From an uncultured Kiloniellaceae bacterium (GTDB lineage Bacteria; Pseudomonadota; Alphaproteobacteria; Kiloniellales; Kiloniellaceae), in contig CANLSF010000006.1 of assembly GCA_947493695.1 (NCBI GenBank), positions 310,001 through 374,000 of the forward strand: a stretch of DNA of 64,000 bases, read 5' to 3'. The notes under the pieces are model-generated. The model saw only the letters and a program-made list of their open reading frames with translations, did no database searches and was not told the origin of the DNA. How positions within the stretch are numbered: the stretch's first letter is position 1; each line of letters starts with the position of its first letter. Position numbers and translations under genes: made by a program. This document shows positions 1-64,000 of this stretch, piece after piece.

Positions 1-66
1 CCCGGAGCGCCAGGGTGTGACCCGCCAGTCGCTCTCTTTGAGCAGTCTCACGGGACAAAAACCGCG

Positions 67-423
67 TCAGCCGTCGACAAGTGCGTCAAGACGCGCCTTT
101 GCCGCGGCATCGAACCCGACCACAACCTCGTCAGCTAACTCGAATACCGGGCGCTTGATCAATGTAGGATGCTCCAGCAACAGCCCTTTTATCTTCTCCT
201 CGTCGAGATTTTCCCGCTCCGCCTCGGGCAGCTTGCGCCAGGTCGTGCCACGCCGGTTCAAAAGCTTGTCCGACCCCGCAGACTGTAACCATCTTGTGAC
301 TTCGGCCTCACCCAAACCATCGGCGCGCAAGTCGTGAAAACGATGCTCGCGCCCCTGGGTCTTGAGTGTTTTGAGTGCATTCCGGCAGGTGTCGCAATTC
401 TTGATGCCGTAGATCGTTATCAT
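67..423 (-). CDS. Spx/ArsC-family reductase (YffB-like)
   Basis: A 118-residue thioredoxin-fold protein of the ArsC/Spx/YffB family. The N-terminus reads MITIYGIKNCDTC, with a CxxC pair at residues 10 and 13. It is followed by the family's conserved LLNRRGTTWRKL and LIKRPV segments, which in the family contribute the arginines that bind substrate. Family members are glutathione-dependent reductases or regulators; true arsenate specificity cannot be read from sequence. I chose the ATG at 423 because the family begins directly at this beta strand; an in-frame start 27 codons upstream would add unrelated sequence. The gene stands alone near the window edge. Confidence 0.85.
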   Translation of the reverse strand: MITIYGIKNCDTCRNALKTLKTQGREHRFHDLRADGLGEAEVTRWLQSAGSDKLLNRRGTTWRKLPEAERENLDEEKIKGLLLEHPTLIKRPVFELADEVVVGFDAAAKARLDALVDG

Positions 424-842
424 CTGGAAAGCCTTGTTTTGAGCCAATAACAGGAAGGTCGGATTCGTCTTTACGGTGCAGCATTCCGCACCTCGTCCAA
501 ACATTCAAGTCACTCGCGAACATCAATGAAATGCTGACGCCGGACCGCTCAGCCACATCTTTTTACAAAGCACACACAGAATGTGTACGTTCTTGTAAAG
601 CACCTTTCAGGCCCCACATCGAAAGTCCGGAAGCCAAGAGTCACAAAAGCAGTACTGGACTTTTGGTGTCGAAGCATGATTCAAGTTAAGATATTGGATA
701 TAATGCGATTCGCAGCTCGGAAGACCACAAACACTGGGCGAAGATTTTGTTTTTGCAACGATTGAAATTACAACAGGCTTTCACCGCAGTGCGTGACACT
801 GCGGGTCGTAGAATTCGTCACGAAAATGGGACGCAAAGCGAT

Positions 843-1481
843 ATGAAACCAACCGGTCGAAGGGCGAACTGGCTGTTTTTTCGACAGTGGTTGCGCAACC
901 CTTTTGCGATTGGCGCCGTTATGCCGAGCGGCCGTGAATTGGCCCGAGCTATGGCGCAGGCCAGCGACAATGAGTCCGGTCGGCTTGTGGTCGAGCTCGG
1001 CGGCGGCACGGGCAATATCACGCAGGCGCTTCTGGATAGCGGCCTTGCCCCGGAATCCCTTGTGGTGATCGAACGTGATCGGCGCCTATACAGAGTCCTG
1101 ACCGCGCGTTTTCCTGAAATTCGCGTCCTCAACATGGATGCGCTACAGGCGTTAGCAACTCTGCGCGAGGAAAACGGTGGCAAGGTAGGCTCTATCGTCT
1201 CCGGCCTGCCCCTGCTCTCGATGCCTCCGGAGTTTCAGGAGCAGCTCCTGGAAGAAAGCTTTCGGCTTCTGGATAAAAACGGCGATTTCATCCAGTTCAC
1301 CTACGGTCCGGTTTCCCCAGTCTCCCAGCGCCGTCTGGGAACTCAGGGGCTGCGCGCCCAAAAGGTTTCACGGGCTCGCCTGAATATCCCGCCCGCGTCC
1401 GTTTGGCGCTTCATGCGCATGAGCGAATGGCTGCAGGCTTCCCGCGACGCCGCACGACGCAAGCAGAACCGCGCCGCCTGA
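843..1481 (+). CDS. PmtA-like SAM-dependent phospholipid N-methyltransferase
   Basis: A 212-residue class I methyltransferase. The SAM-binding motif I, VELGGGTGN, lies at residues 50-58 and an acidic motif II, VVIERD, follows. The segments NPFAIGAVMPSGRELAR near the N-terminus and QFTYGPVSPVS near the C-terminus resemble the Rhizobium/Agrobacterium PmtA type of phosphatidylethanolamine N-methyltransferase, which makes phosphatidylcholine at the inner membrane. The start is the ATG opening MKPTGRRANWLFF; an upstream in-frame start adds 32 unconserved residues. The related KsgA-like rRNA adenine methylase fold is the main alternative, but the C-terminal motif favours the lipid enzyme. Confidence 0.75.
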   Translation: MKPTGRRANWLFFRQWLRNPFAIGAVMPSGRELARAMAQASDNESGRLVVELGGGTGNITQALLDSGLAPESLVVIERDRRLYRVLTARFPEIRVLNMDALQALATLREENGGKVGSIVSGLPLLSMPPEFQEQLLEESFRLLDKNGDFIQFTYGPVSPVSQRRLGTQGLRAQKVSRARLNIPPASVWRFMRMSEWLQASRDAARRKQNRAA

Positions 1482-1530
1482 AGTCAACGCCAAGGGATTG
1501 CTTTTGCCCACCGGCATCGAAGCTCAGACT

Positions 1531-1647
1531 TCATAACGCCGCATTAGATTGATGCTGTGTGCGGTAGTCCGCAGGCGACATTCCGAACGGCTCTCTGAAG
1601 GCTCGACTGAAGTAGCTGCGGCTTTCATAGCAAATTTGTTCGGCGGA
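1531..1647 (-). pseudogene. Fragment of an AraC-family HTH domain
   Basis: Reading the minus strand, the 38 codons between an in-frame TGA (1648-1650) and a TGA at 1531-1533 encode AEQICYESRSYFSRAFREPF, then GMSPADYR. This is the second helix-turn-helix and signature end of an AraC/XylS regulator. There is no start codon, no first HTH and no sensor domain, so it appears to be the 3' remnant of a lost regulator gene. The upstream sequence shows no continuation in any frame that I can recognise. Confidence 0.65.
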
Positions 1648-1691
1648 TCAACTCTGTCGTAGCAGAGAAGAGTCTTTTTTTGGGGGCGTGA

Positions 1692-1997
1692 TCAGGCGTT
1701 GAGTGCCTGGCTGCAAGGCCGCTCGGGTTGAACCGAAATCTGGTCCTTGTCGCTGGCCACAATTGAACGCGGCGCATTGTTCACCCGGTCCCAATGTGCG
1801 TGGGTTACACCTTGTGCTACCAGTGCAGCTTTCACTTCCCGCCAGATCTCGGGCGTGACCTGGCCATTCCCACCGATCAACTCGGCCCAATCTCCACGAC
1901 GGTTTATCGTGCAGGAAAAATCATATTCATCTCCGTGCCCGGAAAAATTTCTGCCTGCTCTGATGACCCCGGTCACCCACTCGATCTCTGCTGCCAT
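1692..1997 (-). CDS. Hypothetical protein, 101 aa
   Basis: An open frame of 101 residues beginning MAAEIEWVTGVIRAGRNFSG. I do not recognise the family. The first 70 residues look like a folded, soluble, mixed domain (strand-rich start, then TPEIWREVKAALVAQGVTHAHWDR, probably helical); the last 25 residues look disordered. There is no signal peptide or membrane segment. It sits between a decayed AraC fragment and tRNA-Leu, with no operon partner. A small accessory gene is possible. The ORF overlaps smaller open frames on the other strand, so the call is moderate. Confidence 0.5.
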   Translation of the reverse strand: MAAEIEWVTGVIRAGRNFSGHGDEYDFSCTINRRGDWAELIGGNGQVTPEIWREVKAALVAQGVTHAHWDRVNNAPRSIVASDKDQISVQPERPCSQALNA

Positions 1998-2235
1998 TGT
2001 CTGCTCTGCGTCTCTCGAATTTATGCCCCGTCGATCCGGCTTCCTCGGATCCGGGAGCGGCCTTTGAAGAGCCGTCAGTGTGCGTTCGGGAGATTAACCA
2101 AGGCTTTCAGCAGCGGTGGCAAACTTGTGTCAAAACGGCAGGAAAAACCCGGTGTCGGCTGCGTCTGAAATTACAGACGAAGTCCGTCAGATCGATTCTA
2201 TTTCATGGAAATTGCGCTAAGCGCTTGAAAAGGCG

Positions 2236-2322
2236 TGGTGCCCCCGGCCTGACTCGAACAGGCACGTCCGTGAAGACAACAGATTTTGAGTCTGCCGCGT
2301 CTACCAATTCCGCCACGGGGGC
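2236..2322 (-). tRNA. tRNA-Leu (anticodon CAA)
   Basis: The minus strand folds as an 87-nt class II tRNA. The acceptor 5' strand GCCCCCG (2322-2316) pairs with CGGGGGC before the discriminator A and an encoded CCA (2238-2236). The D-arm contains GGAATTGGTAGACGC. The anticodon stem GCAGA/TCTGT encloses the loop CTCAAAA, giving anticodon CAA. A long variable arm typical of Leu follows, then the T-arm with GTTCGAGTC. It reads UUG codons. Confidence 0.95.
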
Positions 2323-2330
2323 TTGAGGCT

Positions 2331-2358
2331 GATTTACGTTCTTGATTGTTACACTCAA
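2331..2358 (-). promoter_or_regulatory. Candidate promoter of tRNA-Leu
   Basis: On the minus strand, TTGAGT (2358-2353) and TAAATC (2336-2331) are separated by 16 bp, and the second box lies 8 bp before the mature tRNA 5' end. A perfect 7-bp inverted repeat, TTCTTGA/TCAAGAA (2339-2361), overlaps the spacer. The boxes are inferred from spacing and partial consensus match only. Confidence 0.4.
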
Positions 2359-2965
2359 GAACCATCCTACTCGTGCGCGGCGATAATAGTCATGGTGTCA
2401 GGCTTGGCAATAGGACATTGCACTCGACCGGAGTTTTATTACGGAAGGGTCGATTGCAGAGTCCTCAGCAGGAGTGATGCATCAAATCACCCGGCACTGC
2501 AGCACAAGACCCAGTAGTTTCAAGTGCTTCTGCAACCAGGCCATGAATAGATGCTCAATGAATTCAGATCAAAGTCCTTCCGCATGCGGAACAAACCTTC
2601 TTTAGACTCGCAATAGAGCCGGAAGAATTGGTAATCGGCAATAAGCGCTCCTGCGAATTTCAGTAGCTCTCGCACCACAAGTTGAGGTACAACTTAGTTA
2701 AAGGCTGTGGATTGTTGTGCAACGTTCACGGCATTTCAGTGACTTAGCTGGAGATAACTCAGGGAAACAGCTTGAGATCCAGCACAAAAATCGCTGATAT
2801 GCCAGTTGGGCAATGCCGCGGCTATAACTTGAAGCAGTGCGGTCGTTACTTGGTTATCGAAGTGCAAATACCTTCAGAGGACTCTATCCGCGGAGACTGG
2901 CCGCGGTTTGAGAGACCCTTGAAGGTGCCAGTAATAGAGCGCCCATATGGGAGCTGTGTAGTAGA
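2359..2965. other. Intergenic region upstream of the cold-shock gene
   Basis: About 600 bases without a convincing gene. Only short unsupported open frames occur, one of which (TTG start at 2772) ends in an ATGA overlap with the cold-shock gene start. The proximal part probably contains the promoter and a long 5' leader of that gene, as is common for csp mRNAs. I could not define a cold box or terminator in it. Confidence 0.4.
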
Positions 2966-3532
2966 ATGAACACCCATCGCAATTCTGATCGGATGGACGT
3001 TACCCACCGTGAAGTCAGTGCAGTGGTGAAGTGGTTTAATCCGACAAAGGGCTTTGGCTTTGTTCAGCTTAGCGATGGTTCTCCGGATGCGTTTCTTCAC
3101 ATTTCGGCCGTAGAACGCGCCGGTCATCGCGATCTTCCTGACGGCACGACCCTTGTTTGTGATCTTTCCGCTGGCCAGAAAGGCCCGCAGGTAGCGCACA
3201 TACATCACATCGAATCCATGCCCGACGCTCCACCGCGCAGCAGCGCCGGAGGCGGTGGTTACGGCGGCGGCGGTGGCGGCTACGGCGGCGGCGGCGGTGG
3301 CGGCTTTGAAGACACCGGAAGCGACGAAGTCGTCGAGGGCTCGGTCAAGTTCTTCAATGCCGAAAAGGGCTTCGGCTTTGTCGCCCCGGACAATGGCGGC
3401 AAGGATGTCTTCGTTTCGGCAAGAACTCTGGAACGCGCAGGCGTGATGAATCTGGATCCGGAAGCCCGGGTTCGCATGACGACAAGAATGGGTCAAAAAG
3501 GCCCGATGGCGTCCAGCGTCGAACTGCTCTAG
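2966..3532 (+). CDS. Double cold-shock-domain protein
   Basis: A 188-residue protein with two OB-fold cold-shock domains. The first, at residues ~16-80, contains VVKWFNPTKGFGFVQ and AFLHISAVERAG. The second, at ~123-187, contains GSVKFFNAEKGFGFV and DVFVSARTLERAG. They are joined by a low-complexity Gly/Tyr linker at residues ~95-112. The KGFGF RNP1 core is intact in both, so both should bind single-stranded RNA or DNA. In the second domain the usual RNP2 histidine (FVH) is replaced by serine (FVS). Two-domain CspA proteins are typical of Alphaproteobacteria and act as RNA chaperones. The first ATG is used; a second at codon 10 is possible. A strong terminator lies 150 bp downstream. Confidence 0.92.
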   Translation: MNTHRNSDRMDVTHREVSAVVKWFNPTKGFGFVQLSDGSPDAFLHISAVERAGHRDLPDGTTLVCDLSAGQKGPQVAHIHHIESMPDAPPRSSAGGGGYGGGGGGYGGGGGGGFEDTGSDEVVEGSVKFFNAEKGFGFVAPDNGGKDVFVSARTLERAGVMNLDPEARVRMTTRMGQKGPMASSVELL

Positions 3533-3597
3533 AAGCCATCATACTTTACGGAGATCGTGGCACGGTCTTGTCTCTCCAGGTAGGAGGGGTTGCTTCT

Positions 3598-3714
3598 ATG
3601 CCTGATGCACGTATGGCCAGCTGCGGGTTCCTTCTTTCGAATCCTGTCAGGTTTGGAGTCCGGACGAAGAGTCTTGTGGTTTGTGGCGCTCTCAGAGCGC
3701 CTTTTTTCTTTTAA
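3598..3714 (+). CDS. Candidate 38-aa small ORF or leader in the csp 3' region
   Basis: An ATG at 3598 is preceded by AGGAGG with 10 nt spacing. It opens 38 codons (MPDARMASCGFLLSNPVRFG...) that end within the U-tract of the downstream terminator. The Shine-Dalgarno match is one of the best in the window, but the product has no recognisable domain and its last residues (ALRAPFFF) are simply the terminator translated. It may be a small protein, a regulatory leader, or chance sequence in a 3' UTR or small RNA. Confidence 0.25.
   Translation: MPDARMASCGFLLSNPVRFGVRTKSLVVCGALRAPFFF
3685..3711 (+). terminator. Rho-independent terminator after the cold-shock gene
   Basis: GGCGCTC, loop TCA, GAGCGCC (3685-3701) is a perfect 7-bp GC-rich stem followed directly by TTTTTTCTTTT. 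It ends transcription running from the csp gene or from an RNA that starts between 3533 and 3685. Confidence 0.85.
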
Positions 3715-3791
3715 ACAGAGATGTAGGAGTTGAGCTCCCGACGTCGGGACGCGGGGGGCTCCCGAATTGAATTCGCTGACGCGCGTCAGGA

Positions 3792-4205
3792 TCATTGCAA
3801 AGGACCGGCAACGTCCGCCTCTTCGTCCAGGGCCAGCGGCGAGACATTACAGGGTCCGGCATGATGATGGACCATACGCCATTCGCCTGCTTCACGTGCA
3901 AAGTAGTTGGTGGCTACCAGAACGCTGTCCCCCACCCTTTCATAGCAGATCACAAAGGCCGCATCCTCGCCCGCCGCAAAGGCCTGAGCACCATGGCAAG
4001 ATACTTCCGGCGCATCCGGATTATTCAAAATAGCCTCCCAGGACCCCAGAACCTCCTCACGACCGGAAATGGCGGGCCAACCGGGATGTGCGCAGGCCAC
4101 CGGCAGGTTTTCGGCCCAGAGCCGCGCCATCATTTCAAGGTCACGTTGCCGGAACACATGATAGAAACTCTCGTTTAAAAACAGCACCTCTGCTTCGGCA
4201 TTCAT
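3792..4205 (-). CDS. NTF2-like (SnoaL/DUF4440-type) protein
   Basis: A 137-residue protein with the cone-shaped NTF2-like fold pattern: an N-terminal helix pair with LNESFYHVFRQRDLEMMARLW, then VACAHPGW, GREEVLGSWEAIL, and a C-terminal strand pair ending GEWRMVHHHAGP. This profile matches small SnoaL-like/DUF4440 proteins, which are used as isomerases, hydrolases or ligand-binding domains; the exact substrate cannot be inferred. The paired histidines in MVHHHAG are typical. It is monocistronic, with no signal peptide. Confidence 0.75.
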   Translation of the reverse strand: MNAEAEVLFLNESFYHVFRQRDLEMMARLWAENLPVACAHPGWPAISGREEVLGSWEAILNNPDAPEVSCHGAQAFAAGEDAAFVICYERVGDSVLVATNYFAREAGEWRMVHHHAGPCNVSPLALDEEADVAGPLQ

Positions 4206-4569
4206 TCCTAGTCTCCCTGGATCGGATCCTCATTAAATGGGTCGATATCCTGTTTCACCCAAGGTCGATCCGACCTGACCTCCCCAAGAACAGCATGCAC
4301 CGCCTCGCCGGGGAGAAATTATGGACGGTCACAGTCGTGCCTGTCACTCTAGAGCCTCACACCCGCTTGCCCACAACTCGCCAAGCTGGTAAAGGGTCGC
4401 TGCAAGTACCGGGCGGGAAATACCCGATCCAGAGGATACACAAGCGATTTTCGGTCTAATGGCGACAGTGCGGAACCAATCCGGAGAAGACAGTATTGCC
4501 TCGGGCAATCTCCTGATCCGGGCAAGTCTGCTCTATCCATAAGATCCGATCTAGAGGGGATTTCCAAGC
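4206..4569. other. Intergenic region
   Basis: Between the divergent NTF2-like gene and the YqaA-family gene. Apart from the Shine-Dalgarno-like GAGGGGA before the GTG at 4570 I see no gene, RNA or convincing hairpin. Open frames crossing it are antisense to the neighbours and non-conserved in appearance. Confidence 0.4.
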
Positions 4570-5151
4570 GTGCTGCGACGTCTATATGACTGGACCATGG
4601 ATTTGGCCGCCCACCGCCATGCCCTGTTCGCCCTTGGGGCCGTTTCTTTTGTTGAATCGTCGTTTTTTCCAATTCCCCCGGATGTCCTGATCATTCCGAT
4701 GGTACTGGCCGCCCGCGACCAGGCCTGGAAGATTGCCCTGATTGCGACCATAACCTCGGTTCTCGGTGGTCTGGCAGGCTATGGAATCGGTGCATTTCTC
4801 TTCGATACGGTGGGTCAGTCCATCCTCGATTTCTATGGCAAAGCCGACGCTTACATCCGCTTTCAGGCACTCTACGACGAATGGGGCGCCTGGATCGTGG
4901 CGGCGGCGGGCTTTACACCCATTCCCTACAAGGTCTTTACGATTGCCAGCGGCGCGCTCAGCCTTGACCCGGCAGTGTTTACCTTCGCGTCCGCCCTCTC
5001 ACGAGGCGCGCGTTTCTTCATCCTGGCCGGACTTCTCTGGTACTTCGGCCCGCCGATCAAAAACTTCATCGACCGGCATCTACCGATCCTGGCAACACTC
5101 TTCTTCGTGATGCTTTTCGCCGGTTTCATTGCGATCCGCTATCTTTTTTGA
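4570..5151 (+). CDS. YqaA/DedA-family membrane protein
   Basis: A 193-residue integral membrane protein with about four or five hydrophobic segments and the DedA/SNARE-associated signature: SFVESSFFPIPPDVLIIPMV near the N-terminus, a glycine-rich GGLAGYGIGAF, and AAGFTPIPYKVFTIASGAL. Family members are proton-dependent transporters or lipid scramblases linked to envelope homeostasis. The start is a GTG with GAGGGGA about 10 nt upstream. It is followed in the same direction by dsbB and coq7, an arrangement consistent with a membrane/redox cluster. Confidence 0.85.
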   Translation: MLRRLYDWTMDLAAHRHALFALGAVSFVESSFFPIPPDVLIIPMVLAARDQAWKIALIATITSVLGGLAGYGIGAFLFDTVGQSILDFYGKADAYIRFQALYDEWGAWIVAAAGFTPIPYKVFTIASGALSLDPAVFTFASALSRGARFFILAGLLWYFGPPIKNFIDRHLPILATLFFVMLFAGFIAIRYLF

Positions 5152-5294
5152 GACACCAAAGCCAAGTCTGACATCGCAGCAGCTTCCGGCCCAGCCGCTA
5201 CCTTTTGAAGCAGCAATTTCAGAAGACTAGGCAATTGCGCGGCCTGACACTATATTTCGGGCATGATTTCCATCAGCATCGAATGAGAGCCTGA

Positions 5295-5813
5295 ATGTCT
5301 GCAATTGCTGAGGCAAACCCACTTTTCGAGAATCCCCGGCTGGTTCCAGGCGTCATCGTCGCCGTCTGCGTCGGGGCCTTGGGCAGTGCGTTGGCATCCG
5401 AATACTGGGGCGGCCTCGACCCCTGCGTGCTCTGCATTTATCAGCGCTTCGCTTACGTCGGGGCGATGACGCTGGGTCTTGCCGGTTTAATCCTCGCGCC
5501 TCAGGGAAAGGCACTTAAAGTACTGATACTTCTCGCGGCGCTCGCCTTTCTGGCCGGCGCAGGCATCGCCATGTTCCATGTCGGCGTAGAGCAACACTGG
5601 TGGCGCGGGACGGAATCCTGTCACGCGGTCGCAATCGATTTCAATGCGCCGGTCAGCGATCTGCGCGAACAGCTTCTGGCGAAGCAACCGGCCACCTGCG
5701 ATTCGATCCCCTGGTCCTTTGCCGGTATCTCGATTGCCGGTTTCAATGTCATCGCTTCGCTGCTCTTCGCGGCGGGCTGCGTCTGGGCGTCACGTCGCGT
5801 AGCAACACCCTGA
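5295..5813 (+). CDS. dsbB: DsbB-family disulfide bond formation protein
   Basis: A 172-residue inner-membrane protein with four predicted transmembrane helices. The first periplasmic loop carries the CVLC pair in DPCVLCIYQRF. A second loop carries the distal cysteines in GTESCHAV and PATCDSIPW. This is the layout of DsbB, which reoxidises DsbA and passes electrons to ubiquinone. The ATG at 5295 starts just before the first helix. The neighbouring coq7 makes the quinone acceptor, 20 bp downstream, and the two probably share a transcript. Confidence 0.9.
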   Translation: MSAIAEANPLFENPRLVPGVIVAVCVGALGSALASEYWGGLDPCVLCIYQRFAYVGAMTLGLAGLILAPQGKALKVLILLAALAFLAGAGIAMFHVGVEQHWWRGTESCHAVAIDFNAPVSDLREQLLAKQPATCDSIPWSFAGISIAGFNVIASLLFAAGCVWASRRVATP

Positions 5814-5833
5814 ACCCGGGAAAGGAGCCGACG

Positions 5834-6412
5834 ATGAAAGACGATCACGCGGACGACACCGCAAACAAGCCGCATCATCGCTTGCCGGGCGACCTGCCTC
5901 GGGAAGAAGAACTCGCGCGAATGATCCGGGTCGATCAGGCCGGTGAATACGGTGCCCGGCGAATCTATGAGGGTCAGCTGGCCGTAATGGGTCGGAATCA
6001 CCCCAATACCGAGACCGTCAAGCACATGCACGAGCAGGAGCTCAGGCATCTTGAAACCTTCGACCGCCTGGTAACCGAACGGCGAATACGGCCCACGGCC
6101 CTGCAGCCGATTTGGCATGTCGCAGGCTTCGCGTTGGGCGCCGCCACCGCCCTGATGGGCGACAAAGCCGCCATGGCCTGCACGGTCGCCGTCGAAGAGG
6201 TCATAGACGAGCACTACGCGGAGCAGTCAGCGCGCCTGGAAGACGACGAAGCCGACCTGCGTGACACGATCGAGGAGTTTCGGGCCGAGGAGCTCGAGCA
6301 TCGCGACACCGCCCTGGAACATGGGGCGGCGCAAGCACCCGGTTACGAGATCCTCAGCGCTGCGGTCAAGACCGGGTCCCGCCTGGCAATCTGGTTGTCC
6401 CAGCGAGTATAA
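5834..6412 (+). CDS. coq7: Demethoxyubiquinone hydroxylase (Coq7)
   Basis: A 192-residue di-iron monooxygenase that hydroxylates demethoxyubiquinone at the penultimate step of ubiquinone synthesis. Iron ligands are visible in VDQAGEYGA, in the ExxH of HEQELRHLE, in VAVEEVIDEHY and in the second ExxH of FRAEELEHRD. Four helices carry these ligands, as in the ferritin-like fold. Start: ATG 5834 with AAAGGAG about 8 nt upstream; an overlapping upstream ORF extension inside dsbB is not coding. It is organised as dsbB-coq7. Confidence 0.93.
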   Translation: MKDDHADDTANKPHHRLPGDLPREEELARMIRVDQAGEYGARRIYEGQLAVMGRNHPNTETVKHMHEQELRHLETFDRLVTERRIRPTALQPIWHVAGFALGAATALMGDKAAMACTVAVEEVIDEHYAEQSARLEDDEADLRDTIEEFRAEELEHRDTALEHGAAQAPGYEILSAAVKTGSRLAIWLSQRV

Positions 6413-6437
6413 AACCGACAAGTGTTCAGATTGATGA

Positions 6438-6459
6438 GAGGCAGAGAGATCTCTGCCTC
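6438..6459. terminator. Hairpin between convergent coq7 and HNH genes
   Basis: A perfect 9-bp stem, GAGGCAGAG/CTCTGCCTC, closes an AGAT tetraloop in the 53-bp space between two converging genes. There is no T-run on either side, so it is a stabilising or weak bidirectional terminator hairpin rather than a classical one. Confidence 0.5.
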
Positions 6460-6465
6460 TGACGG

Positions 6466-7026
6466 TCAGGATTCCAGCTCGGAATCCCAGTACAGGAAGT
6501 CGTTCCAGCTCTCGTGAAGATAGTTGGGCGGGAAAGCACGCCCGTTCTGCTGCAACTCGTATGTCGTCGGTGCTTCGACCGGACGCATCAGGGCCATACC
6601 GCAATTGCCGAGCATCTGATTGCCTTTTGCAAGATTACAGTCCTGACAGGCCGTGACCACATTGTCCCAGGTCGTACGACCGCCCCGCGAACGCGGGATG
6701 ACATGATCGAAGGTTAGCTCTTCGGACGGCAGATGATCACCACAGTATTGGCAGAGAAATCCGTCACGCAGGAACACGTTGAACCGTGTAAAGGCAGGCC
6801 TCCGGTCGAGATGGACATATTCCTTCAGGGAAATCACGCTTGGCAACTTCATCTCGAAAGTCGGCGAGCGAACTGTGTGCTCGTATTCAGAGATGATGTT
6901 TACGCGCCCCAGGAATGCAGCCTTAACCGAATCCTGCCACGACCAAAGAGACAAGGGGAAATAGCTCAACGGACGAAAATCCGCGTTGAGCACCAATGCT
7001 GGAAAAGCATTAGCCGTACTACCCAC
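6466..7026 (-). CDS. HNH endonuclease family protein
   Basis: A 186-residue protein with a C-terminal HNH nuclease. FLRDGFLCQYCGDHL supplies the first zinc cysteines, FDHVIPRSRGG the catalytic DH, and TTWDNVVTACQDCN the asparagine and second CxxC. The N-terminal half (ALVLNADFRPLSYFPLSLWSWQDSVKAAF) is typical of the widespread chromosomal HNH family whose role is unclear. I chose the GTG at 7026 because AAGGAGG lies 8 nt upstream; a longer frame from 7146 crosses that site. No restriction-modification or phage genes are adjacent. Confidence 0.88.
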   Translation of the reverse strand: MGSTANAFPALVLNADFRPLSYFPLSLWSWQDSVKAAFLGRVNIISEYEHTVRSPTFEMKLPSVISLKEYVHLDRRPAFTRFNVFLRDGFLCQYCGDHLPSEELTFDHVIPRSRGGRTTWDNVVTACQDCNLAKGNQMLGNCGMALMRPVEAPTTYELQQNGRAFPPNYLHESWNDFLYWDSELES

Positions 7027-7308
7027 GCTGTGCACCTCCTTCTGTACTACTACATAGTGTGCATTCGCGTTTATTCGCCGGAAATCCGACGACGCTCTAC
7101 TTCTTGATAGCGGACCTCGGGACGATACACAACATATTGTGGTCAAAGGGTAAAGATCTTCACCGAGATGTCACATGACAGACGGGATAATCCAGTGCCC
7201 ATTGCCCGCAGGCTGAAGGAGCCAAAGACCTCCCTGCCATAAACTTCAGGGAGTTAGCCTGATGACAGCGTCAAAAATCGGGAGACGTGGGAAGATAGCA
7301 ATCGGAGG

Positions 7309-8052
7309 CTAGGACTCGCCCTCAGAACCCGCCAGCGCAAAGGTTTCCATGAGGAAACCGATCCCCATGCGCAGGCCGTTCTCATCGATACCGTGGCCAA
7401 GACCCGGGATCATTTGAGAGTAGACAGTCAAATCATGGGCCAGAAGCGCCGTTTCTGCTGCAGCAAGCGCCTGCGGGGGCACCACGTCATCATCCTCACC
7501 GTGAACCAGCAGAACCCGTGGCTTACTCTTGAGCTCGCCCTCCAGGTAGCCCGGTGCGATCAAGGCACCGGAATAACCGATAACTGCGGCACAGCTGTTG
7601 GGGCGTCTGGTTGCGACATGCAGGGCCATCATAGTGCCCTGGGAGAAACCCAGGAGTATCAGTTTATCGTCTGTCAGCCCGTGACTTTTCAGCTCTGCAT
7701 CAAGGAACTCGTTCAATACCGGTTCAGCGCCCCGCACACCCGCGAGTATTTTCTCAGGATCACGGTCTTTGAGGCTGAACCACTGGTGTCCCATCGGGGC
7801 CATATCACAAGGGTCCGGTGCATTCGGGGCAACGACCGCGACATTCGGAAAGGCCTGCGTCAACATCGGCGCCAATCCAAAGAGGTCATTTCCGTCGGCC
7901 CCCAGGCCGTGCAGCATAACGATCAGATACTCGGCCGCGCCGCCTGAAGCAGGCGTCGCACGCGGTCCATCAAGTTTGTTCGCAACGGCCATATTGGCGG
8001 AATCCTTTGGCAATCCAGCATCCGTCATAGCCGATTCGGACCCCGCCGTCAC
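7309..8052 (-). CDS. Carboxylesterase / phospholipase family alpha/beta hydrolase
   Basis: A 247-residue alpha/beta hydrolase of the YpfH/EstB carboxylesterase family. The oxyanion segment is VMLHGLGADGND, the nucleophile elbow GFSQG, the acid lies in HGEDDDVVPP and the histidine in GLGHGID. It is predicted to be cytosolic and to hydrolyse short acyl esters or lysophospholipids. The N-terminal ~35 residues before the first strand are poorly defined, so the true start may be the internal ATG opening MTDAGL or MAVANK. It stands alone between the HNH and AlkA genes. Confidence 0.88.
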   Translation of the reverse strand: MTAGSESAMTDAGLPKDSANMAVANKLDGPRATPASGGAAEYLIVMLHGLGADGNDLFGLAPMLTQAFPNVAVVAPNAPDPCDMAPMGHQWFSLKDRDPEKILAGVRGAEPVLNEFLDAELKSHGLTDDKLILLGFSQGTMMALHVATRRPNSCAAVIGYSGALIAPGYLEGELKSKPRVLLVHGEDDDVVPPQALAAAETALLAHDLTVYSQMIPGLGHGIDENGLRMGIGFLMETFALAGSEGES

Positions 8053-8168
8053 CTTTCAAGAAGAAAGTGCCGCCCTTTTATGACGAATTCGAGCCTTAAA
8101 GTTGCAACCCATTGGATTCAATCATTAGAACGCATAGCATTCAGGTCGCAACATATTGCCACCCGCGC

Positions 8169-8825
8169 TCAGAAGCCACCCTCGGGAACACCCGGGTGCC
8201 GATACATGTGCCACAGGAACCGGGCCGCCGCGGTGCGATAGGGCCGCCAGCCCTCTGCCAGTGCGATCATTGTTTCACCCACAGGCCGTTCTGACAGCTT
8301 CTTGAGCTTCTGTGCCGCGACCTGAACGGCAAGATCGCCTGCCGGCCAGATATCGGGCCTTTGCAGCGCAAACAGAAGATAAACCTCGGCTGTCCAGCGC
8401 CCGATTCCTTTCACCTTCATCAGCGCCGCTGCCGCCGCCTCATCATCCAGCATCTCGATTTCCTTGAGATCAAGTCGCCCTGCAAGGATGTCTTCGGCAA
8501 GGGCCCGACCGTAACGTTGCTTTGGACGGCTGAGACCGATCTGCTTTTGCGCTTCGTCATCCAGCGCCAGAAAACCTTCCGCCGAAACCGGCTTCAATGC
8601 CGCATCCAGGCGACTGATAATGGCCTGGGCCGCCTGAGCGGAAACCTGCTGCGCCGCCATGATCCGAATGAGACCCGCAAAACCGGGTTCGTGACGGCGG
8701 ATCGGCGGCAAGCCGCAAACTTCGTAGGCGATTGCAATGTCGGGATCCCGTTCCGCCAGAGCCTCCATTGCCGGACGGAGAGTCTCGTCGCCCGGAGCTC
8801 GGGTAATCAGTTCGTTTTTGCTCAT
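8169..8825 (-). CDS. DNA-3-methyladenine glycosylase II (AlkA family)
   Basis: A 218-residue helix-hairpin-helix glycosylase that excises alkylated purines. The HhH motif is KVKGIGRWTAEVYLL, and the catalytic aspartate lies in WPAGDLAVQ. It has the size of the short bacterial AlkA form, without the N-terminal E. coli-type domain. It starts at ATG 8825, divergent from gluQRS with about 95 bp between the starts. Confidence 0.92.
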   Translation of the reverse strand: MSKNELITRAPGDETLRPAMEALAERDPDIAIAYEVCGLPPIRRHEPGFAGLIRIMAAQQVSAQAAQAIISRLDAALKPVSAEGFLALDDEAQKQIGLSRPKQRYGRALAEDILAGRLDLKEIEMLDDEAAAAALMKVKGIGRWTAEVYLLFALQRPDIWPAGDLAVQVAAQKLKKLSERPVGETMIALAEGWRPYRTAAARFLWHMYRHPGVPEGGF

Positions 8826-8919
8826 GGCTGGACATTATCCAAGATCTGCCGGAAAGTCCGCAGCTGATACGTCCATCCGAGCGAATCAAACGAACAAAAC
8901 CAGGTCACGCGCAGCATCG

Positions 8920-9771
8920 ATGTCTTCGCCCAAGGAAACCACTCGTTTCGCACCCTCTCCCAGTGGGCACCTGCACCTTGGACATGCCTACTCAGGCCTG
9001 TTTTCGGAACAGGCGGCGCGACAAGGCAATGGTCGGTTTTTGCTGCGAATCGAAGATATCGACAGCACACGCTGCCGCCCTCACTTTACCCGGGAGATGA
9101 TCGAAGACCTGACCTGGTTGGGTCTTGAATGGGATGCACCGCCCCTGCTTCAATCTTCGCGGAGTGACGCCTACGCCCGGGCGCTCAAGCACCTTTCCCA
9201 CATGGAGCTGCTTTATCCCTGCTTTTGCACGAGGGCTGATATCAAAGCGGAGATCGAAGGCTCAGCCGCGGCTCCTCACGGCCCGGATGGCCCACTTTAT
9301 CCCGGCCTCTGTCGACACCTCACACCCAAGGAGCGGCAGGATCGCGAAGCAGCGGGCCTGCCCTTTGCATTGCGTCTGGATGTCCGTCGCGCGCAAACTG
9401 TCACCGGACCGCTCACCTGGTTCGATCGGGAACAGGGAAAGATGACCGCAACGCCGGAGATCTTCGGCGACGTTGTGCTGGCGCGCAAGGATATCGGGAC
9501 CAGTTACCATCTTGCGGTGACCTTGGATGACGCCTTTCAGGACATCACTCTGGTCACCCGTGGAGAAGACCTCTTTCAGGCCACGCACCTGCACCGACTT
9601 CTGCAGGCGCTTCTTGAGCTGCCGGTTCCGCAGTGGCACCACCACAGTCTGATACAGGATGACCAGGGCCGGCGCCTCGCCAAGCGCCATGGCGCCTTAT
9701 CACTGCGGCAACTGCGATCCGAAGGCAAAAGCGCACGAGATGTGCGGGCCATGGCAGGTTGGCGAGATTAG
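8920..9771 (+). CDS. gluQRS: Glutamyl-Q tRNA(Asp) synthetase
   Basis: A 283-residue paralogue of glutamyl-tRNA synthetase that lacks the anticodon-binding domain and attaches glutamate to queuosine 34 of tRNA-Asp. The HIGH motif is HLGH in APSPSGHLHLGHAY. The zinc site uses PCFCTRAD and YPGLCRH, and the KMSKS-equivalent is LAKRHGA near the C-terminus. I took the ATG opening MSSPKETTRFAPSPSG; earlier in-frame starts run back toward and into alkA. It is monocistronic. Confidence 0.92.
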   Translation: MSSPKETTRFAPSPSGHLHLGHAYSGLFSEQAARQGNGRFLLRIEDIDSTRCRPHFTREMIEDLTWLGLEWDAPPLLQSSRSDAYARALKHLSHMELLYPCFCTRADIKAEIEGSAAAPHGPDGPLYPGLCRHLTPKERQDREAAGLPFALRLDVRRAQTVTGPLTWFDREQGKMTATPEIFGDVVLARKDIGTSYHLAVTLDDAFQDITLVTRGEDLFQATHLHRLLQALLELPVPQWHHHSLIQDDQGRRLAKRHGALSLRQLRSEGKSARDVRAMAGWRD

Positions 9772-9797
9772 AGCGATCAGCCACGTTTCTCGGGAGT

Positions 9798-10655
9798 TCA
9801 GCCGGTTTGCTCCCGCCGCAATCCCTCGACGATCCTCATGTAGTCCGGTTCGTCCGGACCGAGATATCCTTGCCGAACCATAAAATCGATGATGACGAGT
9901 GCGACGTTAAACTTGAAATCTTCGGTATTGCGAACCCGTTCAAACACCTGATCGACCGGCCAGAGGTAAAACTCGTCGACCTCGCCATCGGTGTTGCGCG
10001 GAATGAAGCCAGCCGGGAGCTCCAGGTCATAGCAGAAAGCCACGTCATCGCGCAGACCGTCCGTCCATTCACAAAGGTAAGAGACGGCGCTCACTGGTTT
10101 GGCGCATTCGGCAAGTGAACGCGGAATATCCGCTTCCTCCGCGCATTCCTTGATCAGGTTCTCCTTGATGGACAAGCCATGAGGCTGACCGCCAGCCACA
10201 ATGTGATCGAGTTTTCCCGGCGCCGAAGGTTTGTTCATGGCGCGGCGGCCAATCCACATGAGGCGCTGACCATCTCGCTCGGTGATCCCGTTTACGTGGA
10301 CGCCGAAGCTGCGAATACCGAAAGGCGCGGCGGCACATCTGTCGATTGTCATCACAGGCGTATCGCCCCAGCGTCGCGCCAGCGGAAAATTTTCACCACG
10401 CCACGCAGGAAGATCACCACAGTCGGTCAATCGTTGCACGATTTCCGCGACGGCACCGCTGCGACTTTCGAAATCAGTTAATCCGGATGAAAGTGTAACC
10501 TGCCCTGAATCGACCTTGAAGACAGCGGGGAAGTCTGACAACCGGGTTGCCAAAGCGTGTGGAATGTAGCCGTACGACGTTCCACCAATGACGAAAGACC
10601 GGTAAGCCGCGGGATTCCAGCGATGGCAGGTTCTGATACGCTCAAGTAAGCTCAC
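9798..10655 (-). CDS. DUF4743 / NUDIX hydrolase
   Basis: A 285-residue two-domain protein. Residues ~1-120 match the DUF4743 domain and are followed by a NUDIX domain. The NUDIX box spans GGQPHGLSIKENLIKECAEE, with a Lys in place of the usual Arg of REUxEE. In eukaryotes this architecture is found beside thiamine pyrophosphokinase, and related enzymes hydrolyse damaged thiamine-diphosphate analogues; that activity is a plausible but unproven guess. It stands alone, convergent with gluQRS. Confidence 0.88.
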   Translation of the reverse strand: MSLLERIRTCHRWNPAAYRSFVIGGTSYGYIPHALATRLSDFPAVFKVDSGQVTLSSGLTDFESRSGAVAEIVQRLTDCGDLPAWRGENFPLARRWGDTPVMTIDRCAAAPFGIRSFGVHVNGITERDGQRLMWIGRRAMNKPSAPGKLDHIVAGGQPHGLSIKENLIKECAEEADIPRSLAECAKPVSAVSYLCEWTDGLRDDVAFCYDLELPAGFIPRNTDGEVDEFYLWPVDQVFERVRNTEDFKFNVALVIIDFMVRQGYLGPDEPDYMRIVEGLRREQTG

Positions 10656-10726
10656 GCCAAATCCTCTCGGTCATTCAATTACCACCTAACCTATTGAAAG
10701 GAAGCCTGAATTGAAAGAGAAGCAGG

Positions 10727-11056
10727 TTAGAACGCCCGCTTCTGAGAGGTCAGGACGGATTCGACACCGTAAACCTGCCGCAAGCAGCGCGCGACGTAAT
10801 CCGCGGTATTTCCGTCCAAGCCGACAACCTGAAGATCGATCGAGAGGTCACGGCTCGAGGGTCCTGTCACATCGCTGTGCCAGCGGCTGGGCACCAGATT
10901 GCGCTTTGCAAAGAGCTCAAGTACGCGTGGCATAACACCGGGCTCTGCGGCGGCATGGATGGAGAAGCAGTGAACGGCGTTGGTTTTGGTAGGTTGGGTG
11001 TTTACGGTCTGGCCGGAAACAGTATCAGCTGTCGAAAGTACAGGCTGTGCAGACAT
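10727..11056 (-). CDS. ACT-domain small protein
   Basis: A 109-residue protein whose C-terminal ~75 residues form one ACT domain: AVHCFSIHAAAEPGVMPRVL, then LELFAKRNLVPSRWHSD, then a strand LSIDLQVVGL and a helix ending VYGVESV. It resembles the regulatory fold of the acetolactate synthase small subunit (IlvN), but the partner subunit is not nearby. The N-terminal ~30 residues look disordered. Start: ATG 11056 has GAGG 9 nt upstream; TTG 11071 and ATG 11065 are alternatives. Confidence 0.7.
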   Translation of the reverse strand: MSAQPVLSTADTVSGQTVNTQPTKTNAVHCFSIHAAAEPGVMPRVLELFAKRNLVPSRWHSDVTGPSSRDLSIDLQVVGLDGNTADYVARCLRQVYGVESVLTSQKRAF

Positions 11057-11342
11057 CACAGTCATCCTCAAAGAGTAAATCGCAAATAACGAAAGGTCCC
11101 GGTCGCCCTATCGGCGCCGGGTCGCTAATTCGAATTGCGAGACCCTTGAGGTACTGAGTTGCCATAACGCGCAACCTTAGCCGCAGGCAGTCCAGCGGGT
11201 CAAGGCGCGGTGAGAAGAACAAAACTCTAAAACGTTAACGAAAGCACCTAACGCCCGTTCGTTCACAGAGCTGTTACTTGCTCGCGACGCCCACTAAGAC
11301 AGATTTAAATCTCTAGTTTTCGACCATCAAAAGGAAGCCACG

Positions 11343-11930
11343 ATGAAGTTCCAGCCGCTTAAGACCCTGACCGGGTTCTCGCTCGCCACTGCGTTTCTTG
11401 TGGCCACTGCCCTGCCGGCCAGCGCCGCCGAATATCAGATCGATCCATCTCACTCCTTCATTGAGTTCAAAACGGTCCATCTGGGTTACAGCTGGTTGTC
11501 GGGCCGCTTCAACAAGATTGACGGCACCATGAACTACGATCCTGCCGCCGGCGCCGCCGGACAGAAGATCGAGCTGACCATCGACACCGCCAGCCTGGAC
11601 ACCAATCACGCCGAGCGGGACAAGCATCTGCGCAGTGCCGACTTCTTCGATGTCGAGAAGCATCCAACTGCGACCTTCACCAGCACCGGCTTCGAAGGCG
11701 ATGAAAACGGCGGAACGCTTAGTGGTGATCTGACCCTGCTTGGTGTTACCAAACCGATCTCCTTCGAGATTAAAAAGATCGGCGAAGGCAAAGATCCCTG
11801 GGGCGGCTACCGCGCCGGATTTGAAGGCAGCTACACGCTGGTCCGCAAGGACTTCGGCATGGGCTACAACCTTGGTCCAGCCGCAGAAAACGTAGAGATC
11901 GACCTCATGATTGAAGCGATCAAAAAATAA
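11343..11930 (+). CDS. YceI-family periplasmic lipid-binding protein
   Basis: A 195-residue exported protein. A signal peptide (LATAFLVATALPASAA) is cleaved near residue 29. The mature YceI/lipocalin-like beta-barrel starts AEYQIDPSHSFIEFKTVHLG and includes HLRSADFFDVEKHPTATF and GDLTLLGVTKPI. Family members bind polyisoprenoids such as ubiquinone-8 and are base- or stress-induced. AAAGGAAG precedes the ATG. The gene is followed 12 bp later by a cytochrome b561, a recurring YceI partner, which suggests a quinone-linked function. Confidence 0.93.
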   Translation: MKFQPLKTLTGFSLATAFLVATALPASAAEYQIDPSHSFIEFKTVHLGYSWLSGRFNKIDGTMNYDPAAGAAGQKIELTIDTASLDTNHAERDKHLRSADFFDVEKHPTATFTSTGFEGDENGGTLSGDLTLLGVTKPISFEIKKIGEGKDPWGGYRAGFEGSYTLVRKDFGMGYNLGPAAENVEIDLMIEAIKK

Positions 11931-11942
11931 GAGGCCGCTGCT

Positions 11943-12485
11943 TTGACGCTGCGCAACACGACCACGGGCTATGGGCTGGTGAGCAAGCTGCTCCACTGGC
12001 TCATAGCCGGTTGTATCCTGGGATTGACCGGTCTTGGCTGGTGGATGGTTGACCTGAGTTACTACGACAGCTGGTACAACCGAGGCCTGGAACTGCATCG
12101 GGCCATAGGCATCGTTGCACTCTTCTTGGCCACGACCTTTGTGGTCTGGAAAATACTGTCACCTTCGCCGGGCTTGCAGACTGAACTGACGCCCTGGGAG
12201 AAACTCGGAGCCCGTGCCGCACATGGTCTCCTATTGCTGGCGATGTTCGCTATACCGATCACCGGATACGTCATCTCTACCTCGGCGGAAAGCGGCTTTA
12301 CCTTCTTCGGTCTTTTCGAAGTGCCAGCTCTCCTGCCTGCGTCAGAGACCACGCGAGACCTCGCGATCACACTGCACTATTACATCGCCTACGGCCTGCT
12401 GGCGGTCATTGCCGTCCATGCGGGCGCAGCGATCAAGCATCAGTTCGTCGACAAACACGGCACCCTGAGACGCATGCTCTTCTAG
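11943..12485 (+). CDS. Cytochrome b561 family protein
   Basis: A 180-residue di-heme membrane protein with four transmembrane segments. Candidate heme ligands are the histidines in SKLLHWLIAG, LELHRAIGI, RAAHGLLLL and AVHAGAAIKHQ, one per helix as in bacterial b561. It probably moves electrons between the quinone pool and a periplasmic acceptor. The start is a TTG 12 bp after the yceI stop with AGAGG upstream, consistent with a yceI-cyb561 operon. Confidence 0.9.
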   Translation: MTLRNTTTGYGLVSKLLHWLIAGCILGLTGLGWWMVDLSYYDSWYNRGLELHRAIGIVALFLATTFVVWKILSPSPGLQTELTPWEKLGARAAHGLLLLAMFAIPITGYVISTSAESGFTFFGLFEVPALLPASETTRDLAITLHYYIAYGLLAVIAVHAGAAIKHQFVDKHGTLRRMLF

Positions 12486-12592
12486 AACCGCGTGATCAGC
12501 ACCCATGCGAAGGAAAAACACTTTCCACTGGGGGAAACAATCGGGATCGAATTTGCCTGACCGTTTCCAACTCCAAACTGAGTATTGCGAAG

Positions 12593-14665
12593 CTATGCCG
12601 CTTCCTGAGTGGTCCGCTCTACGATATCCAGGATGTCCGACAGGATCGCGGTCAGGTCGAAATCCTTTGGCGTATAGACTGCAGCCACGCCGGCCGCTTT
12701 CAGCGTGGCCTCGTCCTCCGGCGGAATAATCCCACCAGCAACAACCGGCACGTCATTCAGACCCGACGCGGTCATCCCCTTTATGACCTCGGTGACCAGC
12801 GGAACATGCGATCCAGATAGGATCGACAGTCCTACCACATGCACGCCTTCCTCAAGTGCGGCGTTCACGATCTGCGCGGGCGTCAGGCGAATGCCTTCGT
12901 AGACAACTTCGAACCCGGCATCCCGGGCGCGCACAGCGATCTGCTCGGCACCGTTTGAATGTCCGTCCAGGCCCGGCTTACCGACCAGCATCTTGATACG
13001 CCGGCCAAGGCGGTCCGAAAGGCCGGCCACGCGCTCACGCAGACTCTCTAGACTGTCTCCGCCCTGGACTGCAACGGCCCGACCGACGCCGGTGGGCGCA
13101 CGATACTCACCAAAGACCTCGCGCAGAGCCGCCGACCACTCTCCGGTCGTCACTCCGGCATGCGCGCAGGCGATTGAGGGCTCCATGATATTGCCGCCGT
13201 CGCTGGCCGCCTGCTTGAGCGCTGTCATCGCCTGTTCCACAGCGCCGGAATCCCGGCCCGTGCGCCATTCTTTCAGCCGCGCAATCTGCCCGGCCTCGGC
13301 ATCGCGGTCACTGACCATATAGCCTCCATCGCCACCCTCTGTGAGAGGAGACGGCTCAGACTCGGTATAGCGATTTACGCCGATCACGGCCTGCTCGCCG
13401 CTCTCGATGGCGTTGAAGCGCGCTGTTGCGCTCTCGACCAGACGTTCCTTCATATAGGAGCTGTCCACCGCAGCGACCGCGCCGCCCATTTCCTCGATCC
13501 TGTCCAGTTCCTCCTTGGCTTCCGCCATCAACGCCGCGACTTTGGCCTCGACCACCGTCGATCCGTTGAAGAGGTCCTCGTACTCCAGCAAATCGGTCTC
13601 GAAGGCCACAATTTGCTGAAGCCGAAGCGACCACTGCTGATCCCAGGGGCGCGGCAAACCGAGCGCTTCGTTCCAGGCCGGAAGCTGCACGGCCCGGGCT
13701 CGCGCGTCCTTGGACAGCACAACAGCCAGCATTTCGATCAAAATGCGGTAGACATTGTTTTCCGGCTGCTGCTCGGTCAGCCCAAGAGAATTGACCTGAA
13801 CCCCGTAACGGAACCGCCGGTACTTCTCTTCCTCAACCCCGTAACGCGACCGGCAGATATCATCCCAGAGCCGGGTGAAGGCGCGCATCTTGCAAAGCTC
13901 AGTGACAAAGCGGACCCCGGCGTTCACGAAGAAACTGATCCGGCCCACGACCTTGGGGAAGTCTTCCGGCGGCACCTGTCCTGAAGCCTTCACTGCGTCC
14001 AGCACCGCAATCGCCGTCGCCAGTGCGAAGGCCAGTTCCTGGATCGGCGTCGCGCCCGCTTCCTGGAGATGGTAGGAGCAAACATTCATCGGGTTCCAGC
14101 GCGGCGATTCCCGATAGGTGTAGGAAATCACGTCGGTGATCAAACGCATGGAAGGTTTCGGCGGAAAGATATAAGTTCCGCGGGAGAGGTATTCCTTGAT
14201 CAGATCGTTCTGTGTCGTTCCGGAGAGGTCGGCACGGGCGACACCCTGGGTCTCCGCACAGGCTGTGTAGAGCGCGAGAAGCCAGGGCGCTGTGGCGTTG
14301 ATTGTCATGGAGGTATTCATGCGGTCCAGGGGAATTTCTGCGAAAAGCGTCTGCATGTCCCCGAGATGAGAGACCGGCACCCCGACCTTACCGACCTCGC
14401 CCCGCGCCAGTTCATGATCGGAATCGTAACCGGTCTGGGTCGGGAGATCGAAAGCCACGGACAAACCCGTCTGGCCGCGCGCAAGATTCTTGCGGTAGAG
14501 CGCATTCGAAGCCGCGGCCGTCGAGTGCCCGGCATAGGTTCGGAACAGCCAGGGGCGATCACGCTGAGCCTGCTCGGCAGCATCCTTCACCGGCGCGTCC
14601 GGAGTTGCAGCAGGTGACTTTGCTGCACTTGCTTCCTGGGTGTGACCTGGACGTTTATCACTCAT
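12593..14665 (-). CDS. ecm: Ethylmalonyl-CoA mutase
   Basis: A 690-residue coenzyme B12-dependent mutase converting ethylmalonyl-CoA to methylsuccinyl-CoA in the ethylmalonyl-CoA pathway. The TIM-barrel domain opens RPWLFRTYAGHSTAA and contains GLSVAFDLPTQTGYDSDHEL and NVCSYHLQEAGATP. The C-terminal cobalamin domain has DGHSNG (about residues 567-572), the DxHxxG base-off motif. These segments match Ecm/MeaA rather than methylmalonyl-CoA mutase. ATG 14665 is chosen because GGAG lies 8 nt upstream; a GTG nine bases earlier is possible. It is divergent from ccr, and the adenosyltransferase for its cofactor is encoded 4 kb away. Confidence 0.95.
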   Translation of the reverse strand: MSDKRPGHTQEASAAKSPAATPDAPVKDAAEQAQRDRPWLFRTYAGHSTAAASNALYRKNLARGQTGLSVAFDLPTQTGYDSDHELARGEVGKVGVPVSHLGDMQTLFAEIPLDRMNTSMTINATAPWLLALYTACAETQGVARADLSGTTQNDLIKEYLSRGTYIFPPKPSMRLITDVISYTYRESPRWNPMNVCSYHLQEAGATPIQELAFALATAIAVLDAVKASGQVPPEDFPKVVGRISFFVNAGVRFVTELCKMRAFTRLWDDICRSRYGVEEEKYRRFRYGVQVNSLGLTEQQPENNVYRILIEMLAVVLSKDARARAVQLPAWNEALGLPRPWDQQWSLRLQQIVAFETDLLEYEDLFNGSTVVEAKVAALMAEAKEELDRIEEMGGAVAAVDSSYMKERLVESATARFNAIESGEQAVIGVNRYTESEPSPLTEGGDGGYMVSDRDAEAGQIARLKEWRTGRDSGAVEQAMTALKQAASDGGNIMEPSIACAHAGVTTGEWSAALREVFGEYRAPTGVGRAVAVQGGDSLESLRERVAGLSDRLGRRIKMLVGKPGLDGHSNGAEQIAVRARDAGFEVVYEGIRLTPAQIVNAALEEGVHVVGLSILSGSHVPLVTEVIKGMTASGLNDVPVVAGGIIPPEDEATLKAAGVAAVYTPKDFDLTAILSDILDIVERTTQEAA

Positions 14666-15162
14666 AACCTTCACTCCAAACGCATCATCATCAGTCTATT
14701 TTGACATGGTTAACGACATATAATTTCATTAATCATACTAAATTCGTAAAAATAAAATATTTTGTGCATTGCAAAAGAACGAAACTGGCGATAAATGTCA
14801 AGGGTATCCGGTGGCCTTTGGCGAGAAACCGTGGCAAAATCCACGCTCTTGTATCGCGCCGCCGAAATAAACTGCGAAACCGCGCAATCAGCAGGCCATG
14901 TTACCGCAAGGCCGGCATAACGGGAAACCGGGCTCGGGAAACGTGGTTGAACGACGAAAGAGATGTCAGGCGGCTGGCGCCCCTAACGATCGGAACAGAT
15001 GACGTAGATGAACACGACACCGGAGCAGCCCGGTCCAGACACAACAGCGCTGAATTTCTGCTGACAGGATGACCTCAAGTCGAAGGTTTCTGATCAGATA
15101 CGAAGCAAATTTCAGTCGCCGGAGATGGACAGAAAGCCGCCGGACCACTTGGGAGAGAGACC
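14666..15162. other. ecm-ccr divergent control region
   Basis: About 500 bp between ecm and ccr. The first ~90 bp (14695-14790) are strongly AT-rich and probably hold the ecm promoter; a TTGACA (14701) and a TATAAT (14719) occur but only 12 bp apart, too close for a normal sigma-70 promoter. The remainder is GC-rich with no credible gene. GGGAGAG precedes the ccr ATG. A PhaR-like site is listed separately. Confidence 0.5.
14765..14773. promoter_or_regulatory. Candidate PhaR-type operator (TGCATTGCA), ecm/ccr
   Basis: The near-palindrome TGCATTGCA, followed by AAA, lies 100 bp upstream of the ecm start in the AT-rich region. It has the TGCA-N-TGCA form also seen upstream of phaA (exact), and of phaB, phaR/phaE and etfBA (one mismatch each). 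The assignment to PhaR is inferred from similarity to TGC-rich PhaR operators known from Paracoccus. Confidence 0.4.
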
Positions 15163-16446
15163 ATGACCGATAGCGCAGAAGTAATGCAGTTGAAGCCCGG
15201 GCAAGAGATCAAAGATCTCTATGAGGTCGGTGAAATTCCGCCCCTTGGCCATGTCCCCAAACAGATGTACGCCTGGGCGATCCGCCGCGAACGTCAGGGT
15301 AAACCCGAACAGGCCATGCAGGTTGAAGTGGTCGATGTTCCTGAGCTCGACAGCCATGAAGTCCTGATCATGGTGATGGCTGCCGGTGTGAACTACAACG
15401 GCGTCTGGGCCGGTCTGGGCGTTCCGGTTTCGGTCTTCGACGTGCACAAAGAGGACTATCATATCGCGGGCTCCGACGCCTCGGGCATTGTCTGGGCGGT
15501 TGGCGCCAAGGTAACGCGCTGGAAAGTCGGCGACGAGGTCGTGGTTCACTGCAACCAAGATGACGGCGATGACGAAGAGTGTAACGGCGGCGATCCGATG
15601 TTTTCGACCTCCCAGCGTATCTGGGGTTACGAAACACCCGACGGCTCCTTCGCTCAGTTCTGCGCGGTTCAATCTCAGCAGGTCATGGCCCGTCCGAAGC
15701 ACCTGACCTGGGAAGAGAGTGGCTGCTACGTTCTGACCCTCGCAACCGCATACCGCATGCTGTTCGGCCATCGCCCGCACATTCTGCGTCCCGGACATAA
15801 CGTCCTGGTCTGGGGTGCTTCAGGTGGTCTTGGCTCCATGGCGATCCAGCTGATTGCCGCGGCGGGCGCAAACGCTATCGGCATCATCTCGGATGAAAGC
15901 AAACGCGACTTTGTCCTCTCGCTCGGCGCGCGGGGCGTGATCAACCGCAAGGACTTCGATTGCTGGGGCCGCCTGCCGGAAGTCGGCGATCAGGCTGCTT
16001 ACTCCGCCTACATGAAAGAGTGCCGGAAGTTCGGCAAGGCGATCTGGGAGATCACCGGCAAGGGCAATGACGTCGATTTCGTCTTTGAACACCCCGGCGA
16101 ACAGACCTTCCCGGTCAGCTGCTTTGTGGTCAAGCGTGGCGGCATGGTTGTCTTCTGTGCAGGTACCACCGGCTACAACATTACTTTCGACGCCCGTTTT
16201 GTCTGGATGCGTCAGAAGCGGATCCAGGGCAGTCACTTTGCCAACCTGAAACAGTCATCTCAGTCGAACAAGCTGATGATTGAACGGCGGATTGATCCCT
16301 GCATGTCGGAAGTGTTTTCCTGGCTGGATATCCCCCGGGCGCACACCAAGATGATGAACAACCAGCATAAACCCGGCAACATGGCGGTTCTGGTTCAGGC
16401 CAAACGTCCTGGCGCCAGGACGCTGGAAGACGCCGTCGAAGATTAA
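15163..16446 (+). CDS. ccr: Crotonyl-CoA carboxylase/reductase
   Basis: A 427-residue medium-chain dehydrogenase/reductase enzyme that reductively carboxylates crotonyl-CoA to ethylmalonyl-CoA using NADPH and CO2, the defining step of the ethylmalonyl-CoA pathway. Signature stretches are AAGVNYNGVWAGLG, HIAGSDASGIVW, the NADPH-binding VWGASGGLGSMA, VFEHPGEQTFP and GSHFANL. The Asn of NYNGVW and the His of GSHFAN correspond to residues known to hold CO2. The length matches the family. It starts at an ATG with GGGAGAG about 6 nt upstream and is followed by mcd on the same strand. Confidence 0.96.
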   Translation: MTDSAEVMQLKPGQEIKDLYEVGEIPPLGHVPKQMYAWAIRRERQGKPEQAMQVEVVDVPELDSHEVLIMVMAAGVNYNGVWAGLGVPVSVFDVHKEDYHIAGSDASGIVWAVGAKVTRWKVGDEVVVHCNQDDGDDEECNGGDPMFSTSQRIWGYETPDGSFAQFCAVQSQQVMARPKHLTWEESGCYVLTLATAYRMLFGHRPHILRPGHNVLVWGASGGLGSMAIQLIAAAGANAIGIISDESKRDFVLSLGARGVINRKDFDCWGRLPEVGDQAAYSAYMKECRKFGKAIWEITGKGNDVDFVFEHPGEQTFPVSCFVVKRGGMVVFCAGTTGYNITFDARFVWMRQKRIQGSHFANLKQSSQSNKLMIERRIDPCMSEVFSWLDIPRAHTKMMNNQHKPGNMAVLVQAKRPGARTLEDAVED

Positions 16447-16458
16447 GCAGACATGCGG

Positions 16459-16489
16459 GGTCGCGCAGGGCTTTACGCCTTGCGTGACC
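16459..16489 (+). terminator. Stable hairpin after ccr
   Basis: GGTCGCGCAGGGC and GCCTTGCGTGACC (13 bp with two G-T pairs) enclose a TTTAC loop 12 bp after the ccr stop. There is no T-run, so it may be an mRNA-stabilising or attenuating hairpin between ccr and mcd rather than a full terminator. Confidence 0.45.
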
Positions 16490-16646
16490 TCTGCATTCGG
16501 CGATTTGCGTTGAAACGAAAAAGCGTAGGACTGGACGTTCAATCGTCCGGTCTTATTTTAGATCATCTTGTTTAACACTGCCATTTAACGACATCCCCGC
16601 CCGGAAGGCTCAAGCTGTCACGGGGTCGGGAATAAGGATCACCCTC

Positions 16647-18347
16647 ATGAACCAGACCGCAGCTCAGGAATTGGCCCCGACGGAGAGCGTTTTTCTTCCG
16701 GATCTTATGGCAAGCTGCGGCAGCGCCCTGACAGCCGCAGAAACGCTGCGGGATCAGGCGCGCGCCAGCGTGTCCTCGCTGGTCATGGGTTCCAATGGCA
16801 AACCGGACCCGGCAATCCTGGAGCGCGAGCAGTTTGCGGTTCACGGCTTCGCCTGGCTCTGCACCTACACCGCCGCCCTGCGCGAAATGCTCAGCTGGGC
16901 CCAGCGGCTGGAAGCAGAAGGCGCCCTGCGCGACCTCGAACGGCTGATGCTCCAATCGGCCTTTGGTGAATACCTGAGCCAGATCCGTGGCGGCATCGCG
17001 CTCAGTCAGGTCGAGATTCTGCGCCTCGCCGACATGGGACTCGAGCCGCAGGCGGAACGGGACTTCGAGACTGCAAGTGTGCGCGCTCTCATTTCAGGTG
17101 GCAACACCGCCGCCGTCCGTCAGCAACTCGCCATCCTGATGACCGAAGGCGGTACAGGTGGCGATTTCGGCAATCCGGCGCTGGGGGACGAAACCCTCGA
17201 TATGATCCGCGACCAGTTCCACAAGTTCGCCGACGACCACATGGAAGCCGCACACGAGTGGCACCTGAAGGACGAATTGATCCCTTTGTCCGTGGTCAAT
17301 CAGCTCTCGGAACTCGGCGTCTTCGGTCTGACCGTGCCCGAGGAATTCGGTGGCCTGGGACTCGGCAAGCTCTCCATGTGCGTGGTGACGGAAGAACTCT
17401 CCCGCGGTTACATCGGCCTCGGTTCGCTCGGCACCCGCTCCGAGATCGCAGCCGAACTGATCCGCCTCGGCGGAACGGAAGAACAAAAGAACAAGTGGCT
17501 GCCCCTGATCGCCTCTGGCGAGATCCTGCCGACCGCCGTCTTCACCGAACCCAACACAGGCTCGGATCTGGGGTCACTGCGCACCCGCGCAGTGCGGGAC
17601 GGCGACGTCTACCGCATCAAAGGCAACAAGACCTGGATCACCCACGCGGCACGCAGCGACATCATGACTCTACTGGCCCGGACCAATCCGGAGGAAGCCG
17701 GCTACAAAGGCCTCTCCATGTTCATTGCTGAGAAACCGCGCGGCGACGAGGCAAACCCCTTTCCTGCGCCCGGCATGACCGGTGGTGAGATCAAGGTCCT
17801 GGGGTATCGCGGCATGAAGGAATACGAACTTGGGTTCGACGATTTCGAGGTCAAGTCGGAGAACCTGCTGGGCGGCGCCGAGGGTGAAGGCTTCAAGCAG
17901 CTGATGGCGACCTTTGAGTCCGCCCGCATCCAGACCGCCGCCCGCGCGGTGGGTGTCGCACAGTGTGCGCTGGAACTCGGCATGGACTACGCAAAGGAGC
18001 GCGCACAGTTCGGTAAAGCCATTTACGGTTTCCCTCGGGTTTCCGGCAAACTGGCCTGGATGACCGTGGAAACCATGATTGCCCGTCAGCTGACCTATGC
18101 TTCGGCGCGTGAGAAGGACTCGGACCGGCGCTGCGATATCGAGGCCGGAATGGCGAAGCTGCTGGGGGCCCGCGTTGCCTGGTCAAACGCCGACAACGCC
18201 CTGCAGATTCACGGCGGCAACGGTTACGCCGAGGAATACCGGATCAGCCGGGTCCTCTGCGACGCCCGTATTCTCAACATCTTCGAGGGTGCCGCCGAAA
18301 TCCAGGCCCAGGTGGTTGCCCGCGGGCTTCTGGCAGGCCGCAATTAG
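16647..18347 (+). CDS. mcd: (2S)-Methylsuccinyl-CoA dehydrogenase
   Basis: A 566-residue flavoprotein of the acyl-CoA dehydrogenase superfamily that oxidises methylsuccinyl-CoA to mesaconyl-CoA. Residues ~1-170 form the N-terminal extension typical of Mcd and absent from ordinary short-chain enzymes. The core follows with LTVPEEFGGLGLG, the FAD/substrate segment TEPNTGSDLGSLRT, GNKTWITHAAR, and near the C-terminus QIHGGNGYAEEYRISR and IFEGAAEIQ, whose Glu is the expected catalytic base. Electrons leave through ETF, encoded by etfBA 1.2 kb downstream. It sits in ccr order on the same strand. Confidence 0.95.
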   Translation: MNQTAAQELAPTESVFLPDLMASCGSALTAAETLRDQARASVSSLVMGSNGKPDPAILEREQFAVHGFAWLCTYTAALREMLSWAQRLEAEGALRDLERLMLQSAFGEYLSQIRGGIALSQVEILRLADMGLEPQAERDFETASVRALISGGNTAAVRQQLAILMTEGGTGGDFGNPALGDETLDMIRDQFHKFADDHMEAAHEWHLKDELIPLSVVNQLSELGVFGLTVPEEFGGLGLGKLSMCVVTEELSRGYIGLGSLGTRSEIAAELIRLGGTEEQKNKWLPLIASGEILPTAVFTEPNTGSDLGSLRTRAVRDGDVYRIKGNKTWITHAARSDIMTLLARTNPEEAGYKGLSMFIAEKPRGDEANPFPAPGMTGGEIKVLGYRGMKEYELGFDDFEVKSENLLGGAEGEGFKQLMATFESARIQTAARAVGVAQCALELGMDYAKERAQFGKAIYGFPRVSGKLAWMTVETMIARQLTYASAREKDSDRRCDIEAGMAKLLGARVAWSNADNALQIHGGNGYAEEYRISRVLCDARILNIFEGAAEIQAQVVARGLLAGRN

Positions 18348-18435
18348 GCTGCGACAAGCTGTTAAAGGTAGCAGCCGGACCGAAATTTGTCGCGAGCCTC
18401 TGGTCGAGGGCTTAGACGCGAGATATATCTAGCCC

Positions 18436-18633
18436 ATGGATACATTCTTTAACATTTTGATGGTGCTGGCGCTGCTTGCCGTGCTCGGCGCCCTGGGTGG
18501 CGGTCTCTACTCCATGGCACGGGGTGGAGAATACAATAAGAAAAATGCCAACAAATTCATGCGTTGGCGGGTCATTTTACAGGGCGTTGCGTTAGTCATT
18601 CTGGCCATTGGTATCTACGCGACACGGCACTAA
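18436..18633 (+). CDS. HIG1-domain small twin-transmembrane protein
   Basis: A 65-residue protein with two transmembrane helices (about residues 3-25 and 47-62) joined by a short basic loop, SMARGGEYNKKNANKFMRWR. This is the alphaproteobacterial HIG1/twin-transmembrane type, related to mitochondrial Rcf1/HIGD proteins that modulate cytochrome c oxidase or bc1-oxidase supercomplexes. No oxidase gene is in the window. It lies 65 bp before the adenosyltransferase gene, so they may be co-transcribed. Confidence 0.85.
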   Translation: MDTFFNILMVLALLAVLGALGGGLYSMARGGEYNKKNANKFMRWRVILQGVALVILAIGIYATRH

Positions 18634-18698
18634 CAACTTAACTGGCAGCAAAAACGGCCTGCATTCCTGAAAAGCAGACCGCATCGGGAGTCTTTTCG

Positions 18699-19262
18699 GT
18701 GGTTCAACTGACACGCATCTACACCAAGGGCGGCGACAAGGGTAAAACCTCGCTGAGCAGCGGCATCCGGGTTCATAAGCACGATCCGCGCGTCGCGGCT
18801 TACGGCACGGTCGACGAAACCAATGCAACGGTCGGCATGGTCCGCCTGCATACGGACGGCGACGTCGACCAGTTGCTGTCCCGGGTTCAGAATGACCTCT
18901 TTGACCTTGGCGCCGATCTCGCAACGCCAGAAGTCGAGAATCCCGAGTATCCTCCGCTGCGCATAACCGAATCCCAGGTCGAGCGCCTGGAACAGGAAAT
19001 CGACCGTATCAATGCCAATCTGGCGCCTCTAAAGTCCTTTATCCTGCCAGGTGGCTCCCCGGCGGCGGCGCATTTGCATCTCGCGCGCACGGTATCGCGC
19101 CGGGCCGAGCGGGAAATAACGGCTTTGGCCGAGAATGACAGCATCAATCCCGAGGCGATCCGCTACATAAACCGTCTTTCGGACCTGTTGTTTGTGCTCT
19201 GCCGCCACGTCAATGACGACGGCGCGGGTGACATTCTCTGGGTACCCGGCGCGAATCGATAA
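18699..19262 (+). CDS. Cob(I)alamin adenosyltransferase, PduO type
   Basis: A 187-residue ATP:cob(I)alamin adenosyltransferase that makes adenosylcobalamin. It shows the N-terminal ATP site YTKGGDKGKTSLSSG, then YGTVDETNATVG, and the C-terminal helices with LARTVSRRAERE and INRLSDLLFVLCRH, all typical of the PduO/MMAB family. It starts at GTG with GGGAG upstream. Placement between mcd and etfBA suggests that it supplies and loads the cofactor of Ecm in this locus. Confidence 0.94.
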   Translation: MVQLTRIYTKGGDKGKTSLSSGIRVHKHDPRVAAYGTVDETNATVGMVRLHTDGDVDQLLSRVQNDLFDLGADLATPEVENPEYPPLRITESQVERLEQEIDRINANLAPLKSFILPGGSPAAAHLHLARTVSRRAEREITALAENDSINPEAIRYINRLSDLLFVLCRHVNDDGAGDILWVPGANR

Positions 19263-19289
19263 CTAAGGGTCGCAAAAACAGCAAAAATT

Positions 19290-19298
19290 TGCACTGCG
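19290..19298. promoter_or_regulatory. Candidate PhaR-type operator (TGCACTGCG), etfBA
   Basis: TGCACTGCG, preceded by TTT, lies about 200 bp upstream of etfB. It differs by one base from the TGCA-N-TGCA form found upstream of phaA and ecm. PhaR control is a hypothesis. Confidence 0.3.
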
Positions 19299-19500
19299 GA
19301 GAGCCTCCGTTAACCCGCGGAAAAACTAGGTGAGAACTGATGTTTTCCGGTCGTTGACAGCCATGGAGGGGACACTTAATGTGCAGCCGCACAATAAGCC
19401 GGGATGCTGAAAAAATAAGCTCAGCAACCTTTTGGGATCGCACGCTATTAAACGTGAAATCCCCGGTACTGGATCAACAACATACGACCGTGAGTGTTCA

Positions 19501-20250
19501 ATGAAGGTTCTTGTTCCGATTAAACGCGTTATCGACGCGAACGTTAAGGTCCGCGTCAAAGCGGATGAGAGCGGTGTCGAATTGACAAACGTCAAAATGG
19601 CGATGAATCCATTTTGCGAAATTGCGGTCGAAGAAGCGGTTCGCCTGAAAGAGGCCGGAACCGCATCCGAAGTGATCGTCGTCTCCGCCGGCATCACCCA
19701 GTCGCAGGAAACCCTGCGGACCGGACTGGCGATGGGCGCCGACCGGGCGATCCTGATCCAGACCGACGTTGCCCTGGAGCCGCTGGCCATCGCCAAGCTG
19801 CTGAAAGCGGTTGTCGACAAGGAGGAGCCTGGTCTGCTTCTGCTCGGCAAGCAGGCGATCGACGGCGACAACAATCAGACGGCGCAGATGGTATCGGCGT
19901 TGCTGGGCTGGTCCCAGGCGACCTTCGCTTCGAAGGTGGCTGTGGACGGCGACAAGCTGAACGTCACCCGTGAGGTCGACGGCGGTCTCGAGAACGTCAA
20001 TCTGAACATGCCCGCCGTGGTCAGTGTCGATCTCCGCCTGAACGAGCCACGCTATGCTTCGCTGCCCAACATCATGAAGGCCAAGAAAAAGCCGCTTGAA
20101 ACCGTGACGCCGGAAGACCTTGGTGTCGACGTGACCCCACGGGTCGAGACGGTCAAAGTCAGCGAGCCCCCCGCACGCCAGGCCGGTGTGAAGGTTGCGA
20201 GCGTCGCTGAGCTGGTGGAGAAACTAAAGAACGAAGCGAAGGTAATCTGA
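19501..20250 (+). CDS. etfB: Electron transfer flavoprotein beta subunit
   Basis: A 249-residue ETF beta subunit that begins [20 protein letters not shown]. The AMP-binding [15 protein letters not shown] and the recognition loop region [19 protein letters not shown] match the alphaproteobacterial/mitochondrial type. It forms a heterodimer with EtfA, accepts electrons from acyl-CoA dehydrogenases such as Mcd and passes them to ETF:quinone oxidoreductase. The ATG at 19501 is the family start; an upstream in-frame start adds 23 unconserved residues. The stop overlaps the etfA start by one base. Confidence 0.96.
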
Positions 20251-21197
20251 TGAGCATTCTGGTTATTGCAGAGCACGATAACGCCGCTCTGAAGCCTGCT
20301 GTCCTGAACGCAGTGACAGCGGCTGTCGAACTTGCCGGACATGCAGGCGGCGACGTCCATCTGCTTGTCGCGGGTGAAAACGCCGGCGCGGTTGCCAGCG
20401 AAGCCGCACAGATTGCGGGTGTCGCCAAAGTCCTTCATGCGGACGGTGCCGAATACGGTCACGGTCTCGCAGAGAACCTCGCACCCCTGGTCGTCAAACT
20501 GGCGTCCGGTTACAGCCACGTCATTGCCGCAGCGACAAGCTTCGGTAAAAACGTGCTGCCGCGCGCCGCAGCCCTGCTGGACGTTCAGCCGGTCTCCGAC
20601 ATCTCAGCCGTGGAATCCGCAGACACCTTTGTCCGTCCAATCTACGCGGGCAACGCCATGGCCACCGTTCGCTCCACGGACTCGGTCAAGCTGGTCACCA
20701 TCCGTGGGACGGCCTTCGACGCCGCAGCAGCGGAAGGCGGATCGGCCGCTGTCGAGAGCACCGACAGTGCCGGTGACACCGGACTCTCCCGCTTCCTGGG
20801 CCAGGAACTGACCAAGTCCGAGCGTCCGGAACTGACGACAGCCGGGATCGTGATCTCCGGTGGTCGCGGCATGCAGAGCGGCGACAACTTCGCCATGCTC
20901 GAAAAGGTCGCCGACAAGCTGGGCGCAGCCATCGGTGCCTCGCGTGCCGCAGTCGACGCCGGCTTTGTGCCGAACGATTATCAGGTCGGTCAGACCGGTA
21001 AAGTCGTTGCACCGGATCTCTACCTGGCCATCGGTATCTCGGGTGCGATCCAGCATCTGGCAGGCATGAAAGACTCGAAGGTCATCGTCGCCATCAACAA
21101 GGACGAAGAAGCGCCGATCTTCCAGGTTGCCGATTACGGACTGGTTGCCGACCTCTTCCAGGCTGTGCCGGAACTTGAAGCAGCCCTTGACGGCTAA
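20250..21197 (+). CDS. etfA: Electron transfer flavoprotein alpha subunit
   Basis: A 315-residue FAD-binding ETF alpha subunit. The N-terminal domain starts [16 protein letters not shown]. The C-terminal FAD domain contains [49 protein letters not shown] and [12 protein letters not shown]. Its ATG overlaps the etfB stop, indicating translational coupling and equimolar subunits. Confidence 0.96.
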
Positions 21198-21216
21198 CGC
21201 CGTGAGACTAGAGTTG

Positions 21217-21256
21217 CGGGTGTCAGCCCCGGTTTGCGAACTGTGGCTGACACCCG
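21217..21256 (+). terminator. Long hairpin between etfA and hbdA
   Basis: CGGGTGTCAGCC (21217-21228) and GGCTGACACCCG (21245-21256) are perfectly complementary over 12 bp and enclose a 16-nt loop with a small inner GTT/AAC stem. There is no T-run. It may stabilise the etf mRNA or separate its expression from hbdA. Confidence 0.5.
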
Positions 21257-21310
21257 TACCAGAGTCTTCACGTCGATAAATAACACTGGAACAGAAAACC
21301 GGACCCGCTC

Positions 21311-22204
21311 ATGGCTGAAGTAGACATAACGGACATTAAGTCCATCGGCGTTCTCGGCGCCGGGCAGATGGGCGCAGGTATTGCCCAGGTCTTTTCCCTG
21401 GCGGGATACGGCGTCAAGCTGACGGATCTCAGCGAAGACAAGCTGGCGGAAGCTCTCAAGACTATTGAACATCACATGACGCGCCAGGTCTCAAAAGGCC
21501 GCGTGAACCCTGATGATGTTAAAGCAGCACTGGCGCGGATCGAAACCGGGACAGACTACAGCCTCTTCGCGGATTGCGATGTTGTCATTGAAGCCGCAAC
21601 CGAGAACGAGGAGCTCAAGCGTGAGATCTTCAAGGAGCTTTGCCCGGCGCTGAAGCCCGATGCGATTCTCTGCTCCAATACCTCGTCGATCTCTATCACG
21701 CGGCTGGCGTCCGTTACCGACCGCCCGGCAAAGTTCATGGGCATGCACTTCATGAACCCGGTGCCGGTGATGCAGCTTGTCGAGCTGATTCGCGGCATCG
21801 CGACCGAGGAGAGCACCTTCTCAACGATCAGAACGTTGACGCAGGCACTGGGTAAGACCACAGCTTCGGCTGAGGATTTTCCGGCCTTCATCGTCAACCG
21901 CGTTCTACTGCCGATGATCAACGAAGCGGTGTACACCCTGTACGAGGGAGTCGGATCCGTCGACGCGATCGATACGGCTATGCGCCTCGGTGCAAACCAC
22001 CCGATGGGCCCCCTGGAACTGGCGGACTTCATCGGTCTGGACACCTGCCTGGCAATCATGTCCGTGCTCTACGAGGGTCTTGCAGACACCAAGTATCGCC
22101 CCTGCCCGCTTCTGGTGAAGTATGTCGAGGCTGGTTGGGTTGGACAGAAAGCAGGTCGTGGCTTCTACGATTACTCCGGCGATACACCGGTTCCCACGCG
22201 CTGA
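21311..22204 (+). CDS. hbdA: 3-Hydroxybutyryl-CoA dehydrogenase
   Basis: A 297-residue enzyme that interconverts (S)-3-hydroxybutyryl-CoA and acetoacetyl-CoA with NAD(P). The Rossmann motif is GVLGAGQMGAGIAQVF. SSISITRLA and MGMHFMNPVPVMQLVE carry the conserved catalytic Ser/His surroundings, and the C-terminal dimer domain has GANHPMGPLELADFIGLD. Its place next to etfBA fits butyrate-type or beta-oxidation metabolism feeding crotonyl-CoA. Start: ATG 21311. Confidence 0.95.
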   Translation: MAEVDITDIKSIGVLGAGQMGAGIAQVFSLAGYGVKLTDLSEDKLAEALKTIEHHMTRQVSKGRVNPDDVKAALARIETGTDYSLFADCDVVIEAATENEELKREIFKELCPALKPDAILCSNTSSISITRLASVTDRPAKFMGMHFMNPVPVMQLVELIRGIATEESTFSTIRTLTQALGKTTASAEDFPAFIVNRVLLPMINEAVYTLYEGVGSVDAIDTAMRLGANHPMGPLELADFIGLDTCLAIMSVLYEGLADTKYRPCPLLVKYVEAGWVGQKAGRGFYDYSGDTPVPTR

Positions 22205-22210
22205 TACCGC

Positions 22211-22243
22211 ATCGCGGGTCGGGCAGCGTAGCCCGACAGCGAT
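22211..22243. terminator. Bidirectional hairpin between hbdA and the cyclodeaminase gene
   Basis: GTCGGGC/GCCCGAC around an AGCGTA loop is extended by outer ATCGC/GCGAT pairs, in the 45-bp gap between two converging genes. It lacks a T-run but is positioned to separate the two transcripts. Confidence 0.5.
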
Positions 22244-22249
22244 AGCCTC

Positions 22250-23185
22250 TTAGACCTGGTTGAATTTGTCGTAGATCACCGATCCTGTCATCAGGTCAAG
22301 GTGAGCGCCGCCGCCATTCTTGAAGAGCGTGACGGCCTCTGCACTGCTACGTCCTTTGCCGCCATTGCAGAGATCGTAGAAATCACCGAGGACGTCTTCT
22401 TCGTTGATCACGCCCGAGGCCAGAGGAATAGCAAGCTCACCGATATCTTCCATTGTGGTCTCACGGGAGTCGACAAAGATTTCCGCCTTGCGCATCAGCT
22501 CGTCGTCCGCCTCGCGCATGTCGGGCCGATAGGCGCCGATCAGATCCACATGCGTGCCGGGTTTGATCCACTCCCCTCTGAGTATCGGTGTCTTGGTCAT
22601 GGTCGCACAGGAAATGATATCTGCTCGTGCAGCCGCCTCGGATAAATCGCTCTCAACTTCGATCTTCACCCCCGCATCCGCGAGCGCATCTGCCAGAGCT
22701 TCCGCTTTGGCCGCATTTCGGTTCCAGATCGCAATAGAAGTGAGCCCGGGAAAGATCTCCCGGTAGGCCGAAATCAAGGACCGCGCCACGGTACCGGCCC
22801 CGACCACGAGCAGGCGTTTTGAATCAGGCCGAGCCAGCAGGCGTGCCCCGAAAACAGAATCACCTGCCGTCTTCCACTTGGTCACCAGAACCCCGTCCAG
22901 AACCGCTTTCACCCCACCGGTCTCGCCATCGAACAACAGCATGGCGCCCTGAATGGACGGCATCGGCGGCGTGCGGTCATTGTTCTCGGGAAAAACCGAC
23001 ATGGATTTGAGCGCCAACCCCAGCCCCTTGATCCAGGCACCGCGATTGAGCAGCGCCCGGTCCTCATCCCGTAAAAGAAGATCACCGACCTGCGCTTTTT
23101 CAAAGCGATGACCGGCGTCCAGTGCATCCGCAATGGCCGTCCAGGTCAGTTTATGATCAATGTCGTCAAAACCGATGTTTTGCAT
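22250..23185 (-). CDS. Ornithine cyclodeaminase / mu-crystallin family protein
   Basis: A 311-residue NAD(P)-dependent enzyme. The Rossmann glycine motif is LLVVGAGTVARSLISAY, preceded by a substrate domain with LKSMSVFPENND and KAVLDGVLVTKWKTA, the latter carrying a conserved lysine region of the family. Members are ornithine cyclodeaminases, alanine dehydrogenases or ketimine reductases; the specific substrate cannot be assigned. It is convergent to hbdA and lies upstream of the CHASE2 kinase gene's 3' end. Confidence 0.85.
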   Translation of the reverse strand: MQNIGFDDIDHKLTWTAIADALDAGHRFEKAQVGDLLLRDEDRALLNRGAWIKGLGLALKSMSVFPENNDRTPPMPSIQGAMLLFDGETGGVKAVLDGVLVTKWKTAGDSVFGARLLARPDSKRLLVVGAGTVARSLISAYREIFPGLTSIAIWNRNAAKAEALADALADAGVKIEVESDLSEAAARADIISCATMTKTPILRGEWIKPGTHVDLIGAYRPDMREADDELMRKAEIFVDSRETTMEDIGELAIPLASGVINEEDVLGDFYDLCNGGKGRSSAEAVTLFKNGGGAHLDLMTGSVIYDKFNQV

Positions 23186-23338
23186 TTAGCTACACTCTTT
23201 GAAATGTGGACGGTCTCTCTGGGGGGAGAGTCTAGTAGCATTTCAAGAGTTGGGTGCCCAACAGGATTCTCGAGATAACATCTTAAATTTGGTGGGAAGT
23301 GACATATACTGCTTCACAGACTCACGGGCACTGGAGGG

Positions 23339-25573
23339 TTAACCGGCCTTGGAGAGACTTGGCTGATATCGGCGCTCAGCAGGCAGGCGAATGCTTACGG
23401 TTGTTCCTTCATCTACAATGGATTCGATATCCAGGGCGCCGCCGTGACTTTCGACGTAGGCATTCGCGAGGGTTAAACCCAGACCTGCACCCTCGTACCG
23501 TCGCTGCAGGCTGCTATCAGCCTGGCCAAAGGCCTTCAGGCAAGTCTCGATCTGTTCGGTTGGAATGCCGATGCCACTGTCAGATACGGACAGGCGGGCC
23601 TCACCCTTATCCGACAATTCGAGGGACAACGTCACGCGCCCCCCTTCACGGTTAAACTTGATAGCGTTCGATATCACCGCGCCCAACGCTTGTTTTAGCA
23701 GCCGTTCATCCGCTGTGAAGAAAATATTCTCGTCCGGCAGATTCAGCTCAAGATCAATTCCCGCCGCGTCAGCCCGGGCGCTCGATAACGCGACAAGGCG
23801 GGTCATCAGATCGGCGAGATCTATTTCTTCCTCCCGAAGTTCAAGATCACCGTCTTCGATCCGCGCGAAATCAAGCACGTCGGTAACAGTCGCCAGAAGC
23901 CGCGCGCCACCGTCATAAATATCCTTGCTGTACTCGACGTAGTTAGGCGAGCCCAGCGGTCCGTAGAGTTCATTCTGCATGATCTCCGCAAAACCCATCA
24001 CGGCATTCAGCGGTGTCTTGAGCTCGTGACTCATATTCGCAAGGAACTCTGTTTTGGCACGGTTCGCCAGCTCCGCCTTTTTCCGCGCAGCCTTCAACTC
24101 GCGCTCTCGCCGCGCAGCGCGCCTTTCCGCTTTCACCTGTCGGTCGATGTCACGCATCAGAAGGATTAGTCCTCCGCCGTGCTCATCCTCCAATCGGGTC
24201 ACGGCCATATCCGCATGGAAGGCCCGGCGGGTTGTCCGCCTGCAGAGGATACGCATCGGTTGCCCCAAGAGAAGGGCCTGCACCAACACCTGCTCGAATG
24301 GAGCGGAATCAGTTAATTTCGAGGAAATGTAAAACGCCGACATGTTCAAACCCAGGGCCTTTGAATGCGAGATACGGAAGATCCGCATTGCTGCGCTATT
24401 GATACTGGTGATTTCGCCTTTCCTGTTGGTCGTGACCAGAGCATCAAAAGCATTTTCAGCGACGTTAGCCATCAAGGCCTGCGATCTTACGCGCGCCAAA
24501 CGTTCCGATATGACCTTGAATCCGAGTTGCCGGAAGCGGAACATAAATGCGAAAGCACCGCTCAGAAACGACCCGACGAAAATGGGTGCGACAGGAAGCA
24601 AAAGACCTAGCCTCGACTGCACGGCAAGGGCCACTCCAAAGAAAGCGATATCGAGAGCGAAAATGGTTGCCAGCGCCTGCGCTGGGCGCTGCTTCCAGCT
24701 AACGAAGGCAATACCTGCAGTGACAAGGAACAGCAAAGAAAACGTCAGGGAACTGTGAAGAGGTTGTAACGCTCTCTCCTTCACAAGAGACTGGGCTGCC
24801 AGCATCTGAACCAATACACCCGGCAAGGACTTGTGGAGAGGCACCGCAATGTTGTCACCTAACTCGACGGCGGTCGCGCCGATCAAAATGGCTTTGCCTT
24901 TCAACAGTGCCGGGTCCACAGCACCGCCTGCAACGTCCGAAAAGGAATAGCGCTGAATAGAATCCGATGCGATGCCGTAATCAATCCAGAACTCCTGTTC
25001 CCGGTCAGCTGCCTCAACTGAAATGCCGGATTGCTCAGCAAGGATTGTGGGGATACTCGGAATGACAGCACCATTCCATTCCAGAACATGCGCCATGCGC
25101 CAGACCAAACCATCGGACTCGGGAAAGACATTTGCTGAAGCCACACGACTGTGTTGAGCAAAGCGTGGCAGAGGCCCCGCGTCAACGAAGCGGTGTTCAC
25201 CGTCACTCCACTGACGAAACGCTGCAAGGATGGTATTCCCGCTGCGCCGCGCGAGTGCATTCTCCAACGCGGCATCTTCTGGCTCGCTGCTCGCCAGGCT
25301 GAAGTCGACATCGAAAACGATCGTACCGGCTTCCGCAGCGGTGAGACGGTCAATCAACAACGCATGCAGGGATCGCTTCCAGGGCCAAGTGCCGATTTCC
25401 CTTAGGCTCTTCGGGTCAATCTCGATAACGATGAGTCGTTCGTCAGTCTCGCGCTGACTAAGTTCGAAGCGTTGCTCCAGCAGGGGTCGTTCGATGAACT
25501 CCAAGAGATCTACGTTGAAAGCGATTGCCGTTACAGCAAATGCCATCAAGCAACAGATCAAACGAGAGGTCAT
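23339..25573 (-). CDS. CHASE2-PAS hybrid-type sensor histidine kinase
   Basis: A 744-residue membrane sensor kinase. After an N-terminal hydrophobic segment (3-20), residues ~30-265 form an extracytoplasmic CHASE2 domain (DERLIVIEIDPKSLREIGTW, IVFDVDFSLAS, LLKGKAILIGATA). Three transmembrane helices follow at ~275-293, 300-318 and 323-345, then a PAS domain (~368-478) and a coiled linker. The HisKA box is NMSHELKTPLNAVMGF with His516, and the ATPase domain has ISNAIKFN, SDSGIGIP and GAGLGL. All catalytic boxes are intact and there is no receiver domain. It starts 23 bp after the FecR gene with GGAGG upstream, so the two are an operon. No response regulator is adjacent. Confidence 0.93.
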   Translation of the reverse strand: MTSRLICCLMAFAVTAIAFNVDLLEFIERPLLEQRFELSQRETDERLIVIEIDPKSLREIGTWPWKRSLHALLIDRLTAAEAGTIVFDVDFSLASSEPEDAALENALARRSGNTILAAFRQWSDGEHRFVDAGPLPRFAQHSRVASANVFPESDGLVWRMAHVLEWNGAVIPSIPTILAEQSGISVEAADREQEFWIDYGIASDSIQRYSFSDVAGGAVDPALLKGKAILIGATAVELGDNIAVPLHKSLPGVLVQMLAAQSLVKERALQPLHSSLTFSLLFLVTAGIAFVSWKQRPAQALATIFALDIAFFGVALAVQSRLGLLLPVAPIFVGSFLSGAFAFMFRFRQLGFKVISERLARVRSQALMANVAENAFDALVTTNRKGEITSINSAAMRIFRISHSKALGLNMSAFYISSKLTDSAPFEQVLVQALLLGQPMRILCRRTTRRAFHADMAVTRLEDEHGGGLILLMRDIDRQVKAERRAARRERELKAARKKAELANRAKTEFLANMSHELKTPLNAVMGFAEIMQNELYGPLGSPNYVEYSKDIYDGGARLLATVTDVLDFARIEDGDLELREEEIDLADLMTRLVALSSARADAAGIDLELNLPDENIFFTADERLLKQALGAVISNAIKFNREGGRVTLSLELSDKGEARLSVSDSGIGIPTEQIETCLKAFGQADSSLQRRYEGAGLGLTLANAYVESHGGALDIESIVDEGTTVSIRLPAERRYQPSLSKAG

Positions 25574-25596
25574 GACGGGCAGCCTCCGAGTATCTC

Positions 25597-26601
25597 TTAA
25601 GCCCGCCCGCCGTTACCGCCGTTACCGCCGCCATTGCCGCCGCCGTTGCCGTTACCGTTACCGTTACCGTTACCGTTACCGTTACCGTTGCCGTTGCCGT
25701 TACCGTTACCGTTACCGTTACCGTTACCGTTACCGTTACCGTTACCGTTGCCGTTGCCACCGCCGTTGCCACCGCCGTTACCGCCGCCGTTGCCACCACC
25801 GTTGCCGCCGCCGTTGCCACCGCCGTTGCCACCACCGTTGCCGCCGCCGTTGCCACCACCGTTGCCACCACCGTTGCCACCACCGTTACCGCCGGCATTA
25901 TTGTTACCAGCGCCGGCGTTGGGGTTCCCGCTGGCTGCAGCGCCGTTGCTGCCACTGGAGTTTGAGACACCGCTGCTGCTACTTGAAGAGCTGGAGCTGG
26001 ACGAAACGCCCGCTTCGCTGGCTGAGGAACTTGCCGACATGCCTGCAGAAACCTCGGCTGTACTGCCGTCGCGAGAATCGGTCACAGAAACATTGCCGCT
26101 GCTTACGTCAACGTCGGTGGAATCCTCATCGACATCAACGCTGAAACTGGTGCCCTTAACAACAGCAACCAGATACGGCGTCTTCACAGAAAAGGTGCCA
26201 GATTTGCGTTTTTGTACCTTGTAACCAACCTTGCCCTTGCTTTGGTTGATCAGCGTTGTGGAATTCGCATCTGTCTCGGGCGAAATATCAACACTCGCAT
26301 CTGGTCCAAGCTCGATCTTATCGAAACCGTGGACAACAATCGCATGCGCCGACGCAAAGGTTCGAATCTCAATCTTGGCTGGAAGCATTGCGTTTCGGGA
26401 AAGCGGCTGCCAGTCGGCCACGCCGTTCGCCGGGCGCCACTCTGTCTTGCCTTCAGTAAAAAGTACATTCCAGTAGGAGGGTAACGTCGCAACTGAAGAT
26501 CCAGAGTTCCAGAAAAACAACGCTAGAGCAACAAAAGGAGCAATCACAGCCATCAAGGCGAAATTTCTCAAACCGCCCGTAGCGCGCATCTCTTTCCGCA
26601 T
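25597..26601 (-). CDS. FecR-domain protein with Gly-Asn repeat tail
   Basis: A 334-residue protein. A membrane anchor lies at residues ~13-31. A FecR-type extracytoplasmic beta domain occupies ~45-185 (IELGPDASVDISPE, KSGTFSVKTPYLVAVVKGTS, VDVSSGNVSVTD). A Ser-rich stretch follows, then a C-terminal tail of GGGN and GN repeats of about 95 residues. FecR domains beside CHASE2 sensors are a recurrent pair; the FecR protein probably presents or senses a periplasmic or surface signal for the kinase. Start: ATG 26601; a TTG seven codons earlier and an ATG four codons later are alternatives. Confidence 0.85.
   Translation of the reverse strand: MRKEMRATGGLRNFALMAVIAPFVALALFFWNSGSSVATLPSYWNVLFTEGKTEWRPANGVADWQPLSRNAMLPAKIEIRTFASAHAIVVHGFDKIELGPDASVDISPETDANSTTLINQSKGKVGYKVQKRKSGTFSVKTPYLVAVVKGTSFSVDVDEDSTDVDVSSGNVSVTDSRDGSTAEVSAGMSASSSASEAGVSSSSSSSSSSSGVSNSSGSNGAAASGNPNAGAGNNNAGGNGGGNGGGNGGGNGGGNGGGNGGGNGGGNGGGNGGGNGGGNGGGNGNGNGNGNGNGNGNGNGNGNGNGNGNGNGNGNGNGNGGGNGGGNGGNGGRA
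25645..25758. repeat. Hexanucleotide microsatellite, 19 tandem GTTRCC units
   Basis: Nineteen uninterrupted hexamers, either GTTACC or GTTGCC, run from 25645 to 25758 inside the FecR gene and encode alternating Gly-Asn on the minus strand. Each unit adds or removes two residues without changing frame, so slippage would vary tail length while keeping the protein intact. Confidence 0.95.
25753..25884. repeat. Twelve-base imperfect tandem repeat, 11 units
   Basis: Eleven 12-mers of the form GTTRCC-RCCRCC follow the hexamer array (the first unit shares its GTTGCC with the last hexamer). They encode GGGN units on the minus strand. Most units differ at one or two third-position bases, suggesting an older array than the almost uniform hexamers. 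Confidence 0.9.
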
Positions 26602-26845
26602 TTCCACACCATCCCTGAGCAAATAATTAACAAACCCATCCCCTACATTTAATATTATCTCCCACGTAAGTATTAATTTATTGTTTATTTAAAACAATTA
26701 AGTGAATAAGCATTAGTTATTGAGCTATTTATTGGTGCATTCAAATGAAATTAACATCATAGCAATGGGTAAAGAGCAAAGAGCTACGGCGAACTACCAA
26801 AAGCACGTAGCGCAAACAAATCCGCCCACAGCAACCTGTAAGCAC
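26602..26845. other. AT-rich upstream region of the FecR-CHASE2 operon
   Basis: About 240 bp, of which roughly 26625-26765 are strongly AT-rich (runs such as TTTATTTAAAACAATTAA). It probably contains the operon promoter on the minus strand, but I cannot pick a single convincing -35/-10 pair. Confidence 0.4.
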
Positions 26846-26873
26846 AAAAAAAATGCGCCGAAACGGCGCATTT
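26846..26873 (-). terminator. Rho-independent terminator of the PEP-CTERM gene
   Basis: On the minus strand AAATGCGCCG, loop TTT, CGGCGCATTT forms a perfect 10-bp stem followed by a run of eight T. It lies 50 bp after the PEP-CTERM stop and separates that gene from the FecR-kinase operon. Confidence 0.9.
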
Positions 26874-26923
26874 CCCTTTATCCAACGTAGAAGCGGCTGG
26901 ATGGTTTTGACTGCTAACCTGGC

Positions 26924-27541
26924 TCAGGTCCGCTGACGCGCATAGACTCTCTGACGACGTCCCAGGAGCAACAATCCACCCAATCCGGTCAACATGAGCG
27001 CCAAGGTTCCCGGCTCCGGAATCCGAGTTGTGGTGTCGCCCACCAGCTTCCATACAGTCACATGAGAAATATTTGGAGTATTACCGCCACCGTTTACCAG
27101 GCCAACCGTAGTCCAGGGACCGGTTGTCAAGCCAGCAACATTGAATATCGAGAAGTCAGTAGATGCCTTGATCGTCAGGAGATAAAGCTCTTCAGCACCA
27201 GTGTAAGTCCATGTGCCCACCGAGGATCCTGCGCCCGTGATTGTAAGGCCCCGGGATACGGAATCATCACTTTTGGCAACTTCCATGATGTCGATAAAAC
27301 TGCCAAAAACATCGAAAAGCGCCGCCTCAACCGTGTCTTCTTTGTCGTTCCCGCTGTTTGGGACCACGAAAGGACCGGATGCCCCCGTAAGGCCTTGTCC
27401 CGCGAACACCCGGCATGCAAGGTCCGTCGCGGTGTCGCATCCAACCATAGGCGTCGCGGCCATTGGCATCGCGTTCGCCGAAGTCGCCATCATCGCGATT
27501 CCACCGAGAATCGTCGAAAAAACCACCAAAAGTACGCGCAT
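26924..27541 (-). CDS. PEP-CTERM sorting-domain surface protein
   Basis: A 205-residue exported protein. Residues 1-24 are a signal peptide (VLLVVFSTILGGIAMMATSANA). The C-terminus carries the PEP-CTERM tripartite signal IPEPGTLALML, a hydrophobic helix and the basic end LGRRQRVYARQ, recognised by exosortase systems for processing and surface attachment or release. The middle (~130 residues, with GTWTYTGAEELYLLTIKAST) is a probable beta-sandwich without a named family. The start at ATG 27541 has GGGGAAGA upstream; the frame continues open 27 codons further back. Confidence 0.88.
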   Translation of the reverse strand: MRVLLVVFSTILGGIAMMATSANAMPMAATPMVGCDTATDLACRVFAGQGLTGASGPFVVPNSGNDKEDTVEAALFDVFGSFIDIMEVAKSDDSVSRGLTITGAGSSVGTWTYTGAEELYLLTIKASTDFSIFNVAGLTTGPWTTVGLVNGGGNTPNISHVTVWKLVGDTTTRIPEPGTLALMLTGLGGLLLLGRRQRVYARQRT

Positions 27542-27764
27542 AGTATTCTTCCCCAAGATTCCAAAAGGCCGCAGATTTCTTCTGCTTGAGAGCCACGAGC
27601 TAAAGAGCAATTTTCGTGCCATTGTAACTACTGCGCTGGTGTTTCCGACACTTTTACAGCCGCAGTGCTCAAATCTTGAATCTCAAATATATGATGTCAA
27701 AAGAACCGACAGATCCTATTACGTGCATATTTATGTTTTTCAAATACTTAGAAAAACAACTCGT

Positions 27765-27926
27765 ATGAAGTGTGTAAAAGATTTCGACGAACTCGACAAA
27801 TCTCGCTTCGCCCAAAATAACGAAATCAAGCGCGCAATCGAACTCCTATACCCAACTCTACGAATTCATCGCCCCCCCAAGGAGAGAGGCGTTCGAAAAA
27901 CTGAACATCAGCGAATAGAATACTGA
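27765..27926 (+). CDS. Candidate 53-aa small ORF
   Basis: ATG 27765 opens 53 codons beginning MKCVKDFDELDKSRFAQNNE and continuing IKRAIELLYPTL. The composition is protein-like, charged and probably helical, unlike the low-complexity shadows elsewhere. I see no clear Shine-Dalgarno and no family. It lies in a 560-bp stretch with no other gene, between the PEP-CTERM gene and tlpA, and could be a small protein or a gene remnant. Confidence 0.25.
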   Translation: MKCVKDFDELDKSRFAQNNEIKRAIELLYPTLRIHRPPKERGVRKTEHQRIEY

Positions 27927-28108
27927 ATGACAATGGGTAGACAGCCAATTCTGTCTGAGCCCCTGAAGCTGATCGGCGCGCAAGATCTTCCGAACACCCC
28001 GGTTTAATGACTGTCAGGCAAGGCCTCGGAAATGGCGCTTTATCCGCTCGGCCAACAATCTTTAGCGCAGTTCCGGACTTACAGGCAGCGTAGTATCCAG
28101 CGGTTCGC

Positions 28109-28711
28109 TCAGCCCGCGTTGGCTGGTACCGGCTGGTCAAGATAGAACTGCATCAGAGCCTTTGATTCGGGCGAGTCCCACTCAGCGGGCCCTCTCAGAA
28201 TTCCGATGATGCGATTGCGCCGGTCAACCAGCAGCGTGGTCGGCAGGCCGTTGACCTGGAAATCCCGGGCCGCGACGCCCTTTGGATCCAGATAAATCCC
28301 CATGGCGTCGAGATCGAGATCATCATAGAAAGGCTTCACCACACCCAGGCCGCGCCGGTCCTGTGAAATCGCCACGACCCGAAAGCCCTGAGACTCCAGA
28401 TCCGCATGCAGCCGGTTCAGCGCCGGCATCTCGGCCACACAGGGCGCGCACCAGGTTGCCCAGAAGTTCACCAACACCACTTCGCCCTTGAAATCCCGCA
28501 GGCTCACACCTTCTTCAGCACCCTCAGTAAAAGCCGTAGGCGGCGCTGGTATCGGCGGTTCGAAGAAGATAAACTGCGACCCCAGATCGCCACCCAGGGG
28601 CGGTTCGCTGTTCTGCGCGGCGGCAGGGTAGACGGTGGCGATCATCGCAATACCGAATATCACCGCAGCCAAACTGCGAAACCGTGCGCTGATGGCGATG
28701 TTTTTATGCAT
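28109..28711 (-). CDS. TlpA-like thioredoxin-family protein
   Basis: A 200-residue exported thiol-disulfide protein. It has an N-terminal signal or anchor (residues ~10-32, ending AAAQ), then a TlpA/ResA-type thioredoxin fold: VLVNFWATWCAPCVAEMPAL with the active-site WCAPC, FRVVAISQDR, and the cis-proline segment VNGLPTTLLVD. It probably reduces periplasmic disulfides, for example in cytochrome maturation. It is divergent from argH with only 24 bp between the two start codons, a common arrangement in Alphaproteobacteria. Confidence 0.92.
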   Translation of the reverse strand: MHKNIAISARFRSLAAVIFGIAMIATVYPAAAQNSEPPLGGDLGSQFIFFEPPIPAPPTAFTEGAEEGVSLRDFKGEVVLVNFWATWCAPCVAEMPALNRLHADLESQGFRVVAISQDRRGLGVVKPFYDDLDLDAMGIYLDPKGVAARDFQVNGLPTTLLVDRRNRIIGILRGPAEWDSPESKALMQFYLDQPVPANAG

Positions 28712-28735
28712 AACTAATCAGGTCCACTCAGTCAC

Positions 28736-30199
28736 ATGACCTCAGAAAATACTCCGGCCGCAGGACAAACCGCAGCCAACCAAACCACCGACACAACCTC
28801 GTCCGCCGCCGCAAATGATGGCGCGAACAAGATGTGGGGCGGACGCTTCTCCATGGGTCCGGCCGAGGTGATGGAACAGATCAACGCGTCTATTTCCTTC
28901 GATCAACGGCTCTACGCCCAGGACATCCAGGGGTCGAAAGCACACTGTAACATGCTGATCGCCCAAGGCATCGTATCTCAGGAAGATGGGGATGCGATCC
29001 AAAAAGGTCTAGACACGATTTTGCGAGAGATCGAGGCCGGCAACTTTACCTTCAGCGCCGCGCTTGAAGATATTCACATGAACATCGAGGCCCGTTTGCG
29101 CGAACTGATCGGCGATGCCGCCGGCCGCCTGCATACGGCGCGTTCGCGTAACGACCAGGTTGCCGTTGACGTCCGGCTTTGGGTCCGTGACAGCCTCGAC
29201 CAACTCGACACCAAGCTGGCGGAGTTACAGGAAGCCCTGATCGACAAGGCGGAAATCTACGCCGACAGCGTTATGCCCGGCTATACCCACCTGCAGGCGG
29301 CGCAACCGGTCACCTTTGGACATCATCTGCTGAGTTATGTGGAGATGCTCGGGCGGGACCGTGGCCGGGTGCGGGATTGCCGGACACGTCTGAACGAATG
29401 CCCGCTGGGCGCAGCCGCTTTGGCCGGCACCTCCTTCCCGATCGATCGGCATGCAACGGCGAAGGCGCTGGGTTTCGACCGCCCCACAGCCAATTCCATC
29501 GATTCCGTGTCGGACCGGGATTTCGCGCTGGAATTTCTCTCCGCCGGCTCGATCCTGGCAATCCATCTCTCGCGCTTTGCCGAGGAACTGGTGATCTGGT
29601 GCAGCGAAGGCTTCCGCTTTGTCGAGCTCTCCGATGCCTTCACCACCGGCAGCTCGATTATGCCGCAGAAAAAGAATCCCGACGCGGCGGAACTGGTGCG
29701 CGGCAAGGCAGGTCGGATCGTCGGCTCCCTCAACACGCTGCTGATGGTCATGAAGGGCCTTCCCCTGACCTACGGCAAGGACATGCAGGAAGACAAAGAA
29801 CCCCTGTTCGATGCGACCGATACACTGGCGCTCTGCGTCGCGGCGACAACCGGCATGGTGCGGGACCTGACCGCCAATGAGGACCGGCTGAAGGCGGCCA
29901 CCGCCGCCGGGTTCCTGACCGCGACCGATCTGGCCGACTGGCTGGTACGTGTGCTGAACCTGCCGTTCCGGGATGCCCATCATATTACCGGCTCCATCGT
30001 GCAACGCGCAGAGGCGGCTGAATGCGACATCGGAGACCTGCCGCTATCGGAAATGCAGGCCGTTGAGCCCCGCATCACAGAGGCGGTCTTCGAGGTTCTT
30101 ACGGTTGAGAGCTCCGTCGCCAGCCGTGTCAGCCATGGCGGCACGGCCCCAGAACAGGTGCGCAAAGCCGCCGCCGAAGCCCGGAAGCGATTTCTCTAG
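28736..30199 (+). CDS. argH: Argininosuccinate lyase
   Basis: A 487-residue enzyme that cleaves argininosuccinate to arginine and fumarate, the last step of arginine synthesis. The core starts at [20 protein letters not shown] (residue 33). Signature motifs are [33 protein letters not shown] and the flexible catalytic loop [17 protein letters not shown] with the active serine. The first ~30 residues are a Thr/Ala-rich extension; the ATG at residue 33 (28832) is an alternative start. It is followed by lptM and lysA. Confidence 0.96.
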
Positions 30200-30312
30200 A
30201 GCCTTTTGCGTTTGATTAAAACCAATCCCTCGAAGGCTCATCCGAGGCAGCGTCTGCAAAGCAGAACGCGTTCGGGTGAGCTGGCGAAGGCAATGTAATG
30301 CAACATGCTCTA
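30197..30312. repeat. Structured palindromic intergenic element after argH
   Basis: The element begins TAGAGC at the argH stop and ends GCTCTA at 30312, giving terminal inverted repeats. A nested hairpin lies inside: GCTCATCCGA (30236) pairs with TCGGGTGAGC (ending 30281), and GCGTCTGC with GCAGAACGC around an AAA loop. The layout resembles small non-coding palindromic repeats scattered in alphaproteobacterial genomes; no second copy is visible in this window. Confidence 0.5.
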
Positions 30313-30428
30313 ACGCAGAGTCAGAAGAGTCACCGAGGGCCTTTGACTAGGCGCTCGCTCATCAATATCGTGTCGAGACGGCAGCAGTTGAGATGGCGCG
30401 CTTCGAAGCGAGGCGCAGGGAGACCGGA

Positions 30429-30680
30429 ATGAGTACGACAACACCGACACGGCGCTGGGCCCTCATAGGCCTGATCTCAGCCCTGGGTCTCGCGGGCTGC
30501 GGTAAAAAAGGCAAGCTGAGCGCTCCGGAAGGCGAGGAAGCGCTCTACACGCATCCGCAGGTCTATCCCAAAGCCTCCTCGCAGGTTCCAGGCTGGGACG
30601 ATGAAAAACCGCAACAGGATACTGTTTCGGAGGACATCTCGATTTTCCCGGATGAACGAACCAAGACAAAAACCTACTAA
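30429..30680 (+). CDS. lptM: LPS assembly lipoprotein LptM-like
   Basis: An 83-residue lipoprotein. A basic N-terminus (TPTRRW) is followed by a hydrophobic segment and the lipobox LAGC, with the lipidated Cys at about residue 24, then GKKGKLSAPEGEEALYTHP and a disordered acidic tail. The KKG-x-L-x-xP pattern after the Cys is that of LptM/LppL proteins, which help LptD fold. The argH-lptM-lysA order is a conserved context. The ATG of MSTTTPTRR is used; 12 upstream codons are not conserved in appearance. Confidence 0.8.
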   Translation: MSTTTPTRRWALIGLISALGLAGCGKKGKLSAPEGEEALYTHPQVYPKASSQVPGWDDEKPQQDTVSEDISIFPDERTKTKTY

Positions 30681-30813
30681 AACTGCGGTATAATCGCATA
30701 TTGTCCTGTCTGTGGCTGGTGTGCACCGCTCAGAGGCTCTGTCTTTTGATGCTTGATAATTGGCTTCTCCCGATCGGGATTGTGCCCAGAAGAACGAACT
30801 GAAACGAAATCCT

Positions 30814-32112
30814 ATGACCTTTTATCCCTACAAGAACGGCCGTTTGCATATTGAGGGAGTCTCGCTTGACGAACTCGCTGCCCGTGTCGGCACACCTTTC
30901 TACTGCTACTCCGCATCGGCCATGGAAACGGCCTATACCAGTTTCGTTGCCGCGCTGGGCGATCTGCCTGCAACGGTATGTTATGCGCTGAAGGCCAATT
31001 CCAATCAGGCAGTGATCCGAACCTTCGCCCGGCTTGGCGCAGGCGCTGATGTGGTCTCCGAGGGTGAACTGCGGCGCGCCGTAGCCGCCGGTGTTCCAGC
31101 CAAAAAGATTGTTTTCGCAGGTGTCGGTAAGCAGCCCTCGGAAATGGCGACGGCACTGGACGCGGGAATCCTGCAGTTCAACGTTGAGTCCCTGCCGGAA
31201 CTGGAAGCGTTATCCCGTGTGGCTCAGGAAAAGGGAAGGGTTGCGCCTGTTGCACTGCGGATCAATCCAGACGTGGATGCGCTGACCCACGCGAAGATCT
31301 CCACCGGTAAGGCCGAGAACAAGTTCGGCATCGATATTCCCAGCCTCCGTGGCTTTCTGGCTTCCGCCGCAGATCTCCCGGGCGTCCGGATCGAAGGTCT
31401 GGCGGTGCACATCGGTTCTCAGGTCACCGACGTTAATCCATACCGCACGGCCTTCGAACGTCTGGCAGGCCTTTTTGTCGAGCTGCGCGACGCGGGCTGG
31501 CCTCTCGAGCGCCTTGATATGGGCGGTGGCCTTGGTATTGCCTACCGGGACGATGCGGCACCTGACATTAAGCGATACGCCGAGATCGTGCGTGAAACCA
31601 CTCAGGGTGTGGGCTGCAAACTGATCTTTGAGCCCGGCCGCTTCCTGACAGGCAACGCCGGCCTGCTGGTCACCCGGACCGTCTATGTAAAGCACGGCAC
31701 GGCACGGCGCTTTGCAATTGTCGATGCGGCCATGAACGATCTCATCCGCCCGACCCTCTACGACGCATGGCACGACATCCGGCCTGTCGCGCAGTCCGCA
31801 GCAGATGCGCCCCGCGAACCCTACGATATTGTCGGACCGATCTGTGAAAGCAGTGACATTTTCGCCGAGCAAAGGCCTCTGCCGACAGTCGCCCCTGACG
31901 ATCTGCTCGCGATTTGTTCAACTGGTGCCTATGGCGCTGTGATGTCATCCAGTTATAATTCCAGGCCTCCGGCGCCGGAAATCCTGGTTCGTGGCAATGA
32001 CTACGCCGTCATTCGTCCCCGGATAGACTATGAAGAGCTGATCGGGCAGGATAGACTTCCTGAGTGGCTGGAAGACGAAGGGGTCAGTTCGGAACCGCGC
32101 GGAGCCGCGTAG
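30814..32112 (+). CDS. lysA: Diaminopimelate decarboxylase
   Basis: A 432-residue PLP-dependent enzyme of the alanine-racemase fold that makes lysine from meso-diaminopimelate. The PLP lysine is in CYALKANSN. Other motifs are FAGVGKQPSEM, INPDVDA, NKFGID, LAVHIGSQV, DMGGGLGIAY, EPGRFLTGN and the specificity segment GPICESSD. The ATG opening MTFYPYKNGRLHIEGV is the family start; an upstream in-frame start would add 18 codons. Confidence 0.96.
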   Translation: MTFYPYKNGRLHIEGVSLDELAARVGTPFYCYSASAMETAYTSFVAALGDLPATVCYALKANSNQAVIRTFARLGAGADVVSEGELRRAVAAGVPAKKIVFAGVGKQPSEMATALDAGILQFNVESLPELEALSRVAQEKGRVAPVALRINPDVDALTHAKISTGKAENKFGIDIPSLRGFLASAADLPGVRIEGLAVHIGSQVTDVNPYRTAFERLAGLFVELRDAGWPLERLDMGGGLGIAYRDDAAPDIKRYAEIVRETTQGVGCKLIFEPGRFLTGNAGLLVTRTVYVKHGTARRFAIVDAAMNDLIRPTLYDAWHDIRPVAQSAADAPREPYDIVGPICESSDIFAEQRPLPTVAPDDLLAICSTGAYGAVMSSSYNSRPPAPEILVRGNDYAVIRPRIDYEELIGQDRLPEWLEDEGVSSEPRGAA

Positions 32113-32299
32113 TCCACTGGTCAGAACTGCAGAATTCTGCGGTTAAGGAAACGATAAGGCGATTTGATGTACTGAGTTGGGTCGGTGTTGGTATGCAGGG
32201 TTGCATCGTCTGATGCGACAGGTTTATCGACAAATGCAACTCAGGGCCTAAGTAAAACAGGGGAAGAGAAGACAACGCTAACGACGCAAGGATGCGCAG

Positions 32300-34810
32300 G
32301 TGGTAGAGCGAGAAAACCCCAGACGAGGATCGAACAGCGGCCACAATGCCGGTCGTGAAAGTCCTTTTGTCCGAAGGCCAGGCACTAATCAGATGATGCT
32401 TGCCTCACGTCTTGCCTTCCAGCTCAGTCTGGCGAAACTTGCAATTTTCTGGGAGCGTTTCTGGCCTGCTATCTGGCCAGTCACCGGCATCGCAGGTGTT
32501 TTTCTTGCGATCGCCTTGTTCGACGTTCTTCCCGGCCTGCCAAACTGGCTGCACGCAGTTGTGCTGATCGCGTTGTTGTTGGCGATGGTCTGGGGGCTCT
32601 GGCATTTCGCCAAGGTTTTCCGGCTGCCGGACGACGAGGAAACCCGGCGTCGCCTGGAGCAGGACTCCGGACTGAAGCATCGCCCCCTCACCTCACTCGA
32701 TGACCGCCTGACCAAGGGCGACGGCACCACCCGCGCACTCTGGGCCCTGCATCGTTCACGTCTGGTCAAACAAAGCGGCGCCTTCAAGGCACAGCCACCG
32801 CGCGCCCGGTTAGCTTATCTCGACCCCTTTGCATTGCGTTGCGGTCTAGCGGTGGTGATGGTTGTCGCCGTGGTCTCCGGCGCGGAAAACTGGAACCAGC
32901 GAATTGCCCGGGCCGTAACACCGGAGTTTTCCACAGGCGCGTCCAACCAGGGTATTTCCTTCGACGTCTGGATCAATCCCCCTTCCTACACCCGCAAGGC
33001 GCCTCAGTTTCTCACCGCAGCGACAGCCGACAGCCCGGAACTGACCATTCCAGCAGGCAGTGAGATTCTGGCGCAACTTCAGGGTCCCGTCGACAGGCCG
33101 CAGTTAATGCTGGGGGAGGCCTCGACCGACTTCGAAAACACGGGAGTCGACTTCTATAAGCTTTCAACACGCATTGACCGTGGTGAGCGGATTGCAATCC
33201 TCCAGGATGGCAGCACACTTGCCGAATGGCGGATGACGGTCACCGCGGATAAAGCGCCCGGGATTGTGTATATGACAGCCCCAAGCCGCAGCGAACGCGC
33301 GGCACTCCGGCTGCAATACCAGGCGAATGACGACTACGGCATAGAGAAAATTCAGGCGAAGGTTCAGCGGCTCGATAAACCGGAAGAACCGCCTTTCTTT
33401 CTGGAGCTGGCACTGCCCAAGTCCGGGGCAAGCGAACTCGACGCAACCAGTTACCATGACCTGACGCCGCACCATTGGGCCGGCCTCGCCGTCGAAATCA
33501 CGCTCATCGCCGAGGATGCCATCGGGCAGACGGGCGAGAGCGAAGCCCTGCGTACGGTCCTGCCGGAGCGCATTTTCAATCATCCGGTTGCCCGGGCTCT
33601 GGTAGAGCTGCGCAAACAGCTGACCCTGGCGCCTGAAGAACGCTTTTCCATCGTTCAGGCTCTGCGGGACATCTACAAACGCCCTGATCTCTTTTACAAC
33701 GATATCGTCGTCGCCCTGGCCGTGGTGACCGCTGAGCGCCGTTTGATCCATGACCGCAGGCTAGAGATCATCCCCTCGGTTCAACAGCTTCTATGGGACA
33801 CCGCCCTGCGGCTGGAAGAAGGCGAGCTGGCCATTGCCGAGCGTGATATCCGCGAACTTCAGAAAGCACTGAAGGAGGCCCTGGCCCGCGGCGCCGATCA
33901 GGCTGAAATCGAAGAACTCCTGGATAAACTCCAGGAAGCGCTTGATCGCTTCATGGAGGCCATGAACGAGCAGATGCAAGATCAGCTCTCCCAGGGCGCA
34001 GAACCTCAGCCGATGCCGCCGGGGTCAGAAATGCTGGAGAGCAGTGACCTCAGGGATCTGATCGAAAAGGCGCGGGAGCTTGCCCGCAACGGCTCCACCG
34101 AGGCCGCCCAGGAGCTGCTTGCGCAGCTGCAGGAAATCCTCGAGAACCTGCGTGCCGGAAACTTCACCGAACAGATGAATCAAGCCATGCAGGATGCACA
34201 CGGCATGATGCAGGACATGGAAGAAATGGTCCGCAGGCAACAGGAATTGCTGGACCGGAGCTTCGAACGCCAGCAACAGGGCGAAGGCAAAAAGAGCCAA
34301 GAAGGCGATCAGCAAGCACAGGAGCGGGGCAATGACGCCGGCGCGCAGGAACAGCTTCGCAAGGACCTGGGTGAAATGATGCGCCAGCTCGGCGAGGCTC
34401 TGGGAGAGATCCCCCGTTCCCTGGGCCGGGCGGAACAGTCCATGCGCGACGCCCGCGATGCCCTCAGCGGCAAAGAAGGCCAGGACGCCGTCCCGCCGCA
34501 ATCCAGATCCCTGGATCAGCTTCAGCAGGGTATGCAGGCCATGGCGGAGAGCTTCATGCAACAGATGGGGCAACAGGCCGAGCGTGGCAGCGGTACGGTC
34601 GGATCACAGCCTGGACAGAGTTCCGACCCCTTCGGCCGGGAAACAGGTCGTGGCGGCGTCAACAGTTCACGCACCGGCGTGGAAATTCCAGACGAAGGCG
34701 ATATTGTCCGTACCCGTGAGATACTGCAGGAACTGAGGCGTCGCCGCGGCGAACGTCAGCGTCCGGCGGGTGAGCTCGATTACATCGACCGGCTGTTACG
34801 GCAGTTCTGA
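32300..34810 (+). CDS. TIGR02302 / DUF4175 family membrane protein
   Basis: An 836-residue protein. Two transmembrane helices lie at ~60-105 (ending in a FAKVFRLPDDEETRRRLEQ region) and a third at ~180-197. An extracytoplasmic beta-rich part follows (ISFDVWINPPSYTRKAPQFL), then a long Glu/Gln-rich helical C-terminal half with repeated coiled-coil segments (EAKELARNG-type, QEQLRKDLGEMMRQLGEAL). This is the alphaproteobacterial TIGR02302 family of unknown function, usually next to lysA. It starts at GTG with AGGA 7 nt upstream; an ATG at codon 32 is possible. Confidence 0.88.
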   Translation: MVERENPRRGSNSGHNAGRESPFVRRPGTNQMMLASRLAFQLSLAKLAIFWERFWPAIWPVTGIAGVFLAIALFDVLPGLPNWLHAVVLIALLLAMVWGLWHFAKVFRLPDDEETRRRLEQDSGLKHRPLTSLDDRLTKGDGTTRALWALHRSRLVKQSGAFKAQPPRARLAYLDPFALRCGLAVVMVVAVVSGAENWNQRIARAVTPEFSTGASNQGISFDVWINPPSYTRKAPQFLTAATADSPELTIPAGSEILAQLQGPVDRPQLMLGEASTDFENTGVDFYKLSTRIDRGERIAILQDGSTLAEWRMTVTADKAPGIVYMTAPSRSERAALRLQYQANDDYGIEKIQAKVQRLDKPEEPPFFLELALPKSGASELDATSYHDLTPHHWAGLAVEITLIAEDAIGQTGESEALRTVLPERIFNHPVARALVELRKQLTLAPEERFSIVQALRDIYKRPDLFYNDIVVALAVVTAERRLIHDRRLEIIPSVQQLLWDTALRLEEGELAIAERDIRELQKALKEALARGADQAEIEELLDKLQEALDRFMEAMNEQMQDQLSQGAEPQPMPPGSEMLESSDLRDLIEKARELARNGSTEAAQELLAQLQEILENLRAGNFTEQMNQAMQDAHGMMQDMEEMVRRQQELLDRSFERQQQGEGKKSQEGDQQAQERGNDAGAQEQLRKDLGEMMRQLGEALGEIPRSLGRAEQSMRDARDALSGKEGQDAVPPQSRSLDQLQQGMQAMAESFMQQMGQQAERGSGTVGSQPGQSSDPFGRETGRGGVNSSRTGVEIPDEGDIVRTREILQELRRRRGERQRPAGELDYIDRLLRQF

Positions 34811-34885
34811 TCGACGAAGACATCCGGCGCATGTTTCATTGAACGCATGCTCGGCAACATGTTCTCGACGATACGAGACTTCCAG

Positions 34886-35287
34886 CTATACGGTGAGCGC
34901 GGACTTCTGTTCCGGGCTGGGCACTCTTTTTGCGACCATCACTTCGTCAGCGACCGCGCAAATCTGCTTCAGCGTAAAGGGCTTGGTGATCACACGGCAA
35001 ATGAGCTCATCTAGATTATGGGCACGTTGCCGTTCGGCGGAATAACCCGTCATCAAGAGGATCGGGAGTTCCGGGTAGTCTTTAGTCACTTTCAGGGCCA
35101 GGGCAATACCGTCCAACTCCGGCATCACGATGTCGGTGATCAGCAGATCGAAGCTGTTCACGCTAAGCTGCTCGAGTGCCTGGACGCCATCGTCGGACGT
35201 CGTCACCTTATGCCCTTTATGAGCCAGAGCCCGCGCGACAAAACTCTGCACCGCGCGATCATCCTCGGCCACTAGAATACGAGCCAT
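34886..35287 (-). CDS. cpdR: CpdR-like single-domain response regulator
   Basis: A 133-residue receiver domain with no output domain. It begins MARILVAEDDRAVQSFV; phosphorylation is expected on the aspartate of DLLITDIVMPELDGI, with the switch Thr in LLMTGYSAERQRAH and Lys in VITKPFTL. Single-domain regulators starting MARILxAEDD with TDIVMPExDGI are CpdR orthologues, which adapt ClpXP to degrade cell-cycle proteins when unphosphorylated. Orthology is inferred; another stand-alone CheY-like role is possible. It is not adjacent to a kinase. Confidence 0.75.
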   Translation of the reverse strand: MARILVAEDDRAVQSFVARALAHKGHKVTTSDDGVQALEQLSVNSFDLLITDIVMPELDGIALALKVTKDYPELPILLMTGYSAERQRAHNLDELICRVITKPFTLKQICAVADEVMVAKRVPSPEQKSALTV

Positions 35288-35561
35288 CTCTCTACCTTAC
35301 ATTCGTCGCAACCACTGCCGGCGTTTTTTGATCAAAGCGCTGGCCTGTGTCCTGCGAGCGCCTGATCGTTTTAACCGAAATGAATCAGGCGCTTGTCCGA
35401 TATATATGAGGATGATCCCCAAACCTGATCACTTCAGGCAAGACGAACCTCACTCAAGGTAAAGCATATTGCAGTAATTAAGATTAACATGAGGTTAACG
35501 TTGACCGAGCTGCCTAAACGAAAAGCTGAAATGCTCCAGCGATCTACTTGTAGGCAGGTGG
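35288..35561. other. Intergenic region
   Basis: About 270 bp between the CpdR-like and zinc-ribbon genes, both on the minus strand. It is moderately AT-rich around 35390-35520 and probably holds the cpdR promoter, but I see no clear hairpin, RNA or gene. Confidence 0.35.
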
Positions 35562-36446
35562 CTACTCTTTTACCGCGGAAGGCAGTATGCTCGGCTCGTT
35601 CTCCGCGGTCTCTTCGGAGACGAAAATAATTGATATACCAATACCTTGGCGTCCCCAACTATCAGCAATCGAAGTTGCAAAGGTCACCTGGTTGCCGGGT
35701 GAGACCTGTGCCGCGGCAGCTTCAAAATACCACCGCGCAAGGATCTCGGACTCGGCGTTGGAGACCGTCGCTCGCAAGGTCGGTACAGGCCGATCCTGGT
35801 CCGTCTCATTAACCACTGTCCCCTCGACAACGATCATCGGTTCGCCATCGACCCGCTTACGGCTTTTCAGGAGTTTGTCCGCCGGAATTGAAAGACCTTC
35901 ACCCGGAACCTCGCTCACGACCTCGGCTTCGTCCTGTTCATCGTGGGCGGTCATGCCAACAAGGTCATATAGCTTCTGAAACCTTGGCTCGAAGGCCACG
36001 ATATGGCCCTGCCCGAAGTAAAACCCGCTCGCAAGCAGAACCAGAACCACGAAAAAGATACTCCACCCCAAGACTGCGAATCGGCGATCACCATCGTCCA
36101 GAACGTCTTCGTCCTCGGATTCGAACAGTTTGGGTCCGCGTACTGGCGGAGGTGTCGTTTCTTCCGGGGATTCTTCGGGTTCTGAAGGCGGTGTCTCCTC
36201 TGCCTCAGTCTCCTGGGGAGCATCCGGCGCAGCGGCGGACTCCGGCGTATCGGGCTCGGTTACCTGCTCTTCCGAAGCTTCGGCATCCGGCGTTTCCGTC
36301 TGGGTAGCATCAGATGTTTCAGGCTGTTCAGGCAGCTGGTGCCAGCGATGCCCGCATTCACTGCAGCGCACCTTTCGGCCCTGCTCACCGAGCAGCGACT
36401 CGTCAACAGCAAAGCTGGTCTCACAAGAGGGACATGTAACGATCAT
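35562..36446 (-). CDS. MJ0042 zinc-ribbon / DUF3426 membrane protein
   Basis: A 294-residue protein. An N-terminal zinc ribbon, MIVTCPSCETSF...VRCSECGHRW (CxxC...CxxC), is typical of the MJ0042 family. A ~75-residue acidic Pro/Glu/Thr-rich linker follows, then one transmembrane helix (~128-145) and a C-terminal DUF3426 beta domain (PMIVVEGTVVNETDQDRPVP, ARWYFEAAAAQVSPG). The linker would make the cytoplasmic ribbon mobile. Its function is unknown. It is divergent from ftsE across 360 bp. Confidence 0.88.
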   Translation of the reverse strand: MIVTCPSCETSFAVDESLLGEQGRKVRCSECGHRWHQLPEQPETSDATQTETPDAEASEEQVTEPDTPESAAAPDAPQETEAEETPPSEPEESPEETTPPPVRGPKLFESEDEDVLDDGDRRFAVLGWSIFFVVLVLLASGFYFGQGHIVAFEPRFQKLYDLVGMTAHDEQDEAEVVSEVPGEGLSIPADKLLKSRKRVDGEPMIVVEGTVVNETDQDRPVPTLRATVSNAESEILARWYFEAAAAQVSPGNQVTFATSIADSWGRQGIGISIIFVSEETAENEPSILPSAVKE

Positions 36447-36804
36447 TTAACCGACTTGTTCCCTACAGCTTTTCGCTCTGAAAACTCAGGATTTGCCACA
36501 AGATATTGCCTTTATCTGCCGCTTTGCCGCCGTACCTTCGACGCCCAATTCGCACACCGGTCTAGCGCAAAACGATTAAACTTATATGAGCCACTTGAAG
36601 GCAACGCAAGCGGAGCGCTCAAGGCTTTACCTCAATGCGACCCCTGTGCCATTCTCATCATCTGAGTGCTATCGCTCCAGATTGAATGCAATCGAGGATG
36701 CGAACCGCACTTAACGGCATTAGAATAGGGGCTGGTTAAGGTTTTACTTTCATCCAGAGTAAATCCTCCGGCCTCCAGCATCTCGTTATAGGATCGCCTG
36801 TACC
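36447..36804. other. Divergent region between the zinc-ribbon gene and ftsE
   Basis: About 360 bp with no credible gene. It must contain the promoters for the zinc-ribbon gene and ftsEX; no single pair of boxes stands out. TAGGA precedes the ftsE TTG start. Confidence 0.35.
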
Positions 36805-37569
36805 TTGGTTCGCTTTCAGGACGTTTCACTGCGCTATGGGGCGGGCCCTGAAATCCTTGATCGCGTGTCATTGGATCTGGCGCCCGGTTCGTTCCACTTC
36901 GTCATCGGCGCGAGTGGCGCGGGCAAGTCATCGCTTCTGAAGATGATGTACCTCGCCAATCGCCCGACCAGCGGACGCATCAGCTTGTTTGGTCGCGATG
37001 TTGCCTCCCTTTCCCGGCACGACGCAGCATTGCTTCGTCGCCGAATTGGCGTTGTATTTCAGGATTTTAGACTGCTTGACCATTTGAGTACCCTGGACAA
37101 CGTCGCGCTCCCGCTGAAGGTCAGCGGGCAACGTTCGGATGAGATTCGCAAGGATGTCGTTGAACTGCTGACCTGGGTCGGCCTCGCTGATCATCTCGAC
37201 GCCAAGCCCGCAACGCTTTCCGGTGGTCAGCAGCAGCGCGTGGCCATCGCCCGCGCCGTAGTCTCCAGGCCCAGCCTGCTGCTTGCCGACGAACCCACCG
37301 GCAACGTCGATAACCGGATCGCCGAGCGCCTGCTTTATCTCTTCGAAGAGCTCAATAAACGCGGAACGACCATTGTGGTCGCAACCCATAATGAATCCCT
37401 GATCTCCAGATTCAACTACCCTGTGATCCGTCTGGTTCGCGGCGAAGTGCGCCTGGAGCATGCAGAAACACTGATTCGCAGCAGTGACATGCCGGCCCGT
37501 CCTCCTGTGGAGCCGGGCGATAGAGATACGAGCCTGCCCGTCGACGGCGAGCCGGGAAGCGCTGGCTGA
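36805..37569 (+). CDS. ftsE: Cell division ATP-binding protein FtsE
   Basis: A 254-residue ABC ATPase. Walker A is GASGAGKSS, the Q-loop lies in VVFQDFRLL, the signature is LSGGQQQR, Walker B is LLLADEPTGNVD and the switch His is in VATHNE. PDVFQDFRLL-type sequence and the LSTLDNVALPL segment are characteristic of FtsE. With FtsX it forms a divisome complex that activates peptidoglycan hydrolases. The C-terminal ~25 residues are a Pro-rich extension. The start is TTG 36805 with AGGA upstream; FtsX follows after one base. Confidence 0.93.
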   Translation: MVRFQDVSLRYGAGPEILDRVSLDLAPGSFHFVIGASGAGKSSLLKMMYLANRPTSGRISLFGRDVASLSRHDAALLRRRIGVVFQDFRLLDHLSTLDNVALPLKVSGQRSDEIRKDVVELLTWVGLADHLDAKPATLSGGQQQRVAIARAVVSRPSLLLADEPTGNVDNRIAERLLYLFEELNKRGTTIVVATHNESLISRFNYPVIRLVRGEVRLEHAETLIRSSDMPARPPVEPGDRDTSLPVDGEPGSAG

Positions 37570-37570
37570 A

Positions 37571-38461
37571 ATGCTTTTGCGGAAATCCATCGTTCCCCTG
37601 AACAGCGACGCCACAGGCCGTTTCCTTCCTTGGCTGGTCGCGGTGATGGTCTATCTGGCCGCGCTTGCCCTGGTCAGCGCGATGGCCATGGGTAAGATCG
37701 TCACGCGCTGGGATCATGGCCTCTCCGGTCAAATCACCGTTCAGCTTCCGGTCAGTGAAAGCGATCTCTCGAAAGCTGAAATCGACACCAGACGGGAAAA
37801 TGTTCTCAAGCTCCTGCTGCAGAGCCCCGGTGTCCTCTCGGCAAACCACATCGGCGCGGTGGAAACCGCCGCCTTATTGGAGCCCTGGCTCGGACGAAGT
37901 TCCGGTTTTTCGGAATTGCCCCTGCCGGATCTGATAGCGGTCGAAATCGATCAAGTAGAGCCTCCGAACACAGCCGTACTGACCGCACGTCTTATCGAGA
38001 TCGTACCTGGCGCAACCATCGACGATCACCAACGCTGGCTTGGAAACCTGCTCAATCTAGCCCGTTCGATTGAGATCGTCGCCGCTCTGGTTGTCCTGCT
38101 GGTCGGACTGTCCGCCGTGATCATGGTCGTCTTCGTAACCCGCATGGGCCTTGCCGTGCATTACCAGATTGTAGAGCTGCTGCACCTCATTGGTGCCCAG
38201 GACGGCTATATAGCGCGGGAGTTTCAGGGCCATTCACTCAAATTGGGGTTCTTTGGCGGGCTTGTCGGTGTCGCCCTCGCAATTGTGACGATTTTCGGCG
38301 TCGGCAAGCTTCTTGGTCAGGCGGATACGGCCCTTCTGCCGGCGCTGACGCTGCAACCGCTCGAATGGGGCATTCTGGGGGCCCTTCCCTTCGCCTCGGC
38401 CCTGGTTGCAATGCTGACCGCACGCCTTACGGTTTTACGAACCCTCTCCCGTATCCCGTAA
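37571..38461 (+). CDS. ftsX: Cell division protein FtsX
   Basis: A 296-residue membrane partner of FtsE. The first transmembrane helix is FLPWLVAVMVYLAALALVSA, followed by a periplasmic domain of ~120 residues (GQITVQLPVSESDLSKAEID, LPDLIAVEID) and three C-terminal helices in a FtsX permease domain (IVAALVVLLVGLSAVIMVVF, LKLGFFGGLVGVALAIVTIF). The ATG follows the ftsE stop by one base, so translation is coupled; a longer in-frame start inside ftsE is not needed. Confidence 0.92.
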   Translation: MLLRKSIVPLNSDATGRFLPWLVAVMVYLAALALVSAMAMGKIVTRWDHGLSGQITVQLPVSESDLSKAEIDTRRENVLKLLLQSPGVLSANHIGAVETAALLEPWLGRSSGFSELPLPDLIAVEIDQVEPPNTAVLTARLIEIVPGATIDDHQRWLGNLLNLARSIEIVAALVVLLVGLSAVIMVVFVTRMGLAVHYQIVELLHLIGAQDGYIAREFQGHSLKLGFFGGLVGVALAIVTIFGVGKLLGQADTALLPALTLQPLEWGILGALPFASALVAMLTARLTVLRTLSRIP

Positions 38462-38526
38462 TCGTGGTTCCCAGAATGCCTAATCCCGAGATATAAGCGA
38501 ATGGAGAAGCATCAGGACAGAGGGTT

Positions 38527-39147
38527 ATGAAAGGAGTAACCAAGCGTTTCACGCATCGCCGTGGCCGGCGATGGATTGCGTTCTGCCTGATTCTTGCTGT
38601 CTCAGCGGGGCTTATCTGGGTGGGCGGGCTTCTCTGGTTTGCCTCGACGATGCCAAAGAGCATCACCGACCCCCTGCGCAAAACCGATGCAATCGTCGTA
38701 CTGACGGGTGGGAGCGGTCGCCTCGAACAAGGCTTCGACCTGATTGAGCAGCAACGCGCGAAGAAACTCTTCGTTTCAGGCGTGCATCAAGGCGTCGAAG
38801 TCGAAGAACTGCTGAAGATTTTTCAACGCAGCCCGAGCGGCGTTACCTGCTGCATGACACTCGGGCGAGCTGTCGATACGGTCGGTAACGCGGTGGAAAC
38901 CGAGGAATGGATGAAGCAACAAGGCTTCAGCTCCCTCCGTCTGGTCACCGCCGCCTATCATATGCCGCGCAGTCTGGTTGAGTTCAACCGGGTTATGCCT
39001 GCGGTAGAGATTATTCCGAACCCTGTATTTCCGACAAATTTCAAACAGCACGATTGGTGGCGCTGGCCGGGCAGTGCGGGACTGATCATCACGGAATACA
39101 ATAAATACCTTGTAGCCCTGCTGCGAAGTTACATTATCCCAGCATGA
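38527..39147 (+). CDS. YdcF-family (DUF218) protein
   Basis: A 206-residue protein anchored by one N-terminal helix (residues ~18-38). It has a DUF218 domain: DAIVVLTGGSGRLEQGFDL, KKLFVSGVHQGVE, DTVGNAVETEEWM and VTAAYHMPRSL. Family members such as SanA and ElyC act in envelope integrity and undecaprenyl-phosphate metabolism. It starts 65 bp after ftsX and its stop overlaps the next start (ATGA), pointing to an ftsEX-ydcF-plsC envelope operon. Confidence 0.9.
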   Translation: MKGVTKRFTHRRGRRWIAFCLILAVSAGLIWVGGLLWFASTMPKSITDPLRKTDAIVVLTGGSGRLEQGFDLIEQQRAKKLFVSGVHQGVEVEELLKIFQRSPSGVTCCMTLGRAVDTVGNAVETEEWMKQQGFSSLRLVTAAYHMPRSLVEFNRVMPAVEIIPNPVFPTNFKQHDWWRWPGSAGLIITEYNKYLVALLRSYIIPA

Positions 39148-39935
39148 ACATGATCGTCGTCCTTCGCTCCTTTGTCTTCAACGCGCTGTTTTTCGGGTGG
39201 AGCACTGTCTATCTGACAATCTGCCTGCCGATCCTGCTGCTGCCGCCACGCGCGAGTTCCTGGGTTGGGAAAATCTGGACCCGCACGACCTACGCCTTAC
39301 TCAGATTTATCTGCAAGCTCGACTATGAGGTCATAGGACGGGAGAACTTTCCCGAAGGCCCATTCATCGTCGCCTCCAAGCACCAGTCGGCCTGGGAAAC
39401 CATGGTCTTCAGCGTGCTGCTCGACCATCCCTGCTATATCATGAAGCGCGAGCTGAACTGGATACCGCTGTTTGGCTGGTTCACCGCACGCTCAGGCGCA
39501 ATAGGCATCGACCGTTCAGGCGGCGCTTCCGCGCTCAAACGCCTGGTCGCGCTCTCGCAAAAAGTTATCGCCGAGAAGCGGCCGATCATCATCTTTCCCG
39601 AGGGCACCCGCGTGCAGCCCACACAGAAAATCCCCTATCAACCGGGTGTTGCGGCTCTCTACAGCCAACTCAAGGTGCCCGTGGTGCCCGTAGCGTTGAA
39701 TTCAGGTTACTTCTGGCGTCGCCGGGCCTTTGCCAAACGACCCGGCAAAATCACGATTGAGATCCTTCCGGCAATCCCACCGGGAATGCCCCGCAAGAAA
39801 TTCCTGCCGGTTCTGGAGGAGCGGATCGAGACCGCTTGCGCCAAACTTCCTGTTCCGGTGCATCACGATTCCCCCTTCAGCGCCAAACAACTGCGCGAAC
39901 GCGATGAGGAAAAAGCGGCAGGAGCGGAAACATGA
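39144..39935 (+). CDS. plsC: 1-acyl-sn-glycerol-3-phosphate acyltransferase (PlsC family)
   Basis: A 263-residue membrane acyltransferase making phosphatidic acid. There is an N-terminal transmembrane segment (~8-33). Block I is SKHQSAWET (an HX4E variant of HX4D), then block II GWFTARSGAIGIDR, block III FPEGTRVQPT and block IV VPVVPVALNSG. The ATG overlaps the ydcF stop and its stop overlaps the next gene. Other lysophospholipid acyltransferases, for example for ornithine lipids, share these motifs. Confidence 0.9.
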   Translation: MNMIVVLRSFVFNALFFGWSTVYLTICLPILLLPPRASSWVGKIWTRTTYALLRFICKLDYEVIGRENFPEGPFIVASKHQSAWETMVFSVLLDHPCYIMKRELNWIPLFGWFTARSGAIGIDRSGGASALKRLVALSQKVIAEKRPIIIFPEGTRVQPTQKIPYQPGVAALYSQLKVPVVPVALNSGYFWRRRAFAKRPGKITIEILPAIPPGMPRKKFLPVLEERIETACAKLPVPVHHDSPFSAKQLRERDEEKAAGAET

Positions 39936-40117
39936 CACAGCGTCTTTGCCGAAACTGCGGTACGGGACTGGATATAGATCAGGACATCTGCCCTTCCTGC
40001 GGCACCAAGAATCCGCTGGTCAATCCCTGGTACACCTATCCGCTGGGGGCGCTGATCGTGGCCGTACTCGCTTTCCTGCTGATCGACTTCAACGACATTC
40101 GAAAGCTGTTCGAATAA
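39932..40117 (+). CDS. Small zinc-ribbon membrane protein, 61 aa
   Basis: A 61-residue protein: a zinc ribbon LCRNCGTGL...ICPSCGTKN (two CxxC pairs at ~6-9 and 20-23), then one transmembrane helix (YPLGALIVAVLAFLLIDF) and a short tail. It is coupled to plsC by an ATGA overlap, so it is very likely translated. I do not know its function; the coupling suggests a membrane-lipid or envelope role. Confidence 0.75.
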   Translation: MTQRLCRNCGTGLDIDQDICPSCGTKNPLVNPWYTYPLGALIVAVLAFLLIDFNDIRKLFE

Positions 40118-40128
40118 CGCCGTCTGGA

Positions 40129-40704
40129 TCAGCCGGACGCCTTCGTCTCTATCCGTTCATCGGTCTCACGAAGCAGCTCCGCCAGATATTCATCACGCAG
40201 GCCGAGCGCTTCGAGATGATGAACCGTATTCTGCAGATAATCGCGGCAGGTCCCGCGTTCTCCACGCCCCTGCACGACCAGTTGGACCAACTCTTCGCGC
40301 GGTAGTCGCCCGCTGTATTGCTCATGCTCCGGATCGGCCACGAAGGTGATGGCTGAAACGTTCCCGGTCTCGGTCTCAACACTGTGCCAGCCGGGAAGAT
40401 AAACACCGGTCACCATCTCGCGCTCGTCCAGATACGCCATAACCTCTACGGCTTCGGCGGCCGGGACCCGAAAGACCAATCCCTGGCAGCTGCCGCCCTG
40501 GTCAAGGCCCAGGACCAGCCCGGGGCAGTCAGGTGTCCCACGGTAGCGATGGGAATAGACGCAAAAATGCCTGTGATATCCCTGCAGAAGCCCCGAACGC
40601 ACTTCCACATGCGGAAAGCCGGGATTCCAGATCAGAGATCCATAGGCAAACACCCAGAAGTCCTGTCCTTCAGGAGGACTGAGCGTCTGGCTCCAATCTT
40701 TCAT
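40129..40704 (-). CDS. chaC: ChaC-like gamma-glutamylcyclotransferase
   Basis: A 191-residue cytosolic enzyme of the ChaC family, which degrades glutathione to 5-oxoproline and Cys-Gly. It opens with FWVFAYGSLIWNPGF (the YGSL loop binding the gamma-glutamyl group), then HRYRGTPDCPGLVLGLD and YLDEREMVTGVYLP, whose Glu is the likely catalytic residue. The ATG opening MKDWSQTL is used; 35 upstream codons look like extension. It is convergent with the zinc-ribbon gene, 11 bp away. Confidence 0.9.
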   Translation of the reverse strand: MKDWSQTLSPPEGQDFWVFAYGSLIWNPGFPHVEVRSGLLQGYHRHFCVYSHRYRGTPDCPGLVLGLDQGGSCQGLVFRVPAAEAVEVMAYLDEREMVTGVYLPGWHSVETETGNVSAITFVADPEHEQYSGRLPREELVQLVVQGRGERGTCRDYLQNTVHHLEALGLRDEYLAELLRETDERIETKASG

Positions 40705-40895
40705 TCCGTCAATATCCTCGGCAAATCCGTGCAGGTTGCAGGCCGGTTGGCCATGGAAGCCACGATCCCGCTTTCCCTGGCGGCAAGATCCTGCGTCACG
40801 AAGTATCATACCGGCAGAAAATCTCCGCCGAAAGGCTGGACAAGTAAGACCACTGCCCCGAAGTTAGAAAAACCTCTCCTGAATTGACGAGCTAT

Positions 40896-41930
40896 ATGAC
40901 TGACCCCTCCGTACCTGCCACCAAGAACACCGTCAATCGCCGCCTCATCACCGCTGTAGGCGGCCTGTTTCTTGTGGGTCTGCTCGCAACCGCCTACTGG
41001 CACTGGGCAGCGAGCCAAATTCTGACGGGGCTGGAAAACTGGCGGCAACAGCAGATTGCGCGTGGATTCATCGTAAACTTCGGCAAGCTGGAGTTGACCG
41101 GATATCCCTTGTCACTGGATCTTTCGCTATCCGCGCCGCAGGTCTCCGCGCCCGACGGGCGTTACTGGCAAGGTCCGGCCGTCACAGGCAATGCGGTTCT
41201 CTGGGATCCTTTCACCCTCAACGCAGACATCTCGGGAGAGCACCGGTTCGGTGGTTTTGATCATGCAGGTGAATTTACCGGTCTTGCGCAACAGGCGTCG
41301 CTGCAGGCGCATCTGTCCTTCGACGGCACTCTGAAGCACGCGGTCACTTCTGTAGCAGACGTGGAGTTGCTTTATCAGGATGCACACTTACTGCGGATCG
41401 GGTCTCTGGACGCGGTTGTAGGCCCCTTGCGCCCGGCACAGGGGACCCAACTTCAGGAACTGGATTTCGATGGCTCGGCAAACGGTATCCTTTTGCCTGA
41501 AAACAGCAATGCTCCCTTTGGGAACTTTGTCGAATCTCTGTCTTTGAAAGCCACGGTGCGCGGGCCGCTGCCCGCTAAAAATGTCCGGCAGGCCCTGCCC
41601 ATCTGGCGCGATGCCGGGGGCGAGGCCATCGTGCACAGCGCAGATATCGCCTGGGGACCGATCAACCTTCATGCCAAGGGCGGTGCGAAACTTGATGCTT
41701 ATCTGCGCCCTGAAGGTCAGTTCGGTACGCGCATTTCCGGCTTGAGCGAAGTTCTGAACAGGCTGGTCGAGCGCGGAGAGATCAAGCAGGCGCAGGCCAG
41801 TCTGCTGGGTTTTGCGTTGCTGTCCCTGGGCGGCGGCGACTCACGCAACATCGCCCTGCCGATTTCCATGAAAAATGGTGTTTTAAGCGCCGGACCGGTG
41901 CCGATCGGATCCCTGAGGCCGGTACTCTAG
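40896..41930 (+). CDS. DUF2125 family protein
   Basis: A 344-residue protein with an N-terminal signal anchor (LITAVGGLFLVGLLATAYWH, residues ~16-36) and a long beta-strand-rich exported domain matching DUF2125 (RGFIVNFGKLELTGYPLSLD, PDGRYWQGPAVTGNAVLWDP, VHSADIAWGPINLHAKGGAK). The gene family is confined to Alphaproteobacteria and commonly lies next to tyrC; its function is unknown, but the fold recalls lipid-carrying AsmA/YdbH-like proteins. The ATG at 40896 is used. Confidence 0.85.
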   Translation: MTDPSVPATKNTVNRRLITAVGGLFLVGLLATAYWHWAASQILTGLENWRQQQIARGFIVNFGKLELTGYPLSLDLSLSAPQVSAPDGRYWQGPAVTGNAVLWDPFTLNADISGEHRFGGFDHAGEFTGLAQQASLQAHLSFDGTLKHAVTSVADVELLYQDAHLLRIGSLDAVVGPLRPAQGTQLQELDFDGSANGILLPENSNAPFGNFVESLSLKATVRGPLPAKNVRQALPIWRDAGGEAIVHSADIAWGPINLHAKGGAKLDAYLRPEGQFGTRISGLSEVLNRLVERGEIKQAQASLLGFALLSLGGGDSRNIALPISMKNGVLSAGPVPIGSLRPVL

Positions 41931-41952
41931 ACCAACCTTACAGTACTAGAAC

Positions 41953-42888
41953 TCAATCGTTTGCGGTTGGTTCGCGCGGATCGAAGGTACCCGCCTGCTG
42001 CGCCTCGACAACGCCCTGACGGATTTCGCGGGTTCTGGAGAACAGCGCTTCCAGGGTATCGCCCTCGCCCCAGCGGATCGCGCGCTGCAGCACCGTGATA
42101 TCCTCGCTGAAACGCTGCAGCATCTCCAGTACCGCTTCCCGGTTGTTCAAAAAGACATCGCGCCACATGACCGGATCCGATCCCGCGATACGGGTGAAAT
42201 CCCGAAAACCACCGGCAGAAAATTTAACGACCTCTGCCCGCTCGCTCTCCTCCAGGTCGGTCGCGGTTCCAACAATGGTGTAGGCAATCAAGTGAGGCAG
42301 ATGAGAGGTAATCGCGAGCACTTTGTCGTGGTGGCCCGGCTCCATGACTTCAACCATGCTGCCGCAGCGCTTCCAGAGCTCGGCAACCGCGTCAATCGCA
42401 CCTTGGTCAGCTCCGGGCGGCGGCGTCAGAATGCACCAGCGCCCGTCGAAGAGCTCAGCGAAACCGGCATCCGGACCGGACTTCTCGGTGCCCGCAATTG
42501 GATGCCCGGGGATAAAGTGCACGCCATCGGGCAGATACTGATCTACATCGCGAATGACCGCCTGCTTCACCGATCCAACGTCCGTCACCACCACTCCGGG
42601 TTTCAGATGCGGACCAATCACTGAAGCAATGCTTTCGTAGGTTCCCACCGGCGCACAGAGGATGACCAGATCCGCGGCTTCAACAGCCTCGATCGGGTCA
42701 CTGTGGGCAGTGTCGGCCAGACCAAGTTCCATAACCCGGTCGAGTGTCGCCTGGGAACGGGCTGAAACCGAAATCTGCCGAACGATCCCGCGACTCCGGA
42801 AAGCCCTCGCCAGAGACGAGCCGATCAGGCCAACGCCGATAAGCGCGACCTTCTCAAAAAGAAATTCACTATCCGATTGAACACTCAT
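41953..42888 (-). CDS. tyrC: Prephenate / cyclohexadienyl dehydrogenase
   Basis: A 311-residue NAD(P)-dependent dehydrogenase of the TyrA family that converts prephenate or arogenate toward tyrosine. The nucleotide motif is VALIGVGLIGSSLARAF; other conserved parts are LCAPVGTYESI, DVGSVKQAV, FIPGHPIAGTEKSGP and ITSHLPHLIAYTIV with the catalytic His. It lacks a chorismate mutase fusion. The ATG opening MSVQSDSEF is used; 29 upstream codons are not family-like. It is encoded downstream of hisC on the same strand. Confidence 0.93.
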   Translation of the reverse strand: MSVQSDSEFLFEKVALIGVGLIGSSLARAFRSRGIVRQISVSARSQATLDRVMELGLADTAHSDPIEAVEAADLVILCAPVGTYESIASVIGPHLKPGVVVTDVGSVKQAVIRDVDQYLPDGVHFIPGHPIAGTEKSGPDAGFAELFDGRWCILTPPPGADQGAIDAVAELWKRCGSMVEVMEPGHHDKVLAITSHLPHLIAYTIVGTATDLEESERAEVVKFSAGGFRDFTRIAGSDPVMWRDVFLNNREAVLEMLQRFSEDITVLQRAIRWGEGDTLEALFSRTREIRQGVVEAQQAGTFDPREPTAND

Positions 42889-43006
42889 TCTTAAGCCTGT
42901 TTTTCGTGCGCCCGTCTTACGATTATCGCCCTGGAACCCGTAATTCGAGCCCAAACAAGAGCAGATTAGGCACACACTCTGAAGATCAATTTAAATCTGG
43001 GGCGTG

Positions 43007-44098
43007 TTACTTGAGAAATTTTCCCAAGGCCTCGACGACACTCCGCGTCTCATCCTCAGTCCCAATTGTGACCCTTAAACAATCCGGCAAGCCATAACCG
43101 CCCATCGCCCGCACCAGAATACCGCGGGTCTTCAGATAGGCGAGCGCCGCGTCGGCGGATTTTTCGCCAGGGTCCGGAAAACGTACGAGGGCGAAATTAC
43201 CCACACAATTTCCTGGTTCGACACCGAGCTTGGCGACCTCCTGGTTGAACCATGTCAGCCATTTGGCGTTGTGCTCGACCGAACGCTGGATGTGAGCGGA
43301 ATCTTTAATTGCTTCCACGCCCGCAGCCTGCGCGGCAAGACTGACGTTAAAGGGGCCGCGCAGCCGATTGAGAACATCGGCAACCGCTGGCGGGCAGTAG
43401 GCCCAACCCAGACGCAGGGACGCGAGACCGTGGATCTTGGAAAAGGTCCGCGTCATCACGACGTTTTCGGATTCAGCCACCAGTTCAGCACCGGCGCTGT
43501 AATCGTCTTCGGCTACGTATTCCGCATAGGCCGCGTCAATCACCAACAGAACCGACTCAGGGAGTCCGCGGCGCAAACGGCGCAGTTCCTCAGCCGAAAT
43601 GTAGGTCCCGGTGGGATTGTTCGGATTGGCCACGAAAACCAGTTTGGTTCGGGTCGTCGCCTGCGCGAGAAGTTCGTCAACATCTGTCGTCAGATTATGT
43701 TCCGGAGATGCCACAGGAGTCGCACCCACGGTTTTGGCCGAAATGGGATACATCAGAAAACCGTGCTCGCTGTAGAGCACTTCATCACCCGGTCCGGCAT
43801 AGGCACGCACCAGCAGTGAAATCAGTTCATCCGACCCCGCACCGCAAACGATGCGGTCCTGCTCCAGGCCCTCATTCGCCGCGATGGCATCTCTGAGGTC
43901 GTTGGATCCGCCGTCCGGATAGCGGTGCAGCTCGCCTTGCATCCGGGTGTAGGCTTCGATCGCCTTCGGGCTCGGCCCGAGAGGGTTTTCGTTCGAAGCC
44001 AGACGGATAACGCGGTTAACGCCTTCAGCGGACGCATCGCCGCCGACATAGGGTGAAATGTCCAGAATACCGGGACGCGGCTGTAGTGGTGAATTCAT
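43007..44098 (-). CDS. hisC: Histidinol-phosphate / aromatic aminotransferase
   Basis: A 363-residue class I/II PLP aminotransferase. Family motifs are RLASNENPLGPSPKA, FVANPNNPTGTYIS, VLLVIDAAYAEY and TRTFSKIHGLASLRLGWAY, which holds the PLP lysine. Its position between a chorismate mutase gene and tyrC suggests it serves aromatic amino acid transamination as well as, or instead of, histidine synthesis. Confidence 0.93.
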   Translation of the reverse strand: MNSPLQPRPGILDISPYVGGDASAEGVNRVIRLASNENPLGPSPKAIEAYTRMQGELHRYPDGGSNDLRDAIAANEGLEQDRIVCGAGSDELISLLVRAYAGPGDEVLYSEHGFLMYPISAKTVGATPVASPEHNLTTDVDELLAQATTRTKLVFVANPNNPTGTYISAEELRRLRRGLPESVLLVIDAAYAEYVAEDDYSAGAELVAESENVVMTRTFSKIHGLASLRLGWAYCPPAVADVLNRLRGPFNVSLAAQAAGVEAIKDSAHIQRSVEHNAKWLTWFNQEVAKLGVEPGNCVGNFALVRFPDPGEKSADAALAYLKTRGILVRAMGGYGLPDCLRVTIGTEDETRSVVEALGKFLK

Positions 44099-44109
44099 CG
44101 GCTTTTCAG

Positions 44110-45066
44110 TTACTCAGATCGGCTGGGCTCGTCCGCGCCGTCACTGCTGGCCGCAGGAGCCTTTAATACCATACTTGGATCATTGCTGGTCTGCGCCGCC
44201 GCGGAAGCACCATCAGCACCTAAATCCATAGGTACCGCATAGCCACCCGCTGCCCAGACCCAGGCAATCTTGCCTTCGTTCTCTTCCTTCAGACGAACCA
44301 GACGGGCATCCTCCGGTCCGACAAATCCCATGACCTCAACAAGATGCATCGGCGAGCCCGGCTCACGGTCGGGGGTCTGCACGTCGGCAGTCTCCATACC
44401 AACATTGACGAAAAGCGAGCGAATACCGCTGCGCGACATCTCCTCAGTCGTCTCAACGATCACATAACTGCGGTCGTCGCCGGTATCTTCCTGAGGGACA
44501 AAACTGATGGTCAGGGCTTCAACCCGGTTCCGGCTGGAGGCATCGGTCTTGGTGAAAGGCAACTTTGCCGTTACACGCGGCGCATCTTCAAAATCACGGG
44601 CAAGATACCGCCACCAGTTCTCACTGTCTTCCGACTGCGGAACCGGCAGGACACCAGCCGTCGCGCGGCGATCGGACACCGCCCGCATCACGCCCGAAAC
44701 CGTTCCATAGCTTGAAATCGGCGTCAAAGCGCCAAAGTGGTCCCGCGCCAGGGTATAAAGATCCGGATCGTGCTCGGGCGCGTAGACGGCGATGCTGAGA
44801 TCGCCCTGCAGGGTGGTCGCACTGGAAAAAATCTCGCGCCAGACCCGCACAACGGCCGCCTTGGGTAAAACGCCCTTATGGCGTTCCACGAGTCGGCGCA
44901 GAACCTGAGCTTCACGGCCAGGGCGCAGGTACACGGCGCCAGGCCCCTTGGCTTTACCGACCTCTTCCGCAATTTCTGTGCGACGGATCAGCAGATCATG
45001 GATTTCTGTATCGATTTGATCGATTTGAGCACGGAGTTTGCCCAGCGTATCTGCGTTATCTGACAT
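44110..45066 (-). CDS. Chorismate mutase with divergent prephenate-dehydratase-like region
   Basis: A 318-residue protein. Residues ~10-90 form an AroQ-type chorismate mutase (LRAQIDQIDTEIHDLLIRR, YLRPGREAQVLRRLVERHKG, VRVWREIFSS). The following ~190 residues are laid out like a prephenate dehydratase plus ACT domain (GVMRAVSDRRATAGVLPVPQ, then GFVGPEDARLVRL), but the dehydratase hallmark TRF is absent and the equivalent segment reads RNRVEALTISF. The last ~30 residues are Ala/Ser-rich. I used the ATG opening MSDNADTLG. The second domain may be regulatory rather than catalytic. It lies 11 bp upstream of hisC, so they form an operon. Confidence 0.82.
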   Translation of the reverse strand: MSDNADTLGKLRAQIDQIDTEIHDLLIRRTEIAEEVGKAKGPGAVYLRPGREAQVLRRLVERHKGVLPKAAVVRVWREIFSSATTLQGDLSIAVYAPEHDPDLYTLARDHFGALTPISSYGTVSGVMRAVSDRRATAGVLPVPQSEDSENWWRYLARDFEDAPRVTAKLPFTKTDASSRNRVEALTISFVPQEDTGDDRSYVIVETTEEMSRSGIRSLFVNVGMETADVQTPDREPGSPMHLVEVMGFVGPEDARLVRLKEENEGKIAWVWAAGGYAVPMDLGADGASAAAQTSNDPSMVLKAPAASSDGADEPSRSE

Positions 45067-45152
45067 AGGACCTATCGGCGAAGGGACTGGCGAGCCAAAA
45101 GAAATAGTCGCAGGACCGCACAAAAGCAAAGAAAACATCGTACAAGAAAGCG

Positions 45153-45182
45153 TTGACAGGACGCCCGTCCCGCCAATAGCTA
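45153..45182 (+). promoter_or_regulatory. Candidate metX promoter
   Basis: A perfect TTGACA (45153-45158) is followed after 18 bp by TAGCTA (45177-45182), about 55 bp before the metX ATG. The -10 match is weak. I see no SAM riboswitch in this leader. Confidence 0.35.
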
Positions 45183-45237
45183 TGCACTCCCTGCTATAGG
45201 GTTGAAAAGACAAGACTTGGCGGCAAGACTGGGCAGT

Positions 45238-46413
45238 ATGACAAAGGGTGAAATATCACCGGCGCTTGAGGCCGAAAACCATGACCTTCCCGGCCATCGG
45301 GTCGAGTTGGGTCATGACGAGCCTTTGCAACTCGATTGCGGCGTTGAATTGGGCCCTTTTACGGTCGCCTATCAGACTTACGGCGCACTCAACGCCGACC
45401 GCAGCAATGCCATTCTGGTCTGTCATGCGCTGACCGGCGATCAATTCATGACCGGCGAGCACCCGGTCACGGGCAAGCCCGGCTGGTGGCAACAGCTTGT
45501 CGGACCGGGCCTGGTCCTCGATACGGATCGCTTTTTTCTGATCTGCAGCAATGTGGTCGGCGGTTGTCTGGGCACAACCGGTCCAAAATCGATAAATCCC
45601 GAGACCGGCCAGCCCTGGGGTCTCGACTTTCCGGTCATCACGATCGGCGACATGGTACGTGCGCAGCGTCAGCTGATCGATCACCTGAAGATCGACAAGC
45701 TCTTTTGCGTGATCGGTGGCTCCATGGGGGGTATGCAGGTCCTTGAATGGGCGTCGTCCTACCCCGAGCGGGTCTATGCCGCCGTCCCACTCGCCACCGC
45801 GGCCCGGCATACGGCCCAGAACATTGCATTCCACGAAGTCGGGCGGCAGGCCATCATGGCCGACCCGGACTGGCATGGCGGCAAGTACCATGAATTCGGC
45901 AAGACTCCGCGCGCAGGACTTTCCGTCGCGCGCATGACCGCCCACATCACCTATCTTTCCGAACCTGCACTTCACCGCAAGTTCGGACGACGCCTGCAGG
46001 ACCGCAAAAAGCTGACCTACGGATTCGATGCTGACTTCCAGGTTGAGAGTTATCTGCGGCATCAGGGCTACTCCTTCGTCGAGCGTTTCGACGCCAACTC
46101 TTATCTCTACATCACGCGGGCCATGGATTACTTCGACCTGGCCAGTGAACACGACGGCGTCCTGGCCAATGCCTTCAAAGACACACCGGTCCGCTTCTGC
46201 ATCATCTCCTTCACCAGCGACTGGCTCTTTCCAACCAGTGAGAACCGCGATGTCGTTCATGCGCTTAATGCTGTGGCCGCGGATGTCAGCTTTGTGGAAA
46301 TCGAGAGCGATGCGGGACACGACGCCTTCCTTCTCGACGAACCTGATTTCCGTAACACCCTGCGCGGATTCCTGAACGGTTGCGCCGAACGCCTGGGGGT
46401 CTTCGTAGAATGA
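45238..46413 (+). CDS. metX: Homoserine O-acyltransferase MetX
   Basis: A 391-residue alpha/beta hydrolase-fold enzyme that activates homoserine for methionine synthesis. Conserved parts are [40 protein letters not shown], the nucleophile [13 protein letters not shown], the acid region FTSDWLFP and the catalytic His in SDAGHDAFL. Acetyl or succinyl specificity is not assigned. The ATG opening [10 protein letters not shown] is used; an in-frame TTG 12 codons upstream is possible. The stop overlaps the metW start (ATGA). Confidence 0.94.
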
Positions 46414-47075
46414 GCCCGGATCAAGGTTTCCCCGCGAACGCATCAGCTGCGCCGGATGCTTCCGAACAACCGAAGCTCCGGGCGGATCTTCTGCTGATAT
46501 CGGACATGGTCGAAAAGGCTTCGCGCGTGCTGGACATCGGCTGCGAGGACGGCGCGCTGCTGGAGTATCTGGGTCGCGAAAAACAGGTGACGGGCCGCGG
46601 AATTGAGTTATCTCAGGCCGGTGTGAACGCCTGTGTCGCACGAGGACTATCCGTTATTCAGGGAGACGCGGATACCGATCTGGTCAACTATCCCGACGAC
46701 GCCTTCGATTATGCCGTCCTCAGTCAGACTCTGCAGGCGGTGCGCGCACCCCATCTCGTGCTGCAACAGCTTGCCCGGATCGGCCAGCGGGCGATCGTAT
46801 CTTTCCCGAACTTCGGCTACTGGAAAGTCAGGCGCCGCCTGCTTCTGCGCGGACGCATGCCGGTGACCAAGGTCTTGCCGGACCAATGGTACGAAACACC
46901 CAACATCCACCTCTGCACGATCCGGGATTTTCTGATTCTCTGTGAAGAGTTGAACATCGAAGTGGAAAAGTCGCTCATCCTCGATGAAAGTGGCCGGGTC
47001 ACTATGGCGCGCTCCCTATGGCTGGCCAATCTGGTCGGCCAGCAGGCGATCTTCCTGCTCCGACGGAAAGCTTAG
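46410..47075 (+). CDS. metW: Methionine biosynthesis protein MetW
   Basis: A 221-residue methyltransferase-fold protein. Motif I is [15 protein letters not shown]; other MetW features are [39 protein letters not shown] and [15 protein letters not shown]. MetW pairs with MetX in Alphaproteobacteria and is thought to stimulate homoserine acylation. Translational coupling to metX by an ATGA overlap supports this. Confidence 0.94.
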
Positions 47076-47092
47076 CCGACCTGCTTCTCGCG

Positions 47093-47830
47093 TTAAGTCC
47101 GATCCCGTCGCGCGACCTGCGGGATCTGAACCACCCTTGGCCGACGGACTTTGATCCTTTGGCGACTGGGACTGGCCGCATAGAGTTGCTTGCCTGCTTC
47201 AATCATCACCACGCCCGAGAAAGTCGGGAACCAGCGCCCTCCCATCCGCTCCCAGGCAGGGGCCGAGCGCAAGAGGGTATTGGATCGGGTCGGCGGCACG
47301 TACAGCGCCCGTCCGCTTCGCAGAGGCATGAACTGGTTCTGACGCAGCAGCTTCGAGAGTTGGGCCTGCGTATAGGGATGCCCCCAGCCAAGCGGTGTGC
47401 GGTCACTTCGAGCCCAGATTCCCCGCCGATTTGGCACGACCACCAGAAGGCGCCCTTCGCCGGTCAGCACCCGCCAGACTTCATGCAGCATGTCACGCAG
47501 GTATTCTGTGCTCTCGACCCCATGAACCAGCAACACCCGGTCCACTGAGTAGTCCGGCAGTGGCAGTTCGGTTTCGTCCACCAGCGACACCACACTGGGG
47601 CCTTCAGGGGGCCAGTGATGCACGCCTTGAGAGGCCGGCATAAAGGCGATCAGCCGCTCGCATTCCTCTTTGAACACGCGCAGATAGGGCGTTGAATACC
47701 CGAGTCCGACCAGGCTCTGGCCATGCAGGTCCGGCCACATGGAACGGATGCCCCGCCGGACCATATGCCGGGCCGTCTGACCGACCTTGGACTCGTAAAA
47801 CTCTCTTAAATCAACAACATCTGTCCACAT
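47093..47830 (-). CDS. Class I SAM-dependent methyltransferase
   Basis: A 245-residue protein of the family beginning MWTDVVDLREFYESKVGQTA. The SAM-binding glycine motif is degenerate (LVGLGYSTPYL), followed by acidic and post-motif segments PDYSVDRVLLVHGVE and LLVVVPNRRGIWARSD. A basic tail follows. This family is often beside glyoxalase II genes in Alphaproteobacteria; the substrate is unknown. The internal ATG at 47830 is the family start. It is convergent with metW. Confidence 0.8.
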   Translation of the reverse strand: MWTDVVDLREFYESKVGQTARHMVRRGIRSMWPDLHGQSLVGLGYSTPYLRVFKEECERLIAFMPASQGVHHWPPEGPSVVSLVDETELPLPDYSVDRVLLVHGVESTEYLRDMLHEVWRVLTGEGRLLVVVPNRRGIWARSDRTPLGWGHPYTQAQLSKLLRQNQFMPLRSGRALYVPPTRSNTLLRSAPAWERMGGRWFPTFSGVVMIEAGKQLYAASPSRQRIKVRRPRVVQIPQVARRDRT

Positions 47831-48003
47831 GATGCGCAAAAGATACCACAGTTGCCGCGATAAGCTATAGGCGCGATCAGTGGCAAGCCTGTATGGCCGA
47901 CGCAAAGAGTCTTTTAGATTGCATAACTGCGCGGCGGCCCTAATCTTGCTTCGCTTCACAATCGCGCTTTCCGCGAAGAATCCACAACGGGAGTTCCTGC
48001 GCT

Positions 48004-48633
48004 ATGCAGCTGCACCATTCAGCGACCTCGCCCTATGCCCGCAAGGTCAGAGTCCTGGCCCAGGAAATCGGGTTATCGGACCAGATCGAGCTTAACGACG
48101 ACAACCCCTTGTCCCCTGGCTCGGACCTGAGCAGCCTGAACCCTCTGGGCAAAGTTCCTGTGCTGATCACCGATGACGGCTTGACGCTTTGCGATTCGCC
48201 CGTGATCTGCCAGTACCTGGACAGTTTGCACGAAAGTGAAAAGTACACCCCGGAGACTGGAACGCCCCGCTTTGCGGATTTGAATTTGGAGGCCCTCGCC
48301 GACGGCCTTTTGGACGCCGCCTTGTTGCGAATGGTAGAAACCCGGATGCGTCCGGAACATCTGCGCTGGGAGGGTCATCACAAGCGCATGCGCGCAAAGA
48401 TCAGCCGCACCCTCGATCATTTTGAAGCCATGGTCGCAAACAAAACCCTGCCCGACACACCGCCCTCAAGCAAACCCACCCTCGGAGTAATTGCTGTAGG
48501 CTGCGCTCTTGGTTATCTGGATCTGCGATTTGACGCCGACAATTGGCGCGAAGGTCGTCCAGAACTGACAAGCTGGTACGAGAGCTTTAGCGCGCGCCCT
48601 TCAATGAAGGACACACGTCCTCCGGAAAGTTGA
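48004..48633 (+). CDS. Glutathione S-transferase family protein
   Basis: A 209-residue cytosolic GST. The N-terminal thioredoxin-like domain starts MQLHHSATSPYARKVRVLAQ, with a candidate catalytic Ser/Tyr in TSPYARK, the cis-Pro segment NPLGKVPVLI and the glutathione-gamma-glutamyl segment CDSPVICQYLD. The C-terminal helical domain follows. The substrate is unknown. It is followed 12 bp later by the cupin gene. Confidence 0.9.
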   Translation: MQLHHSATSPYARKVRVLAQEIGLSDQIELNDDNPLSPGSDLSSLNPLGKVPVLITDDGLTLCDSPVICQYLDSLHESEKYTPETGTPRFADLNLEALADGLLDAALLRMVETRMRPEHLRWEGHHKRMRAKISRTLDHFEAMVANKTLPDTPPSSKPTLGVIAVGCALGYLDLRFDADNWREGRPELTSWYESFSARPSMKDTRPPES

Positions 48634-48645
48634 AAGTAGAAGACC

Positions 48646-49077
48646 ATGGGTACAGATACCACCGCTCAGCAGATCATCGAGCATCTCGGCCTTTTGCCCC
48701 ATCCCGAGGGCGGCCACTTCGTTGAGACCTATCGACACGCAGGCGAAGGGGGCGTGCGCGGGGACCAGACGGCGATCTACTATCTTCTTAAGGCGGGTGA
48801 ACGCTCCCACTGGCATCGGGTCGATGCGGTTGAGATCTGGCATTGGTATGGCGGAGCGCCGCTGAAGCTCGGCATCTCAGAAGACGGCGTTAATGCCACG
48901 GTCGAACAGCTCGGCAATAATCTGCTTGCGGGAGAGAAGCCTCAGATCCTGATACCGGCGAACGCCTGGCAAAGCGCTGAATCCGCAGGCGATTGGACGC
49001 TGGTCGGCTGTACGGTCGCACCTGCATTCGAGTTTGAAGGCTTCGAACTCGCGGCTCCCGATTGGCAGCCAGGCTGA
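48646..49077 (+). CDS. DUF985 cupin family protein
   Basis: A 143-residue single cupin barrel of the DUF985 family: LGLLPHPEGGHFVETYR, TAIYYLLKAGERSHWHRVDA with metal-binding histidines, EIWHWYGGAPL and a C-terminal VGCTVAPAFEFEGFEL. Related proteins are isomerase-like or unknown in function. It probably forms an operon with the upstream GST gene. Confidence 0.9.
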   Translation: MGTDTTAQQIIEHLGLLPHPEGGHFVETYRHAGEGGVRGDQTAIYYLLKAGERSHWHRVDAVEIWHWYGGAPLKLGISEDGVNATVEQLGNNLLAGEKPQILIPANAWQSAESAGDWTLVGCTVAPAFEFEGFELAAPDWQPG

Positions 49078-49081
49078 AGCT

Positions 49082-49984
49082 TTACACCTTTCCGCGCCGC
49101 TTGATCATGTCGCTCGAGGCAACAACTGCACCGGATACGATCAGAAGGCAGGCTATCCCGACAAACCAGGTCGGCTCTGCCCTGCCAAAGGCGATCAGAA
49201 CCAGCGTCGAAAGCAAAGGCGCCATATAGGAAAAAGCGCCCAGGACCTGAATATTGCCGTGCTTGGTTCCGTAATCCCATACGAAGAAGGCCGCACCGAC
49301 CGGCCCCAGACCAAGCGCGACGCAGGCCAGCAACTGTATGAGATCGGGAACCACGGTTTGTTCGAACACGAGATGGCAGAAAATACCCAGGACCGCCACG
49401 ATCCCGCAGAAGCCGCCAACCACGTCCGTGGGAACCTCGCCGAAGACCCGGTTGGTGACGGAATAACCGGACCAGATCAAAGCGCAGGCAATCGCTGCCA
49501 GATACCCAAGGCTGTAGGTCGCATCGAAGGAGATGCTTCCGCCACGGGTCACGAGCAGCACGGCACCGCAGAGACCCATGAGCGCGCCGGCGAGATGGAA
49601 CCAGCGCAGCTTTTCACCTGGCAGTAGCGACGAAAACACCACGATCAGAAGCGGCCAAAGATACGCAATCAGGCTCGCTTCAACCGCAGGCGCGTTGCCC
49701 AGCGCAATGAAGTAGAAAAGGTGATATCCGAAAAGACCGCCGACCCCCAAAATCCAGACCTTGGGCGCCTGTCTCAGATTTTCCAATGCACGGCGCCCCC
49801 GGCAGAGCCAGTAAATACAGCTCACCAGAAACGCGATACTGAAGGTCATTCCCAGAAGCTGAAACGGCGGAATGTTGCCGGCCCAGGTGGTAAAGAGTGC
49901 AAGCAGCGCCCACAGCAACACCGCCACACAGCCGATGACTGTCGCGCGAAGATTCGATCCTTTGGGTGGGGCGATCTGAGACAT
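49082..49984 (-). CDS. EamA-family (DMT) transporter
   Basis: A 300-residue inner-membrane transporter with ten predicted helices in two EamA repeats. The first opens GCVAVLLWALLALFTTWAG and the second LAAIACALIWSGYSVTNRVF. Conserved signatures include FYFIALGNAPAVEASLIAYLWP and PVGAAFFVWDYGTKHGNIQ. The latter is YddG-like, so aromatic amino acid or related metabolite efflux is plausible but unproven. It is convergent with the cupin gene. Confidence 0.88.
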   Translation of the reverse strand: MSQIAPPKGSNLRATVIGCVAVLLWALLALFTTWAGNIPPFQLLGMTFSIAFLVSCIYWLCRGRRALENLRQAPKVWILGVGGLFGYHLFYFIALGNAPAVEASLIAYLWPLLIVVFSSLLPGEKLRWFHLAGALMGLCGAVLLVTRGGSISFDATYSLGYLAAIACALIWSGYSVTNRVFGEVPTDVVGGFCGIVAVLGIFCHLVFEQTVVPDLIQLLACVALGLGPVGAAFFVWDYGTKHGNIQVLGAFSYMAPLLSTLVLIAFGRAEPTWFVGIACLLIVSGAVVASSDMIKRRGKV

Positions 49985-50258
49985 ACTAAAGCCCTCTTAA
50001 ACCACCCCGGTCCACTCCTGCAAGCAAAGCTTAGAGTTGCGTGTAGAAAAAGAGATTTAGCCTTCGAAGGTACAGCAATTCGGTCAGACGGCAGGCGCAA
50101 AGTACCTTCTCAGTCATTGGCGACGTTTCCCAAAAACAGAATCACACTACCCATGGCTTCAAAGAGCCGTTAGCATACGAGCGCTATCTGGGGAACATCG
50201 GCGAACACCAACCGTCTTCAACGACGGCCATGACACGAACTGTCAGGGGGTAAGGACC
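49985..50258. other. Divergent intergenic region
   Basis: About 270 bp between the EamA transporter gene and the secreted nuclease-fold gene, with no gene or strong hairpin. It ends with the GTAAGGA ribosome site of the downstream gene. Confidence 0.35.
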
Positions 50259-52706
50259 GTGCAGAGAGCTTCCCATCCAACAGCACCACTATTGTCATCC
50301 GTATCTTGTAGACGAATTTGTTGCAAACCGCGTCAATTTCGAAAAGCCCTGACCGCCGCAACTTCGGTTTTCGCGATTCTTCTTTCGCAATCGACGGCTC
50401 ATGCCGTGCCGATGGATCTCTTCTTTTCCGAGTACATTGAAGGTTCGTCGAACAACAAGGCCCTGGAGATCTACAACGGAACCGGCAGCGCCATCGATCT
50501 GGATGCCGGGCTCTATGATGTACAGTTTTATTTCAACGGCAACTCCACTGCGACCTCAACGATCGGTCTGACGGGCAATGTGGCCAGCCTGGATGTCTTC
50601 GTCGTCGCGGACGACGGTGCCAATGCTGCGATCCTGGCGCAAGCCGATCAGACACCGAGCAACAGCTTTTTCAACGGCGACGATGCCATTGTTCTGCGCA
50701 AGAACGGCACCATCATCGACTCCATCGGCCAGATTGGTGTCGACCCGGGACTCGAATGGGGGACAGGCCTGACCTCAACGCGTGACAATACGTTGCGCCG
50801 CAACGCCGACACGATGGTTGGTGACACCGATCCATCGAACGCCTTCGACCCGGCACGCGAGTGGACCGGCTTTGCCCAGAACAGTGTTGACCAGCTAGGC
50901 AGCTTCCCTGACGCCCTTCCACCACCTGTCGCCGAGCGCAAGATCTACGAGATCCAGGGCGAAAACCATGTTTCGGCTTTCAATGGCGAAGCGGTTAAAA
51001 CCACTGGCATTGTCACCGCCCTGGCTTCCAACGGCTTTTACGTTCAGGATCCCGACGGCGACGGCAATGACGCAACCTCAGACGGCATCTTCGTCTTTAC
51101 CGACGATTCCCCCAGCGTGGCCGTCGGCGACGATGTCGAGGTGACCGGGTCCGTGGCGGAGTTCACGCCGGGCGGTACCGCCTCGGGCAACACCTCTATC
51201 ACCCAGATCTCCTCTTCGGAATCGGTTATCACCAACAGCAGCGGCAACAGCCTGCCTGCGGCCACCATCATCGGTACCAGCGGCCGCGTCCCGCCAAACG
51301 AGACCATAGAGACCGGCGACTTCAATTCCTCTTTTGATCCGGCGACCGATGGCCTCGACTTTTACGAAAGCCTTGAGGGCATGGTGGTCACGATCGAGGA
51401 CGCCCAGGTTGTTTCTCCCACCAACAGGTTCGGCGAGATCACGACAGTTGCCAATCAGGGTGCCAACGCGACCAACCAGGGCAACCCCGGTCTGAACAGC
51501 CGCGGCGGGATCAATCTGGATGAGAATGACGCTAATCCCGAACGTCTGCAGATCGATGACGGCCTCTTACCCGGCGCCTCCCCCAGTGCCAATACGGGCG
51601 ACAAGCTGGGCGACGTCACCGGTGTGATCAGCTACGGCTTCGGCAATTACGAATTGCTGCCCACCGAAGAGTTCAGCGTGACCTCCGGCGGCATCACGAA
51701 GGAAGTCACCACTCTGGTCGGTGGCGAAGACCAACTGACCGTGGCGAGCTACAACGTCGAGAATCTCGATCCGGGTGATGGCGAGCGCTTCAATGATATC
51801 GCCGGACAGATCGTCAGCAACCTGCGCTCGCCCGACATCATCGGTCTGCAGGAGATGCAGGATAACTCAGGACCGACCAATGACGGCGTAACCTCCGCAA
51901 GCCAAACCGCGCAGGTGTTGATCGAGGCCATCGCTGCTGCGGGTGGCCCCACCTATACCTACGTCGAGATCCCACCGGAAGACGGACAGGACGGCGGACA
52001 GCCGGGCGGCAACATCCGGGTTGGCTATCTCTACAACGACGAGCGCGTGGATCTGATCGAGGCATCGGTCGAACGCATTCTGGATACTGACGGTGACGAT
52101 GCGTTCGCCGCGACACGCAAATCACTTGCCGCAAAATTCGTTTTCAACGGTGAAGAAGTCACCATCCTCAATAACCACCTCTCCTCCAAGGGCGGCAGCA
52201 CTCCGTTGTTCGGCACCACCCAGCCGTCAATCAACGGTCGTGTTGATAACCGAACCGAACAGGTCGCAGTGCTTATCGATTTCATTCAGGAGGTCTTTGA
52301 CGTCGACCCGAACGCAAACCTCATTGCCTTGGGTGACTTCAACGAGTTCCTTTGGGAGCTGCCACTCGAACTGCTGTCTGAGGTTCTTACCGATCTGCTT
52401 ACGCTTCTGGATCTGGACGATCAGTACAGCTTCATCTTCGAAGGGAACTCACAGGCGCTCGACCACTTCTTTGTCTCGGAAAATCTACTCGGTCTTGCGA
52501 TGCCGGAGATCGACATTCTGCACATCAATACGGAGTTTGCGGACCAACCCAGTGATCACGATCCGATCGTGTCGCGTTTCAGCTTTGGCCGGGCTGTTGC
52601 TTCTGTTCCTGAACCGGGCAGTCTGGCGTTACTGTTGATTGGCTTAATGGCTCTCAGCTACACCCGTCGTCGAAGCCCAGCTCCTGCAAGCCAAAAGCAA
52701 GCCTGA
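50259..52706 (+). CDS. Secreted LTD/EEP nuclease-fold protein with PEP-CTERM signal
   Basis: An 815-residue exported protein. A long signal peptide is followed by a lamin-tail domain (residues ~48-170; DLFFSEYIEGSSNNKALEIY, GDDAIVLRKNGTIIDSIGQI). An OB-like region comes next (~230-480), then an endonuclease/exonuclease/phosphatase domain (~495-775) with SYNVENL, DIIGLQEMQD, NNHLSSKGG, IALGDFNE and SDHDPIV, and a C-terminal PEP-CTERM signal VPEPGSLALLL plus basic tail. The EEP metal and catalytic residues appear intact, so extracellular DNase or phosphodiesterase activity is likely. The start is GTG with AAGGA upstream. Confidence 0.9.
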   Translation: MQRASHPTAPLLSSVSCRRICCKPRQFRKALTAATSVFAILLSQSTAHAVPMDLFFSEYIEGSSNNKALEIYNGTGSAIDLDAGLYDVQFYFNGNSTATSTIGLTGNVASLDVFVVADDGANAAILAQADQTPSNSFFNGDDAIVLRKNGTIIDSIGQIGVDPGLEWGTGLTSTRDNTLRRNADTMVGDTDPSNAFDPAREWTGFAQNSVDQLGSFPDALPPPVAERKIYEIQGENHVSAFNGEAVKTTGIVTALASNGFYVQDPDGDGNDATSDGIFVFTDDSPSVAVGDDVEVTGSVAEFTPGGTASGNTSITQISSSESVITNSSGNSLPAATIIGTSGRVPPNETIETGDFNSSFDPATDGLDFYESLEGMVVTIEDAQVVSPTNRFGEITTVANQGANATNQGNPGLNSRGGINLDENDANPERLQIDDGLLPGASPSANTGDKLGDVTGVISYGFGNYELLPTEEFSVTSGGITKEVTTLVGGEDQLTVASYNVENLDPGDGERFNDIAGQIVSNLRSPDIIGLQEMQDNSGPTNDGVTSASQTAQVLIEAIAAAGGPTYTYVEIPPEDGQDGGQPGGNIRVGYLYNDERVDLIEASVERILDTDGDDAFAATRKSLAAKFVFNGEEVTILNNHLSSKGGSTPLFGTTQPSINGRVDNRTEQVAVLIDFIQEVFDVDPNANLIALGDFNEFLWELPLELLSEVLTDLLTLLDLDDQYSFIFEGNSQALDHFFVSENLLGLAMPEIDILHINTEFADQPSDHDPIVSRFSFGRAVASVPEPGSLALLLIGLMALSYTRRRSPAPASQKQA

Positions 52707-52750
52707 GATAGTCGGTTTGTCGCGGCTAAGAGAATTGATAGAATAGCGGC

Positions 52751-53356
52751 ATGCTCGTCTCCATGAATCTCAAGACCGTCGGCAAGCTCGCGTTGGCCCT
52801 TACGGCGCTGTCTTTTGCCAACCCAGCACAGGCGGCGGACGAAGAGGAAAACTTTGCAGTCAAGGGTGCCGGGCTGGCCAGATGCAGCGATTACATCGAG
52901 GCCCGTCAAAGCAATGCCCCCGCGTTCTATCAGTTCGGCGGATGGATCAACGGTTACCTCACCGCGCTCAACCAGCTCAAGCCTGAGACCTACGATCTCG
53001 CGCCCTGGCAGTCGTCCGACCTTCTGGCTGGCGTTATACTGCGCAACTGCCGGGAAAATCCGGAGAAGCGCTTTATCAACACCGTATCGGCCATGGTCGC
53101 ATCCCTGAACGCCCAGAGGCTTTTGACCAAATCCCCGCTTGTTGAGGCGCATGCTGGCGAAACAAGGATCCGGATCTACCAGGAACTGCTGCGCCGCACG
53201 CAGGAAAAGCTGGCGGAAAGCGGCCTCTACCGGGGTGAAGCGAACGGTCGCTTTGATCAGGAAACCGAAGATGGGCTCAGGGCCTATCAAAAGGCCGGGC
53301 GTCTCACCGAAACGGGACTACCGGATCAGGCGACCCTGCTGGCGATGTTCTACTAG
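52751..53356 (+). CDS. Secreted peptidoglycan-binding-domain protein with Rap1a-like region
   Basis: A 201-residue exported protein. The signal peptide (LALALTALSFANPAQA) is cleaved near residue 28. Residues ~40-115 (ARCSDYIEARQ, GGWINGYLTALNQL, ILRNCRENPEKRFINTV) carry the two-cysteine pattern of Rap1a/Tai-like domains. The C-terminal ~60 residues form a peptidoglycan-binding repeat (KLAESGLYRGEANGRFDQET, LRAYQKAGRL, GLPDQATL). It probably sits in the periplasm on the cell wall. Start M1 or M5. It is convergent with phaB. Confidence 0.8.
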   Translation: MLVSMNLKTVGKLALALTALSFANPAQAADEEENFAVKGAGLARCSDYIEARQSNAPAFYQFGGWINGYLTALNQLKPETYDLAPWQSSDLLAGVILRNCRENPEKRFINTVSAMVASLNAQRLLTKSPLVEAHAGETRIRIYQELLRRTQEKLAESGLYRGEANGRFDQETEDGLRAYQKAGRLTETGLPDQATLLAMFY

Positions 53357-53386
53357 GGTCTGATCGGCATGACCGAGTCCCCTGAC

Positions 53387-53416
53387 GAAAAACGGCGCTG
53401 CTTTTCAGCAACGCCG
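53387..53416 (-). terminator. Rho-independent terminator of phaB
   Basis: On the minus strand CGGCGTTGCT, loop GAAA, AGCAGCGCCG forms a 10-bp stem with one G-T pair, followed by TTTTTC. It lies 47 bp after the phaB stop, between converging genes, and may act in both directions. Confidence 0.8.
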
Positions 53417-53463
53417 CTTCCTTTATCTCAATTGCCCGCCACCGCGAGCACTCTGGCCTCAGA

Positions 53464-54189
53464 TCAGGCCATGTACTGGCCACCGTTGGCCGTCAGTGTC
53501 GCACCGGTGATGAAACCCGAGTTGTCGCTGGCCAGGAAGGCGACGCAATCGGCGATCTCTTCCGGCTCGCCCAGACGCCCGACCGGGATCTGCGGAATAA
53601 TCTTGGTGTTCAGAACCTCTTCAGGCACCGCGCGGACCATTTCCGTTCCGATGTAGCCGGGCGCCACCACGTTGACGGTGATCCCCTTGGCTGCGTTTTC
53701 CTGGGCGACCGCTTTCGAGAAACCGACAACGCCAGCCTTGGCCGCGGAGTAGTTTGCCTGACCGAACTGACCTTTCTGGCCGTTGATCGAAGAGATACTG
53801 ATCACCCGGCCAAAGCCACGCTCGCGCATACCCTCGATCACATTGCGCGTCATGTTGAACAGCGAGTCCAGGTTCGTGCTGATGACCGCGCTCCATTTTT
53901 CAGGAGTCATCTTATGCAGTGTTGTGTCGCGTGTGATACCGGCGTTGTTGACCAGAACGTCGACAGGTCCGACCTCCGCTTCGACCGAAGCAACGCCTGC
54001 CTTGCAGGCCTCAAAGTCCGAAACATCCCACTTAAAGACCGGGATACCGTGCTCTTCTTTGAATTTCGCTGCCGCTTCGTCGTTGCCGCCATAAGTCGCA
54101 GCCACTGAATAGCCGGCCTTTTTCAGTCCGATTGCAATGGCTGCCCCGATCCCACGAGTTCCGCCCGTCACCAACGCCACACGCGCCAT
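53464..54189 (-). CDS. phaB: Acetoacetyl-CoA reductase
   Basis: A 241-residue short-chain dehydrogenase that reduces acetoacetyl-CoA to (R)-3-hydroxybutyryl-CoA for PHB and the ethylmalonyl-CoA pathway. The NADPH motif is VTGGTRGIGAAIAIGLKKAG, the catalytic Ser/Tyr/Lys are in ISSINGQKGQFGQANYSAAKAG-type sequence (Ser of SSIN, YSAAK), and VAPGYIGTEMVRAV is the PhaB substrate segment. It is on the same strand as phaA but separated by a terminator, so it probably has its own promoter. Confidence 0.95.
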   Translation of the reverse strand: MARVALVTGGTRGIGAAIAIGLKKAGYSVAATYGGNDEAAAKFKEEHGIPVFKWDVSDFEACKAGVASVEAEVGPVDVLVNNAGITRDTTLHKMTPEKWSAVISTNLDSLFNMTRNVIEGMRERGFGRVISISSINGQKGQFGQANYSAAKAGVVGFSKAVAQENAAKGITVNVVAPGYIGTEMVRAVPEEVLNTKIIPQIPVGRLGEPEEIADCVAFLASDNSGFITGATLTANGGQYMA

Positions 54190-54221
54190 ATTTTCGCTCC
54201 CTGGTTAATGCCTTTAATTAC

Positions 54222-54230
54222 TGCACCGCA
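54222..54230. promoter_or_regulatory. Candidate PhaR-type operator (TGCACCGCA), phaB
   Basis: CTGCACCGCAC lies 33 bp upstream of the phaB start. Its TGCACCGCA core differs at one position from TGCA-N-TGCA. The distance suits repression of a phaB promoter; PhaR binding is inferred. Confidence 0.4.
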
Positions 54231-54356
54231 CAATTCCGCAAAGCGGAAATTCAATGTTGGTTGTATGAAAGCATGTATTTCGGAGACATCCAACCGGAGA
54301 AGCTCGAATTACACAAAAAAACGCGCATTTCTGCTGACTACAGCATGAACAGCGGC

Positions 54357-54394
54357 CAAAAGAAAAGCGAGCCACACAACTCTGGTGGCTCGCT
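54357..54394 (-). terminator. Rho-independent terminator of phaA
   Basis: On the minus strand AGCGAGCCAC, loop CAGAGTTGT, GTGGCTCGCT is a perfect 10-bp stem followed by TTTCTTTT. It lies 80 bp after the phaA stop and separates phaA from phaB. Confidence 0.9.
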
Positions 54395-54472
54395 CTCAAA
54401 AATCACAGCAGAGATATTCATGCTGCACCCGCTAGAGTCCGATCACGACGACCGGGCTCCAGCAGAAACGGT

Positions 54473-55648
54473 TCAGTCGCGCTCAACGCACATGGCAATA
54501 CCCATGCCGCCACCGATGCACAGAGTGGCCAGGCCCTTCTTTGCATCGCGCTTCTGCATCTCGTGCAGCAGAGTCACCAGAACGCGCGCACCGGAGGCAC
54601 CGATCGGATGGCCGATTGCAATGGCACCGCCGTTGACATTGACCTTGTCGGTATCCCATCCGAGGTCTTTGTTCACAGCCATTGCCTGCGCGGCAAAGGC
54701 TTCGTTGGCCTCCACCAGGTCCAGGTCGTCAACCGTCCAACCGGCTTTCGCCAGCGCCTTGCGGCTGGAAGGAATAGGCCCGGTTCCCATGATTGCAGGG
54801 TCAACACCCTCGGTCGCCCAGGAAACGATCCGGGCCAGAGGTTTGATGCCGCGTTTCGAAGCTTCGTCGGAAGACATGAGTACCACAGCGGCGGCACCGT
54901 CGTTGATGCCCGACGCATTGCCCGCCGTGACGGTGCCTTCCTTGTCGAAAGCCGGACGCAGCTTTGCCAGACCTTCTGCAGTCGTACCATGTTTCGGGTA
55001 TTCGTCCTTGTCGACAACGGTATCACCCCGGCGGCTGGAAATCGTAACCGGCACAATTTCGTCGGCGAAGCGGCCGGAGGTCTGCGCGGCCTCGGCTTTC
55101 TGCTGGGAGGCGGCTGCGAACGCGTCCTGCTCGTCACGGGTCAGTTGCCATTTCTTGGCAACGTTCTCTGCGGTATTGCCCATGTGATAGCCGTTGAAAG
55201 CACACCAGAGGCCATCGCGGATCATGCTGTCGACAAACTTGAGGTCGCCCATCTTCTGGCCGTTGCGCAGGTGCGCGACGTGTGGCGCCTGGCTCATGCT
55301 TTCCTGGCCGCCGGCGACCACGATGTCGGCGTCACCACACTTGATAGCCTGATAGCCCAACGCGACGGTCCGCAAACCCGAACCGCAAAGCTGGTTCACC
55401 TGATAAGCCGTCTTCTCGACCGGAATACCGGCATTGACCGCTGCCTGCCGCGCAGGGTTTTGCCCTGCACCACCCGAGAGAATTTGTCCTAGAATTGCTT
55501 CGTCAACATCGTCGGGTGTAATCGAAGCACGGCTGATCGCTTCCTTGATCGCGACCGTCCCGAGATAGGATGCAGGAACGCTTGAAAGTCCGCCATTGAA
55601 TGAGCCCACAGGCGTCCGTGCCGCGCCCGCAATCACCACATCAGTCAT
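54473..55648 (-). CDS. phaA: Acetyl-CoA C-acetyltransferase (beta-ketothiolase)
   Basis: A 391-residue thiolase that condenses two acetyl-CoA to acetoacetyl-CoA. The acylated Cys is in [16 protein letters not shown], the catalytic His in [18 protein letters not shown] and the second Cys in [14 protein letters not shown]. The length and the motif spacing match biosynthetic PhaA. It feeds both PHB synthesis and Ccr/Ecm/Mcd. It is monocistronic by its terminator. Confidence 0.95.
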
Positions 55649-55804
55649 ATTTGAGATCCTCCCTTTATGGCGCCGGACCGGTTTTCACCCTCGTCGGGGC
55701 TGCTCGACCGGACACCCAATCTATCGTCATCCGCTCCACTAAACGAGATTCACCGGTACGACAGATGCTGTCTAAACCGGAACGGCTCTAGGGAGCACTT
55801 TAGC

Positions 55805-55813
55805 TGCACTGCA
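55805..55813. promoter_or_regulatory. Candidate PhaR-type operator (TGCACTGCA), phaA
   Basis: An exact TGCA-C-TGCA near-palindrome, flanked as CTGCACTGCAAAA, lies 157 bp upstream of phaA in the phaA-phaC gap. It is the best match of the five such sites in the window. Confidence 0.45.
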
Positions 55814-55911
55814 AAACGTTTGTTAAGATATAACGACGCGCACGCCTCAGGTGCAAGTAATGCTTGGGTCAGGGGGCGATAAATCCCCCAAGAAACCCTC
55901 CCGGAGCTGGC

Positions 55912-57102
55912 TCAGGCCCTCAAAGCGTCGAGCCACGACACCAGAGGCTGCCATGTGTCTTCAAGGGCATGTTGCCCGACAAGCATCCCCACATGGCCAG
56001 AGCGGGGACGCAGGACTTCGACCGATTTTAGTGCAGTGCACAGAGCCAATGCCGACTCAGGTGGAACGATCCGGTCCTGCGCGGGCACAATGCCCAGGCA
56101 AGGCAGCTTGAGATTGCCCGGCACGACTTTTTCGCCGGCGATTTCCCAATTGCCATCGACGGTCAGGTTTTGCCGGTACCAACCCTCGAGACACTCTCGC
56201 GTAACAGGCGCTGCCAGCGGCACGCCGTCGTTGATCCAGTCTTCGACCGCCACAAAACTCCGCGCTTCATCGCTCTCCTGATCAAGCTGCGCGAAACCGA
56301 CAAACTTACGGGTCACCGCCATCGGCTCCAGAAGCGCGAAGAGGCTCTGCAGTGCGTCGACCGGGAGGTACCCAAGCTGAGCCGCCAGCGGAAGATAAGT
56401 ACTTGTCATCAATGCCAGCTGTTCCTGGGATAAAGCCTCGGCACCGGCATGAAAATCCCAGGGCGTCGCCAGAAGCGCGAGCCCGGCAACATCCTTTTCA
56501 CGGCGCTGCGATAAAGCCAGGGTCAGCAGCCCGCCCATACAGTACCCCAGCAGTACAGGGGGCTCGCCATCAGCTGCAGATAAAATCTGGTCAAGCGCCT
56601 GCTCCAGGTAACCGGCAACGTAATCGGTGAGAGAAAAGCGCTGCTCGGTCTCATCCGGCGCCCCCCAATCCATCAGATAAGGCCTGAAGCCCTGATCCGC
56701 GAGCCAGCGGCAGAGGCTCCGTTCAGCGCTCAGATCCAACACATAAGACCGATTGATCAGGGAAGGCACGATCAGGATGGTGTTTTTTGGGACCGCGCGG
56801 CCGCCTTGCTGATTCTGTTCTTCCGCTACTGTGCCGAAGTCCAGCAAGCGCGCGGAGCCCTGCTGCCAGCAACTGGGCGGATCTTCCAACGCTCGCCGGT
56901 AGGGGTGCGCACGGTAGGCTTCGATACCATCCAGTAATGCGAACAGACGCGCGCGAACCTCTTGCGTCAGCGCCTGGCTGAAGTCACCCGATTCCCGCTC
57001 TTCGATTTCGCGCAGAAGCGCTTCGATGTCAGCTGTCTTTTGTTTTCTTGGTTTGTCGGCGCTGGGGTCTTTTGGACTCGAGTGCGGCCAGCCGTTTTTC
57101 AA
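55912..57102 (-). CDS. phaC: Class III-like PHA synthase / alpha-beta hydrolase PhaC
   Basis: An alpha/beta-fold polymerase of about 396 residues. Conserved parts are LIVPSLINRSYVLDL, YLMDWGAPDE, the lipase-like box LLGYCMGGLL with the catalytic Cys, the Asp in PAQDRIVPP and the His in RSGHVGML. Size and the LINRSYVLD...DWG pattern match class III PhaC, which works with a PhaE subunit. The start is uncertain: the frame is open to ATG 57222, but that would overlap the PhaE-like gene by 194 bp with non-conserved sequence. I give the TTG at 57102; none of the starts is ideal. Confidence 0.82.
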   Translation of the reverse strand: MKNGWPHSSPKDPSADKPRKQKTADIEALLREIEERESGDFSQALTQEVRARLFALLDGIEAYRAHPYRRALEDPPSCWQQGSARLLDFGTVAEEQNQQGGRAVPKNTILIVPSLINRSYVLDLSAERSLCRWLADQGFRPYLMDWGAPDETEQRFSLTDYVAGYLEQALDQILSAADGEPPVLLGYCMGGLLTLALSQRREKDVAGLALLATPWDFHAGAEALSQEQLALMTSTYLPLAAQLGYLPVDALQSLFALLEPMAVTRKFVGFAQLDQESDEARSFVAVEDWINDGVPLAAPVTRECLEGWYRQNLTVDGNWEIAGEKVVPGNLKLPCLGIVPAQDRIVPPESALALCTALKSVEVLRPRSGHVGMLVGQHALEDTWQPLVSWLDALRA

Positions 57103-57517
57103 GAGCGTCAACCCGGCATAGGAGCTGGTCCAGGTCGTGTAGGCCGTCGCCAGATGAAGCGGCAGCGGCCTTGGTCCGAGGCGGCGATGTTCTTCCCGGC
57201 GCGTTTTCTCTGCGGCGGTCATTATCGTCCTGACTCCCCTTCTCTCGGTGTGTGGATTCCCCGGTCGTCGCCCCGGCGGTTTTGGCGACAGCCTCCGCCG
57301 CAGCGGCCATCATAGCCGGCCAAGCGGCCCATTGCGCCGCAAGACTCTTTGCAGAGCTGCCTGCAGCGTCTGTAGAACCGGCTGAAAGTCCGAAGCCCTT
57401 CATAATTTTTGCCCAGTCGCCCTGTGCGGACAAGTCCGCAGCAACGGTCTGCGCCTGATCCTGCCAAAGGTCGAGGAAGCGTTTTGCCAGTTCTTCGTTG
57501 TCGTTTTCTTTTGTCAT
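57029..57517 (-). CDS. PhaE/phasin-like PHA synthase-associated protein
   Basis: A 162-residue protein preceding phaC. The N-terminal helix (NEELAKRFLDLWQDQAQTV, GDWAKIMKGFG) and the Ala-rich helical middle (AAQWAAWPAMMAAAAEAVAK) resemble PhaE or phasin-type granule proteins. A charged disordered part follows, and the C-terminus has a leucine coiled coil (LDQLLCRVDALEKRLAALE) and basic tail. Class III synthases need such a subunit, so it probably activates PhaC on the granule surface. Its end overlaps the phaC frame. Confidence 0.7.
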   Translation of the reverse strand: MTKENDNEELAKRFLDLWQDQAQTVAADLSAQGDWAKIMKGFGLSAGSTDAAGSSAKSLAAQWAAWPAMMAAAAEAVAKTAGATTGESTHREKGSQDDNDRRRENAPGRTSPPRTKAAAASSGDGLHDLDQLLCRVDALEKRLAALESKRPQRRQTKKTKDS

Positions 57518-57611
57518 CCAGCGGCAATATAAGCCGCCGTTCCCGGGAATACCACATCTGGCGGGGCCTTGATCCCCGATTGACGATCCGGCCGCACAAG
57601 CAGGGAAAAAC

Positions 57612-57620
57612 TGCGCTGCA
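57612..57620. promoter_or_regulatory. Candidate PhaR-type operator (TGCGCTGCA), phaE/phaR
   Basis: CTGCGCTGCAC lies between the divergent phaE-like gene and phaR, 95 bp and 158 bp from their starts. It has one mismatch to TGCA-N-TGCA. PhaR is known to repress itself in related bacteria. Confidence 0.4.
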
Positions 57621-57777
57621 CACCAGGAACTATCGATTTGAACGATATGGTTAATTTACTAGACGTTGACATACCTTATCGCGCCGCAGCAATATCCCAT
57701 CATAGTTGTCGGGAAAACTCAGATGTTTCAGAGCTTGTGCGGGATTTGCCGCAGGAGCCGAAACGAAAGGCGAAAAA

Positions 57778-58404
57778 GTGTCGGCAAAGAAAAAGAACGG
57801 CGAAGATGGGCCGATTACAATCAAGAAATATGCTAATCGCCGTCTGTACAACACGGCGACCAGCAGTTACGTCACGCTCGACCATCTCTGTCAGATGGTA
57901 CAGGAAGACGTCGATTTCGTAGTCTACGATGCAAAAAGCGGTGACGACATCACCCGCGCCGTTCTGACCCAGATTATCGTCGAGGAAGAAGCCAAAGGGC
58001 AGAATCTGCTGCCGATCAACTTTCTACGCCAGCTTATCGGTTTTTATGGCGATAACATGCAGTGGATGGTGCCGCGCTATCTCGAGCACATGATGGAAGG
58101 CTTCGCGACCAACCAGGAAAAACTGCGCCAATCCATGCAAGAAACCTTTGGCGGTATCTTCCCCTTCGGCAATCTGGAAGAGATGGGCAAACAGAACATG
58201 GCGATGTTTGAAAATGCCATGAAGCTCTGGACGCCCCCTGTTGCTGATGCATCCGCCGGCGACGAAAAGAAAAGTGACCCGGCTGAAGCTAAAGCGGAAG
58301 CCGACAGCAGCTCAGCCGAATCTCTCGACGATCTGAAAACCAAGGTTGAAGAGCTGCAAAAACAGCTCGAGGTGATTACAAAATCCGACAAGAAGGAAAG
58401 CTAA
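57778..58404 (+). CDS. phaR: Polyhydroxyalkanoate synthesis repressor PhaR
   Basis: A 208-residue regulator that binds both DNA and PHB granules. The N-terminal PHB/PHA accumulation regulator domain is ITIKKYANRRLYNTATSSYV, followed by LDHLCQMVQEDVDFVVYDAK, DITRAVLTQIIVEEE and NFLRQLIGFYGDNMQWMVPRYLE-type sequence. The C-terminus is acidic with a terminal coiled coil. The GTG start has AAAGG 7 nt upstream; a TTG 24 codons earlier is less likely. It is divergent from the phaE-phaC unit. Confidence 0.95.
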   Translation: MSAKKKNGEDGPITIKKYANRRLYNTATSSYVTLDHLCQMVQEDVDFVVYDAKSGDDITRAVLTQIIVEEEAKGQNLLPINFLRQLIGFYGDNMQWMVPRYLEHMMEGFATNQEKLRQSMQETFGGIFPFGNLEEMGKQNMAMFENAMKLWTPPVADASAGDEKKSDPAEAKAEADSSSAESLDDLKTKVEELQKQLEVITKSDKKES

Positions 58405-58485
58405 GCACTTTTCCGTTCAGAAGAGGCCTGCCCGCCGGTCGCAGATAGGTTCTGCCACCTGAAACTGCGCAGTCTTTTTCGCGGA

Positions 58486-59529
58486 TTATGCGGTTACTCC
58501 CTCAACGGACGCAGCTTCTCTCTGCCGCTTGCTGTCGGCAATCAGACAGACCATCTCGAACATAATGGCGTTGGCGACCATTGAGGTGATCCGGTTCGGG
58601 TTGTCGCGGGTCGGCATGAGGCAGACAACATCTCCGCCGATAACATTCAATCCGCGCACTGCGTGCATCAGCCGCGTTGCCTGTGCGACCGTAAACCCAG
58701 TAGAGCCCGCTTCAATATTCGCCACTCCGGGCGCTACGCTCGGATCGAGACAATCCAGATCGAACGTGATGTAGACCGGACGATCGCCGATGCGCTTACG
58801 GATGAGATCAATGCAGGCGTCTGATCCGAGCTCTTCATAGCGGTCCATCGTGACCACCTCATAACCCAGCTCGTCGCTCGGTTTCAGCCAGTTGAGCGTT
58901 CGCGGATTTCCCCGGATGCCAACCTGAACACTGCGCGATGCGTCAACGTGTCCGTCCCGGACAAGATAAGCGGCCCAGTGCGCCGCAGATTTCTTAGCGC
59001 CCAGGAAGTGTTCCATATGCTGGAAAGTATCCGTATGTGCATCAAAATGCAGGATCGAAACCTTCTCGCCGCCCGTGAGCTTTGAATCCGCACCGCCCAG
59101 CGCCTGGAGAATTCCACCGGTGATCGAATGGTCGCCACCGATGGAGACAGGACGCGCCCCAGCGGCGTCAATTGCCCGGTAAAACTCGGTAATATGCTCA
59201 ATCGAGCGCTCGTTGTTGTTGCCTTCCGGCAAAGGCACGTCGCCCAGATCATTGATGCGGCAGCTTCGCCAGGGATCCAATTCGAATTTCATATGTACGC
59301 GCCGCCCAAGCGCCGAGACATCGCGCACCGCCCTCGGCCCCAGGTGTTGATCCCGTTCCGTTGTGCCATTCCCCGTGCTGTGAGGAACACCGACCAGCGC
59401 GATATCAACGTCGTCGGCTGTTTCCGTATAGGGGCAACGGAACAGAGTCGGTATGCCCCACCAATAGAGCCCTTCCATAAAGACTTTGTGGTTGCGCGAA
59501 GTTTCGCGGTCAGGTGTTTCACTGGTCAC
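58486..59529 (-). CDS. Agmatinase / ureohydrolase family protein
   Basis: A 347-residue binuclear manganese hydrolase of the arginase/agmatinase/guanidinobutyrase family. Metal ligands are in SIGGDHSITGG, ILHFDAHTDTF and ITFDLDCLDPSVAPG, and the substrate loop is around GNGTTERDQHLGP. Guanidino substrate (agmatine, guanidinobutyrate or similar) cannot be fixed. It is divergent from a LysR regulator across 154 bp, which is a likely regulatory pair. Confidence 0.92.
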   Translation of the reverse strand: MTSETPDRETSRNHKVFMEGLYWWGIPTLFRCPYTETADDVDIALVGVPHSTGNGTTERDQHLGPRAVRDVSALGRRVHMKFELDPWRSCRINDLGDVPLPEGNNNERSIEHITEFYRAIDAAGARPVSIGGDHSITGGILQALGGADSKLTGGEKVSILHFDAHTDTFQHMEHFLGAKKSAAHWAAYLVRDGHVDASRSVQVGIRGNPRTLNWLKPSDELGYEVVTMDRYEELGSDACIDLIRKRIGDRPVYITFDLDCLDPSVAPGVANIEAGSTGFTVAQATRLMHAVRGLNVIGGDVVCLMPTRDNPNRITSMVANAIMFEMVCLIADSKRQREAASVEGVTA

Positions 59530-59683
59530 GGCCTATACCCTCCATCAAGCGCGCAGGCTCCGAGGCCCGCCATAGAAAAATTCAGTCAGATTCTTAACGA
59601 CCGAATTACAATTCATGCTTTACTGGGATTCCAGCGATTTAAGCTGAGCCTTAGGCCGAATAAAACTCATAGCACTGAATGAT

Positions 59684-60592
59684 ATGTACCGACACCTGCC
59701 ACCCCTGAATGCCCTGCGCGCCTTCGAGGCCGCATCACGCCACGGCAGCTTCACACGCGCTGCCGACGAACTCTGCGTGACCCAGGGCGCCGTCAGCAGG
59801 CAGGTTAAGAATCTGGAAGAGCACTTCGCGGTGAAGCTTTTTTCTCGCGGGACAAATTCCCTGACCCTAACAGACGCCGGACGCAAACTCGCGCCCTCGG
59901 TCACGGCGGCGCTGACAGGCCTTGATCAGGCAGCCCAGGCCTTGTCCGGTGATAAAAACGTTCTCCGGCTTCAGGTTATGCCGACCTATGCCGTGCGTTG
60001 GCTGATGCCGCGCCTGCCTGAGTTCATGAAAACGCATCCCGGTATCGACGTCCGGGTCACCATCACACTTCATCCGGACCGGCTCGACACCGACAGTTTC
60101 GATGCGGCGATACTCTATGGCGACGGTGCCTGGACCGATGCCTATACGACCTGCCTCTCGCGCGAATGTCTGGCACCTGTCTGTGCAATTGACTGGCCTG
60201 ACAGTCGTTTTGACTTCAAATCCAGCGCCGGTCCTGGTGGAAGCGTGCTTTTGCACACCACGACAGACCGGCGGGACTGGCCCTGGTGGTTTGAAAAAGT
60301 GGGCCTCGATGCGGCTCAGGGCGAGAAAGGCCCGGCCTTCGAGACTCTCGACATGGCGGTGCGCGCAGCGGAAGCCGGACACGGGGTCGCTTTAGGCGAC
60401 CTCTCCCTCATTGCAGAGGATATACACCGAAAGAAATTGAGACTGGCTATGCCGTCGCCCCACTATACAGGCCGAGGTATATATCTCGTCGAACCCTTAC
60501 AAAATGAACCGGAAATGGCCCTCGAGGCCTTACGAACCTGGCTGCTGGAAACCGCGCCGATTGCCAACCACCCGGAACAGGCTTTCCTGTAA
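59684..60592 (+). CDS. GcvA-like LysR-family transcriptional regulator
   Basis: A 302-residue LysR-type regulator. The N-terminal winged HTH (residues ~5-64) reads LPPLNALRAFEAASRHGSFT, ADELCVTQGAVSRQVKNLE; the start MYRHLPPLNALRAFEAAAR-like is typical of the GcvA group. A C-terminal two-lobed effector domain follows. It probably controls the divergent agmatinase-family gene and itself. Confidence 0.93.
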   Translation: MYRHLPPLNALRAFEAASRHGSFTRAADELCVTQGAVSRQVKNLEEHFAVKLFSRGTNSLTLTDAGRKLAPSVTAALTGLDQAAQALSGDKNVLRLQVMPTYAVRWLMPRLPEFMKTHPGIDVRVTITLHPDRLDTDSFDAAILYGDGAWTDAYTTCLSRECLAPVCAIDWPDSRFDFKSSAGPGGSVLLHTTTDRRDWPWWFEKVGLDAAQGEKGPAFETLDMAVRAAEAGHGVALGDLSLIAEDIHRKKLRLAMPSPHYTGRGIYLVEPLQNEPEMALEALRTWLLETAPIANHPEQAFL

Positions 60593-60677
60593 CTTCGGAA
60601 TCTGCCAATGACGAAGAAAACGGCGTGAAAAGAGCGGCACATTAGATGAATTAGGTCGGAAACGAAGTCCGAAAATA

Positions 60678-62489
60678 TTAGCGGGACTGTCCGACTGCCG
60701 GCAACGGGGGTAAATACTCCTCCGTCGCTTCCTGTTCCGCCGCAGGATCAACATTCTCCCGAGTCATCGGCGCCTTCGACCCCATAGCATCCGGCTTCTT
60801 ATGATTGCTCCGCCATGCCGGTTGAACATCAGGTTTGCCGAAGAAATAACCCTGAAGCAAATCAACGCCTTCAGACTTCAAAAACTCGGAATCTTCCTGA
60901 GTCTCCACACACTCCGCGACCGTTTTAAGGTTCAGGCTCTGAGCCAGGGCCAACAGGTTTCGCACAAAGAGCTGATTGTCGGGCGAGGACAGAATATCGC
61001 GAACGAACTCACCATCGATCTTCACGATATCCACCGGCAGAATCTTCAGGTGATGGAAAGTTGTATAGCCCGCGCCAAAATCGTCGATCGCAACCTGGCA
61101 ACCGAGCGCACGCACCGCCTCTACGAACCTTGCCGAACCCTCATTGTCATAGAGGGAGGCAGTCTCGGTAATCTCTAGGATAATCCGCTCCGCGACCTGC
61201 CGCTTATCCCGCAGACGGGACTGCAGACTGCGCAACCAGGAGCGATCGGCCACGGTCAGGCCGGAGATATTGAATGCCAGCACGACATCGGGATGTCGCT
61301 CGAGGTCCTCGAGAACAAGTTCGAGCACACGCCGATCCACGGCACGCATCAGACCCAGCTTCTCTACTACCGGGATAAAGTGTCCAGCAGGCACCAGGCT
61401 GCCGTCCGGCGCATACATGCGCAGCAGGCATTCATAGCTGGTGATATCACCGGTCTTTGCATCAACCAGCGGCTGATATGCGAGTGTCAGACGATCTTCC
61501 TTAATCGCCTCGCGAACCTCAGCGCCAATACCAACGGATACCCGATACTCGCTTCGCTGCTCCTCGGTGACCTCATAGGCGTGCACGCAGTCGCGCCCTT
61601 TGGCCTTCGCGTCCAGCAAGGCGCTTTCCGCATGCGTGATAATATCGAGACTGTTTTGACCGGAAGAAGGATAGCTTGCGATACCCGCAGATGCAGACAC
61701 ATGAAGACGTCCGGCGTCGATATCCACGAATAGGCTGCGGATAGCGCTTAGAACGCGGTCCGCAACGACATCCGCATCGCCTTCTTCGCGCCCCTCGAGC
61801 ACGACACCGAAGCGGTCGCCTCCCAGGCGGCCCACGGTGTCACTCATGCGCAAGCAGTCGTCGAGACAACGGGCGACATCAACCAGGATCGCGTCTCCGG
61901 ACTCACAGCCGTACGCGGTGTTGATCATGCCGAGCTTATCGATACCGATGACTACAAACGCCCCGGTCTTTCCCGAGCGCTCGGCGCGAGCCATCGATTG
62001 CTCGAGCGCCTCACGTAACCTCAGTTTATTGAAATGACCGGTCAACTCGTCGTAATTGACAAGATACTCCAGACGCTGTTCGGTCTGCTTCCTGCGGTCG
62101 ATGCATCTGAGGGTGCCACGCATCCGCTCAGGCGCTCCCGCTGCAGAGAGCTCGACACGCCCACGATCGTGGACCCAGCGCAATTCGCCGCTATCCATGC
62201 GTACCCTGTACTCAACGTCGTACTCGGCACGGCCGGCAAAATGCTCGCTCAGGGCGCGGGACCGCTGCGGCATGTCCTCAGGACTAAGCCTGAGATTCCA
62301 GCCATCACCAGAGTCCGGCAGGGATTCGGCGGACACACCAAGCATATCGACGGAGCGGCCGGCCCATATGATCGAATCCGCTGCGAGATCCCAATCGTAC
62401 AGAACGTCACCCGACGCATCGATAGCCGAGCGCAAACGCCCGATTTCATCCAAAAGATGCTTTGTCGATTCCGACCGTGTCACGGTCAT
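60678..62489 (-). CDS. PAS-GGDEF-EAL cyclic-di-GMP protein
   Basis: A 603-residue cytosolic protein. A PAS domain (~20-135) is followed by a GGDEF domain (~140-308) and an EAL domain (~325-560). The GGDEF site reads GGDRF (223-227), with Arg at the position of the essential Glu, so cyclase activity is doubtful. The EAL site reads YECLLRM (Glu353 kept, Ala to Cys), and NISGLTV, ITETASLYD, IDDFGAGYTTF, VKIDGEFV and VAECVET are present, so c-di-GMP phosphodiesterase activity is likely. The disordered C-terminus ends about 45 residues later. It is monocistronic. Confidence 0.93.
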   Translation of the reverse strand: MTVTRSESTKHLLDEIGRLRSAIDASGDVLYDWDLAADSIIWAGRSVDMLGVSAESLPDSGDGWNLRLSPEDMPQRSRALSEHFAGRAEYDVEYRVRMDSGELRWVHDRGRVELSAAGAPERMRGTLRCIDRRKQTEQRLEYLVNYDELTGHFNKLRLREALEQSMARAERSGKTGAFVVIGIDKLGMINTAYGCESGDAILVDVARCLDDCLRMSDTVGRLGGDRFGVVLEGREEGDADVVADRVLSAIRSLFVDIDAGRLHVSASAGIASYPSSGQNSLDIITHAESALLDAKAKGRDCVHAYEVTEEQRSEYRVSVGIGAEVREAIKEDRLTLAYQPLVDAKTGDITSYECLLRMYAPDGSLVPAGHFIPVVEKLGLMRAVDRRVLELVLEDLERHPDVVLAFNISGLTVADRSWLRSLQSRLRDKRQVAERIILEITETASLYDNEGSARFVEAVRALGCQVAIDDFGAGYTTFHHLKILPVDIVKIDGEFVRDILSSPDNQLFVRNLLALAQSLNLKTVAECVETQEDSEFLKSEGVDLLQGYFFGKPDVQPAWRSNHKKPDAMGSKAPMTRENVDPAAEQEATEEYLPPLPAVGQSR

Positions 62490-62612
62490 GCTCTCCTAGC
62501 TTAAAGCGCCTGTTTTCCTACATGGAAAGGCGTAAATCCGCCGCTACTCTGCGCAGCAATACGGCATTCGTGAAAAAATACAGCCTTTCCATTAACGAAA
62601 GGTAAATAATTA

Positions 62613-62640
62613 TTGACCCGCGGTTGTCATAAGTTAAACT
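62613..62640 (+). promoter_or_regulatory. Candidate sigma-70-type promoter
   Basis: TTGACC (62613-62618) and TAAACT (62635-62640) are separated by 16 bp, about 180 bp upstream of the hypothetical gene at 62818. It is inferred from consensus match only. Confidence 0.4.
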
Positions 62641-62670
62641 TTAATCGCGTTAAATGCGTGTAATTCATCG

Positions 62671-62697
62671 AATAATCGCGAAAATCCGTCGATTATT
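62671..62697. repeat. Inverted repeat AATAATCG-N11-CGATTATT
   Basis: A perfect 8-bp inverted repeat with an 11-nt spacer lies between the candidate promoter and the gene start. It could be an operator for a dimeric regulator or a leader hairpin. Confidence 0.6.
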
Positions 62698-62817
62698 ACT
62701 GTTAATATATATGGTTAATTTCCAACTCACGATTTTTTTATTTAATTTATTTAAAATTAGATATAGATTATAGGGGGAATAAAGCTAAATAGAATTTCGG
62801 TAACTGCGTCGAACTCA

Positions 62818-63324
62818 GTGGAAAGAATGAACGAACTAAGCAGAATCAACCCCGGCACCACCAAGGTGACAGTCGCACGCCCGATAGGCCGTGCGGTGTC
62901 GAATGGTGGCACGCGCGAGGTTGAGGCTGTTGCTCCCGTTGTTCTTGATAACGATACAGCTCTTGGCTTTTTGCGGGAACGGTCTCGCCAGAATGCCGCG
63001 GGTCAAAATGAGCAGAACCTGGATCAGGGTGATCGTCCTGACAACGAGCGCCTGCGTTCAAGTGTCTATCAGGGCAGCCTCACAAAAGCTGGTTACGGAG
63101 ATCAACGATCTCAACGTCAACCGACCCTTCACGATTCAGCAAGCATCGGCTTCGTTACCCATCTGATTGGCCAAAGCGAGAGCGAGACAGCGAACGCTCC
63201 TGCAGCCGCGCATAAACAGATGCGTCTTGACCGCTTCAACCAGTCCAGCGAAGCCTATCGCCGCGCAGGCGCCGAGCCGGTTCATTATGGCGAGGCCTCG
63301 CAGGTTTTGAGAGTCGCGGTTTAA
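62818..63324 (+). CDS. Hypothetical protein, 168 aa
   Basis: An open frame of 168 residues starting GTG (or ATG 62827, MNELSRINPG). It is hydrophilic, without signal or membrane segment, and probably largely disordered (QNAAGQNEQNLDQGDRPDNE). The C-terminal motif ending AYRRAGAEPVHYGEAS looks like a conserved short segment. I do not recognise the family. A frame of this length with a candidate promoter supports a real gene. Confidence 0.55.
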   Translation: MERMNELSRINPGTTKVTVARPIGRAVSNGGTREVEAVAPVVLDNDTALGFLRERSRQNAAGQNEQNLDQGDRPDNERLRSSVYQGSLTKAGYGDQRSQRQPTLHDSASIGFVTHLIGQSESETANAPAAAHKQMRLDRFNQSSEAYRRAGAEPVHYGEASQVLRVAV

Positions 63325-63910
63325 CAGCCCTCCCTCGCTCGGGAATAGGGCGTCACCTTCATTGCTTTCCGAATCTTTTCGGAACAGCGCGCCCTAATTC
63401 GCGGCGCCCCTGATGCTATTTGCCTGGGACCTGGACAGGGAAGTACCGGACTGCTGGCCTTTAAATTCCGGCAACTAAAACTTCGCCCCGCCCCCTTGAC
63501 CCCAAGCCTCCTCCTCCCGGTATGCTTTCAAAGCGGCAAGGTCTTCCAAACCACGACGCACCCGCAGGAACAAACAGGTGTTCCGAACGGCGTCATCTCG
63601 TCAATCAGGGCATACGGCGGATTCCTGCGGCATTGCTCCAGCCAGACCTGCGCCAGGCAAAGCCTCAGGCGATAGCACCTCAATCTTTCCCGAGCACCGG
63701 GACCGGCCGCCAATCATCGCCCTGCGAGACTAAAACATCCTTTTAGGACGTTTATTTAATTATTTTTCTATTAATAGTCGCAAGTTGGTATCATACTATA
63801 ATGATAGAGAACGCAAAGGCTGATTTGGGTTCACTCGAATTGCACCCAAATGCGCATTGGCCACTCGACTTTGCCGCAGCACGCCTTAGTTCTTAGGTCA
63901 GGAAGCAGCG
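63325..63910. other. Gene-poor stretch near the window end
   Basis: About 590 bp in which I find no supportable gene. Short frames on both strands around 63522-63746 overlap each other and have no family or clear ribosome site. The last 150 bp turn AT-rich. A weak hairpin, AACATCC/GGACGTT, lies at about 63733-63753. Confidence 0.35.
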
Positions 63911-63997
63911 ATGAAAGCGTTCATAAACAGCGGCGATACAACCAAAAAGAAATACGAATCGCAGACTGTCGACAATCCAGACGTGAAGACAATGTAG
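63911..63997 (+). CDS. Candidate 28-aa small ORF
   Basis: ATG 63911 is preceded by AGGAAG with a 5-nt spacer and opens 28 codons (MKAFINSGDTTKKKYESQTV, then DNPDVKTM) ending TAG. The composition is charged and not repetitive. It may be a genuine small protein or a chance frame; the ribosome site is the main support. Confidence 0.3.
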   Translation: MKAFINSGDTTKKKYESQTVDNPDVKTM

Positions 63998-64000
63998 AAT

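Follow-up and report, generated by a model that had tools for sequence, protein, structure and literature searches.

A FecR-domain protein with a low-complexity Gly/Asn tail encoded beside a CHASE2 sensor histidine kinase in an uncultured Kiloniellaceae bacterium

Gene layout and the probably exported FecR-domain protein

The DNA analysed here, referred to as the window, is a 64,000-nucleotide stretch of contig CANLSF010000006.1 (positions 310,001 to 374,000; assembly GCA_947493695.1) from an uncultured Kiloniellaceae bacterium. On its minus strand, a gene for a FecR-domain protein of 334 amino acids (25597..26601; ATG at 26601, stop at 25597), recognized as an open reading frame (ORF) with a match to PF04773, is followed after a gap of 23 bp (25574-25596) by a gene for a 744-amino-acid sensor histidine kinase (23339..25573), identified from Pfam, invariant residues and Foldseek. 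The kinase carries a CHASE2 periplasmic sensor domain (PF05226, 132.5 bits; residues 13-284, 24722..25537), a PAS domain (PF00989; residues 368-476, 24146..24472), a HisKA domain with phospho-acceptor H516 (PF00512; 23849..24058) and a HATPase_c domain (PF02518; residues 622-733, 23375..23710), all on the same strand and all exceeding the Pfam cut-offs. The FecR protein consists of a hydrophobic N-terminus (residues 1-38; 26488..26601), a FecR domain (PF04773, 45.7 bits, E 9.5e-12; residues 84-171, 26089..26352) and a low-complexity tail (about residues 195-334; 25600..26019), again all on the minus strand. This operon-like layout, with both diagnostic domains above cut-off, bears out an earlier note on this DNA that described a tight FecR-CHASE2 kinase pair. 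A promoter scan of the locus gave a result no better than shuffles.

The pair is flanked by an ornithine cyclodeaminase-like gene and, about 0.3 kb upstream, by a PEP-CTERM protein gene (26924..27622, minus strand). The latter is genuine (TIGR02595, 24.7 bits versus a cut-off of 16) and is followed by an intrinsic terminator (26851..26873, minus strand) with a 10-bp stem and a U tract, whose fold has a z-score of -4.4 and was matched in stability by 0 of 200 shuffles. A second PEP-CTERM protein ORF is found elsewhere in the window at 50259-52706 on the plus strand (815 aa, ...VPEPGSLALLLIGLMALSYTRRR).

The hydrophobic N-terminus of the FecR protein, previously read as a membrane anchor, ends in S-V-A. 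In the six closest FecR proteins S36 and A38 (S-x-A) are invariant while other residues after the hydrophobic segment vary, and a simple heuristic scan detects a hydrophobic segment with an A/V/S-x-A site in 48 of 52 FecR homologues, examples being ...GEARA/EPA and ...CRLAWA/DP, where the slash marks the cleavage-like position. The invariant S-x-A and the recurrence of comparable sites in most homologues favour a cleavable signal peptide over an anchor for this N-terminal helix, and the heuristic scan suggests that signal peptides span the whole family. The product would be a soluble periplasmic or envelope-attached protein. FecR is the only domain that Pfam detects in it, with no LysM and no N-terminal anti-sigma domain, and its C-terminus (...GGNGGRA) is without a PEP motif followed by a transmembrane segment and basic residues, a regular-expression scan flagging only the PEP-CTERM neighbour. 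The AlphaFold model of the protein is too poor for use (pLDDT 38), and the FecR profile found no match among PDB sequences. A sub-threshold NCBIfam resemblance of the domain to Leptospira Lsa33/LipL45 was discarded, as it reflects the shared FecR domain only.

Conservation of the pair and of the kinase

By kinase identity, the nearest relatives of the window pair are found in an uncultured Kiloniellaceae bacterium (L009, 78%) and in Pelagibius sp. Alg239-R121 (L008, 73%). Orthologous pairs with the same gene order are present in these two congeners and in three Sneathiella species (59%), FecR orthologues with this layout being those of L008, L009, L010, L011 and L014, and the two genes are 23-24 bp apart in all six of the closest pairs. 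Across the order we counted 23 short-form CHASE2 genes, 16 of which are preceded on their own strand, at no more than 1.3 kb, by a listed FecR match, a proximity expected by chance in less than 1% of cases. Among the other seven, one has a FecR protein that was found by phmmer (G013), three are truncated at the edge of a contig (with the last part of a FecR domain visible in one and, in another, just a repetitive stretch lying on the other strand), two belong to a different, shorter CHASE2 type, and one (G026) seems to be without a FecR partner. More widely, a close FecR homologue is present in 27 of 385 sampled alphaproteobacterial genomes. A lack of co-occurrence would have spoken against the pair, and what we found is that a CHASE2 gene adjoins fecR in 42 of 47 loci, in 40 on the same strand and downstream and in two divergently; three of the five remaining loci sit at contig edges. 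Distances between FecR proteins correlate with those between CHASE2 domains beyond what the kinase core accounts for (partial r 0.51, versus 0.24 for FecR and core), a correlation to which shared rates may partly contribute.

Variations on this arrangement exist. In four loci (L123 in G052, L127 in G021, L222 in G207 and L225 in G061) two tandem FecR-tail genes precede one CHASE2 gene, and the kinase frame of G052 is interrupted by TAA. Other CHASE2 receptors in the order adjoin FecR proteins that carry cadherin/RTX adhesin repeats or a VWA domain. FecR fusions beside CHASE2-type genes were seen in relatives at L141:2226-11150, L143:2641-7494 and L142:4634-7543, the FecR-cadherin/RTX adhesin fusions being 2974 and 1617 amino acids long. 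What these loci share is a FecR domain close to CHASE2, combined with a variable outward extension.

The kinase itself is intact, as the earlier note had it: H516, E517, T520, N523 and the glycines of the ATP lid are invariant in 18 kinase homologues. Its best Foldseek matches are ordinary histidine kinases only. In its catalytic half, the protein most closely resembles the DivJ/PdhS-type and TorS-type kinases of alphaproteobacteria; in contrast to the PdhS/DivJ/PleC families (NCBIfam NF050805, NF041593), it has a CHASE2 input and scores far under the family cut-offs (DivJ, 188 versus 1000 bits; PdhS, 171 versus 2000 bits). The pair has no receiver domain in its vicinity, and the closest one in the window sits at 34886-35287, about 8 kb away, so that the description of the kinase as an orphan holds; L206 is the only homologous locus scanned that has a receiver domain nearby. 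Assignment of a response regulator through HisKA similarity was abandoned, as the genome encodes about 20 paralogues that score much the same against this HisKA domain. The CHASE2 partners of FecR-tail genes are mostly histidine kinases, and relatives also have CHASE2-PAS-GGDEF-EAL (L134, L220) or CHASE2-EAL proteins (L211, L214, L223) in this position. A second CHASE2 histidine kinase locus (L137:5722-14055, corresponding to G000:C1:23-32 kb, and L149:2420-6588) holds adjacent response regulators, a short FecR-domain ORF and an OmpA-like protein; it is compact in G041 and stretched over about 8 kb in the genome of the window.

Low-complexity tails of the FecR homologues

The tail of the window FecR protein is about 140 amino acids long and consists of a poly-serine stretch followed by GGGN/GN repeats, with Gly, Asn, Ser and Ala making up 97% of it. 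Its DNA forms a tandem array at 25616-25894 with a period of 12 bp and 23 copies, as determined by TRF, and the lowest entropy over 30 residues is 0.78 bits, so that a long Gly-Asn tail is indeed present. Entropy falls below 2.6 bits in none of the 48 other non-overlapping ORFs of at least 150 amino acids in the window. Two long plus-strand ORFs lying antisense to the array (25494-26144 and 25634-26224; 216 and 196 amino acids) were rejected as repeat artefacts.

Such a tail had been considered unusual, a view that did not survive a tabulation of homologues of the pair. Over the 47 loci, 47 of 51 FecR homologue tails contain a 30-residue stretch below 2.6 bits and 36 of 51 one below 2.0 bits, with a median tail length of about 190 amino acids and most tails between 100 and 300. 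Tails occur in nearly all homologues, from more than 20 genera, and are built from independent units of similar composition. The GGGN unit is found in Kiloniellaceae and other families, GVGV/GASAG units in Sneathiella, GGS in G027 and G028, RDGGDRDGG in G052, and NAGGNS, GNSGNS and GGGGS in further FecR tails, while two tails are of the proline/glutamate kind; GVGA is also among the units. The tails of G056 and G011 are less repetitive and Gly-poor. A second, phylum-wide sample of homologues yielded further low-complexity tails of like kind. A low-complexity tail is therefore the rule among such FecR partners in many alphaproteobacteria.

In the window, 13 GGGN units are encoded by five DNA spellings that differ only at third codon positions, and third-position differences between GGGN-encoding units range from 0.15 to 0.51 per pair. 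The choice of unit dictates the first and second codon positions, and the comparison speaks only to the age of the units. Since the spellings diverge synonymously, the units appear to be old and retained, which speaks for a peptide that has been kept more than for recent slippage but does not prove a function.

About half of the tails also contain a short conserved motif, LGxxxLDhxxxTxGLVR, which follows the FecR domain and precedes the repeats. The pattern [DN]h...[TSV].G[LF][VILA] matches 23 of 52 FecR proteins (for example L124, L130, L202 and L212) and shuffled tails 0.08 times on average with a maximum of 2, a figure that is optimistic given that the pattern was derived from the protein set on which it was tested. 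In a later sample (L227-L244), the motif recurs in 10 of the 16 additional homologues that are of this FecR type, eight of the 10 coming from one genus. The motif is absent from the window protein and its clade.

A possible envelope sensor and its alternatives

Pairs of FecR and CHASE2 proteins are known in signalling, as had been remarked for this locus. The BiofilmReg operon of Burkholderia encodes a response regulator, a LysM-FecR protein, a CHASE2-PAS histidine kinase and a DUF4136 protein, and a FecR and CHASE2 histidine kinase pair has also been described in P. aeruginosa (PMC5192318). As in these, a FecR-domain protein, here probably exported, is encoded directly upstream of a CHASE2-PAS-HisKA-HATPase kinase in the window. 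Unlike BiofilmReg, the window pair lacks a LysM domain, a neighbouring CreB-like response regulator and a DUF4136 gene, and its FecR protein has a Gly/Asn low-complexity tail, whereas the published Burkholderia and P. aeruginosa operons are without a tail. In Campylobacterota, a FecR-domain envelope protein is likewise grouped with a CHASE2 receptor, but there the output is an adenylate cyclase and the cluster includes additional TPR and phosphodiesterase genes (PMC9239204). Sinorhizobium has the CHASE2 cyclases CyaD1, CyaD2 and CyaK, which the literature links to the outer-membrane protein NsrA (PMC13001267); an envelope protein detecting an outside signal also feeds a CHASE2 receptor there, with the differences that NsrA is a beta-barrel rather than a FecR-tail protein and that the output is cAMP. 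A FecR-domain protein of Sinorhizobium, SMc02177, is a Clr target (PMC5498481). A literature search, conducted mostly outside subscription journals, found no account of the low-complexity tails or of the GLVR motif. FecR/CHASE2-kinase operons have already been published, and what appears to be new here is the tails and the motif.

We put at roughly 55% the reading that the two genes encode an envelope sensor in which a periplasmic FecR protein partners the CHASE2 receptor, with the tail reaching the wall, outer membrane or matrix. The FecR protein would be exported to the periplasm by its cleavable signal peptide, and its beta-rich FecR domain would partner the kinase's CHASE2 domain in the periplasm, a role as receptor subunit suggested by the pairing, the 23-24 bp spacing and the correlated distances. 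The flexible, hydrophilic tail, presumably kept for composition and length and not for sequence, may extend this subunit toward peptidoglycan, outer membrane or extracellular matrix, where it would meet its ligand; an outward reach is suggested because related CHASE2 loci pair with FecR-adhesin or VWA fusions. The contact state would be read by FecR and CHASE2 and relayed, by way of PAS and HisKA, to a response regulator whose gene is not linked to the pair. Surface growth or biofilm may be the output: in Burkholderia, disruption of the response regulator gene in the FecR/CHASE2 operon abolishes biofilm (PMC5192318), and suppressors in that regulator arose from wrinkly biofilm mutants (PMC4324302). 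Points that count against this sensor reading include a tail composition that is possibly tolerated and not selected, the tails of G056 and G011 being Gly-poor, and the two loci that are divergent and not operonic.

The most serious alternative, to which we nevertheless give only about half the weight of the sensor reading, is that the tail is a neutral passenger, with GC-rich tandem codons growing and contracting through replication slippage and being tolerated at the C-terminal end of a periplasmic protein, while only FecR and CHASE2 matter. The array is indeed a 12-bp tandem repeat, repeat units and lengths shift fast between genera, and the same two Gly-poor tails fit tolerance; set against this are the near-universal presence of tails of similar composition and mostly 100-300 amino acids in more than 20 genera, built from independent units, the synonymous divergence that makes the units old, and the conserved motif in many tails. 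It is improbable, in turn, that the pair is part of a PEP-CTERM/exosortase system and controls exopolysaccharide or the sorting of surface proteins. The PEP-CTERM gene noted earlier as preceding the pair is real, the genome's single exosortase lies in an exopolysaccharide-like locus, and 20 of the 61 genomes from the order carry an exosortase, namely 11 of the 16 with the kinase and nine of the 45 without it. However, the strong terminator separates that gene from fecR, and linkage does not extend beyond synteny within the genus (L008, L009), with no such gene next to the pair in Sneathiella or in other families. Co-occurrence with exosortase, a check proposed at the outset, is likewise loose: five kinase-bearing genomes are without one and, because kinase and exosortase do not clearly track each other within genera, shared ancestry may explain their overlap. 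On this evidence, the PEP-CTERM gene and the exosortase probably stand outside the FecR-CHASE2 system.

In E. coli, FecR is a sigma-factor regulator for iron citrate. It is very improbable that the window protein acts in this way: it shares the PF04773 domain, but it has no anti-sigma domain, its N-terminus being signal-peptide-like and not cytoplasmic, no sigma factor (FecI) or TonB receptor (FecA) gene is adjacent, and the genome has a FecI-FecR-receptor-like set elsewhere, at C5:48 kb (L139).

Extending the envelope-sensor reading beyond this locus, we tentatively suggest, at somewhat less than even odds, that the homologues form an undescribed sensor class across alphaproteobacteria, in which selection acts on the composition and length of the tail as a reach or matrix-contact element, often together with a docking motif, and the output is exchangeable among histidine kinase, GGDEF-EAL and EAL modules; the clade of the window may have lost the motif and rely on its repeat tail alone. 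To our knowledge, the signal sensed by CHASE2 receptors is not known in most systems, and disordered tails conserved in composition have rarely been considered in bacterial periplasmic signalling. If FecR partners do carry both a docking motif and a flexible element for reaching outward, the CHASE2 signal would be sought in contact with the wall, outer membrane or matrix, and mutants in tail length and motif would offer a direct test.

Follow-up and report, generated by a model that had tools for sequence, protein, structure and literature searches.

A chorismate mutase carrying a probable prephenate dehydratase remnant at the presumed ancestral aroQ-pheA site of Alphaproteobacteria

The gene on the minus strand at 45066-44110 of the window (the whole 64,000-nucleotide stretch of Kiloniellaceae DNA analysed here) appears to be an aroQ-pheA gene that has been kept at its ancestral site, and whose dehydratase has lost its second lobe together with its catalytic residues, the leftover being a non-catalytic module attached to the mutase. 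We give this reading as a whole a probability of about 0.75. The gene is a single open frame of 318 amino acids plus stop, and its features, together with those of the two genes following it, are listed below.

44803-45066, minus strand: AroQ-type chorismate mutase domain of the P-protein subtype, residues 1-88 (CM_2, TIGR01807, active-site residues)
44545-44802, minus strand: residues 89-174, putatively what is left of dehydratase lobe 1, including the W151-W152 helix and an LPF strand (BLASTP to the P-protein L035, profile alignment, predicted strand-helix order)
44611-44616, minus strand: W151-W152, invariant in 58 of 58 aligned members (alignment)
44527-44544, minus strand: short turn, residues 175-180, the presumed site of the missing lobe 2 (predicted hairpin 165-174/181-189)
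44500-44532, minus strand: RNRVEALTISF, residues 179-189, at the position of the TRF strand (alignments with P-proteins)
44227-44475, minus strand: ACT-like domain, residues 198-280, without the ESRP motif (profile match of residues 172-318, predicted topology)
44110-44226, minus strand: low-confidence, probably disordered tail, residues 281-318, plus stop (pLDDT < 40)
43007-44098, minus strand: hisC-type aminotransferase, next gene of the operon after an 11-base gap (TIGR01141, 309.7 bits)
41953-42975, minus strand: prephenate/arogenate dehydrogenase tyrA, third gene of the operon (NF005694, 483.2 bits)

The mutase domain and the supply of prephenate

Judging from sequence, a complete AroQ chorismate mutase of the kind found in P-proteins (aroQ-pheA) occupies residues 1-88. 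The Pfam model CM_2 (PF01817) matches residues 11-87 with an E-value of 6.9e-19 and 68.3 bits against a curated cut-off of 27, and the model for the mutase domain of the P-protein branch, TIGR01807 CM_P2, scores 76 bits, likewise above its cut-off of 69.55. Furthermore, all six predicted active-site residues are present (R12, R29, K40, R51, E52 and Q87), the equivalents of which in the E. coli mutase we take to be R11, R28, K39, R51, E52 and Q88, and the description of the N-terminal mutase as canonical in an earlier note on this DNA is thus borne out by both models and by the active site. The position of E. coli D48 falls in a gap in the window protein and that of S84 is occupied by alanine; six P-proteins used for comparison also lack D48 and have serine or cysteine at the S84 position. 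Across 58 aligned members of the family the positions of R11, R28, R51 and E52 are unvaried, that of K39 is lysine in 56 and asparagine in two, and that of Q88 is glutamine in 47, glutamate in nine and glycine in two. Two relatives, L022 and L025, have asparagine at the K39 position with the remaining family signature intact. Searching the PDB by sequence gave a convincing result for the mutase part alone, and a scan of viral contigs returned one short mutase match.

Among 34 genomes of the class, a non-random set hand-picked for carrying the gene and in many cases near-complete, 25 have no PF01817 match besides this gene, eight have more and one (G319) has none, and no AroH-type (PF07736) match above cut-off was found in those 25 genomes or in the window genome, a single one in G199 lying below it. 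In many Alphaproteobacteria the gene would consequently seem to be the sole chorismate mutase, although the 25 include G199, where the C-terminal part is missing, and G330, where mutase residues are changed. The window genome does encode a second, stand-alone AroQ mutase of 98 amino acids (L040), and the gene therefore need not be the sole source of prephenate there. As for the step from prephenate to phenylalanine, the earlier note had argued that another dehydratase would be needed and had proposed a search for a separate pheA, and such a gene was indeed found in the window genome in the form of a complete dehydratase of 290 amino acids with the NTTRF motif (C2:980505-981032, 190.8 bits for PDT). 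A PDT match is likewise present in 40 of 41 relatives, the exception being a genome that is 77% complete, and in 31 of the 34 class genomes, where the exceptions (G330, G319 and G242) are genomes of 0.9-1.3 Mb.

A probable dehydratase domain apparently without its second lobe

The part of the protein following the mutase is not recognised by Pfam, since neither PDT nor ACT matched the window protein, and even at a loose threshold PDT was found in just 3 of 24 members (best E 0.0086) and ACT in none of the 24. With BLASTP, residues 7-145 match the canonical P-protein L035, located in a Verrucomicrobiota contig, at E 2.6e-21, a match that extends over mutase and linker and on through the first half of lobe 1, the C-terminal part by itself giving a weak 0.014. 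Comparing a profile of the 58 members to one of 31 P-proteins, residues 1-280 are collinear with the latter over 275 columns at E 4.2e-36; the C-terminal part alone matches at 1.9e-6 and residues 172-318 alone match the TRF-ACT end of the P-proteins at 2.5e-7, all of these being E-values of single comparisons. Loci duplicating the window gene or L032-L034 were left out before alignment, alignment A1 holding 24 of the 30 remaining sequences and A4 22. P-proteins gave a full-length alignment where the stand-alone dehydratases of Alphaproteobacteria did not, the latter yielding a local match of 40 columns (probability 27%, E 7e-4) and no global alignment.

As an independent check, a profile of the C-terminal part, built without any P-protein, was searched in 398 genomes of the phylum and matched in 67, of which 49 lie inside the class and 18 outside it. 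All of the 18 outside matches (E 4.8e-6 to 9.8e-4) share an open frame of 362-515 amino acids with the CM_P2 match of the same genome, which in size and order is as would be expected of P-proteins; 14 are situated just behind the mutase, at lobe 1 (within profile positions 2-59), and four at the end of the frame (from profile positions 64, 71, 79 or 93 onwards). We read this as both C-terminal pieces probably being homologous to the P-protein, with the middle missing.

In the following, TRF, ESRP, TG.D(K/R) and IENS-like denote what we take to be the dehydratase and ACT motifs, ESRP and GAL-type residues presumably making up the Phe site of P-proteins. The RNRVEALTISF segment aligns on the NNTTRFLVIS segment of P-proteins with V-E-A opposite T-R-F, so that the TRF motif is absent from the window protein, and the view of the earlier note that the C-terminal region is of PDT/ACT layout without TRF holds up well. 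In the merged alignment ESRP is gone as well, and the TG.D(K/R) segment ahead of the ACT domain is retained. The loss is however larger than the replacement of one segment in an otherwise intact PDT/ACT layout, as had been supposed, since about 80 residues, which we read as an entire lobe, are gone between the IENS-like and TRF segments in the merged alignment with P-proteins, and the window protein, in which PF00800 finds no match, is short of a complete two-lobed PDT domain by this same stretch. The lengths are 360-369 amino acids for P-proteins (30 loci) and 275-318 for family members with trimmed starts, and the tail of residues 281-318 is missing or different in many relatives. In PDT structures lobe 2 lies between two strands, and if these are the strands of residues 165-174 and 181-189, then without it lobe 1 would be closed off by a short turn. 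The missing stretch would hence be lobe 2 and the cut would lie at the turn of residues 175-180, although the gaps of the merged alignment are scattered over residues 148-180, where the alignments disagree on its exact place. A P-protein match across model positions 172-253 is found in none of 30 divergent loci, and no intermediate between the P-protein and the lobe-less form occurs among the 88 sequences inspected.

Structure prediction, which the earlier note had proposed as a comparison with PDT, agrees in part. With L035 in the alignment, the model shows strand-helix-strand-helix-strand-helix, the hairpin 165-174/181-189 and then the ACT order, and it is only in this model (pLDDT 61, pTM 0.40) that the lobe remnant takes the PDT fold. 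In the control model without L035 the ACT part alone is confident and the lobe remnant falls below a pLDDT of 50. The strand-helix-strand-strand-helix-strand order of ACT is predicted both with and without the P-protein, and the domain would accordingly be an ACT domain by topology that lacks the ESRP Phe-binding motif. All 11 Foldseek hits at E <= 0.001 for the model containing L035 are PDT or GqqA entries, and the first eight rows from VIA (Z 9.4-11.7, rmsd 7.9-9.4; best unrelated Z 8.2) are 3luy, an entry with the title putative chorismate mutase, and seven that belong to PDT or GqqA, but these neighbours are partly built in by the one true P-protein. For the control model no Foldseek hit reached E <= 0.001; the top one, a PDT, stood at 0.011 in the company of ACT-fold and RRM proteins. 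GqqA and the monofunctional prephenate dehydratases to which Foldseek and VIA relate the predicted C-terminal part (7alz, 7am0, 2qmw, 6vh5) differ from the window family in that, as we understand them, they keep both lobes.

A dehydratase function is thus not to be expected of the window protein on the basis of its sequence. That it should nonetheless still work as a bifunctional P-protein, its dehydratase site having diverged, is suggested by its CM-PDT-ACT-like layout, but this is scarcely credible, since the lobe-2 stretch is gone in the 58 aligned members as well as in the 30 divergent ones and since the separate pheA is present. A new catalytic activity of the C-terminal part on another aromatic compound, also raised in the earlier note, might be thought to agree with the invariant polar residues and the WW motif, but it finds no support, as the two-lobed cleft around the dehydratase active site seems to be gone, and a non-systematic look brought up no added catalytic motif; we regard it as very improbable.

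Genomic context, selection and the role of the remnant

The order of the operon is that of its presumed ancestor, as aroQ-pheA sits before hisC and tyrA in beta- and upper gammaproteobacteria according to a 2005 survey (PMC1173090). Conservation of the neighbourhood was followed in 23 loci, three named and 20 hand-picked from the class for carrying the gene, a non-random set with many near-complete genomes. hisC directly follows the gene in 22 of them and is about 1 kb away in L147, and tyrA is found in 21, one of the others being a contig that ends and one being without tyrA in range; the tyrA match of L146 is weak (5.6e-16). Ten loci of divergent members are more varied: three keep mutase, hisC and tyrA, one has a mutase-HisC fusion followed by tyrA, one keeps tyrA alone, and five keep neither, L190 among these being cut by the contig end. 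The nearest named relatives are Denitrobaculum tricleocarpae, which belongs to the Alphaproteobacteria, a Pelagibius strain and an uncultured Kiloniellaceae genome, and their contig positions coincide with those of same-genus genomes. The gene is present in 40 of 41 relatives, and the full family profile matches 261 of 385 class genomes at E <= 0.001, although 42 of the 261, counted by hand, have an E-value above 1e-20 and could be mutase only, without the C-terminal part. Among the matches listed for the C-terminal profile, several families of the class are absent, and outright loss probably happened there. The best-matching named family is NCBIfam PRK06034.1, "hypothetical protein", which matches 24 of 24 members and whose model descriptions give no function; at 120.9 bits the window protein remains far below the 349-bit cut-off of that model and the 311-413 bits of the four models in question, and it is, by these scores, homologous to PRK06034 without being a member.

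Within the genus the leftover part bears the mark of strong purifying selection. Between the window and three relatives from the genus, Nei-Gojobori dN/dS comes to 0.014-0.024 for residues 89-190 (the lobe remnant), 0.025-0.063 for residues 191-280 (ACT) and 0.018-0.079 for the mutase, values that are rough in that dS exceeds 0.7 in all pairs but one and, in one comparison of each C-terminal region, is saturated and gives no ratio. In addition to the two tryptophans, L169, P170, D198 and S211 are invariant in all 58 members, and E244 (57 of 58) and R255 (56 of 58) in or near the ACT part are nearly so. That the C-terminal part is now functionless and in decay could be argued from its erosion in several divergent or reduced genomes and from its complete loss in L184. 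The low dN/dS, no less constraining than that of the mutase, and the invariant residues argue strongly against a relic in the clade of the window, however, as does the retention of the gene in nearly all relatives, and decay seems highly unlikely there.

Many divergent members keep the ACT part poorly, which speaks against the favoured reading, and a few members depart from the common form altogether. In G330 (1.1 Mb; L181:4782-5642), a genome without a PDT match, the protein is otherwise full length and four of the six mutase residues are changed, with E, R, Y and Y at the positions of R11, K39, R51 and Q88, which makes the mutase probably inactive; no match to hisC or tyrA was found in the 10 kb surrounding this locus. 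In G319 (0.9 Mb; L183:3322-3999) the C-terminal part occurs alone, without a mutase domain, beside a T2SSE secretion ATPase and BatD-like genes, in a genome that matches neither CM_2 (PF01817) nor PDT (PF00800). Conversely, in G199 (L184:2686-4092) the mutase is fused directly to HisC and the dehydratase/ACT part is lost, with tyrA next and the genes divergent from metX-metW. Two of the 30 divergent loci are special, L174 having no C-terminal part and L180 no mutase. That the C-terminal part outlives the mutase or its active site in G330 and G319 hints at a role beyond the mutase, these being single cases in small genomes.

We thus favour the reading in which aroQ-pheA stayed before hisC and tyrA in Alphaproteobacteria and its dehydratase domain was gutted in place. 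The mutase would then supply prephenate both to the operon's own TyrA and to the separate PheA, and the leftover lobe-ACT part may, with less certainty, be a non-catalytic module setting the activity or assembly of the mutase, be it through a ligand site unlike the one for Phe in P-proteins or as a holder of neighbouring enzymes. Amino acid binding and dimerisation are common among ACT domains, for which reason an allosteric or assembly module is proposed, and a regulatory role of the C-terminal part, as the earlier note had considered, is plausible. The alternative that it serves purely to link parts of the structure or to hold dimers, or binds HisC or TyrA, with no ligand sensing, is a serious one that we nonetheless hold to be short of probable; it accords with the loss of ESRP and of the GAL-type Phe-site residues, with the conserved linkage to hisC and tyrA and with the direct joining of mutase and HisC in L184, but agrees poorly with an ACT topology that is kept and constrained and with the conserved D198, S211, E244 and R255, which form a candidate new site. 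A more specific and still more tentative version of the favoured reading is that the half-lobe with the WW helix and the ACT domain together form a new sensing or assembly unit that moved the mutase from control by Phe to the Tyr branch, since the gene heads hisC-tyrA, and that can act without mutase chemistry, in view of G330 and G319.

The closest known system is the P-protein (aroQ-pheA, the TIGR01807 CM_P2 branch), with which the window family shares the mutase subtype, the linker, the first half of lobe 1, the region of the TRF strand, the TGxD(K/R) segment before ACT, the ACT topology and the place before hisC and tyrA, and from which it differs in lacking the roughly 80 residues of the putative lobe 2, TRF and ESRP and in having the invariant WW helix. 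A chorismate mutase of Mycobacterium, reported to be activated by DAHP synthase (PMC4281200, PMC7762937), resembles the proposed arrangement in being an AroQ mutase that relies for its activity on a further protein part, but its partner is a separate protein, whereas that of the window protein would be a covalent leftover domain. Among the matches listed in the literature searched, whose coverage excludes most subscription journals, no description of a mutase with a gutted dehydratase was found. If correct, our reading would amend the statement of the 2005 survey that the alphaproteobacterial ancestor lost aroQ-pheA (PMC1173090), in that the gene stayed and half of one domain was lost; it would furthermore explain a widespread family annotated as hypothetical and provide a natural case of an enzyme domain turned into a non-catalytic module through the loss of a lobe.

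Upstream of the gene, positions 45066-45238 form a divergent region between the mutase operon and metX-metW. metX is divergent in 16 of the 23 loci, in which this neighbourhood is kept, and the methionine and aromatic genes may share control; no Rfam family was found at gathering scores in 40000-48000. At the other end of the operon, the tyrA frame at 42975 opens with a GTG about 30 codons ahead of an ATG (MSVQSDSEF), and the real start of tyrA therefore probably lies downstream.
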